NCBI GenBank assembly: GCA_902812415.1
Contig: CADDZJ010000032.1
Location: forward strand, 1-38,497
DNA length: 38,497 bases
Origin: Acidobacteriota bacterium
Lineage (GTDB): Bacteria > Acidobacteriota > Terriglobia > UBA7540
Direction of reading: 5' to 3'
The notes under the pieces are model-generated. The model did not search any database, was not told where the DNA came from, and saw only the letters and a program-made list of their open reading frames with translations. Shown one piece after another: positions 1 to 38,497 of the stretch (position 1 is the first letter of the stretch; each line of letters starts with the position of its first letter). Made by a program: the position numbers and the translations under genes.

Positions 1-93
1 GTAGATGCAATTGCCCGCGAAGAAATAAGCAATGGTCAGAGCGTTGAATATGTTGAGGGCGTGCTGGCCCCATTCCCTCCACAAACTGATCAA
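1..93 (-). CDS. Probable membrane glycosyltransferase, N-terminal fragment
   Basis: Only the first 31 codons lie in the window; the gene runs off the left edge. In this frame the peptide is rich in hydrophobic residues and contains the stretch FNALTIAYFFAGNCIY, which looks like the first membrane helix of a family 2 glycosyltransferase. An in-frame TAG at about 124-126 limits the start. There is no ATG; TTG at 91-93 is the best candidate, with the purine-rich GGAGG and GGGGAGG just upstream. It lies about 210 bases downstream of the HEAT-repeat gene on the same strand, so the two may be co-transcribed. The assignment rests on a short fragment; any polytopic membrane protein is possible. Confidence 0.4.
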   Translation of the reverse strand, partial: MISLWREWGQHALNIFNALTIAYFFAGNCIY

Positions 94-303
94 TGACCTC
101 CCCTTTCCTCCAGGCTGCGCCCGCTAGCTTGCTGCGCCGCGGATGATGGAATTCCAGCTAATTACGGGCCTATATACCAAAGTTCAGTTAGTTTTGCCAG
201 CGCATCTCTGAAGAATCCCGCCCCTCCCTTTCGCTTGTGAACACGCCGATAAGGTTTGTCCATGCAGGCATCCCAGGTTTCCTGGAAGCGATACGGCGCC
301 AAC

Positions 304-1791
304 TTAAGTTGTCCCGCAACGGTTATTCAGACGCGCCACCCAAATCTGTACTTGGGGATCAGGATCGCGCGCAAGCTCCGCAAGGATGATTTCGCGCCCT
401 GGCGGGTCGATTTGTTCACACAAAAGCGATTCGATATGGCTCGTTTTGCCAATCTTGATCATTTTTCGAATCAGTTCAAGCTCCTGCCGGGTATCTTTTT
501 CGCCGCAGCGCTTCAGCAAATCTGAAATGACTCCTGAAATTTGCAACTCCTCTGCAATTTGTTCCTGCGCATAAACATCCTGGGTGCTTAGAAAGGATTG
601 CAAAAGTTGGTCTCTTCCTGCCTCGCCGCAATGCATCAAAGCGTGGGCGGCAGCTTCACGAACTCTCCAATGGGAATCAGTCAACTGCTTTGCAAGTAGA
701 GGCGCAGAATCGCCATTTCCCTTTTCGCCTAAAGCTCGGACAGCATGCAACCGGACAAACCATTCCACATCCTGTGAGAGTTTCAGCAAGGCTTGCCCGG
801 CGCGCTCATCCTTCAGAAAGGTCAGAACATCAGCGGCAGCAGCCCGCACATCCGCATTCTCATCCTCTGTGATCTGTAAGAGCGCTCCATCGAACAGATC
901 AAAACTTAAATTCGCGGCAAGCAATGCGCGCTTTTGACGCGCGGCTTCTCCGGCCAGCATCTCCCGAAGGATCTGCAACGCAAGTGTGCGCAAGCGAGGA
1001 CTGGAATCCTGCAAGAGCGGCAGAAGCTGGCCTGCGACGTTTAGCGGGAAGCGCGACAGCGCCGATTTCAAAGCATGTTCAGACAGCCGCGGCTTCTGCG
1101 CACTAACCGCCGCGCGCAACTGCCGGACAAGGGCTGGGAAACTTTGCGGCTCACCAATGGAAGCGAGCGAACGAAGCGCGACCGTCTGCACATCGCGGTG
1201 ATGGTGGTCAAGCGCGCGCACAAGAAGCTCCCAGCTTTTGTGGTGCCGGATGCGGCCCAGGTTCTCCGCGCTTCTTGCCGCTGTAAGGAACCGCAGAAAG
1301 CATATTCTCCGCACTGTGTCTTCCCAAAAGCGCTTGCGGCGGCTTGATTCTTGGCGGTGCGATCTCTGCACTCGGTTCTGCCAAATGCGGACAAACCCGA
1401 GATCTTCAGCCAACCGTCGGAGCGGCGCCTCCAACTCAGGATTCGCCGATTTTTCGATCAGAATTTGCTCCATCGCGCGCCGATAGCGGGGCTTAATAAG
1501 ACACTGGAATCTTCGGAGAGCCTCTTCGTATTCGAAAATGTGATCGAAAAGTCCCCTCAAAATGGCTTGGGCTTGTTTACGAAAGCGATCCAAGACCTTA
1601 AAATCCCGGTCTCGCTTCGCTCGCCGCCCGATCACGAAGGCGACCAGAAGCAAACCAATTATGAATATGGTCAGGGATAAACCCAGAATTATGTGAATCA
1701 GCCGCTCAGCGGGAAGCAGGGTAACCATTCTTCGTAAAGGTTCAACCAGAGTTGAGACGTTCTGTGAAGTCTCAGCCTGCGCTGATATCAA
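304..1791 (-). CDS. Membrane-anchored HEAT-repeat protein
   Basis: The product is 495 residues from the TTG start at 1789-1791; an ATG 21 codons in (just before VTLLPAERL) is an alternative start, and neither has a strong ribosome binding site. A single membrane helix spans about residues 32-54 and is followed by the basic stop-transfer RRAKRDRD, so the bulk is probably cytoplasmic. From about residue 165 to the end are several HEAT/PBS-lyase-like repeats, for example ALRSLASIGEP, AAADVLTFLKDE, HAVRALGEKGNG and AAAHALMHCGEAG. Such repeats are protein-binding scaffolds; no catalytic motif is seen. The next gene on this strand is a probable membrane glycosyltransferase, so a scaffold role for polysaccharide synthesis is an inference from context only. 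Confidence 0.75.
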   Translation of the reverse strand: MISAQAETSQNVSTLVEPLRRMVTLLPAERLIHIILGLSLTIFIIGLLLVAFVIGRRAKRDRDFKVLDRFRKQAQAILRGLFDHIFEYEEALRRFQCLIKPRYRRAMEQILIEKSANPELEAPLRRLAEDLGFVRIWQNRVQRSHRQESSRRKRFWEDTVRRICFLRFLTAARSAENLGRIRHHKSWELLVRALDHHHRDVQTVALRSLASIGEPQSFPALVRQLRAAVSAQKPRLSEHALKSALSRFPLNVAGQLLPLLQDSSPRLRTLALQILREMLAGEAARQKRALLAANLSFDLFDGALLQITEDENADVRAAAADVLTFLKDERAGQALLKLSQDVEWFVRLHAVRALGEKGNGDSAPLLAKQLTDSHWRVREAAAHALMHCGEAGRDQLLQSFLSTQDVYAQEQIAEELQISGVISDLLKRCGEKDTRQELELIRKMIKIGKTSHIESLLCEQIDPPGREIILAELARDPDPQVQIWVARLNNRCGTT

Positions 1792-1878
1792 TATCCAAAG
1801 ATCTTTTCTTCGTCAAGAGCTCAGATTGAACATGTCGGCTCTTGAATCGGCTGGCATTAATGGTCTTCTATCACCCCT

Positions 1879-1912
1879 CACCCGCCTCGCTACGCGATCC
1901 CGGGGGCGGGTG
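1879..1912. repeat. G+C-rich inverted repeat in the HEAT/pyrG gap
   Basis: CACCCGCC at 1879-1886 is exactly complementary to GGCGGGTG at 1905-1912, with an 18-base loop. It lies in the 347-base gap between the divergent HEAT gene and pyrG. No T-tract follows, so it is more likely a dispersed repeat than a terminator. The same gap holds a short dyad CAGAT-AAA-ATCTG at 1963-1975, which could be an operator. I see no convincing sigma-70 promoter there. Confidence 0.4.
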
Positions 1913-2123
1913 GATTGAGCATGAGGAGGCAGCGTAACGGTCCGATTTTTGGCGCATCGTTTCAGATAAAATCTGGTAGAATCAGTCGTACAGTTTGCAG
2001 TCAGATTTCCAGGCCCTTAAGGCCTCCTACATTTCGTCTGAATCAATCATGATGACGTGGCAATTTCCTTCAAGTTGGTCAACACCAGCCGTGCGCGAGA
2101 TTTATGGCGACTTCGAGATGTAA

Positions 2124-3851
<1,728 letters not shown>

Positions 3852-3884
3852 CGGCGCATTCACTTTTTAATTTGTGCTTTTCTC

Positions 3885-4709
3885 ATGCCCAACCTCGTTC
3901 GCATCGGCAAGTTGATCCTCGGCCGCCAGCGTCCGCTTTTCATCATTGCCGGTCCCTGCGTGATCGAGAGCGAACGCCACACCCTGAAAATGGCCGAACG
4001 CCTTTCAGCTATCGCTCACGATCTCCGCGTTCCTTACATTTTCAAAGCTTCCTACGATAAAGCCAATCGCACATCGCTTAATTCGTTTCGAGGGCCGGGG
4101 CTCGGTCGCGGCCTAGAAATTCTGAGGCGGGTCAAGGATGAGTTCCGTACACCCGTTTTGACCGATATCCACGAAGCCAGCCAGGCAGACCCTGCGGCTG
4201 CGGTCTGCGATGTTATCCAGATTCCGGCTTTTCTTTCGCGGCAGACGGATTTGCTGCTGGCGGCCGGGCGATCGGGTGCGGCAGTGAACATCAAAAAAGG
4301 CCAGTTTCTCTCGCCCTGGGATCTGCGATATGCCGTAGAAAAGGTCGCAAGCACCGGCAATCATCGGATTCTCGTCACCGAGCGCGGCAGCTCATTCGGC
4401 TATAACAATCTGGTCGTGGATATGCGCGGACTCAAGGTAATGGGCGAATGGGGATATCCCGTCATCCTGGATTTAACCCACTCGCTGCAACTGCCGGGCG
4501 GCGCAGGGAATCGCAGCGGCGGGCAGCCGGAATTCATTGAGACTCTGGCGCGAGCAGGCGTCGCGGCTGGAGCGGATGGACTTTTTATGGAGGTGCATGA
4601 CAATCCTGCGCGCGCGCTTTCCGACGGAGCCAATGCCCTGCCCTTGCGAAAATTCAAGCCGTTGATAACGCGGCTTCGAGATTTGAGCGAATTCGTGCGC
4701 AAAATGTAG
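3885..4709 (+). CDS. kdsA: 3-deoxy-D-manno-octulosonate 8-phosphate synthase
   Basis: KdsA condenses phosphoenolpyruvate with arabinose 5-phosphate to give KDO-8-phosphate, the precursor of the inner-core sugar of lipopolysaccharide. It is a 274-residue TIM-barrel aldolase of usual length. Recognisable motifs are FKASYDKANRTS, TDIHEASQ, IPAFLSRQTDLL, VNIKKGQFLSPWD and ERGSSFGYNN. The loop IIAGPCVIES has Cys25 where the metal-independent E. coli type has Asn, so this is the metal-dependent class. It implies an outer membrane with KDO-containing LPS. The ATG at 3885 has no obvious Shine-Dalgarno sequence and may depend on translation from pyrG 33 bases upstream. Confidence 0.95.
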   Translation: MPNLVRIGKLILGRQRPLFIIAGPCVIESERHTLKMAERLSAIAHDLRVPYIFKASYDKANRTSLNSFRGPGLGRGLEILRRVKDEFRTPVLTDIHEASQADPAAAVCDVIQIPAFLSRQTDLLLAAGRSGAAVNIKKGQFLSPWDLRYAVEKVASTGNHRILVTERGSSFGYNNLVVDMRGLKVMGEWGYPVILDLTHSLQLPGGAGNRSGGQPEFIETLARAGVAAGADGLFMEVHDNPARALSDGANALPLRKFKPLITRLRDLSEFVRKM

Positions 4710-4756
4710 CTGGGTTGCGCCCAAGCTCACGGGGAGATCACTACCCCGAAAATCTT

Positions 4757-6490
4757 ATGCTACGCGAGATTCACATTCGCAATTACGCCGTGGTGGAAAG
4801 TTTGAGCCTGGAATTTTTCCCTGGGCTGAATCTGCTCTCAGGCGAGACAGGCTCCGGCAAGTCGATCCTGGTGGATGCCCTGGGTCTCGCGTTAGGCGGC
4901 AGAGCCTCGGCGGATGTCATCCGCACGGGTCAAAACCGGGCCACGATCACCGCTGTCTTCAAGGCGGATGGTAAAGTGCCTTGGGAGGAGTGGCTTGAAG
5001 AATATGGGATCGACGGCGGAGATGCTTCAGAGATGATTCTGCGCCGCGAGATTCAAGCCGAAGGCAAAAACCGGCTGTTGGTGAACGATCAGCCGGTGAC
5101 GCTGACGGCTATCCGCAGCCTGGCTTCTTACTTGGTAGACATTCATGGGCAGAATGAGCACGTCGCGTTGCTTGAGCGCGAGGCTCAGATGGACCTCTTG
5201 GACCAATTTGCGAAATCAAGCCATCTGCTGGACGAGGTCGGTCGACTTTATCGCCGCAGACGGGAACTGGAACAGGAGCTTGAGGAGCTCGGCCGCAACG
5301 AGCAGGACCGCCTGCGCACGCTCGACCTGCTGCAATTTCAGGTGGAAGAGATCAGGCGCGCGCATCTGGAGGCGGGAGAAGACCTCCGCCTGGAGGAAGA
5401 GCAACGTGTTCTGGCCAACGTTGAAAAGTTGCGGGCCGCTGCCGCTCAGGGATTCGCTCATCTTTATGAGGAAGAGGGTTCCGCCTGTGCCCGGCTGGCA
5501 GCGGTGACCCGCTCTCTTGAAGACCTGCGCCGCTATGACGCTTCAGCGGAACCTCATCTTGAATCGCTGAACGCCGCGCGCGTGAGCCTGGAAGGCATTG
5601 CAGCCTACCTGCGAGACTATCTCGGCAAGCTCGACGCTGACCCGCAGCGGCTGGAGGAAATTGAGGATCGGCTGGCGCAATTGGACCGGCTGAAGCGCAA
5701 GTACGGCAAGACCGCTGAGGAAATTCTGGCCTACGGGGCGCAAGTCGAGCAGCAACTCGGCAGGCTGGAGCATGCCGACGAGCGCCGGCATGAACTCACC
5801 CGCGAGCTTGAGAAGGCCAACGCCGAGTATCGCCGCGCCGCCCAGGCCTTATCCGAACAGCGTCGCTCGGCGGCAAAGGTGTTGGAGAAAAAAGTCCGCC
5901 AGGAGCTTGAGCAGCTTGGCATGGAAAAGGCCCGCTTCGAAATTTGCTTCCTAAATCCGACAAATGTTGCCGGCAACTCGCGCGGCATCGATGAAATCGA
6001 AATGCGCATTTCACCCAATGTCGGCGAGGAGCCCCGGCCTCTCGAACGCGTCGCTTCAGGCGGCGAGCTTTCCAGGCTGATGCTGGCGCTCAAGACCGTA
6101 GCCGCAGAAAGCCCTTGGAATGGAACCGACGGTCAGAAGGCACATTCCGGCGCGGCGCTGGGTAAGGGCTGGATGCGGACTTTTATCTTTGATGAAGTGG
6201 ATGCAGGCATTGGCGGGCGCGTGGCCGAGCGCGTTGGACAGCGATTGAAGCGCCTTGCTCGGAATGCCCAGGTGCTCTGCGTCACCCATCTTCCCCAGAT
6301 TGCCTGCTTCGCGGACCATCATTATTACGTGGAAAAACTTCAGCGCGGCAGCCGGACGGTGACAGAAGTCCGCTACCTGGCTGGCGAAAAAGAGCGCGCC
6401 GCAGAACTGGCTCGAATGCTCTCCGGCAGCCAGATCACCGACGCCGTTCTGAAACACGCGGTCGCCATGCTGCGGCAGGCGGCTGGCTAA
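4757..6490 (+). CDS. recN: DNA repair protein RecN
   Basis: RecN is an SMC-like ATPase that acts in recombinational repair of double-strand breaks. The ATG at 4757 starts MLREIHIRNYAVVESL, the conserved N-terminus of the family; an upstream TTG at 4715 would only add 14 unconserved residues. The product is 577 residues. It has Walker A GETGSGKS at residues 29-36, a central charged coiled coil (about 155-390), the signature ASGGELSRLMLALK, Walker B FIFDEVDAGIGG with Asp479/Glu480, and the switch VTHLPQIA. About 20 extra residues (around PWNGTDGQKAHSGAALGKG) lie between the signature helix and Walker B, where most RecN proteins have a shorter link. It starts 47 bases after kdsA, so probably shares its transcript. 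Confidence 0.95.
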   Translation: MLREIHIRNYAVVESLSLEFFPGLNLLSGETGSGKSILVDALGLALGGRASADVIRTGQNRATITAVFKADGKVPWEEWLEEYGIDGGDASEMILRREIQAEGKNRLLVNDQPVTLTAIRSLASYLVDIHGQNEHVALLEREAQMDLLDQFAKSSHLLDEVGRLYRRRRELEQELEELGRNEQDRLRTLDLLQFQVEEIRRAHLEAGEDLRLEEEQRVLANVEKLRAAAAQGFAHLYEEEGSACARLAAVTRSLEDLRRYDASAEPHLESLNAARVSLEGIAAYLRDYLGKLDADPQRLEEIEDRLAQLDRLKRKYGKTAEEILAYGAQVEQQLGRLEHADERRHELTRELEKANAEYRRAAQALSEQRRSAAKVLEKKVRQELEQLGMEKARFEICFLNPTNVAGNSRGIDEIEMRISPNVGEEPRPLERVASGGELSRLMLALKTVAAESPWNGTDGQKAHSGAALGKGWMRTFIFDEVDAGIGGRVAERVGQRLKRLARNAQVLCVTHLPQIACFADHHYYVEKLQRGSRTVTEVRYLAGEKERAAELARMLSGSQITDAVLKHAVAMLRQAAG

Positions 6491-6528
6491 GCATTCGACG
6501 CCGAAAGTGTGGCATTGACAATGGGAGA

Positions 6529-6558
6529 ATTTCAAATCTCAAATTGGAAATTTCAAAT
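6529..6558. repeat. ATTTCAAAT direct repeats in the recN-miaB gap
   Basis: ATTTCAAAT occurs at 6529-6537 and again at 6550-6558, flanking an AAATTGGAAATTTC core that includes the palindrome GAAATTTC. This A+T-rich low-complexity pattern is unlike the surrounding coding sequence and resembles a common intergenic repeat type. No function can be read from it. Confidence 0.35.
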
Positions 6559-6642
6559 TCCAGAAGCAAGCTGATCGCGCGTAACTTCTCGAAGCCAAGA
6601 CAACTAAGACTACCCGTCAAACGACGTAAGAACGTACCGACA

Positions 6643-6673
6643 TTAGCACGGGCTGTGCCAGTGGCAGTATACT
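6643..6673 (+). promoter_or_regulatory. Candidate miaB promoter
   Basis: TATACT at 6668-6673 is a good -10 match, 28 bases before the miaB ATG. The best -35 is TTAGCA at 6643-6648, with a long 19-base spacer. Purine-rich AGAAGGGGAAGAG follows and may act as a distant ribosome binding site. Weak evidence. Confidence 0.3.
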
Positions 6674-6701
6674 GAGAAGGGGAAGAGCCTTTTCAAGATT
6701 T

Positions 6702-8141
6702 ATGGAGAACGAACTCATTCAAATTTTGCCCGCCGGGAGCAACCGGAGTGAGCGTCAACTTCAACCGCTTGCTCCAGCTCACGAAATCTTGTTCAACGAC
6801 GCGGCGACCAAGCAGCCATTCTTCAAAGGCAAGACTTTTTACATTGAGACCTTCGGCTGTCAAATGAACGTTCATGATTCGGAGAAAGTCGCTGGCACGT
6901 TGCTGGCCAAGGGTTATCGCCCGGTGGAGAATTACGAGGATGCCGACCTCGTTCTCTATAACACGTGCAGCATCCGTGAAAAGGCGGCGCAGAAGGTCTT
7001 TTCACGCCTGGGCGCGTTCAAGAAGGGCGCCCGCAATCGCCAGAGGATAATTGGTGTGCTGGGCTGCGTGGCGCAACAGGAAGGAGAACGATTCTTCGAT
7101 CGCGCCCCGCAGGTGCAGCTTGTCTGCGGCTCGGCGAGCTATTCCAGGATCTCCGAGCTTATCGACCGCCTGGAGGCGGGCGAAAAGCGGGTGACGGGGC
7201 TTTCGCTGGATACGGATGAGTGTTTTGAAACCGAGATCACGCGGCGCGACAATCCCTTCCGCGCATATATCACCATAATCGAGGGATGCGACAAAGCCTG
7301 TACGTATTGCGTGGTTCCGATGACTCGCGGTCCTGAGCGCAGCCGTCCAAGCGATAAGGTTCTGGCCGAAGCGCGCCGCCTCGTGGACGCTGGTTATACG
7401 GAAATTCAACTGCTTGGGCAAACGGTGAATTCCTACCGCGACCCATCCCTGGCTCGCCTGGCTTTCCCGGAACTATTACTTCGCATTGCGGAAATCCCAG
7501 GCCTCAAGCGCCTGCGCTTCACCACCTCGCACCCTCACGACTTTACGTCGGAAATTGTGCGCGCCATCGAAAACTCTCCAGTCCTTTGCAACCACATCCA
7601 TCTGCCCCTACAGTGCGGGTCGAATCGGATGCTCGCGCGCATGCGCCGCACTTATACCCGTGAAGAGTATCTGGAGAAAATCAGTTGCATCCGCAGCGCA
7701 AAACGTGCTATGAGCATTTCTACCGATATCATTGTCGGCTTTTGCGGCGAAACCGAAGAGGACTTTGAGCAGACGTTGAGCTTGATAGATGCGGTGGGAT
7801 ACGATCAAGTGTTTTCATTTAAGTATTCGCCTCGTCCCAACACGGATGCCGGAAGGATGGAAGATTCAGTCCCGGAAGAAGAAAAAGGACGCCGCCTGAT
7901 CACGCTGCAGGAAAGGCAGAGGCAAATTCAATTATCCCGCAATCAGGAGTTGATTGGCCAGGAGTTCGAGGTTCTCGTAGAAGGCTTTCAATCCAAACTG
8001 GGGCAGGCGATCGGTCGAACGACCAGTAATCGCATTATTAACTTTGCCGGCGAGGCCGGTTGGATTGGCCAGTATATGAATGTACGGGTCACCGCGGCTG
8101 GGCCGAACAGCCTTGTAGGGGTGCGGGCCGAATCAGGGTAA
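6702..8141 (+). CDS. miaB: tRNA-2-methylthio-N6-isopentenyladenosine synthase
   Basis: MiaB is a radical-SAM enzyme that adds a methylthio group to isopentenyladenosine-37 of tRNAs reading UNN codons. The 479-residue product has all three parts: the UPF0004 domain with cluster cysteines Cys53 (FGCQMN), Cys89 (NTCSIRE) and Cys122 (LGCVAQQ); the radical-SAM core with Cys196, Cys200 and Cys203 in GCDKACTYCVVPMTRG; and a C-terminal TRAM domain (about 410-475). NTCSIREKAAQKVFSRLG and SDKVLAEARRLVDAGYTEIQLLGQTVNSY fit MiaB better than RimO or MtaB. The N-terminus is about 40 residues longer than the conserved start FYIETFGC. The next gene is a bifunctional-nuclease-family gene 264 bases on. Confidence 0.95.
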   Translation: MENELIQILPAGSNRSERQLQPLAPAHEILFNDAATKQPFFKGKTFYIETFGCQMNVHDSEKVAGTLLAKGYRPVENYEDADLVLYNTCSIREKAAQKVFSRLGAFKKGARNRQRIIGVLGCVAQQEGERFFDRAPQVQLVCGSASYSRISELIDRLEAGEKRVTGLSLDTDECFETEITRRDNPFRAYITIIEGCDKACTYCVVPMTRGPERSRPSDKVLAEARRLVDAGYTEIQLLGQTVNSYRDPSLARLAFPELLLRIAEIPGLKRLRFTTSHPHDFTSEIVRAIENSPVLCNHIHLPLQCGSNRMLARMRRTYTREEYLEKISCIRSAKRAMSISTDIIVGFCGETEEDFEQTLSLIDAVGYDQVFSFKYSPRPNTDAGRMEDSVPEEEKGRRLITLQERQRQIQLSRNQELIGQEFEVLVEGFQSKLGQAIGRTTSNRIINFAGEAGWIGQYMNVRVTAAGPNSLVGVRAESG

Positions 8142-8405
8142 GGGCTGTGCGAGCCCGTGTAACAACAACCATCCGGGGCGGCATCTTGCCGGCTGCCAGC
8201 ATTTTGGAATTTGGGCTCGCAGGAACGCCGCTCCAAAAGCGTTTTTTGGCTGGATGGCCACACAGGCTTCATGAACCGCAGAGGACCTTCGGCTCGGGGT
8301 GCTTGCGGAATCTCAATCAGCGTTTCGTAAGGGTAGCGATGGATTCCATCCGTTGCCAAGGCCGCGCTTGACGACGCTACGACTCGAGACGCGAAGGAGA
8401 ATCCG

Positions 8406-8891
8406 ATGGAAGTCGAAATGAAAATTCGGGGATTGATGATGGATCCGGTCACCAACATGCCGATTGTGATCCTTCGTGACACGGGCGGTTCCACCGTGTT
8501 GCCCATCTGGGTGGGGATTTATGAGGCCAATGCGATTGCGCTGGAGATTGAGAAAGTCAACACTCCGCGACCCATGACGCACGACCTCATTCGCAACCTC
8601 CTGATGGGCCTTGAGGCGCGGGTGAGCAAAGTGGTGGTCAACGATCTCCGCGATGATACATTTTACGCTCTAATCTGGCTGGAGAAGGGAGGCGAGATCA
8701 TTTCGATTGATTCACGTCCCAGCGATGCCCTCGCCCTTGCGCTCCGCGTGGATTGCCCCATCTATGTGGAAGATGACGTTCTGAAGAATTCCAAGGTCTC
8801 AGGGGCTACATCCGATAAGGTCAGCAACGAAGAGCTGAGCAAGTGGCTGGAAAGCCTGAACGACGAGGATATTGGACGTTACAAGATGTAA
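8406..8891 (+). CDS. Bifunctional nuclease family protein (DUF151)
   Basis: The 161-residue protein matches the BFN/DUF151 domain over about residues 1-135, including VLPIWVGIYEANAIAL, RPMTHDLIRNLL, FYALIWLEKGGE and ISIDSRPSDALALALR. Plant members have been reported as DNases/RNases; the role of the bacterial members is poorly established. The last 25 residues are an acidic tail. The ATG at 8406 follows GAAGGAG at good spacing; in the 264-base gap upstream I see only a short GGGCT/AGCCC hairpin right after miaB (8142-8156). The protein is cytoplasmic with no signal peptide. Identification of the family is secure; the biochemical function is not. Confidence 0.9.
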   Translation: MEVEMKIRGLMMDPVTNMPIVILRDTGGSTVLPIWVGIYEANAIALEIEKVNTPRPMTHDLIRNLLMGLEARVSKVVVNDLRDDTFYALIWLEKGGEIISIDSRPSDALALALRVDCPIYVEDDVLKNSKVSGATSDKVSNEELSKWLESLNDEDIGRYKM

Positions 8892-8911
8892 TGCTCGGCC
8901 GGAAAGAGCTT

Positions 8912-8960
8912 CTTCACCCGCCTTCGTTTTCCCTCTCGAAGCAGGGGGTTAGGGGTGAAG
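8912..8960. repeat. Nested inverted repeat between bfn and parA
   Basis: CTTCACCC (8912-8919) pairs with GGGTGAAG (8953-8960). Inside it CTTCG (8922-8926) can pair with CGAAG (8937-8941). It sits 20 bases after the nuclease-family stop codon and 37 bases before parA. It could slow transcription between the genes, but no U-tract follows. Confidence 0.45.
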
Positions 8961-8997
8961 GGCAAGCGCTCGCAACGGGGCTGGGCTGGAGCTCTCG

Positions 8998-9762
8998 GTG
9001 GCCATCATCATCGCCATTGCTAACCAGAAAGGCGGCGTCGGAAAGACCACAACCGCCACGAACCTTGCCGCCGCCTTCGCCTTAAAGAAGAAAAGAACCC
9101 TCCTGATCGATCTTGATCCTCAGGCCAACACCACGCTCACCTTCTTTCCACTCGTGGAAATTTCTCATTCTGTCTATGATGTGCTGGCGGATCACCACAT
9201 GGCGCTCGCAGATGTGGTAAGACCCACGCCAACTCCGAATCTATGCCTTGCGCCAGCCAAAATCGCCCTGGCCAAGCTTGAGGCGACACTCGTGGGGCAG
9301 TTTGACGCGCCTTACCGCCTGAAGGATGCGCTCGCCCCCTGCCGGGATCAGTTTGACATCATCCTGATCGATACGCCGCCGACCCTCGGGCTGATCACCG
9401 TCAATGCCCTGGTGGCCTCCACTCATCTGTTGGTTCCCATTCAGGCAGCTTATTATGCCATGGAAGGCAGCGACGACCTTCTGGATACCCTTTCACGCAT
9501 TCGCTCGCGCCCCAATCCCGATTTGAAGCTGTTGGGCGTGGTGATCACCTTGTTCGACAAGCGGACGAACCTCGCGCGCGATATTCAGAAGCAGGTCTGC
9601 GCAGTGTTCGGAGATAAAGTATTCAAGACCGTCGTGAACAAGAACGTTCGCCTGGAAGAAAGCCCGGCTTATAAAGAGACGATTTTCACCTTTGCGCCGG
9701 ACTCCTCGGGCGCACAGGACTATGAGCGGCTCGCTCAGGAGGTTTTACAACGTGTCGAGTAG
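8998..9762 (+). CDS. parA: ParA-family chromosome partition ATPase
   Basis: ParA is a Walker ATPase that binds DNA non-specifically and moves ParB-bound origins. The 254-residue product opens with the deviant Walker A NQKGGVGKTTTATNLA (signature Lys11 and Lys16), followed by LIDLDPQANTT and the Walker B segment IILIDTPPTLGLITVNAL. There is no N-terminal helix-turn-helix, so it is a chromosomal Soj-type protein and not a P1-type plasmid ParA. The start is GTG at 8998 (AIIIAIANQKGG); an upstream in-frame ATG is not available. The stop overlaps the parB start, showing translational coupling. Confidence 0.92.
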   Translation: MAIIIAIANQKGGVGKTTTATNLAAAFALKKKRTLLIDLDPQANTTLTFFPLVEISHSVYDVLADHHMALADVVRPTPTPNLCLAPAKIALAKLEATLVGQFDAPYRLKDALAPCRDQFDIILIDTPPTLGLITVNALVASTHLLVPIQAAYYAMEGSDDLLDTLSRIRSRPNPDLKLLGVVITLFDKRTNLARDIQKQVCAVFGDKVFKTVVNKNVRLEESPAYKETIFTFAPDSSGAQDYERLAQEVLQRVE

Positions 9763-10597
9763 ACGGATTGGACTGCCGGTTACCGTAAAAATGCGTCACG
9801 ACGCCCATTACGTCGAGGACATCATCTCCCGCAGTGGCGCGGCGATAGGCCGGATGATCGCCATCGAGCAGATTCAACCCAACGCCGACCAGCCGCGCAA
9901 GGATTTGGGCGATCTGAAGGGACTCGTCGAATCGGTGCGCGAAAAGGGAGTGCTCGAACCCCTGCTGGTTCGATTCCTGCCGCAGGCTGAGAAATATATG
10001 ATCATCTCTGGCGAGCGGCGGTACCAGGCGGCGCGCGCGGCGGGACTCCGTGAAGTGCCCTGCATCGAAAAGGAGGTCAACGATGCAGAGACGCTGGAGC
10101 TGGCCTTGATCGAGAACCTTCAGCGCAAGGACCTGACACCCTTTGAAGAGGCCGATGGCCTTCAGGCGCTTGCCGATCGCTTTGCGCTCACGCACGAAGA
10201 GATTGCCAAACGGGTGAGCAAGGGACGCTCCTCCATCACCGAGTCGCTGAGCCTGCGAACCATCCCCGATGAGATCAAGGCGATGTGCATCGAAAAGGGT
10301 GTGCTTTCAAAGTCTCAGTTGCTTCAGGTGGCGCGCCAGCCGACGGAAGCTAAAATGCGCGACCTCATCCGCCGTTTTGCGCTCGGCATGTTGAATCGCG
10401 AACAGGCGCGCGCGGAAAGAAACTCCAACGGCAAGGCTCCGGGCAACTTCTTCCGCTTTGTAGCTCCCTCCAAGGAGTTCAAGCTGGTGCTGCGCTTTTG
10501 CCGCAAGAACATCGGACGCGATGATGTGATTCAAGCCCTCCGGCGCATTCTCGAAACTTTGGAGCAAAGCGATGAAACCGAAAAGGCCAGTAGTTGA
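9752..10597 (+). CDS. parB: ParB/Spo0J-family partition protein
   Basis: ParB binds parS sites and spreads as a CTP-dependent clamp. I place the start at GTG 9752 because AGGAGG lies at 9737-9742, nine bases before it; this overlaps the parA stop by 11 bases. An upstream in-frame start would add 20 unconserved residues. The 281-residue product has the N-terminal ParB/Srx domain with IQPNADQPRKD, box II GERRYQAARAAG (residues 87 onward) and ENLQRKDLTPFEEADG (121 onward), then the helix-turn-helix EEIAKRVSKGRSSITESLSL and a short C-terminal dimerisation segment. GERRYQA is slightly divergent from the usual GERRxRA. No parS-like TGTTTCACGTGAAACA was found in the window. Confidence 0.9.
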   Translation: MSSRRIGLPVTVKMRHDAHYVEDIISRSGAAIGRMIAIEQIQPNADQPRKDLGDLKGLVESVREKGVLEPLLVRFLPQAEKYMIISGERRYQAARAAGLREVPCIEKEVNDAETLELALIENLQRKDLTPFEEADGLQALADRFALTHEEIAKRVSKGRSSITESLSLRTIPDEIKAMCIEKGVLSKSQLLQVARQPTEAKMRDLIRRFALGMLNREQARAERNSNGKAPGNFFRFVAPSKEFKLVLRFCRKNIGRDDVIQALRRILETLEQSDETEKASS

Positions 10598-10748
10598 CGA
10601 GGTTGAAGAAGGGCCATGGGCGCCCCCAAGATGCCTTGATGACGTCGATTCCCTACCCGGCCATCCACAGCTCTCCAGGATGATGACAAGCGGCTTTAAT
10701 AGGGAAAACCGCTCCCGAAGGGCGGGGGCCACATAGGATTGAGGTCGT

Positions 10749-11750
10749 TTGAAACGAATGGTGGACATGATCGATGTGCTTGTGATTGGCGCAGGGCCCA
10801 CAGGGCTTGCTTGCGGTATTGAGGCCGAACGGGCCGGTCTCAATCTCTTGATTATTGAAAAAGGCTGTCTGGTGAACTCTCTCTTCAATTACCCGCCCGG
10901 CATGACGTTTTTCACCAGCCGCGAGCGCCTGGAAATTGGAGACCTGCCGTTGCCCAGTCTCAACGTGAAACCCACGCGAGCCGAGGCGCTGGAGTATTAC
11001 CGCCGGGTGGCGGAACGATACCGTCTTCCTATTCATTACCACGAGCGGGCGACCTCGATTGAAAGACGCGACCACTTTTTTGAGGTTGCCACCGAGGGCC
11101 TTTGGGATCGCCATCGAACTTACCAGACGAAGTCGGTCATTATCGCCACCGGCTACTACGATTTGCCCAACCTGCTCGGCATCCCAGGCGAGGACCTGCC
11201 TCACGTTTCGCACTATTACGGGGATGCCCATGCCTTCTATCAACGGAAAGTCGTGGTGATCGGCGCCGCCAATTCCGCCGCGGTCGCTTCGCTAGATCTC
11301 TATCGCCACGGAGCGGAGGTCACACTGATCCATCGCGGCCCGGAATTGAGCCGGCATATTAAGTACTGGATCATGCCGGACCTGCGAAACCGCATCAAGG
11401 AAGGCTCCATCCGAGCGTTCTTTGACTGCCAGGTGAAGCAGATCACGCGGGATCATGTTTGCGTCGAAAAGTCCACCGGGGAAACATTCCACGTCGAAGC
11501 GGACTTCGTCTTTGCCCTCACCGGTTATCATCCTGACTTTGATTTTATCTGCAAAGCCGGCGTGGAGTTGGACCCCGCCACCATGAAGCCCCTTTGCAAT
11601 CCCAAAACCCTCGAGACCAACGTCCCGAATCTTTACCTCGCCGGGGTGATTATCGCAGGGAAAAACACGAACGAGATTTTCATTGAAAATGGGCGTTTTC
11701 ATGGAAAACAGATCATCGCGGACGTCAAAAGAAAGCTGGCAGAACCTTAA
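10749..11750 (+). CDS. ypdA: YpdA-type FAD-dependent reductase (putative bacillithiol disulfide reductase)
   Basis: The product closely follows Firmicute YpdA along its length (333 residues): FAD-binding GAGPTGLACG, NYPPGMTFFTSRERLEIGDLP, IATGYYDLPN, the NADPH-binding VVVIGAANSAAVASLDLYRHGAEVTL, ALTGYHPDF and C-terminal NLYLAGVIIAGKNTNEIFIENGRFHG. YpdA recycles oxidised bacillithiol or bacilliredoxin with NADPH. The active-site Cys14 reported for Staphylococcus aureus YpdA (in GGGPCG) is Thr18 here, with a Cys four residues later. The start is unsure: TTG 10749, with GAGG upstream, or ATG 10758 or 10767. A 151-base gap separates it from parB. Confidence 0.85.
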   Translation: MKRMVDMIDVLVIGAGPTGLACGIEAERAGLNLLIIEKGCLVNSLFNYPPGMTFFTSRERLEIGDLPLPSLNVKPTRAEALEYYRRVAERYRLPIHYHERATSIERRDHFFEVATEGLWDRHRTYQTKSVIIATGYYDLPNLLGIPGEDLPHVSHYYGDAHAFYQRKVVVIGAANSAAVASLDLYRHGAEVTLIHRGPELSRHIKYWIMPDLRNRIKEGSIRAFFDCQVKQITRDHVCVEKSTGETFHVEADFVFALTGYHPDFDFICKAGVELDPATMKPLCNPKTLETNVPNLYLAGVIIAGKNTNEIFIENGRFHGKQIIADVKRKLAEP

Positions 11751-11756
11751 TGTCCT

Positions 11757-11814
11757 TCTAAGCGAGTGCAGCGAGCAAAGAATCCCTGTATTTCGCTCAA
11801 AAAATGCAGAGACC
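11757..11814. repeat. Degenerate intergenic repeat (AAGAATCCC type)
   Basis: The stretch after ypdA contains GCAGCGAGCAAAGAATCCC, then TGTATTTCGC and AAATGCAGAGA. It resembles the left part of the inverted repeats at 14112 and 29563, which carry GCGAAGAATCCC and similar strings. It lies in the gap between the convergent ypdA and maf genes. Confidence 0.45.
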
Positions 11815-11861
11815 CACTAACTGAAAATACCGCATCACGTCAGCCATCATGATTTTGTGAA

Positions 11862-12434
11862 TTACGAGCTGGCCGACAACGAGTTCAATATTTCGTAGAC
11901 TACCGAGACGGGCAAGCCGACAACGTTGAAGAAGCAGCCCTCGACGCGCTTAACGAATTTTGAAGCCAGCCCCTGAATGGCATAAGCGCCGGCCTTATCC
12001 AGCGATTCTCCGCTTGCCACATAGGCCTGAATCTCTTCTTCCGTCAAAGGGTTGAAGATGACGGTTGAAACCTCGTGCCTCAGCGCTTCCACTTTTTCCG
12101 GCGCGCGCACAAAGCAAACCCCGGTAAGGACGCGATGGGTGGCGCCCGCCAGCAGGCGCAGCATGCGGGCCGCATCTTCGGCGTTGTCCGGTTTGCCGAG
12201 AATTTGCCCCGCCACCACCACTGCCGTATCCGCGCCCAGCACCAGGCTGCCGGACGGCGCGGAGCGGGCCGCAGCCAGGGCTTTTTCGCAGGCCAGCCGG
12301 CGCACGTAGTCCTCAGCGGACTCACCCTGGAGGCGCGCCTCGTTGATTTGAACGGGCTGAACGGTGCAATCGATGCCGGCTTTTTTCAGCAACTCCTGCC
12401 GGCGCGGAGAGTTCGAAGCCAGTATCAGTGCCAT
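11862..12434 (-). CDS. maf: Maf-like nucleotide pyrophosphatase
   Basis: Maf proteins hydrolyse dTTP, UTP and modified nucleotides to monophosphates, a house-cleaning role. The 190-residue product has the family hallmarks: N-terminal LILASNSPRRQELLKKAG, ARLACEKA-like EDYVRRLACEKALAAA, the catalytic LGADTAVVVAGQILGKP, and DKAGAYAIQGLASKFVKRVEG near the C-terminus. The last motif fits the YhdE (dTTP/UTPase) branch. The ATG is at 12432-12434. It is convergent with ypdA and divergent from the M48 protease gene, so it is probably its own transcription unit. Confidence 0.93.
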   Translation of the reverse strand: MALILASNSPRRQELLKKAGIDCTVQPVQINEARLQGESAEDYVRRLACEKALAAARSAPSGSLVLGADTAVVVAGQILGKPDNAEDAARMLRLLAGATHRVLTGVCFVRAPEKVEALRHEVSTVIFNPLTEEEIQAYVASGESLDKAGAYAIQGLASKFVKRVEGCFFNVVGLPVSVVYEILNSLSASS

Positions 12435-12553
12435 AAATCAACAAATTTTACGGAAAAAATTTTAAATTTCCAGTGTTCTTAATGTTGCTCATTGCACCCC
12501 TTCCTGAGGAAGTTTTAACATCAGGGTAAAAGGCTGATGAAGGAGACCAGGAA

Positions 12554-14041
12554 ATGAAAGAACCCATCTACCGGTGGAATTTTCAGGCGCTCATTGCAGT
12601 TGTCCTGTGCGTTGTCCTCATGCCCATCCCGCCTGCCGGGGCGGTTTCCAGCGGATCCGCCACCCCCATCACGATTCCAAGCGAGCTGAGCGAACTTTGG
12701 CAACAGCTCCAGCATTCGTATCTGTATCTTTTTCACAATTCTCCACGCTGGCATTACCGCTCGGATCGAATCAATGAAATGCAGGATTTTTTGAAGAAGG
12801 CCAGAGACCACTGCCAGAACAGTTATAAAGACCGTATTCATCAGGCGGATTCACAACTGAAAGAGACCCAACAGCAACTGCGTCAGGAGACGGGGAAGAT
12901 CAGCGATGCGGAACGCCACGAAATCCATTGCCGCATCCAGCAACTGCGCAAGACGCGCACTGAAGATCAGGTTCTGGCGGATCACGCCATTCCAATCGCT
13001 TATGAGAACAAAAACGCCAAGCTGGAATTGATCGAACAGTGGCCCCAGGATGTGAAGCAGATTGACGCCGAGATCGCCAACGGCTCGTACATCCATCGCC
13101 GCTGGGGCGACGTAAAAGACATCGGATTTCGCGTGATCGCTTCAGGCCAGCAGGATGACATCAAGGTAGGCCAGCAGGCCGTGCAGCAGATGAAGCAATC
13201 CGGCATCATGCCGCCGGTCGTGAAAGATCCGACGGTTGTGAATTACGTGGATCACATCGCGCAAACGGTGGCCGCGCATTCTGACCTGCATGTGCCCCTG
13301 CATGTGACCGTGCTGAACTCGAAGGAAATTAACGCGTTCTCGCTTCCGGGCGGGTATCTTTTTGTGGAGCGCGGATTGCTGGAAGCGGCGGACGACGAGG
13401 CGGAACTGGCAGGCGTGATGGGTCACGAAATCGGACACGTCGTGGCCCGGCATGGTCATAAACTGATGGAAAGGGCTACCATCGCGGGCATCTTCTACCA
13501 GGCGGCGGAAGTGGCTGCGATGATCCTGACGGGCGGGATCATGGGCATCGGGACATACTATGCCCTGCAATACGGCTTTTATGGCCTCGGCCTGGTGCTG
13601 AATCTGAAACTGCTCGGCGTGAGCCGCGAATTTGAATTGCAGGCGGATCAACTAGGCATTCAATACGCCTGGAACAGCGGCTATGACCCGACGGGGTTTA
13701 TTCGCTTCTTTGATAAGATGGCCACTCACGTAGGCTACGTCAACGGCGTCGGCTGGTTCATGGATCATCCGCCGTTTTATACCCGCATGGTTGACGCCAT
13801 GCGCGAAATCATGTTTCTGCCCAAAAAACCCCGATATATTGTGACGACGACGGCGTTCGAGCAAATGAAGCAGGCGCTCAAAAAAGTGACCGCCAAGGCG
13901 GAAGAGAATGAGAAAAACAAGCCCAGCCTCTATGGGCCGGAGCAGGGTTGCGCCACAACGCAACCGGCAAACTACAAACCCGGGGAACCCATCGAAAAGA
14001 TCTGCCCCATCCTTGGGGTGGAAAACGTCAAGCCGCGATGA
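12554..14041 (+). CDS. Secreted M48-family metalloprotease
   Basis: This is a 495-residue zinc protease of the M48 family, probably periplasmic. An N-terminal signal peptide (about residues 10-31, LIAVVLCVVLMPIPPAGA) precedes a helical, coiled-coil-like region (about 75-140) and the protease domain. The zinc site is HEIGH (His291, Glu292, His295), with the third ligand Glu361 in EFELQADQLG; DHPPFYTRM is also typical. A hydrophobic segment (about 320-350) lies between the two motifs. The ATG at 12554 is preceded by AAGGAGACCAGGAA. Periplasmic relatives such as BepA act in outer-membrane protein quality control; that role is only inferred here. Confidence 0.88.
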   Translation: MKEPIYRWNFQALIAVVLCVVLMPIPPAGAVSSGSATPITIPSELSELWQQLQHSYLYLFHNSPRWHYRSDRINEMQDFLKKARDHCQNSYKDRIHQADSQLKETQQQLRQETGKISDAERHEIHCRIQQLRKTRTEDQVLADHAIPIAYENKNAKLELIEQWPQDVKQIDAEIANGSYIHRRWGDVKDIGFRVIASGQQDDIKVGQQAVQQMKQSGIMPPVVKDPTVVNYVDHIAQTVAAHSDLHVPLHVTVLNSKEINAFSLPGGYLFVERGLLEAADDEAELAGVMGHEIGHVVARHGHKLMERATIAGIFYQAAEVAAMILTGGIMGIGTYYALQYGFYGLGLVLNLKLLGVSREFELQADQLGIQYAWNSGYDPTGFIRFFDKMATHVGYVNGVGWFMDHPPFYTRMVDAMREIMFLPKKPRYIVTTTAFEQMKQALKKVTAKAEENEKNKPSLYGPEQGCATTQPANYKPGEPIEKICPILGVENVKPR

Positions 14042-14084
14042 CGAGCGGGTCGCACGGCCGATCTCTGTTTTTCGGCGCTCAGAT

Positions 14085-14252
14085 CAGGTTGCTGAAAAAC
14101 AACCCAGGCCACTGTCATTCTGACCCGAGCGCAGCGATGCGAAGAATCCCTGCCTTTCAACTCACGCTGAACTCCGCGAAGCATCCCGACACTTGCAGAA
14201 GCAAGTCAACATAGGGATTCTTCGTTCGTTTCACCCGGAGTCTGTCCTGAGC
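14085..14252. repeat. Dispersed intergenic repeat, copy A
   Basis: CAGGTTGCTGAAAAAC at 14085-14100 is identical to 29504-29519. It is followed by CTGTCATTCTGA (14112), GCGAAGAATCCC and, about 100 bases on, AGGGATTCTTCG, which can pair with the GAAGAATCCC segment. This is the same class of element as at 29504. It lies in the 305-base gap between the convergent M48 and oxidoreductase genes. Confidence 0.6.
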
Positions 14253-14313
14253 GGGGCGCAGGGCCGCCGCCGCGCCGGCTTTCACACAGAATCGCCCACC
14301 TGGAAAATCGCCA

Positions 14314-14332
14314 GGGCGCGCGCCGCGCGCCC
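14314..14332. terminator. G+C hairpin downstream of the oxidoreductase gene
   Basis: GGGCGCGC at 14314-14321 and GCGCGCCC at 14325-14332 form an 8-bp stem with a 3-base loop, 14 bases past the minus-strand stop codon. On the minus strand it is followed by TGGCGATTTTCC, a poor U-tract, so it could be a weak terminator. It also resembles a common G+C-rich intergenic repeat. Confidence 0.4.
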
Positions 14333-14346
14333 CTACGGTGAATTTC

Positions 14347-15705
14347 CTAAATTAAATCCCATGGTTTGCGGGCCTTGCGTGAAAGCAGCGCGGAAGCCTG
14401 CGGATCATCGGGAATCTCTTCCCGGGCAGAATCCCAGCGAATTTTATGCCCGGTGCGAAGAGCAATGTTGCCCAGGTGCGGAACAACGGTGGAGCGATGC
14501 CCAATTTCGACATCCGCTACGGGCTTCTGCCGCGAGCGAACGCAGTCAATGAAATTTCTGATATGTAAGTCCGTGCAATCCCGGCCATGGACTTCCTTAC
14601 GCTCGGTGCGGAAACCTTCTGAATCGCCGGGCACAACATCCACTGCGCCAGGGCCGAATTCCCCCTTGGGCTCGGGATAAATCTCAAAACCGACACGATC
14701 GGCATAGAGCGCGCCGCGCGTGCCGTAAAACGCGAGACCATGCGGGCGGTCATCCTGGCAGCGCGTCAGATAATATCGCATGCCCGGAGTTCGCCCGCCG
14801 CAGCCGTGACCGTTCACCATGGAGGCTTCATAACTCAGCACGAAGCCGGGGTATTCATAAGTGATCTGCAACGTATCGGGTGTGTCGCCGCCGTCTTTCA
14901 GCACGTATCGCCCGCCCGACGCGGCAACGACGCGCGGCGCATCCACATTCATCACTTCGTGGATGCTATCGAAGCGATGTGTTCCATAATCGGTGGCCAT
15001 GCCGCCCGCGTAATCCCAGAACCAGCGATACGACACCAGGAAGCGATCCTTGTTAAAGGGGACGTAAGGCGCCGGCCCCAGATAGAAGTCCCAATCGAGG
15101 CCGGGCGGAGGCGATGAATTGGCGGCTCGCCCGACTCCCTGCGGCGACATGTTGATGTAGTTCCAGACCCGGACAAAATGTACCGGCCCGATTTCTCCGC
15201 TCTGAATGATACGGGCGGCCTCCCGGAAATGGGGCGCTGAGCGATGTTGAGTGCCCAGTTGAACCACTCGATTGTGACGGCGGGCCGCCGCAACCATCTT
15301 GCGTCCTTCCTCAATGGTGTGGGCCAGAGGCTTCTCAACATATACATCCTTGCCCGCCTGGCAGGCGAGCACTGTGGGAATGGCATGCCAGTGGTCGGGA
15401 GTGGCGACAAGGACGGCGTCCACGTCCTTCCGCTCCAGAAGCTTTCTGAAATCCTGATAAGCCTGACAGCGCGGCCCGACCCATTCCTTCGCAGCGTTCG
15501 CATGCGGCTCGTAGACGTCGCACACAGCAATGATCTCGACATTGGGGACCTCTCGCAGCAGATTTGCATCGTATCGACCGCGCCCGCCACAGCCAATAAG
15601 CCCGACGTTCACGCGATCATTGGCCCCCAACACGCGAGCTGAAGAGCTTGCGGAGAGGGCAGCCGCCGCCCCGATAAGTCCTGTCATGAATTCGCGTCTT
15701 TCCAT
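14347..15705 (-). CDS. Tat-exported Gfo/Idh/MocA-family oxidoreductase
   Basis: This is a 452-residue NAD(P)-dependent sugar oxidoreductase of the Gfo/Idh/MocA family. It begins MERREFMTGLIGAAAALSAS, a twin-arginine signal ending near residue 26, so it is exported folded with its cofactor. The Rossmann domain has VGLIGCGGRGRYDANLL, VATPDHWHAIP and the hallmark VYVEKPLAHT; the C-terminal part is the usual substrate-binding sheet domain. The ATG at 15703-15705 follows AGGAGG at 7 bases. It is divergent from the TonB-receptor gene with a 224-base gap and likely acts on a sugar released in the same locus. The substrate cannot be told from sequence. Confidence 0.9.
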   Translation of the reverse strand: MERREFMTGLIGAAAALSASSSARVLGANDRVNVGLIGCGGRGRYDANLLREVPNVEIIAVCDVYEPHANAAKEWVGPRCQAYQDFRKLLERKDVDAVLVATPDHWHAIPTVLACQAGKDVYVEKPLAHTIEEGRKMVAAARRHNRVVQLGTQHRSAPHFREAARIIQSGEIGPVHFVRVWNYINMSPQGVGRAANSSPPPGLDWDFYLGPAPYVPFNKDRFLVSYRWFWDYAGGMATDYGTHRFDSIHEVMNVDAPRVVAASGGRYVLKDGGDTPDTLQITYEYPGFVLSYEASMVNGHGCGGRTPGMRYYLTRCQDDRPHGLAFYGTRGALYADRVGFEIYPEPKGEFGPGAVDVVPGDSEGFRTERKEVHGRDCTDLHIRNFIDCVRSRQKPVADVEIGHRSTVVPHLGNIALRTGHKIRWDSAREEIPDDPQASALLSRKARKPWDLI

Positions 15706-15836
15706 TTGTTTTCCTCCTCGACTTCCTGGCAGTCACAACCCGGTATGACCCATCATCAATGCGCGCCGATTATACGTCTGCGCAGAAGGAGCGACAACCC
15801 AATTTCCATAGGCGTAAATGTTTAATACAAATCTAC

Positions 15837-15865
15837 TTGACACCGCCCATTTCTGGCACTACAGT
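15837..15865 (+). promoter_or_regulatory. Sigma-70 promoter for the TonB-dependent receptor
   Basis: A perfect -35 TTGACA (15837-15842) is followed by a 17-base spacer and TACAGT (15860-15865), a 4/6 match to the -10 consensus. This leaves a leader of about 55-60 bases before the ATG at 15930. It is the clearest promoter in the window. Confidence 0.65.
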
Positions 15866-15929
15866 ACTCCCCGCTGATCATATATGCGGATTGTGCCGCT
15901 TGTCTGACAAGGTGAGGAGGACGTTCGCT

Positions 15930-18900
15930 ATGTCGAAGGAATGCAGAGTAAAACGATTGGGGATTGTTTCGTGCAGCATTGCAGCTCTCTTGCTCTCGAG
16001 CGTGTTCTGCCGGGCGCAATTGACCACTACGGGAACCATTACCGGCACGGTCACAGACACCAGCAGGGCGGTGGTGCCTGGCGCTGAAGTTGCGATCATC
16101 AATGAAGGCACCCACGTGCAGACAACCACTCGAACCAATGCGGATGGAAGCTTCGCGGTTCCCGGCCTGACAATCGGCAACTATACCGTAAAGGTTACGA
16201 AACAGGGATTCCAAACCTATACGGAAACCGGCATCACTCTGCACCCGGCGCAGGTGGTCAGCGTGAACCCGGTCATGAAAATCGGTCTCGTGACCACGCA
16301 GGTTCAGGTGACGGCCAGCGCGGCCCAGGTGCAGACAGCGACACCAGAAGTTTCAAGCGAAGTCTCCGAGCGGCAGGTTGTAACACTTCCTCTGAATGGC
16401 AGGAATTATCAGAGTCTCTCGGCACTGATGCCAGGCGTCACGAATTTAAGTCCCGATACGGCTCAGAATCAGGGTGGATTCCTCACCTCGAACGTCATGT
16501 CCATCAATGGCCAGGGGCAAAGCGGCACGATGTATTACCTGGACGGAATCTGGAATATGAACACCGGGAATATGACCCAGACCACAATCACGCCCAACCC
16601 GGATACCATTCAAGAGGTAAGAGTCCTGCAAAATAATTATGGCGTTCAATACAGCCTGATGGGCGCAAACGTGGTTCTGCTCGAAACCAAGAGCGGGACG
16701 GACACCTTCCATGCCACCGCTTTCGAGTATCTGAGAAACGATGCTTTGGATGCCCGCAATTTCTTCAGCCCCACCGTCTCACCCCTGAAGCAGAATATTT
16801 TTGGTTACACGTTCGGCGGGCCCTTCTACATTCCTCATCATTACAACACCGACAAGAGCAAGACATTTTTCTTCTGGAGTCAGCAATGGGTGCGGCAGCA
16901 CATTGCGTCCGTGCTGCGCGGAGCCGATCCCACGGCGGATATGCGGAACGGCCTTTTCCCGTCATCCACCCCTCTGACCAACCCCCTCACCGGGCAACCT
17001 TTTCCGCAAGCTTCCCCGGGGGTCTACCAGATTCCCCAGGGCATGCTCAATTCCAGTTCTCTGGCGTTTCTGAACGCTCTCGAGCCGCTGCCCAATAATC
17101 CCAGCGGCGGATTTCTGAATTATCTTAACCTCACGCCTGCGATCAACACTCAGCGCGACGACCAGATTAAGGTCGATCAGAATTTCAAACAGAAACTGCA
17201 CCTGATGGCCGAATATCTGGACGAGCGGCAAACCAACGGCAATCCGAACGACACCTTCTTGGGCTCGCCCTTCAGCACCAACAGCAACCCGGTCTTCACC
17301 AATAATCAGTTGGCTCAGATTCAACTGACGCAGACTCTCTCGCCTTCGATGGTGAACACCACCAGCGTTGCTATGAATAATTACGTCGTGAGTCTGGCGG
17401 CCAAAGGCGTTTACCAACGAAGCCAGATTCCGGGATTTCAGGAAGTCCTTCCTTTCCCTAACGGCTTCGGCTCCGACCGCCTGCCGCAGATCAATATGTC
17501 GGGCGGCTGGCCAGGCATGGGTTGGGCATACACTTTGCCTCTTGATCATGCCAGCGATCTTGAAAACACGTTGGATGATGACTGGAGTTGGCTGCGAGGA
17601 AATCACTACCTGCAGGCGGGCGCGCAGTTTGTGAAAGGCACCAAACGCCAGACCGCCTTTGCGGATAGCAACGGCCAATGGTTCTTTACCGGCAAGTTCA
17701 CGGGCAACTCCATGGCGGATTTCCTGCTTGGCGACGCTTCCTCCTTTACACAGGCCAGCACCGAAGCACGCCCTTACGTTCACTACCCGATTTTCTCGCC
17801 TTATGTTCAGGATCGCTGGAAGGCCACTCGCCGCCTGACGTTCACCGTGGGCCTGCGCTTCAACTTTCTGCCCGCCACTCACGCCCAACGCGGCTACATT
17901 ACGATTTTTGATCCGGCCAAGTACAATCCGGCTCAAGCGCCCATTGTGAACCCCGACGGAACGATTACTCCAACCCCCAACTTCAACCCGCTCAACGGGC
18001 TGATTTTCAACGGAGAGGGTGGATTCCCGCTGAACTTTTCAAGCGCTCACCAGTACGATTGGGGTCCCTCCGCTGGTTTCGCCTGGGATGTGTTTGGAGA
18101 CGGCAAGACTTCATTGCGCGGCGGATACGGCATCACTTATACGCGCGTGCCTACCGGAACAGATTGCAGCTATTTCTGCGGGATTAACTATCCACGAGTG
18201 ACATCGCTCACCCTGATTAATCCAAGTTTCCCGAATCCCACCGGAGCAGCCGCGGCCCCTGCGAGCGTTCAAACCATCGATAGCCAGGACCTTAATCTTT
18301 ATCCCGCCGCCCAGGTTCAAAGCTACAGCCTGAGCATGGAACATCAGTTTGCAGGAAACTGGTTTGCCTCCATCGCCGGCGCAGGGAACGTGGCGCATCA
18401 TATCGGAACGTACTACGACATCAATCAACCTCTCCCTGACCCGCCTTTCGACTTCAATCCCATCATTAATACAGGCACAGTGCTGTCGCAGATCTTCTCC
18501 CCCTATCAGGGCTACGGGTCAATTACCACCAACGTCAGCCCGGCCAGCTCTTTCTGGGACGCGCTGGAGATTAACGTGCGCCATCCGGTAGGTCACAATC
18601 TCTTCTTCAGCGCGGCGTATACCTGGGAGCATTCGCTTTCAACGGAAAGAGGCACGGTGTTCTTCGAGAATTCCAACACCATGCAGGATATCTACCATCC
18701 CCGGAACAATTATGGCACGACGAATCTGAACGTCCCTCAAATTCTGACCATCAGCGCCATCTGGAATCTGCCTTGGTTTCAAAACGCGCATGGCTTGAAA
18801 GGATTTGCGTTGGGCGGATGGCAGTATTCCGATATTACGACGATCCAAAGCGGATTCAACCAAGATCCCGGCCTGAGCATTGCAAATCAAGGGCTGGCGA

Positions 18901-19238
18901 CCCGTCCCGACCGCATTGCCAGCACGATTACAGGTCCGAAGACCGTGCAGCAGTGGTTTAATACCGGAGCCTTCGCGGCGCCTCCGCCTGGATTTTTCGG
19001 CAATGCCGCTGTCGGTTCGATTATGGGCCCGGGCACGGTCAACTTCGATATGGCGCTTTATAAGGATTTCCACTTCGCCGAACGCCACACGATTGAATTT
19101 CGGAGCGAGTTCTTCAATATTTTCAATCACACCAATTTCAATGGTATCGATCCAACTTTTGGGAGTGGCACCTATGGCCAGGTGACAAGCGCAGCGGATC
19201 CCCGGATCATTGAATTTGCGTTGCGCTACCAGTTTTAA
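15930..19238 (+). CDS. TonB-dependent receptor with N-terminal carboxypeptidase-regulatory-like domain
   Basis: This is an outer-membrane receptor of the Oar/CarboxypepD_reg-like type common in Acidobacteria, 1102 residues. The start at ATG 15930 is fixed by GAGGAGG nine bases upstream and by the signal peptide (about residues 8-29, ending CRAQ); an upstream in-frame start adds 57 unlikely residues. After the signal comes a beta-sandwich (about 35-115; GTITGTVTDTSRAVVPGAEV, ADGSFAVPGL), then a plug domain with LPLNGRNYQSLSALMPGV and a long beta-barrel ending EFALRYQF, with the terminal Phe needed for barrel assembly. No SusD follows. As first gene of the plus-strand sugar locus it probably imports its oligosaccharide. 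Confidence 0.9.
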   Translation: MSKECRVKRLGIVSCSIAALLLSSVFCRAQLTTTGTITGTVTDTSRAVVPGAEVAIINEGTHVQTTTRTNADGSFAVPGLTIGNYTVKVTKQGFQTYTETGITLHPAQVVSVNPVMKIGLVTTQVQVTASAAQVQTATPEVSSEVSERQVVTLPLNGRNYQSLSALMPGVTNLSPDTAQNQGGFLTSNVMSINGQGQSGTMYYLDGIWNMNTGNMTQTTITPNPDTIQEVRVLQNNYGVQYSLMGANVVLLETKSGTDTFHATAFEYLRNDALDARNFFSPTVSPLKQNIFGYTFGGPFYIPHHYNTDKSKTFFFWSQQWVRQHIASVLRGADPTADMRNGLFPSSTPLTNPLTGQPFPQASPGVYQIPQGMLNSSSLAFLNALEPLPNNPSGGFLNYLNLTPAINTQRDDQIKVDQNFKQKLHLMAEYLDERQTNGNPNDTFLGSPFSTNSNPVFTNNQLAQIQLTQTLSPSMVNTTSVAMNNYVVSLAAKGVYQRSQIPGFQEVLPFPNGFGSDRLPQINMSGGWPGMGWAYTLPLDHASDLENTLDDDWSWLRGNHYLQAGAQFVKGTKRQTAFADSNGQWFFTGKFTGNSMADFLLGDASSFTQASTEARPYVHYPIFSPYVQDRWKATRRLTFTVGLRFNFLPATHAQRGYITIFDPAKYNPAQAPIVNPDGTITPTPNFNPLNGLIFNGEGGFPLNFSSAHQYDWGPSAGFAWDVFGDGKTSLRGGYGITYTRVPTGTDCSYFCGINYPRVTSLTLINPSFPNPTGAAAAPASVQTIDSQDLNLYPAAQVQSYSLSMEHQFAGNWFASIAGAGNVAHHIGTYYDINQPLPDPPFDFNPIINTGTVLSQIFSPYQGYGSITTNVSPASSFWDALEINVRHPVGHNLFFSAAYTWEHSLSTERGTVFFENSNTMQDIYHPRNNYGTTNLNVPQILTISAIWNLPWFQNAHGLKGFALGGWQYSDITTIQSGFNQDPGLSIANQGLATRPDRIASTITGPKTVQQWFNTGAFAAPPPGFFGNAAVGSIMGPGTVNFDMALYKDFHFAERHTIEFRSEFFNIFNHTNFNGIDPTFGSGTYGQVTSAADPRIIEFALRYQF

Positions 19239-19324
19239 ATAAATTGCTGCGAAACTCTGGATGTCAACTCAGGATAGACTCCGCAAAGAATCCTAATCAC
19301 ACTGATGAGTGATAAGTGAGAAGG

Positions 19325-19429
19325 TGTGAAAAAATTAATCCGCGCCGTTGTAGCGGCGAACGATGTTCGCCGAAGTTTTTGAAAAAAACCGGCGATCGCA
19401 GATCGCCGCTACAATGAGATTTTTTCACA
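19325..19429. repeat. Cruciform repeat with nested hairpins (TGTAGCGGCG type), copy 1
   Basis: Outer arms TGTGAAAAAAT (19325-19335) and ATTTTTTCACA (19419-19429) are perfect complements. Inside, TGTAGCGGCGA (19349-19359) pairs with TCGCCGCTACA (19403-19413). Two small hairpins, GGCGAAC-gat-GTTCGCC and GGCGATC-gca-GATCGCC, lie within. The element fills part of the 371-base gap between the receptor and the first GH78 gene and could end transcription in both directions. A second copy is at 25092. Confidence 0.75.
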
Positions 19430-19435
19430 ATTTCT

Positions 19436-19496
19436 GACGAGTGACGAGCAAGAGCAACCAGAATTTCGGATCGATTTTTGCCCATCACTCGTCACT
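19436..19496. repeat. 62-bp repeat upstream of first GH78 gene, copy 1
   Basis: This 61-base stretch aligns with 22163-22224 at about 85% identity with one gap. It contains the shared string AGCAACCAGAA and similar ends. AGTGACGAG near the left end is the complement of CTCGTCACT at the right end, so each copy is an inverted repeat. It ends 113 bases before the GH78 start codon. Confidence 0.7.
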
Positions 19497-19609
19497 GTTC
19501 CTGCGGCTCCCTCGGAATGACAATCTGGATGAGTCTTTCGGCAACCGGCTAACGGCGTCACCCCGCCACTGATTTCACACCGCCCATCATCTATCCAAGG
19601 AGGGGCTGC

Positions 19610-22120
19610 ATGCAAAAGCGATTTTTGATTCTGAATTCTTTGTTATTTTTCTTCCTGATGGCGTTTAATCTCTCAGGCCAGACGGCTCAGAGCATCTACA
19701 GCCCCAGTCCTTTAGACCTCACTGGCCAGATTCAATCACCCAGGCTCGAATCGCAGTTGCACCATCCGCTGCCTGAACAATACATCTGGGCGCCGGCACG
19801 TCAGAGGACTCCTGTCGAATTCTGGAATCCCCTTGCCGGAAATACCCCGCAATGGGTTTATTTTCGCCGGAGCTTTGATCTCACGAGCGTCCCAAACGCG
19901 GCCACGCTTTATGCAGCGGGCCCCGCCCGTATGCGCGTCTATCTGAACGGCAAGCTCCTGGCCAACGCCCGGCAGGATTTGGGAGCCAAAATCCATCCTT
20001 ATGTTCTGGTTCTCGATGTGAGTTCGTCGCTGCACGCCGGCCACAACGTGCTTGCCCTGGCTGTCGCCAATGGACGGCGGCTGGCTGTGAAAATTGTGCC
20101 CCGAGCAGAAGAAGTGAACGGGCCGGCCATTCTCATGAGCGGCAGCGGCTGGAAGTGCAGCACTGAAGAGCAAAGCGGATGGGAGCAACCAGAGTTCAGC
20201 GAGAACGGCTGGCAGGACGCGGCAGCGCTGGGAGGAATCGAAAGCAGTATCAATTTCTTCCAGGCAAATCAGGACGCAGGGATGTATCGCTGGCCCGGCT
20301 ATGACGGCATCTCTCCATTCCTGGCTCGCGTGCCGGTTCGGGCGGCGGCAACGCTCGATATTTTCCCCGGGTTAGGCGCTTTTCACAATACTGAAGCGCT
20401 CGCGGCCAAAGGAGATCAGCTCAGCGCCGCTCCATCAGGTGACTTCACAGTGGATCTGCCCCCGACAAATGCGCTTGAAACCGAATATCCCAGCCTGGTT
20501 CTTGATTTTGGGCGTGAATCCACGGGGCGGCTCGAAGTGGTCTCAGACTCAGATGCGCCGATGCGACTGGCCATCCAATACGGCGAATCACTGGGCGAGA
20601 CATTGCAGGAACCCTATCTGGGCGTCGATGAACTTGACGTTCCGCCCCACGCGACTGCCTACGGCCCCAAAAGCGCTTTCCGTTACGCCAAGGTAACTTT
20701 CCTTAGCGGCTCTTCGCCATTGCGCTTCAAAACCATCCAGCTTGATGACATCTATTATCCGGTCGATTATCGCGGGTCGTTTGAGTCATCCGACCCGCTT
20801 CTCAACCGCATCTGGCAGTTGGGCGCCTACACCAGCCACCTCTGCATGCAGGATGACATCTGGGACGCTCCCAAGCGCGACCGGGCGCGGTGGATGGGCG
20901 ACCTGGACGTAAGCGGGCACGTGATTGACGCCGTCTTTGCCGACCACTTCCTGATGCAAGAAACCATGAACGCCCTGATCCGCGACGCAGGCCAGCCGGT
21001 CGATCGCGATGTGAATCACATTCCGGGCTACTCCGCCTTCTGGGTGATGGGCGAAGCGGATTATTACGAGCATTTCGGCGACCTCAACTATTTGCGCTCC
21101 ATCCATCAACCGCTCGTTCAGCTTCTCAACTACATGGCGAGCGAGCTTGATGACCGAAACGTTTTCACGAATCGTCATCACGCCTGGCCTTACGTCGATT
21201 GGTCGCCAGGCATGGCTCCTTCGTTTCTCTCGATCGGAACACGCCCACTCAGCGAAACAGCGCCCAACGCCCAGCGCGGCACGCAATTTGAGTTTTACGC
21301 CGCCTTCGAGCGAGGCGCGTGGCTGCTGCGGCAATTAGGGGATTCGGCCCATGCGGAGCGCTTCGAGTCAAAGGCCCAAGCAATCCGTCGCGCGGCGCTT
21401 CAGTCCATGCTCGATCCGCAAACGGGAACCTTTGGCGACCGCTGGCAGCCGAATGCCATGGCCATTTACTCGGGTCTTGCGGACGAGAGCCAAACGCAGA
21501 CCATCTGGCAGAAAGTGCTCTCCCATCCCGATGAGTTTCGCATCACACCCTACTATAATTTTTACGTCATCTCTGCGATGGCCTTGGCAAGCCAGTACAA
21601 GCCCGCCCTGGATTGGATTCGCCAGTATTGGGGCGGAATGGTGCGGCGTGGAGCAACCAGCACGTGGGAGGCGTATGAGTTGGGGCTGCCCAAACAAGGG
21701 TGGCACCGGATGCTGCGCGCCGACTTTGGCCAGGGATATTTTGTGAGCCTGGCGCACGGCTGGTCGAGTGGCCCGACAATCTGGCTCATGGAGGAGATTC
21801 TGGGAATCAAGCCCACAGCTCCCGGATTCAGGCAGGTTGCGATTCGTCCGGAGCTTGCCGGACTCGCGTGGGCCCGCGGAACCGAACCGACGCCGCGCGG
21901 CCTGATCCGAGTGGACTACCGCGCTGCTTCTGGCGGCGGCTTGACCGCTGCCATCGATTTGCCGCCCGGCGCTCACGCGGCAGTTTCCATGCCGGTCACT
22001 CCGGGTGAAACCACGATTCAAGTAAACGGCCGCGCGGAGTCCGGCGCTTCAACAGAAAACGGCCAGCGGGCCATCATCCATCTGGATCATGCCGGGCATT
22101 ACACACTGGTATCAAAGTAG
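19610..22120 (+). CDS. GH78-like alpha-L-rhamnosidase, Sec-exported
   Basis: This is a probable periplasmic alpha-L-rhamnosidase of 836 residues. The ATG at 19610 follows AAGGAGGGG; a Sec signal peptide spans about residues 1-24. N-terminal beta-sandwich domains (FRRSFDL, RMRVYLNGKLLAN, LDFGRESTGRLEV) precede a six-hairpin catalytic domain from about residue 390 (SSDPLLNRIWQLGAYTSHL). The motif DAPKRDRARWMGD gives Asp419, Asp424 and Asp431; the middle one is Glu in classical GH78 enzymes. Glu687 in TSTWEAY is the likely base. The C-terminal sandwich ends the protein (GWSSGPTIWLMEEILGIKP and on). A related unsaturated-uronyl or other hexosidase activity cannot be excluded. Confidence 0.85.
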   Translation: MQKRFLILNSLLFFFLMAFNLSGQTAQSIYSPSPLDLTGQIQSPRLESQLHHPLPEQYIWAPARQRTPVEFWNPLAGNTPQWVYFRRSFDLTSVPNAATLYAAGPARMRVYLNGKLLANARQDLGAKIHPYVLVLDVSSSLHAGHNVLALAVANGRRLAVKIVPRAEEVNGPAILMSGSGWKCSTEEQSGWEQPEFSENGWQDAAALGGIESSINFFQANQDAGMYRWPGYDGISPFLARVPVRAAATLDIFPGLGAFHNTEALAAKGDQLSAAPSGDFTVDLPPTNALETEYPSLVLDFGRESTGRLEVVSDSDAPMRLAIQYGESLGETLQEPYLGVDELDVPPHATAYGPKSAFRYAKVTFLSGSSPLRFKTIQLDDIYYPVDYRGSFESSDPLLNRIWQLGAYTSHLCMQDDIWDAPKRDRARWMGDLDVSGHVIDAVFADHFLMQETMNALIRDAGQPVDRDVNHIPGYSAFWVMGEADYYEHFGDLNYLRSIHQPLVQLLNYMASELDDRNVFTNRHHAWPYVDWSPGMAPSFLSIGTRPLSETAPNAQRGTQFEFYAAFERGAWLLRQLGDSAHAERFESKAQAIRRAALQSMLDPQTGTFGDRWQPNAMAIYSGLADESQTQTIWQKVLSHPDEFRITPYYNFYVISAMALASQYKPALDWIRQYWGGMVRRGATSTWEAYELGLPKQGWHRMLRADFGQGYFVSLAHGWSSGPTIWLMEEILGIKPTAPGFRQVAIRPELAGLAWARGTEPTPRGLIRVDYRAASGGGLTAAIDLPPGAHAAVSMPVTPGETTIQVNGRAESGASTENGQRAIIHLDHAGHYTLVSK

Positions 22121-22162
22121 CAAAGTTATGGCGGAATTCAGTGGCAGTGATGAGTGGAAAGT

Positions 22163-22224
22163 GACGAGTGGCGAGCAGAAGCAACCAGAACCTCGGATTG
22201 ATCTTTTGCTCATCCCTCGTCACT
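22163..22224. repeat. 62-bp repeat upstream of second GH78 gene, copy 2
   Basis: Second copy of the element at 19436-19496, with arms GTGACGAG and CTCGTCAC. It lies in the 301-base gap between the two GH78 genes, about 200 bases before the second start codon. Confidence 0.7.
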
Positions 22225-22259
22225 CACTTTTGGACTCTCTCGAAAAACCCATACCGGTT

Positions 22260-22308
22260 ATTCCCGCGAAGGCGGGAATCCTCGGGCTGGACCCCCGCTT
22301 TCGCGGGG
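22260..22308. repeat. Two-hairpin repeat (ATTCCCGC type)
   Basis: ATTCCCGC (22260-22267) pairs with GCGGGAAT (22272-22279) around a 4-base loop, and CCCCGC (22293-22298) pairs with GCGGGG (22303-22308). AGAATGACA follows at about 22369, as is usual at the far end of this widespread dispersed repeat. It fills most of the rest of the gap between the two GH78 genes and may attenuate read-through. Confidence 0.65.
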
Positions 22309-22421
22309 CTAACACACATGGCGATTTCCATCCCAATGGGTGGGCCGCAGGCCGATCGGAGCACGTCAGAATGACAACGGGGCAAACTTTGCAACAACCT
22401 GTCTATACCAGGAGAGAATTC

Positions 22422-25088
22422 ATGAACTTGCGTAGACGCTCATTCATAAAATACTTATTCCCGGCAATTCTCTTCCTCATCTTCACTACAGGTGGAAGGG
22501 TCGCCTCGGCGGCAGGCTCAATCCATTGGACAGCAAGCTTCATCTGGCCGTCGACCAGCGCCATCGCCCCGCACAAGAATCAGTTCATGCTTTTTCGCAA
22601 GACGTTTACTTTGTCACAACCCCCTGGTGAAGCGCGGTTGGCCATCTTTGCTGATAGCCGCTACCGCGCGTTTCTGAATGGGGAGTACGTCGGCCAGGGA
22701 CCAGCGCGAGCCCCCGCCCGCTGGTATTACTACGACGAGTTCAACGTCGCTTCAAAGCTGCATCCAGGGAAAAACGTGATTGCCGTTGAGGTGCGCTGGT
22801 TCGGAGAAGACAAGGCATGGTATGAGCCGCCGCCGGTTCCGCCGCGCTTTATCGCCATGACTCATGGGGCGCTGATCTGCCAGCTTGAGATCGGTCAGGG
22901 TTCGGAACAGCAGGCGATCAAGACGGACGGAAGCTGGCGCGCAATGGAAGATCATGCGTGGGAATTAAACACACCCGAGCTGAACGATCTCGGCAACATT
23001 GAAGTTTATCACTCAGACCGCGCGGCGAAGGGCTGGACCCAACCCGAGTTCGATGACAGCAGTTGGCTTCCGGTGGAAGTGATGCGCAGCGTCTGGGGCC
23101 GCCAGTCGCCTCCCGAAGAACCCTACGCCCATCTTGCGCCGCGCCCGATGGCCTATCCGCTCGAAAAGGAGATGGTTCCGGCAAAAGTGGTGAGCGCCGG
23201 AACTTTTCCGGCGAGGCGGTCTTTGCCGTTCTTCTTCAATAACGGCAATCCGCTTTCGAGACTCGGCGGCGAAATTGCCAAAGAAAAGCACACAATGCAG
23301 GCTTCGATCCTGACAAACGCGAATGCTCTCACCACCGCTTCTGCTTCGGATTATGCAGAAATCCAGCCTGCTCCTCCGGGCGAGACGCCCTACGTGATTC
23401 TCGACATGGGCCGCGAGGTGGATGGGTACTTGCAATTCAGCGTCGAAAGCACAAAGCCCGCCGGGATTGACATTGGCTGGAGTGAAATGCTGGTGAATGG
23501 AGACATTACCGCTGACGAGCCCGGCGGAAATTATGTGGCCCAGTATTTCGTCGCGCCGGGAACACAGCGCTGGACAATGTGGGGATGGCACGGCCTCCGT
23601 TTTGTGGAACTTTCTTTTCCAAACCTAACCGCACCTCTGAAGTTTCGGGTCGGGCTGCGCTTCAGCACGGCGAATTTAAATCACGCAGGATCATTTCAAA
23701 GCTCGAGCCCGTTGCTGACCAAGCTGTGGCAGATGGGCGCTTATACTTTCCAGCTCTGCACCCTCGACGGCACCATGGATTGCCCCACGCGCGAGCAACA
23801 CCAGTGGCTGGGCGACGGTGAAGTGGAGTTGCGCGTGAACGGCGTGGCGGACGGGAACCTGGACCTTACCCGGAAGTTTCTCCTGGATGCCGCGCGGGAC
23901 GCATGGCGAGACGGCGCAATTCCCATGGTGAGCGATATGGGAGGCAACACCAGCATCCTGATCGATGACTACATTTTTTCCTACATCAACGCTCTTCGGG
24001 AATATTATCTCGAAACGGGCGATAAGGATTTTATTCTCCGGCTCTATCCCAGCGTTGTTCGGGCCATGATGTGGTTCCAGAACTTTCGCCAGCCCGACGG
24101 CCTGCTGGGAGCCATGCCCTACTGGGTCTTCCTTGACTGGTCGAACCCGGATAAGAAGGGCGAGAGCGCGATTCTGAACGCCCTTTATGCGCACACATTG
24201 GATAATGCCGCCTTCATGGCTGACCTTGCTGATGATCCTTACCATGCCAAAATCTTCCGGGGCGATTCGGCCGCTGTTCGCGCCGTCTTTAACCAGCGCT
24301 TCTGGGATCCAAGCCGCGGCCTCTACGTGGATGCCTGGGATCACGGTCGCCAGAGCGATCGCGTGGGCCAACTGGCGAACGCCGACGCCATTCTGTTTGC
24401 GCTTGCTCCGCCGGATCGCGCTGCCGGAATCCTCGCCAAGATCACCGATCCCACCCGTGTTCACCCCGGCGGTTTCAATCCCGCCACGGGGCAATTTGAG
24501 ATTACCGGCCAGGGCAACCCTTCGGGCAACACCATCATCCAGGCTCAGACCTATGGCATGTTTTTCGTGTTGGAAACGCTGGCTCAGCGCGGAGATGCCG
24601 CTACGGTGCGGCGATACATTGAGAAGTTCTGGGGACCGATGGTGGCCGCCGGCAATGACACCTTCTGGGAGAATTTCGTTCAGGCGTCCGGAACCTCCTG
24701 CCACGCCTGGAGCGCGGCTCCGACTTATTTCCTCACCACGCTGATCCTGGGCGTGCGTCCCACAAAGCCGGGTTATGCTGAATATTCGGTCGCGCCGCAC
24801 CCCGCAGGGCTCGAATGGGCAAAAGGGACAGTCCCCACCGTCCACGGCGAAATCAGGGTGGATTGGAAGTGGGAGGGAGCAGGCGGCGGAGGAGTGGCAA
24901 ATTCAAGCGACCCCGGCAGCGCGTTTCTGCTGACGCTGCACAACCCGGCGGGCGAGTTGGCGCATATCGCGCTTCCTGAGCGGAATGGCAAGAAGCCTTC
25001 ATCCGTCACGCTGAATGGGAAGCGGGTCTCCGGACGATTGCAGGCGACTGCGCCTGGAGACTACACCGTGCGGGCGGAATACTACTGA
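22422..25088 (+). CDS. GH78-type alpha-L-rhamnosidase, Tat-exported
   Basis: This is an inverting alpha-L-rhamnosidase of 888 residues. The start is ATG 22422: AGGAGA lies upstream, and the product then begins MNLRRRSFIKYLFPAILF, a twin-arginine signal. An upstream in-frame start would translate the repeat DNA in front. N-terminal carbohydrate-binding sandwich domains (FRKTFTL, YRAFLNGEYVGQGPARAP, LDMGREVDGYLQF) lead to the six-hairpin domain. MDCPTREQHQWLGD supplies Asp453, Glu458 and Asp465 in the spacing of the classical GH78 acid residues, and Glu750 in TFWENF is the likely base. GTSCHAWSAAPTYFL is also typical. It shares architecture but little sequence with the GH78-like gene before it. 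Confidence 0.9.
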   Translation: MNLRRRSFIKYLFPAILFLIFTTGGRVASAAGSIHWTASFIWPSTSAIAPHKNQFMLFRKTFTLSQPPGEARLAIFADSRYRAFLNGEYVGQGPARAPARWYYYDEFNVASKLHPGKNVIAVEVRWFGEDKAWYEPPPVPPRFIAMTHGALICQLEIGQGSEQQAIKTDGSWRAMEDHAWELNTPELNDLGNIEVYHSDRAAKGWTQPEFDDSSWLPVEVMRSVWGRQSPPEEPYAHLAPRPMAYPLEKEMVPAKVVSAGTFPARRSLPFFFNNGNPLSRLGGEIAKEKHTMQASILTNANALTTASASDYAEIQPAPPGETPYVILDMGREVDGYLQFSVESTKPAGIDIGWSEMLVNGDITADEPGGNYVAQYFVAPGTQRWTMWGWHGLRFVELSFPNLTAPLKFRVGLRFSTANLNHAGSFQSSSPLLTKLWQMGAYTFQLCTLDGTMDCPTREQHQWLGDGEVELRVNGVADGNLDLTRKFLLDAARDAWRDGAIPMVSDMGGNTSILIDDYIFSYINALREYYLETGDKDFILRLYPSVVRAMMWFQNFRQPDGLLGAMPYWVFLDWSNPDKKGESAILNALYAHTLDNAAFMADLADDPYHAKIFRGDSAAVRAVFNQRFWDPSRGLYVDAWDHGRQSDRVGQLANADAILFALAPPDRAAGILAKITDPTRVHPGGFNPATGQFEITGQGNPSGNTIIQAQTYGMFFVLETLAQRGDAATVRRYIEKFWGPMVAAGNDTFWENFVQASGTSCHAWSAAPTYFLTTLILGVRPTKPGYAEYSVAPHPAGLEWAKGTVPTVHGEIRVDWKWEGAGGGGVANSSDPGSAFLLTLHNPAGELAHIALPERNGKKPSSVTLNGKRVSGRLQATAPGDYTVRAEYY

Positions 25089-25091
25089 GGT

Positions 25092-25198
25092 TTACAAATT
25101 ATACTGACACCGTTTTCTGTAGCGCCGGTGTCCTCACCGGCGCTTTTCGGCGCTGGGGACAGCGCCGCTACAGTCCGCGTTGTCACTATAATTTGTAA
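25092..25198. repeat. Cruciform repeat with nested hairpins, copy 2
   Basis: TTACAAATTATACTGACA (25092-25109) pairs with TGTCACTATAATTTGTAA (25181-25198) at 17 of 18 positions. Inside, CTGTAGCG (25117-25124) pairs with CGCTACAG (25166-25173). Two perfect hairpins fill the middle: GCGCCGGTG/CACCGGCGC (25122-25143) and CGGCGCTG/CAGCGCCG (25148-25167). It fills most of the gap between the second GH78 gene and the esterase and has the same layout as the copy at 19325. Confidence 0.8.
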
Positions 25199-25234
25199 TT
25201 CTCAATAAGCCTGAGACACTCAGGAGAAAATCCT

Positions 25235-26311
25235 ATGGGAACAAACGTCATCGGACGCCGGACTCTGCTTGCCGCAACGGCAGTGGAGACGCTCTTGCGA
25301 CTGGCCCCATCCGGCTTTGCCCAGCGAGAAACCGCGGATTTTGTCCCTCAAGCCGACTCTTGCGCCATCGATTCAGACGGCACTGCGCATGTCACGCGCG
25401 TCGTGCCGGTTCCGGGAACCATCAGCGCTCGGGCGCGTAAGTTCATTTCCCGGCCGGGGCCCTCAGGCCCACCGCCCTCTCTTGCCGAGCAGCGGGCTCA
25501 TACGGACGCTTTTCGCATTAGCCGGGCTGCGGAGGCCCGCAAGCTTTTTCCAGTGAAGATTGAGAGCAAGGCGCTCGGGGGCGTGCGGTGCGATATCATC
25601 ACGCCGCCGTCGGCGAAGCTTGGGCGCGCGCTTATCAACGTCCATGGTGGCGGATTCGTTACCGACTCAGGATCGCTGGTCGAAGGCATCCCCATCGCCC
25701 ACCTGGCCCGGATGACTGTTGTTTCAGTTTACTACCGCCTCGCGCCCGAGCATCCTTTCCCCGCCGCCGTCGATGATACATTGGCGGTTTACCGCGCTCT
25801 GCTCAAGAGCTACAAGCCTGAAAATATGGGCCTGTTCGGAACTTCGGCGGGCGCAATCCTGACGGGCGAAGCGGCGGTTGCAATGCGCCGCGACGGGCTG
25901 CCGCTCCCTGCCGCCCTGGGCATCTTCTCCGGAACCGGCGACATGAGCCAGGCAGGCGACTCGCAGGCGCTTTACACCATCTGGGGATTCAGCGGCTATC
26001 TCAAGCCGCCAACGAAGAAGCCGCTTCTTGACCCTTACGTCGGAAACCACAACCCGAAGGACCCCGTTCTCTCGCCAGTCTATGCGGATCTGCGCGGCTT
26101 TCCTCCGGCCCTGTTCGTCAGCAGCACTCGCGACCTTCTGCTCAGCGGAACTTCCATTCTGCATCGCGCCTTTCTGCGCGCCGGCGCGCCCGCGGAACTG
26201 GTTGTTTTTGAGGCGCTGCCACACGCCTTCTGGTACGACTATGATCTGCCAGAAACCCGGGAAGCGCTCAAACTGATGGCCGGGTTTTTCGGGCGGAAGC
26301 TCGGCGCGTAA
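25235..26311 (+). CDS. Tat-exported alpha/beta hydrolase (HSL-type esterase)
   Basis: This is a 358-residue esterase of the hormone-sensitive-lipase branch (alpha/beta hydrolase fold 3). The ATG at 25235 follows AGGAGA. GRRTLLAATA near the N-terminus is a twin-arginine-like signal. The oxyanion motif HGGGF, then YRLAPEHPFPAAVDD, the nucleophile elbow GTSAGA, the likely Asp in STRDLLLSG and the His in LPHAFWYD make up the usual active site. It lies between the rhamnosidases and the GH106-like genes, so it may deacylate the same polysaccharide; pectic rhamnogalacturonan is often acetylated. That substrate is inferred from context. Confidence 0.87.
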   Translation: MGTNVIGRRTLLAATAVETLLRLAPSGFAQRETADFVPQADSCAIDSDGTAHVTRVVPVPGTISARARKFISRPGPSGPPPSLAEQRAHTDAFRISRAAEARKLFPVKIESKALGGVRCDIITPPSAKLGRALINVHGGGFVTDSGSLVEGIPIAHLARMTVVSVYYRLAPEHPFPAAVDDTLAVYRALLKSYKPENMGLFGTSAGAILTGEAAVAMRRDGLPLPAALGIFSGTGDMSQAGDSQALYTIWGFSGYLKPPTKKPLLDPYVGNHNPKDPVLSPVYADLRGFPPALFVSSTRDLLLSGTSILHRAFLRAGAPAELVVFEALPHAFWYDYDLPETREALKLMAGFFGRKLGA

Positions 26312-26449
26312 GCCCCGAAGCGCATTGCGCGGCTGTTCCAGACACAGGATGCTCCTGGCTGCCTAAATTCGCGCGGCGCAGAAAATAGCTTTGCGCTGAA
26401 CTCGCAAAAAGCCTCTCACTGTTCAGACAGAAACCTGAAGGAGCAAAAA

Positions 26450-29400
26450 TTGAAACGACGTTCTTTCATCTCGCTCCTGGGCGCAGCGTCACTCCTGCGC
26501 ATGCCGCTCTGGGGCCAATCGACTGGCCCTGCAATCACAGCACAGCCCTGGGGGCCTCCAAAGCTGAGATCAGCTCGGCCCGAGCACGAGCGGGTTGTGC
26601 TTTCGTTTACTCCCGTTGAAGGCGCAACATCTTATCGGGTTCAATTTCAACACTCGCAGGGCGCGACGAAAACCATTCAGGACGTTCTGGTCACGGATTA
26701 TTCCGTGCAAGGGCTTAAAAACGGAGGCTCCTACCGCTTCCGAGTGGCTGCTGTTGGCGCGCGCGGCGTCACTCCGTATTCCAATGAACTCAGCGTGACG
26801 CCAACCGCAGAAGCGGATTGGACTATTCTTGCCGAAGCTTTCCGCGGAAACAATCCCACCCGAAGCTCCTGCCCCTTCTGGATGATTCATGGCGATGAGA
26901 CGGAAGAACAGTTGCGCGAATTCATGCAGGTTATCTATCGCTTTGGATTCGAGGGCGTCACATTACACCCCTATGATTACACAGGATTCCTTGAAGAAAA
27001 CAACTGGAAGAACTGGCGCATCATTGTGGATGAAGCTCGCAAGCTCGGCCTCACCGTTTGGGAACAGGATGATAAGGATTATCCCTGCGGATACGCAGCA
27101 GGGCTCATTGTTGCCAAAAACCGAAAGCTGGCGCGATGGGAAGTCACACTCGCCCACCAGGAAACCTGCCATGGCCCGAAGCAGCTTTCCCTGAACATCC
27201 AGAGCCTGTTGCCGCCAAAACAGCAACTTGTCGCAGTGGTCGCAGCCGGCCCTGAAGACCGTTTTGAGGACCTCACGGATTCAATTTCAGGCGACAAGCT
27301 TGAATGGAGTGTTCCCGACGGCGATTGGGTAATCTTTATCCACGGAGCCTGGCAGCCGGGAGTTGACGACCCGAAAGTTTATCCGGACCTCGTGCATGGT
27401 GAGGTGCGCGGATATATTGATCCACTGAGCGAAGAGGCCACCGATTTCTTTGTGCAGATGGTGCTGGAAGATACTTGCAAGGCCATCGGCTGGGAGCATG
27501 TGGGAAAGACCTGGAAGGGGTTTTACATTGATGAACCAGGGTTTTATTCGAGTGGAGTCCTATTGGGCCAACCCGGCGGCTTCCCTTGGACTCCGGATTT
27601 CCTCTCACGCTTCCAGGCCCGCTACGGGTACTCTCTTCGCTCCTTGCTTCCGCTACTTTGGGTGAGCCGCGGCCCCAAAACCAACGGAGTGCGGCACGAT
27701 TACATGGATTTTGTCAGCCGGGGATATGACGACCTTTTCCTGGGCAAGCAAACTCGTTTTGCCGAAGCGCATGGGATGCAGATTGACGGCCACGTGCGAG
27801 AGGACCTTCCCTTCCAACTCGGGGGAGGCACAGGAAGCGATTTTCGCATGCTCGAATCCTACAGCATGGGAGGCTTCGATAACATCTTCGACCAATGGTA
27901 CGCACCCGAAGAGGACGTCTACTGGCGACAGCCCAAGATGGCCAGTTCAGTGAGTCATTACCAGGAAACTCCTCTCGACGAAGCGATGGTGGAACACTTC
28001 GCCGCTACCGGCTGGCGCACGGGGCTGACCGAAATGAAGGCCATGATGGACTGGACCACGTGCCGGGGCGTCAATCGCGTGGTCCCTTGCGGCCTTGACA
28101 CCCGAAGACCTCCCGTCTGGGAAGATCAGCCCGAATTCTGGCTTTACGGTAAGAATCCGCTGGCTCCTTACTTCCACTCCTATCAGGTCGTCGCTAACCG
28201 CCTCACCATGATGATTCGCGGCGGCCGCCATGTTGCCAAAGCCCTAATTTTGGATACAGCGGCCTCGGCCTGGGTTGGACCCGTTGAAGAACTCTGGAAA
28301 TCCGACAAAGCCCTGAGCCAGGCTCATTTCGATTATGACAATGTTTCCTATGAGGTCTTCGCCGACCGCGAGAAATGCCGCATCGAAGGCAACCGCATTC
28401 ATCTGGGCCACGAGGAATACGAATGGGTCTTTTTGCCCGGCGTCGACGCCCTGCCCCTTTCGGTGGCGGAACGGCTGCTCGAATTTTACGAGGCGGGCGG
28501 AACCGTTGTCTCTCTCGGCCCTCAGGTCAGGATTGAGTTGCTTCCGGGGATGACGTCAGCGGAAATTGTTCTCAAAGTTCCCATCCGATCCGCAGACGGG
28601 CGGCACGATGAAGAAGTGAAGCAGATTGTCTCGAAAATCTGGGGCCAGCAGGCGAGTGGGCGCGGACACGCTCATGTCACAACCTACAAGGACATTGGCA
28701 GCCTGCTTTATTCGCTCAACGTCCACGATGTCTGGATCGATCCGAATCTCACGCTGCTTCAGTACTATCACCGTCGGCTTTCGGGTCGCGATCTCTATTT
28801 CTTTAATAACGAGGGCGAACCTGTTTCAACCACCGTTCGCCTCAACGGAGCAAAGGGTCTGCCGGAAATATGGGATCCCGTCACAGGGACAATCTCCCAG
28901 GCTCCGTGCTACTCAGGAAACAGCAATGAACTCTCGTTGCGGCTCCGCCTTGACCGCTATGAATCCGTCTTTGTGGTTTTGAATCCCTCCGCTGAAGCCC
29001 TGCCGCACATCGCCTCAAGCAACGCCGATGAAATTGTTCGGGGTGAGGATGGGAAAATTGTCCTCCGCAAGTACAAGCCGGGCGCGCTGTTTTATGCTCT
29101 CGCTCAAGCGAATGGTAAAATGACCTACAAGCAGGTGGATACGCCTCGATTCGAGCTCGCGCCGCTCACGATCCGCGAAGGATGGTCTCGCGCGCCGCTG
29201 GAAGGAGGAAATGGCGCGATCTACAAAGTAACGTTCGATTGGCCACAAGGCCCTGTTCACTCGGCCGCCTTGCTGATCGAGGATATGACGCAGGTTATCC
29301 ATGCCAGGCTCAATGGGAAAGATTTAGGCATGCGCTTTACTTACCCCTTCCGCTTTGATTTTGGAACCGCCTTGCAACCTGGCTCAAACGAGCTGGAATT

Positions 29401-29479
29401 GAAGCATATCGAGCGCCACACCTTTACCTCCAGGCTGGGCCAGGTGAGTGTGAAGCCGTTTTATGAGTTTCGGATTTGA
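26450..29479 (+). CDS. GH106-like glycoside hydrolase with N-terminal fibronectin-III-like domain
   Basis: A 1009-residue exported enzyme, started at TTG 26450 with AAGGAG just upstream. It begins MKRRSFISLLGAASLL, a twin-arginine signal. Residues about 35-125 look like a fibronectin type III domain (PEHERVVLSFTPVEGATSYRVQF, NGGSYRFRVAAV). The next part resembles the GH106 barrel: FWMIHGDETEEQLREFMQ, FEGVTLHP, LGLTVWEQDDKDYPCGYAAG, GFYIDEPGFY and QIDGHVRED. GH106 proteins normally have WPSG where this has DYPCG. The C-terminal quarter (ALLIEDMTQVIHARLNGKDLG) is a galactose-binding-like sandwich. It probably cleaves terminal rhamnose or a related sugar, but the family match is distant. Confidence 0.7.
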   Translation: MKRRSFISLLGAASLLRMPLWGQSTGPAITAQPWGPPKLRSARPEHERVVLSFTPVEGATSYRVQFQHSQGATKTIQDVLVTDYSVQGLKNGGSYRFRVAAVGARGVTPYSNELSVTPTAEADWTILAEAFRGNNPTRSSCPFWMIHGDETEEQLREFMQVIYRFGFEGVTLHPYDYTGFLEENNWKNWRIIVDEARKLGLTVWEQDDKDYPCGYAAGLIVAKNRKLARWEVTLAHQETCHGPKQLSLNIQSLLPPKQQLVAVVAAGPEDRFEDLTDSISGDKLEWSVPDGDWVIFIHGAWQPGVDDPKVYPDLVHGEVRGYIDPLSEEATDFFVQMVLEDTCKAIGWEHVGKTWKGFYIDEPGFYSSGVLLGQPGGFPWTPDFLSRFQARYGYSLRSLLPLLWVSRGPKTNGVRHDYMDFVSRGYDDLFLGKQTRFAEAHGMQIDGHVREDLPFQLGGGTGSDFRMLESYSMGGFDNIFDQWYAPEEDVYWRQPKMASSVSHYQETPLDEAMVEHFAATGWRTGLTEMKAMMDWTTCRGVNRVVPCGLDTRRPPVWEDQPEFWLYGKNPLAPYFHSYQVVANRLTMMIRGGRHVAKALILDTAASAWVGPVEELWKSDKALSQAHFDYDNVSYEVFADREKCRIEGNRIHLGHEEYEWVFLPGVDALPLSVAERLLEFYEAGGTVVSLGPQVRIELLPGMTSAEIVLKVPIRSADGRHDEEVKQIVSKIWGQQASGRGHAHVTTYKDIGSLLYSLNVHDVWIDPNLTLLQYYHRRLSGRDLYFFNNEGEPVSTTVRLNGAKGLPEIWDPVTGTISQAPCYSGNSNELSLRLRLDRYESVFVVLNPSAEALPHIASSNADEIVRGEDGKIVLRKYKPGALFYALAQANGKMTYKQVDTPRFELAPLTIREGWSRAPLEGGNGAIYKVTFDWPQGPVHSAALLIEDMTQVIHARLNGKDLGMRFTYPFRFDFGTALQPGSNELELKHIERHTFTSRLGQVSVKPFYEFRI

Positions 29480-29503
29480 GTTCGCAACGCCGTCCGGCGC
29501 CAA

Positions 29504-29659
29504 CAGGTTGCTGAAAAACTCGTCCAGGCAGTCATTCCAGGGAGCCGAAGGCGGCCCCGTTACCTGTCATCTGAGCGAAGCGAAGCATCCCGGCATTTGC
29601 ATTGAATCGGACAGATGCGGGGATTCTTCGCTTCGCTGCGCTCCGCCCAGAATGACAGG
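29504..29659. repeat. Dispersed intergenic repeat, copy B
   Basis: It starts with CAGGTTGCTGAAAAAC (29504-29519, identical to 14085-14100). The core has ends CCTGTCAT (29563) and ATGACAGG (29652-29659) and inner arms built on GAGCGAAGCGAAGCATCCC and GGGATTCTTCGCTTCGCT. It lies in the 235-base gap between the GH106-like gene and the TPR gene and would be translated only if the TPR start were placed too far upstream. Confidence 0.7.
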
Positions 29660-29714
29660 CGAAGGGCTCGGGATGACCGAGGGAGAATTCAAGATTACAG
29701 GTAAAAGGTTCCGA

Positions 29715-32063
29715 ATGGCGCGATTTTGGAACGTTTTCCAACAGCTTGCAGGCAGCGCGCCATACAACTTTTGGCAATCACTTATGCATCGGCGGGTTTT
29801 CGGCTGGTTTTCATTTTGTTTCATAACCGCGATGGCGGTCTGCCTGCCAGGCGCTCTCGCTCATGCAACCCCTGCTAACGATTGCTCTAAAAATCAGCAG
29901 TTCACTCAATGGCTTCAGCAGGGACAAAGCCTTCAACTCCCTGTCGCAGCGCGCGAAAAAGCCTACGAACAGGCCATCGAGGCTTGTCCTGGGAACACGG
30001 TTGCCTATCACAATCTCTCAATCCTGCTTCTTCAGCAGCGCGAATTTGAGAAAGCGCTCGGTTGGACCCGCCGCGGCCTCGAAGTCGCTCCAACGAATCC
30101 CGACTTGAATCTCGATCTGGGTGTGGCCCTGCTATCGCTCGGCCAGCCTGAGAAAGCCTTGCCTGTTTTTCAGCAGCTTCCCGTCTCCGCCAGGAACGAG
30201 TTTTATCTCGGCATGGCTTATCGCTCACTGCGCAACCATCAAGCTGCGCGGCAGGCATTCGCAAAGTCTTTTGCTCTCGGCGATCACGACCCATACGTTC
30301 TTTATGCGCTGATTGAGCAGGATCATGCTCTGCATGATCAGAAAGCGGGACTCGCAGACTTCAAAACCTTCTATGAGCATTTTCCGCAGTCCGCCTGGCT
30401 GCATCTGCTGCTGGGGAATGCCTATCTCTCGCGACGGGATAACTCGCACGCTGAAGCCGAATACCGCGAGGCCGTCAAGCTCGATCCCAAACTCCCGATC
30501 GCCCACTTTTACCTGGGGCTGATCGCTTTCAACCGCGCTGACTATTCTTTAGCTCAGCGGGAATTTCAGAAAGAGGTCGCGCTGAATCCGACGTTTGGCG
30601 AAGCTTACCTTTATCTCGGCGCCACATTGCGCAGACTTGGCAGGAATTCCGAGGCGCTTCCTGATTTGCAACAGGCCGTGGCTCACGACCCCAATTTTGC
30701 TCTGGGCTATCGCGAGCTCGCCGCCGCGCAGATCGAAGCGCATCAACTTCAGGACGCGCGCAGGACGCTGGAGGAAGGCGAACGGCGTTTTCCCAGGGAA
30801 CAGGCTTTTCCCGCTCAGCTCGCCCAGCTTCTGCGAAGATTGGGCGATACGCCGTCGGCCGAGAAACAATCCCGCCTGGCGGAATCCCTCAGCCGCCAGG
30901 CCAATCCACAGCTTCACGGTCCTTTGCCTGGAGCCCCATCTCTTGAGGAAAACTTGAAAGAGGCCGGCGACTCTTCCATCCTGAGCGCGAACAAAAATGA
31001 TCGGAGCGGTTCGGTTCCTGATTTAAAAGGAGAACCTGACAATCCTCAACTTGCCCGCGGCGCTTCAGGCGGAATGAAGAGCGCAAGCTCCCAGGCCTCG
31101 GTCATTGAAAGAGACGCTTTGCTCGGGCTGAGCATGACCCGGACGCCCAGGCATGCTTCTTATGCTTCTCCTGAACTCCAGCGGTTGAGTGAATGCATCG
31201 AGCGCTCAGACCGTCAGTGTGCCGCGAGCGCATTGATGGCCATCCATGATGAGAGCCTGCAAAACAATTCTGATTACCTGGATTTGAAGGCCCAAGCTCT
31301 AAACCTGCTCCGCAAAAGAACGGAGGCTCTCACCGTCATCGAGCGAGCGATCCAAATCCAGCCCCATCGGGCGGATTACTTCATCACCGAGGGTCAAATC
31401 TACCAGCGAATGGATCGCCAAATTGCCGCCATCAAATCCTTCCTGCGCGCGGAGCAATTGCATCCGGGACTTTCGGCTCCCATCTATGATTTGGGAATGA
31501 GCTTCTTTTTATTGGGGAATGACAACAATGACAATCAGTACTACGACCGCGCCGCCCGGCATTTTGAGACGGCGCTTGAGCTGGACCCTAAAAACGACCG
31601 GGCGCGATTCATGCTCGGCGTTGTGGATGTGGTTGAATTCAAGCTCGATCAGGCCAGGAAAGAATTTGAGCAGGCGCTGCGGATGAGCCCGCAAAATCCC
31701 TACTATCATCTACACTATGGGATTCTGCTCAGCCGGCTCGGAGACCATGCGGGCGCTCGACGTGAAATGCAGACGGCTGAAAAGCTCGACCCTTCCTATG
31801 CGCGCACTTATTTTAATCTTGGCAACCTTGATGCGGAAATCGGAAGCTATACTGAAGCCCGCGAGCAGTTGGAGGTGGCTGTCCGGCTTGATCCAAGCCT
31901 CTCCTCGGCTTATTATTCATTAGGCCGTGTCTATCATCATCTGGGGCTTGTCGCAAAATCTCAGGAGGCGTTCCGGAAGTTCCAGGAAATGAAATCGCAG
32001 GAGCGGCAGGAACAAAGAGATCCTGTTGAAACGTCGGCCGAATCGCGGGCGAAAAAACCATGA
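29715..32063 (+). CDS. Exported TPR-repeat protein
   Basis: A tetratricopeptide-repeat protein of 782 residues from ATG 29715, chosen because AAAGG precedes it and because any earlier start reads through the repeat at 29504-29659. ATG 29784, just before the hydrophobic segment GWFSFCFITAMAVCLPGALA, is equally possible. That segment is a signal peptide or anchor. Two TPR clusters are visible, about residues 70-395 and 475-760 (for example AIAHFYLGLIAFNRADYSLA-like IAHFYLGLIAFNRADYSLAQ and FMLGVVDVVEFKLDQARKEF), joined by a polar linker with no repeats. No catalytic domain is seen. It lies between GH106-type genes and might scaffold periplasmic proteins; the role is unknown. Confidence 0.8.
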   Translation: MARFWNVFQQLAGSAPYNFWQSLMHRRVFGWFSFCFITAMAVCLPGALAHATPANDCSKNQQFTQWLQQGQSLQLPVAAREKAYEQAIEACPGNTVAYHNLSILLLQQREFEKALGWTRRGLEVAPTNPDLNLDLGVALLSLGQPEKALPVFQQLPVSARNEFYLGMAYRSLRNHQAARQAFAKSFALGDHDPYVLYALIEQDHALHDQKAGLADFKTFYEHFPQSAWLHLLLGNAYLSRRDNSHAEAEYREAVKLDPKLPIAHFYLGLIAFNRADYSLAQREFQKEVALNPTFGEAYLYLGATLRRLGRNSEALPDLQQAVAHDPNFALGYRELAAAQIEAHQLQDARRTLEEGERRFPREQAFPAQLAQLLRRLGDTPSAEKQSRLAESLSRQANPQLHGPLPGAPSLEENLKEAGDSSILSANKNDRSGSVPDLKGEPDNPQLARGASGGMKSASSQASVIERDALLGLSMTRTPRHASYASPELQRLSECIERSDRQCAASALMAIHDESLQNNSDYLDLKAQALNLLRKRTEALTVIERAIQIQPHRADYFITEGQIYQRMDRQIAAIKSFLRAEQLHPGLSAPIYDLGMSFFLLGNDNNDNQYYDRAARHFETALELDPKNDRARFMLGVVDVVEFKLDQARKEFEQALRMSPQNPYYHLHYGILLSRLGDHAGARREMQTAEKLDPSYARTYFNLGNLDAEIGSYTEAREQLEVAVRLDPSLSSAYYSLGRVYHHLGLVAKSQEAFRKFQEMKSQERQEQRDPVETSAESRAKKP

Positions 32064-32146
32064 ACTGCGGGGCGAAGCGCTGGCTTGCTTGGGAGTGCGC
32101 GATCGAGGGAAGCGTGGTGCGATCATCATTTTAATGGAGGAAGAAA

Positions 32147-33016
32147 ATGCCGTATCGACTCACCGAAAAGGAAATTGAACAATATCGCCGGGAAGGTTAC
32201 GTGGTGGTGAATCGGGTCTTTGGCGCTGACGATATCGAGCGCGTGGACCGGACGATCGAGAATATCAGCGAACAGGCGCTGGCCTCTGGAAAGTACGACA
32301 CCATTCTGGAAGTCGAGCCTCAATCGCTCGGCGGCAAGCCGGTGGTGCGGCGCATCTATAATCCTTTCGAGCAGCACCCAAATTTCCGCGCGCTGGCCAC
32401 CGACGACCGCCTTCTGGACCGGGTTGAATGCCTCGTTGGGCCTTCGATTCAGTTACAGCACAGCAAGCTCAATATGAAGGCGGCGCGTTTCGGGTCTCCA
32501 GTGGAATGGCATCAGGATCTCAGCTATTTTCCCCACACCAACACGGACCTGGTGACGGTGCTCATCTATCTGGATGACGCAACTCAGGAAAACGGCTGCC
32601 TGCAAGTCATCCCGCGAATGCACGACCGATACCTTCCCGCGCACACTCCCGACGGCGTTTTTGCGGGTATGCTCACGGAAGACGTCCACAAGTACGGGGA
32701 GCCGATCCCCCTGGAAGCCCCCGCCGGGAGCGTCATCTTCATGCATTGCCTCACCCCGCACAGTTCCCTGCCTAATCGCTCAGCGCATCCGCGCCGGACG
32801 CTCATCTTTGAATATCGAGCCGCCGACGCTTTCCCCATCTACCACGGCCCCCGCGTCGCCAACGACGAACAGCACGCTTGCCAGATCCGCGGGACGCCCT
32901 CGCTTTATGCCCGGCTTGCGGGCCCTCCGCCGATGATCCCGGCGATGCCCGAAAACTTCAAGTCGCTTTATCAGCTTCAGGAAGAGACCAAAGAAAGGCT
33001 CGGCGTGGCAAGCTGA
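32147..33016 (+). CDS. Phytanoyl-CoA dioxygenase (PhyH) family protein
   Basis: A 289-residue Fe(II)/2-oxoglutarate oxygenase-type protein of the PhyH family, cytoplasmic with no signal peptide. The metal triad is visible: His122 and Asp124 in EWHQDLSYFPH and His205 in TPHSSLPN; RRTLIFEYR supplies the Arg that binds 2-oxoglutarate. NGCLQVIPRMHD and EAPAGSVIFMHCL are typical core strands. The ATG at 32147 follows GGAGGAAG. Substrates of bacterial members vary widely, from sugars and amino acids to natural products, so none is assigned. It sits 83 bases after the TPR gene and before the GH106 gene. Confidence 0.88.
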   Translation: MPYRLTEKEIEQYRREGYVVVNRVFGADDIERVDRTIENISEQALASGKYDTILEVEPQSLGGKPVVRRIYNPFEQHPNFRALATDDRLLDRVECLVGPSIQLQHSKLNMKAARFGSPVEWHQDLSYFPHTNTDLVTVLIYLDDATQENGCLQVIPRMHDRYLPAHTPDGVFAGMLTEDVHKYGEPIPLEAPAGSVIFMHCLTPHSSLPNRSAHPRRTLIFEYRAADAFPIYHGPRVANDEQHACQIRGTPSLYARLAGPPPMIPAMPENFKSLYQLQEETKERLGVAS

Positions 33017-33263
33017 GCCCGAAGGTTTGCGGGACATGGCTCGTTGCCCCCACGGTTTACGCGATGAAGCAGAGAGAGAGTGGTGCAGACCCGCTTGTCG
33101 GGTCTGCGGCCTTCGATTTCAGACAAGCCGCGCGCTCGAACAGCAGGCCCACGCGATCCGCTTTCGGAGCTTTCAGCAACCTGTTTCTGAATCCCGCCCG
33201 GCGCGTCCTTCACCCTCTGGCGTCATGATGCGAGATTTTGTTGTTCATCGGGCAATCGGCTAG

Positions 33264-33324
33264 CCTGTCGCCGCCGGGCTTGACCCGGTTAGACGACAGG
33301 GATAGACTACTTTTGTAGTCTATC
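33264..33324. repeat. Tandem hairpins downstream of the PhyH gene
   Basis: CCTGTCG (33264-33270) pairs with CGACAGG (33294-33300), enclosing CCGGG-CTTGA-CCCGG (33274-33288). Immediately after, GATAGACTAC (33301-33310) pairs perfectly with GTAGTCTATC (33315-33324) around a TTTT loop. They lie about 250 bases past the PhyH stop in an 898-base gap without a credible gene. Transcription from the PhyH gene may end here, though no U-tract follows. Confidence 0.65.
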
Positions 33325-33604
33325 TTGCAAAGACCCTTTTCAGGCGATTGCCTTCCTCAAGGCTCCTGGCGACGCCGGGAAGGGAGAGAGGGCGGAAGAC
33401 TGGACGGACTTGAGAATGAACGGCGAAAAAACAGCAATGGACGCGCGGATTAGTCCCGGTAGCTTCCCCTTGGGCGGCGAGAGGGGTCAGAAGCAGGGTT
33501 CGGATGGACGTAATTCCCAGGGAAAAATGGAAAAAAAAGAATGTTTAGGGTTGATGAGCGCAAAAAATAAGCTATCGCATTGGAAACAGAAATGTTATTG
33601 GCTT

Positions 33605-33747
33605 ATTGTTCAGTCACCCTTTACGAACAATTTCCAAAATTTGCTATATGTTTAAGAAAATAAAAGGCTTATTAATTTAATTTGTTTGCGCTGATGTAAC
33701 CAACAGAAAAAAAATAGACTTAACTCAAAAATCGGGAAATTGTTCGT
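33605..33747. promoter_or_regulatory. A+T-rich region with ATTGTTC/GAACAAT boxes before the GH106 gene
   Basis: Within the 898-base gap the DNA turns strongly A+T-rich (about 33530-33780), unlike the rest of the window. ATTGTTC (33605-33611) and GAACAAT (33625-33631) form a dyad with a 13-base spacer, and a third box lies at 33739-33745. The last two belong to a perfect 13-bp inverted repeat, ACGAACAATTTCC (33623-33635) and GGAAATTGTTCGT (33735-33747). This is a candidate operator and promoter region for the gene at 33915. The binding protein is unknown. Confidence 0.45.
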
Positions 33748-33797
33748 CATTTTATGGCGTTCAATCAGGCCAAATTAAACAGCTTAGCCTCTTGATC

Positions 33798-33850
33798 GCA
33801 GCGAGCGAAGAATCCACGCATCTGGGAACGCAAACATGCAGATCTCTGCT
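33798..33850. repeat. Degenerate intergenic repeat (GAAGAATCC type)
   Basis: GCAGCGAGCGAAGAATCC (33798-33815) is followed by GCATCTG and ATGCAGATC. It is a decayed relative of the elements at 11757, 14085 and 29504, placed 65-117 bases before the GH106 start. Confidence 0.4.
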
Positions 33851-33914
33851 TTTGAAGTCTACGCTTTACGACTTTTCAATTTCCCGCAAAGACATCCAAT
33901 GACGGGAGATCGAT

Positions 33915-36900
33915 GTGAATAAGATCACACGCCGTAGTTTTCTTGAAATCAGCGCCGTTGGATTCGGAGGGCTGGCCATCGACCCTCGATGGCCTGCACT
34001 CGGGCAGAGTGAAAACCCGGCGAGCGGCTTCGAGGCGCTCTATAACCAGTTCAAAAATCCCGACCGGCGCTACAGCATTCGACCCTTCTGGTTCTGGAAT
34101 GGCAAGTTGGAAGGCGCGGAACTGCGACGGCAGATCAAGCAGATGGTCGACCACGGCGTTTACGGGGCCTATACCCATAACCGCGACGGACTCCAGACGC
34201 CTTATCTCTCGGAAGCCTGGTGGGAAGCGGTGGGCGAGGCGCTCAAAGCGGCGCGAGATTACGGCTTCTCACTCTGCATGGTGGACGAATTCGAGTGGCC
34301 AAGCGGCGAGGCGCGGGACTACTGGCTGCCGGGCATCAACAAAAGCCGCGTGGTGGCGGCTAATCCGGATTTCCACATGCATCGGCTGCGCCCGACAGAA
34401 ACCGTCATTCAGGGTCCGCGATCAATCCGCATTCCGTTGCCTTCCCGGACAGCCGCAGTCGTGGTGGCGCGTCGAACAGGCCGGGAAGCGCTCGATGGCG
34501 ATCGTCTGAAAACTCTGCCCTTCGAGCCAGGAGCCAAAGAACTGGAGTGGAGCGCTCCGGAGGGCGAATGGGTGGTGTTCACTTACAGCATCGAGCGCGC
34601 CATGGGGCAACCTGACCACGGCCATGTCGATCTGATGAGCCGCGAAGCCATCGCCAAGTACATCGAAATCTATTACGAAGAATTCTACCGCCGCTATGGA
34701 GAATACTTTGGCAACGCCATGCCGGCCACTTTTGCGGACCACGAAGGGGATTATGGAGCCAAACTACCCTGGACGCCCCGCCTGTTTGATACCTTCCGTC
34801 GCAAGGCGGGATATTCGCTTGAACCTTATCTGCCCGCTCTCACGTATGACATTGGCCCCAAAACCGAAAAAGTGCGTTGCGATCTGCTTGATACCGTCAG
34901 TGAACTCTACTCCGATAATTTTTTCAAACAGGTCACCGACTGGTGCCATCAGCGCAAGATTCAGCATTCCGGCCACGTTTGGGAAGAGTCTTTATTTTTC
35001 GGGCCTTCCGAGCAGGGAGACTTTTTCCGCATCCTGCGCTCGATGAGTAATCCCGGCTGCGATACGCTGCTTGAATGGGGTCGGCAATCCGTCTGGCTGA
35101 AGGAAGTGGCTTCCGTGGCGGACTTTGAAGGCCGCCATGTGGTGTGTGAGAACCAGGGCGTTCAGGGAACCAATTCCTATCTCAGCCCGGAAGGCATGAA
35201 GCGGGTATCAAACTGTCTCGGCGCATGGAACATCGGTGAATTCATTCCGCATGCTTTTGACTATGATCTTTCCCGCATCAACTTTCCTCCCGACTGGTTT
35301 CGCAGCCAGCCTTATCTGCCGTGGTTTCAAGCCTACGCCGACCAGATGCGGCGCATCAGCTTCATCAACCGCGAAAGCCATCACGTGGCCGATATTCTCC
35401 TCATCTATCCGCAAGTCTCCATCTGGGGGCAATCGGCTCCGGCGTTTCGCAGGGAAGAAACCAGCTATATCCTTAACAACGCTTCCTGGAGCGATGACGC
35501 GGCCGAGACCAATCAACAATATGCAGAACTCAAGCTCCGGCTGAGCGAAGCCCGCCTCGACTACAAAGTGGCGGATGATTATTATCTCGGACGGAGCGCG
35601 CTGGAAGGCCATCGCCTGCGCATTGCTGACTCGCATTTCCACACCTTGATTCTGCCGCCCATGTCCACCATTCGCCGAACCTCCGCCGAGCGTATCCGCG
35701 ATTTCTATCGGGCAGGCGGGACCGTCATTGCGCTCCGGCGCCTGCCCGCCATTTCAGCCGAATCTGGCCGCGATGATCAAACACTCAAGCAGATCTGGGA
35801 TGAAACCTTCGATAGCCGCCCCACGCTGGAAGCGTTCCGGCTGAAACAGAACGCCGCCGGAGGCCGCGCTTATTTCGTGCCTGGATCAGTAGTGGATTTA
35901 ATAGGGCTTCTGAAACAGACCATCACCGATCCTGATGTTAACGTGGAAGAAGGCCCTACGGACCACCTTTACGCGCTGCACAAGATCAAGCAAGGGATTC
36001 ATCTTTATTGGGTGGTTAACGACACGGCCGAACCGCGCGCGAACTTATTGTCATTCCGGGCTACAGGCCGTCCCGAGCGCTGGGATGCGCACACGGCGCA
36101 GCGCTCTCCACTCTTTTATCAGACCCAGGGCCAGCGCACACGGGTCCGTCTGTCCCTGGGGCCTTGGGACGCAGCCTATATTACCTTTGACCCTTCCGGC
36201 CCCGCCCAGCCTCTGGCGCTTGAATCCACCAATCTGGGTGATTTCTATATTGTTAGTGTAACAAGCGAAGAGGTGACGATCCGCGCGAAAGGGATGGAAC
36301 ATGGTTTCGCTGTTCTAAGCAATGGCGCGAGATCCTATCGGGGTGAATATACACCTCGCGGTTCGGAGCCGCTTGAAATTACAGGAGAATGGAAAGTAAC
36401 GGTTGAAGGCAACTCCATAACCCTGCCTTACGCCCTGGCCCTGGATGATCCCGATGACCGCGGCATGCGCGAACGCTGGTATCTGAATCCAAAGGGCCGG
36501 CTTGAATGGAACCCCTTATGGCTCTCGCCCATGAACTGTTCCATCCGTGAGTGGAATGTGATGGGACCCTTTCCCAATCCTGGAGATCGCGGGCTGGAGG
36601 AACATTATCCACCGGAGGAGAACGCCGATTACGAAGCTGTCTATCGAGGCGAAGGCGGACGGGAGCTTCGCTGGCTGCGGATGAATGCCGCTGACTATCA
36701 TGCGGGTGCCGAGCCCGGCGGCTGGAACCTGGGCACCTTGGTGATCAGCGGAGGACCTTACGACGACCAGAGTTTTATCGTGAACTATGGAGCACCTTTG
36801 CGGCTCTCGCCGCTGGAAGGAACCGTCTACGCGCAGACGAATGTTTACAGCCCCGAAGATTCTGAAGCAGTTCTCATCCTGGCCACTCCCAATCCCCGGG

Positions 36901-37766
36901 CGGTTTTCCTTAACGGGCATCAGGTTTATTCCCGCTGGCTCCGCCCGCTTTATAACGAATTGACGGATGGCTTTGCCACACGCATCCCTATCCGTTTGCA
37001 AACCGGCTGGAACAGCCTGCTTTTGAAATTCCTCCATAATTCTGAGAACCCCGCGGCGCCACATTTTACCTGCCGCATTGAGCGGGCTGACGGAGGTCCC
37101 ATAGAAGGGCTTCTGGCCTCCTGCCGGTCTTTTAACCACCCGGAGCAGAATGTCAGGAGCGGATACCGCTGGTTGCGATTCCCGGTTCCCGCAGTCGCGG
37201 GCGCATTAAAAGCGCCAGCAATGAAGCATTCCTGGCTGGCTTTCGTCGATGACAAGTCTGTGGGCGCAACTTCTGAAATTCCGTTGCCAAAGGGAACACA
37301 AGCGGTGACGCTTCGCGTTTCCGCGAAGGAAATTCTTCAATCTCCCTTTGCCTTTTCCACGGTTTCGGCCTCACTGCCTTTGGGAACGTGGAAAACGCCC
37401 GGACTGGAACATTTCTCCGGTCGGATGATTTACGAGAAAGAAGTAACCGTCCCCAGCCAGCTTCTTGCGGAACGACTTCTGCTGGACTGCGGAAAGGTTG
37501 GCGTGGTCGCGGAGGCTTGGGTGAACGGGCGTTCGGTGGGGTCAAGAGCATGGTCGCCCTATGTTTTCGATGTCACAGACCACATCCATCCTGGGCCGAA
37601 TCATCTGAAAGTTCGTGTGGCCAATACAGCAGCGAACGCGCGGGCGGTGGGAGAATCCCACGATATCCTTCAGAATATTGACTTGGATGGCTGGCTGGGC
37701 CCGGCGCGTCTTGTGCCATATTTTGACCGAGAGATTCGCTGCCGACGAACTGAAGACGGTGCTTGA
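33915..37766 (+). CDS. GH106-type alpha-L-rhamnosidase, Tat-exported
   Basis: A 1283-residue exported glycoside hydrolase. The start is GTG 33915, eight bases after GGGAG; the ATG overlapping it is followed at once by a stop. The N-terminus MNKITRRSFLEISAVGFGG is a twin-arginine signal. The GH106 barrel follows: RPFWFWNGKLEGAELRRQI, YGAYTHNRDGLQTPYLSEAWW, MVDEFEWPSGEARD (residues 122-135), ADHEGDYGAKLPWTPRLF and KIQHSGHVWEES. The C-terminus (about 1150-1260; YEKEVTVPSQ, AEAWVNGRSVG, HIHPGPNHLKVRVANTAAN) is a GH2-type galactose-binding-like domain. Known members remove alpha-L-rhamnose from rhamnogalacturonan and other glycans. It follows an A+T-rich control region and is probably transcribed on its own. 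Confidence 0.85.
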   Translation: MNKITRRSFLEISAVGFGGLAIDPRWPALGQSENPASGFEALYNQFKNPDRRYSIRPFWFWNGKLEGAELRRQIKQMVDHGVYGAYTHNRDGLQTPYLSEAWWEAVGEALKAARDYGFSLCMVDEFEWPSGEARDYWLPGINKSRVVAANPDFHMHRLRPTETVIQGPRSIRIPLPSRTAAVVVARRTGREALDGDRLKTLPFEPGAKELEWSAPEGEWVVFTYSIERAMGQPDHGHVDLMSREAIAKYIEIYYEEFYRRYGEYFGNAMPATFADHEGDYGAKLPWTPRLFDTFRRKAGYSLEPYLPALTYDIGPKTEKVRCDLLDTVSELYSDNFFKQVTDWCHQRKIQHSGHVWEESLFFGPSEQGDFFRILRSMSNPGCDTLLEWGRQSVWLKEVASVADFEGRHVVCENQGVQGTNSYLSPEGMKRVSNCLGAWNIGEFIPHAFDYDLSRINFPPDWFRSQPYLPWFQAYADQMRRISFINRESHHVADILLIYPQVSIWGQSAPAFRREETSYILNNASWSDDAAETNQQYAELKLRLSEARLDYKVADDYYLGRSALEGHRLRIADSHFHTLILPPMSTIRRTSAERIRDFYRAGGTVIALRRLPAISAESGRDDQTLKQIWDETFDSRPTLEAFRLKQNAAGGRAYFVPGSVVDLIGLLKQTITDPDVNVEEGPTDHLYALHKIKQGIHLYWVVNDTAEPRANLLSFRATGRPERWDAHTAQRSPLFYQTQGQRTRVRLSLGPWDAAYITFDPSGPAQPLALESTNLGDFYIVSVTSEEVTIRAKGMEHGFAVLSNGARSYRGEYTPRGSEPLEITGEWKVTVEGNSITLPYALALDDPDDRGMRERWYLNPKGRLEWNPLWLSPMNCSIREWNVMGPFPNPGDRGLEEHYPPEENADYEAVYRGEGGRELRWLRMNAADYHAGAEPGGWNLGTLVISGGPYDDQSFIVNYGAPLRLSPLEGTVYAQTNVYSPEDSEAVLILATPNPRAVFLNGHQVYSRWLRPLYNELTDGFATRIPIRLQTGWNSLLLKFLHNSENPAAPHFTCRIERADGGPIEGLLASCRSFNHPEQNVRSGYRWLRFPVPAVAGALKAPAMKHSWLAFVDDKSVGATSEIPLPKGTQAVTLRVSAKEILQSPFAFSTVSASLPLGTWKTPGLEHFSGRMIYEKEVTVPSQLLAERLLLDCGKVGVVAEAWVNGRSVGSRAWSPYVFDVTDHIHPGPNHLKVRVANTAANARAVGESHDILQNIDLDGWLGPARLVPYFDREIRCRRTEDGA

Positions 37767-37954
37767 TGCCCCAATCCGTATTCACTGCCTCAATCGGTGT
37801 CCGTTACATCTTTGTCGTCCCTGGCAACCGCCAAGGTCTCGCGCAAACTAGACCAAGTCTACACCAACCCCACGAACACAACAGGCTGACATGTCGTCCC
37901 CAAAGGTGTATCCATTTATAACAATCTTCGTACCTCACATAAGAAGGGCTACTC

Positions 37955-38302
37955 ATGGGTAGAATGTTACGATCCACGAGCTCATGGTTAGCCATTCGGC
38001 CGAGAGTCCAGCGGTCACGCCTCCTACTCTATCTGTCCTGCCTGATGATGGCTGCACTTCTAGGCTTGGTGGCTGGTGCACGGGCGGCTCGTGCACAGAC
38101 TGGGTGCTCGGCTGGGTGCAACGGTGGGACAGGTCAAGCCGGGAACGTATATGTGTGTGTCTGCGAACCTGACTGTTCCGCATGCGGAGGCGACGCATGC
38201 GAGACGTGTCAAGGTTCGTGTGGCACCTTCTATTTTAGCTTTTGCGTTTCACCGAGATGGTGTGGGTTTTTCCCCGCATGCTTTGGTGGCGGGTGCGCGT
38301 AA
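37955..38302 (+). CDS. Small exported cysteine-rich protein
   Basis: I do not recognise a family. The 115-residue product has a basic N-terminal region, a hydrophobic stretch (about residues 23-41) and a likely signal-peptidase site after ARA at residue 47. The mature part of about 68 residues has 13 cysteines, at 51, 55, 68, 70, 74, 77, 82, 85, 89, 97, 103, 109 and 114. It is otherwise rich in Gly, Ala and aromatic residues. The ATG at 37955 follows AGAAGGG. TATAAC at 37917-37922 may be a -10 element, with no clear -35. A disulfide-rich extracellular protein, a metal binder or the precursor of a modified peptide are all possible. Confidence 0.65.
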   Translation: MGRMLRSTSSWLAIRPRVQRSRLLLYLSCLMMAALLGLVAGARAARAQTGCSAGCNGGTGQAGNVYVCVCEPDCSACGGDACETCQGSCGTFYFSFCVSPRWCGFFPACFGGGCA

Positions 38303-38424
38303 GGGCCGGCAACTTAGTGATAGGGTCAGCTGCGTTTTTCAGTATGCCAAGAAAGGGGTGCGTACTGGAGAGCCGGCCATCGAGAGGGATGAGGGTTCCA
38401 GCCAGGCTTATGAGAGGTTAAACC

Positions 38425-38497
38425 ATGAAAAACATTAGCAGGATTGTTGTGGGAGTCACGCTGATCGCCGGGGTCACCGTGGCTGCTTATAAGTTAG
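38425..38497 (+). CDS. Exported or membrane protein, N-terminal fragment
   Basis: The first 24 codons of a gene cut by the right edge. The ATG at 38425 follows GAGAGG at eight bases. The product begins MKNISRIVVGVTLIAG and continues hydrophobic, so it has a signal peptide or membrane anchor. It lies 122 bases after the cysteine-rich gene on the same strand, which suggests a shared transcript. The short Lys-Asn start and helix resemble leaders of small secreted peptides as well as ordinary exported proteins; nothing more can be said. Confidence 0.55.
   Translation, partial: MKNISRIVVGVTLIAGVTVAAYKL

Follow-up and report, generated by a model that had tools for sequence, protein, structure and literature searches.

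A cysteine-rich exported peptide and a predicted LolA-fold protein form an apparently undescribed two-gene cassette in Acidobacteriota

Exported gene products at the end of the contig

The window analysed here (38,497 nucleotides) spans contig C32 from end to end, the draft genome measuring 4.84 Mb, and its right end carries a complete gene, termed gene A, followed by the beginning of another one, termed gene B (Table 1). The original prediction had placed there an exported peptide with 13 cysteines in a mature part of 68 residues, and its open reading frame, ribosome binding site, signal peptide and cysteine spacings (CxC, Cx3C, Cx2C, Cx4C, Cx2C, Cx3C) were all confirmed.

Table 1. Location of genes A and B and of their features in the window
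Feature	Position	Strand	Basis
Putative ribosome binding site of gene A (AAGAAGGG)	37941..37948	+	Sequence; precedes ATG
Gene A, exported Cys-rich peptide, 115 aa, TAA stop	37955..38302	+	Homologues; alignment; profile E-value 5e-19, from an 18-row profile that includes the window sequence
Signal peptide of gene A, residues 1-47, ending in ARA before Q48	37955..38095	+	Sequence; alignment of homologous leaders; predicted helix 20-44
Mature peptide of gene A, 68 residues (48-115), 13 Cys, 10 in conserved positions	38096..38299	+	Cys alignment; predicted strands
Putative ribosome binding site of gene B (GAGAGG)	38412..38417	+	Sequence
Gene B, first 24 codons, export leader or signal anchor, cut by the contig end	38425..38497	+	Position and leader character as in complete A-B pairs

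The leader of A associates a basic N-region, a hydrophobic core and a cleavage motif of the ARA/Q form, as in Sec-type signal peptides, and contains one additional cysteine (C29). The cysteines of the mature part (C51, 55, 68, 70, 74, 77, 82, 85, 89, 97, 103, 109 and 114) represent 19% of its residues. A structure model (pLDDT 75) displays strands at residues 65-71, 81-87 and 92-98 and no helix in the mature part; a fold search of the PDB with this moderately confident model gave no significant match (best Z 3.2), and A likewise matches no PDB sequence. Across the members of the family the net charge ranges from 0 to -12, making these peptides acidic. The gene directly upstream of A (window 33915-37766) encodes a protein of 1283 aa with a Tat-like leader (TRRSFLEISAVGFGGLAI), which in our reading presumably resembles a large secreted glycoside hydrolase.

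The frame opening at 38425 begins with MKNISRIVVGVTLIAGVTVAAYKL; the fragment is too short for a homology test and, by its position, is the start of the LolA-fold gene B described below. The missing end of this gene was sought at the other contig ends of the genome and not found. The second exported product announced by the original prediction thus retains its exported start, and what follows would be, by position, not a short peptide but a protein of some 255 residues with a LolA fold.

Conservation of gene A and its linkage to gene B

A search covering 101 genomes, the source genome and 100 of its relatives, returned matches to A in five other genomes together with a second copy in the source genome (best E-value 2.8e-11). 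One of these five matches (locus L006, genome G023) overlaps an unrelated ORF of 141 aa, does not present the cysteine pattern and was set aside; those of the remaining four genomes have the pattern in common. A first scan of the contigs with A revealed no relative. A later profile search identified four copies in the source genome (on contigs C30 and C32, and two on C79). Profile matches occur in 7/39 genomes of the family to which the source belongs and in 14/237 genomes of another family.

The alignment defines ten conserved cysteine columns, corresponding to C55, 70, 77, 82, 85, 89, 97, 103, 109 and 114 of the window peptide, the least strict being C89 and C114. Most relatives have 10 or 12 cysteines in their mature part, and 17 of the 22 A proteins have an even count (binomial p of about 0.008, relatedness ignored), which favours the presence of disulfides. 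The original prediction had attached a meaning to the odd number of the window peptide (dimer formation, metal binding, thioether or haem-type linkage); it now appears as a local quirk, since its 13 cysteines result from three extras, C51, C68 and C74, which are local to this peptide and lie outside the conserved framework. By hand count, the mature A of locus L035 also has 13.

When exported cysteine-rich ORFs of 70-130 aa were filtered from 0.72 Mb of strand sequence, 17 matches were obtained, all belonging to the gene A family and all standing before gene B or at the end of the window. Moreover, pN was lower than pS in each of the 171 pairs of A compared, most of them saturated, and the closest pair (G002, contigs C154 and C15) shows a pN of 0.05 for a pS of 0.19; the A homologues therefore evolve under purifying selection. 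That gene A could be a chance reading frame without product has a practically negligible probability: it is refuted by the homologues, the conserved cysteine columns, the strict linkage to B and the codon-level selection, and we found no point supporting it.

Each homologue of A is directly followed on the same strand by gene B, and none was found without B, contig ends aside. The conserved cysteine pattern and the constantly adjoining second exported gene that the original prediction proposed to look for are thus both present. The ORFs of 20 neighbourhoods of 6-20 kb, the window not being among them, were compared all-against-all: B is common to 17 of them and every other gene to two at most, A itself being matched above the BLAST threshold only once because it is too short and divergent. 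No radical-SAM, protease, maturation, exporter, sigma/anti-sigma or other regulatory gene is widely common to these neighbourhoods. Only A and B are, and the anticipated nearby genes for maturation, radical-SAM chemistry or export are not a conserved part of the system, nor is a protease gene. The proposal of a secreted disulfide or modified-peptide system is consequently narrowed: the pair is probably a secreted disulfide one, and no conserved maturation gene goes with it. The distances among A proteins and among B proteins are weakly correlated (Mantel r 0.27, p 0.026). A and B form a self-contained exported cassette of two genes.

Predicted fold, distribution and retention of gene B

The proteins of the B family, about 255 aa long, consist of an export leader, ending mostly in xAQ or xSQ, and of one domain with two invariant cysteines (C136, C175) and a motif of the ERSPSE type that is conserved among its members. 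Six of them gave no match at E<=1 in Pfam or NCBIfam, LolA family included, searching PDB sequences with the B profile returned nothing credible, and no homologue of B was found in plasmid, phage and viral collections. The AlphaFold2 model of the homologue from G006 (mean pLDDT 86.8) has LolA and LolB as its top Foldseek matches (LolA chains at E 2e-7), and in VIA-align it matches LolA, LolB, RseB/MucB, VioE and the ependymin-related EPDR1 with Z of about 10 (best Z 11). The domain is therefore confidently predicted to have the LolA/LolB/RseB fold, which by itself gives no function.

The A-B unit has a sporadic occurrence, mainly in the class Terriglobia. Within this class, 92 of 399 sampled genomes have a match to the B profile at E<=1e-3, the weak ones being probably general LolA-like relatives. 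Outside the class, three genomes have matches at E<=1e-15: in G509 and G518 a cysteine-rich ORF that cannot be aligned with A by eye stands directly upstream of B, and in the third the B frame reaches the contig end, so that its upstream side is unreadable. Within the class, more distant B loci (G076, G192, G162b and probably G396_C86) have the same layout, other loci of similar weakness having no cysteine-rich ORF. From these ORFs preceding remote B genes, B appears to partner very diverse cysteine-rich peptides.

Tandem copies of the unit also exist. Contig C79 (loci L007, L019, L023 and L064) harbours two tandem A-B pairs at about 16600-20016 of the record, with promoter-leader regions 98-100% identical over 228 and 163 bp and mature A and B parts that are old paralogues; between the identical blocks, a segment of 130 bp is inverted (94%) in one copy. 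This pattern is that of gene conversion plus inversion, and possibly of an invertible promoter. Between the paralogous pairs of G002 (C154 and C15; L012, L020), pS is lower in gene A (0.19) than in gene B (0.47), which would fit gene conversion having homogenised the A end. At locus L018 (G048, minus strand), a stretch open over 184 codons lies just upstream of the A of a divergent A-B pair; it is built of repeated C-E-x-x-C / C-Q-x-x-C-like units, with 18 cysteines in 70 residues.

At E<=1e-30, 30 B loci could be tested; by hand tally they comprise 18 with an intact A, nine with a lesioned A and three in which A is absent beside a strong B (G057b, G021, G248). The lesions consist of an in-frame TAG (G000_C79b, G221_C65) or TGA (G070, G093), a frameshift (G002_C15, G343, G396) and several lesions together (G186a), that of G394 being uncertain because it is near a contig end. 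The B frame is open beside broken or absent A genes, including the multiply broken one of G186a. For pairs in which at least one copy has no intact A, B dN/dS is 0.24 (G186a/b), 0.16 (G002 C154/C15) and 0.12 (G036/G021), as pairwise averages that include the time before A loss; selection is thus seen on both frames of the cassette. B is thus kept where its peptide gene has been lost, and no A homologue was found without B, as in toxin-immunity pairs.

The TGA codons could also be read as selenocysteine in some copies of a redox-active A. One of them falls on an invariant cysteine column in G070 (L040, 1281-1283), a genome with tRNA-Sec and SelB, and the other beside the first mature cysteine in G093 (L042). 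However, no SelB was detected above the cut-off in G093, no unusual stem-loop follows the TGA of G070 (z of about 0 to 0.8) or occurs in the folded stretch of G093, and decay is the simpler reading since other copies of A are broken by TAG or frameshifts; we consider selenocysteine in A very improbable, G070 being the one copy to which it may still apply. The source genome itself encodes tRNA-Sec (C105:6198-6288, 72.6 bits) and SelB (C87:7705-9594, 372 bits), and this acidobacterium thus probably makes selenoproteins.

Possible roles of the pair and comparison with known systems

Two functional readings dominate, the pair being possibly a weapon with its shield or a cargo with its carrier. Our tentative preference, which we hold possible without calling it probable, goes to B as a resident protective, immunity-like partner of the secreted peptide A. 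In such a scheme, A would be made with its Sec signal peptide, exported and folded, with some five disulfides, as a small acidic peptide, and B, exported by its own leader, would display its LolA/RseB-fold half-barrel in the periplasm or the cell envelope and bind either A or the site of its action. The strict linkage, the limitation of the common genes of the neighbourhoods to A and B and the retention of B when A is lesioned argue for it, as do the B dN/dS, the even cysteine counts, the fold of B, the weak Mantel correlation and the sporadic tandem distribution. It is weakened by the acidity of A, atypical of membrane-active peptides, by the lack of a dedicated exporter and of a receptor-binding part, by the inclusion of the time before A loss in the dN/dS averages, by the weakness of the Mantel correlation and by the uncertain lesion of G394. 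Diversification is common in toxins and, in contrast, the closest A pair is under purifying selection. We know of no immunity protein with a LolA fold.

Somewhat less likely, B would hold the folded A, or a hydrophobic group that it bears, across the periplasm up to the outer membrane or the surface, in the manner of LolA or RseB, and A would then be a surface or matrix peptide and not a weapon. LolA binds the acyl chains of lipoproteins and docks on LolC/LolE, and the periplasmic RseB and MucB bind a peptide partner; LolA and LolB being the top Foldseek matches of B and the peptide-binding RseB/MucB close behind, this role is consistent with the fold, with the strict gene order and coupling, with the acidic, not toxin-like, nature of A and with the purifying selection acting on it. 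On the other hand, A has neither a lipobox nor an obvious hydrophobic ligand, and intact B genes beside a broken or absent A are odd for a dedicated carrier. This retention is better explained if B confers immunity to the peptide than if it only carries it, and we rank the protective role of B first because a carrier devoted to one cargo should become useless once that cargo is gone, while an immunity protein would stay. A third role, which we regard as quite improbable, is that of an envelope sensor, in which A would be a redox- or metal-responsive peptide (at least ten cysteines) whose state is monitored in the periplasm by an RseB-like B. The resemblance of the B fold to RseB/MucB and the dense cysteines of A with CxxC-type spacings agree with it, but no regulatory gene is common to the 20 neighbourhoods, and disulfides are favoured by the even cysteine counts.

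The pair departs from each of the systems to which it can be likened. B has the half-barrel fold (Foldseek E 2e-7, Z of about 10) and the export of LolA/LolB, but it is without Pfam match (E<=1) and its two invariant cysteines and ERSPSE-type motif are peculiar to it; we know of no Lol carrier encoded beside a cysteine-rich peptide. The B domain shares its fold with the N-terminal domain of RseB/MucB (Z 9-10); B, however, ends after this single domain and short helices, without their C-terminal domain, and its neighbourhoods have no sigma/anti-sigma gene in common. The similarity to the NVEALA peptides of Bacteroidota suggested by the original prediction is limited to A being short, exported and cysteine-containing: at E<=1, neither Pfam nor NCBIfam has a profile that matches any of four A proteins, and A differs by its phylum, its far more numerous cysteines and its partner. 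Bacteriocin-type toxin-immunity pairs similarly associate a small exported product with a larger partner, encoded after it and retained when the small one is disrupted; A-B differs in having no known immunity fold of that type and no dedicated export genes, and the toxicity of A is hypothetical. Like A, the bacterial cis-defensins are small secreted disulfide-rich peptides, with three to four disulfides and a helix-plus-sheet (CS-alpha-beta) fold (PMC11561630), whereas A has ten conserved cysteines, is acidic, is modelled with strands and no mature helix (pLDDT only 75) and has no fold match in the PDB. NVEALA, radical-SAM RiPP and known defence or phage families were rejected as relatives, with no profile match and no widely common neighbour gene. 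Two weak PHROG matches (E 0.04-0.14) concern families of unknown function.

A and B each define a new protein family, and together they make up a stand-alone cassette. We found no description of either in the literature, which is weak evidence as open-access papers only were covered, and the gene is apparently undescribed, the paired exported system having been correctly suspected from the outset. In soil, Acidobacteriota rank with the most common bacteria, and little is known of how they interact. With slightly less than an even chance in our estimate, the cassette represents an undescribed disulfide-peptide system of this phylum, engaged in competition or signalling in soil, in which very diverse cysteine-rich peptides have a LolA-fold envelope protein as their dedicated partner, be it an immunity protein or a chaperone. 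If true, a secreted cysteine-rich peptide with a LolA-fold partner would constitute a new use of this fold, and the A family would offer small stable peptides for testing.
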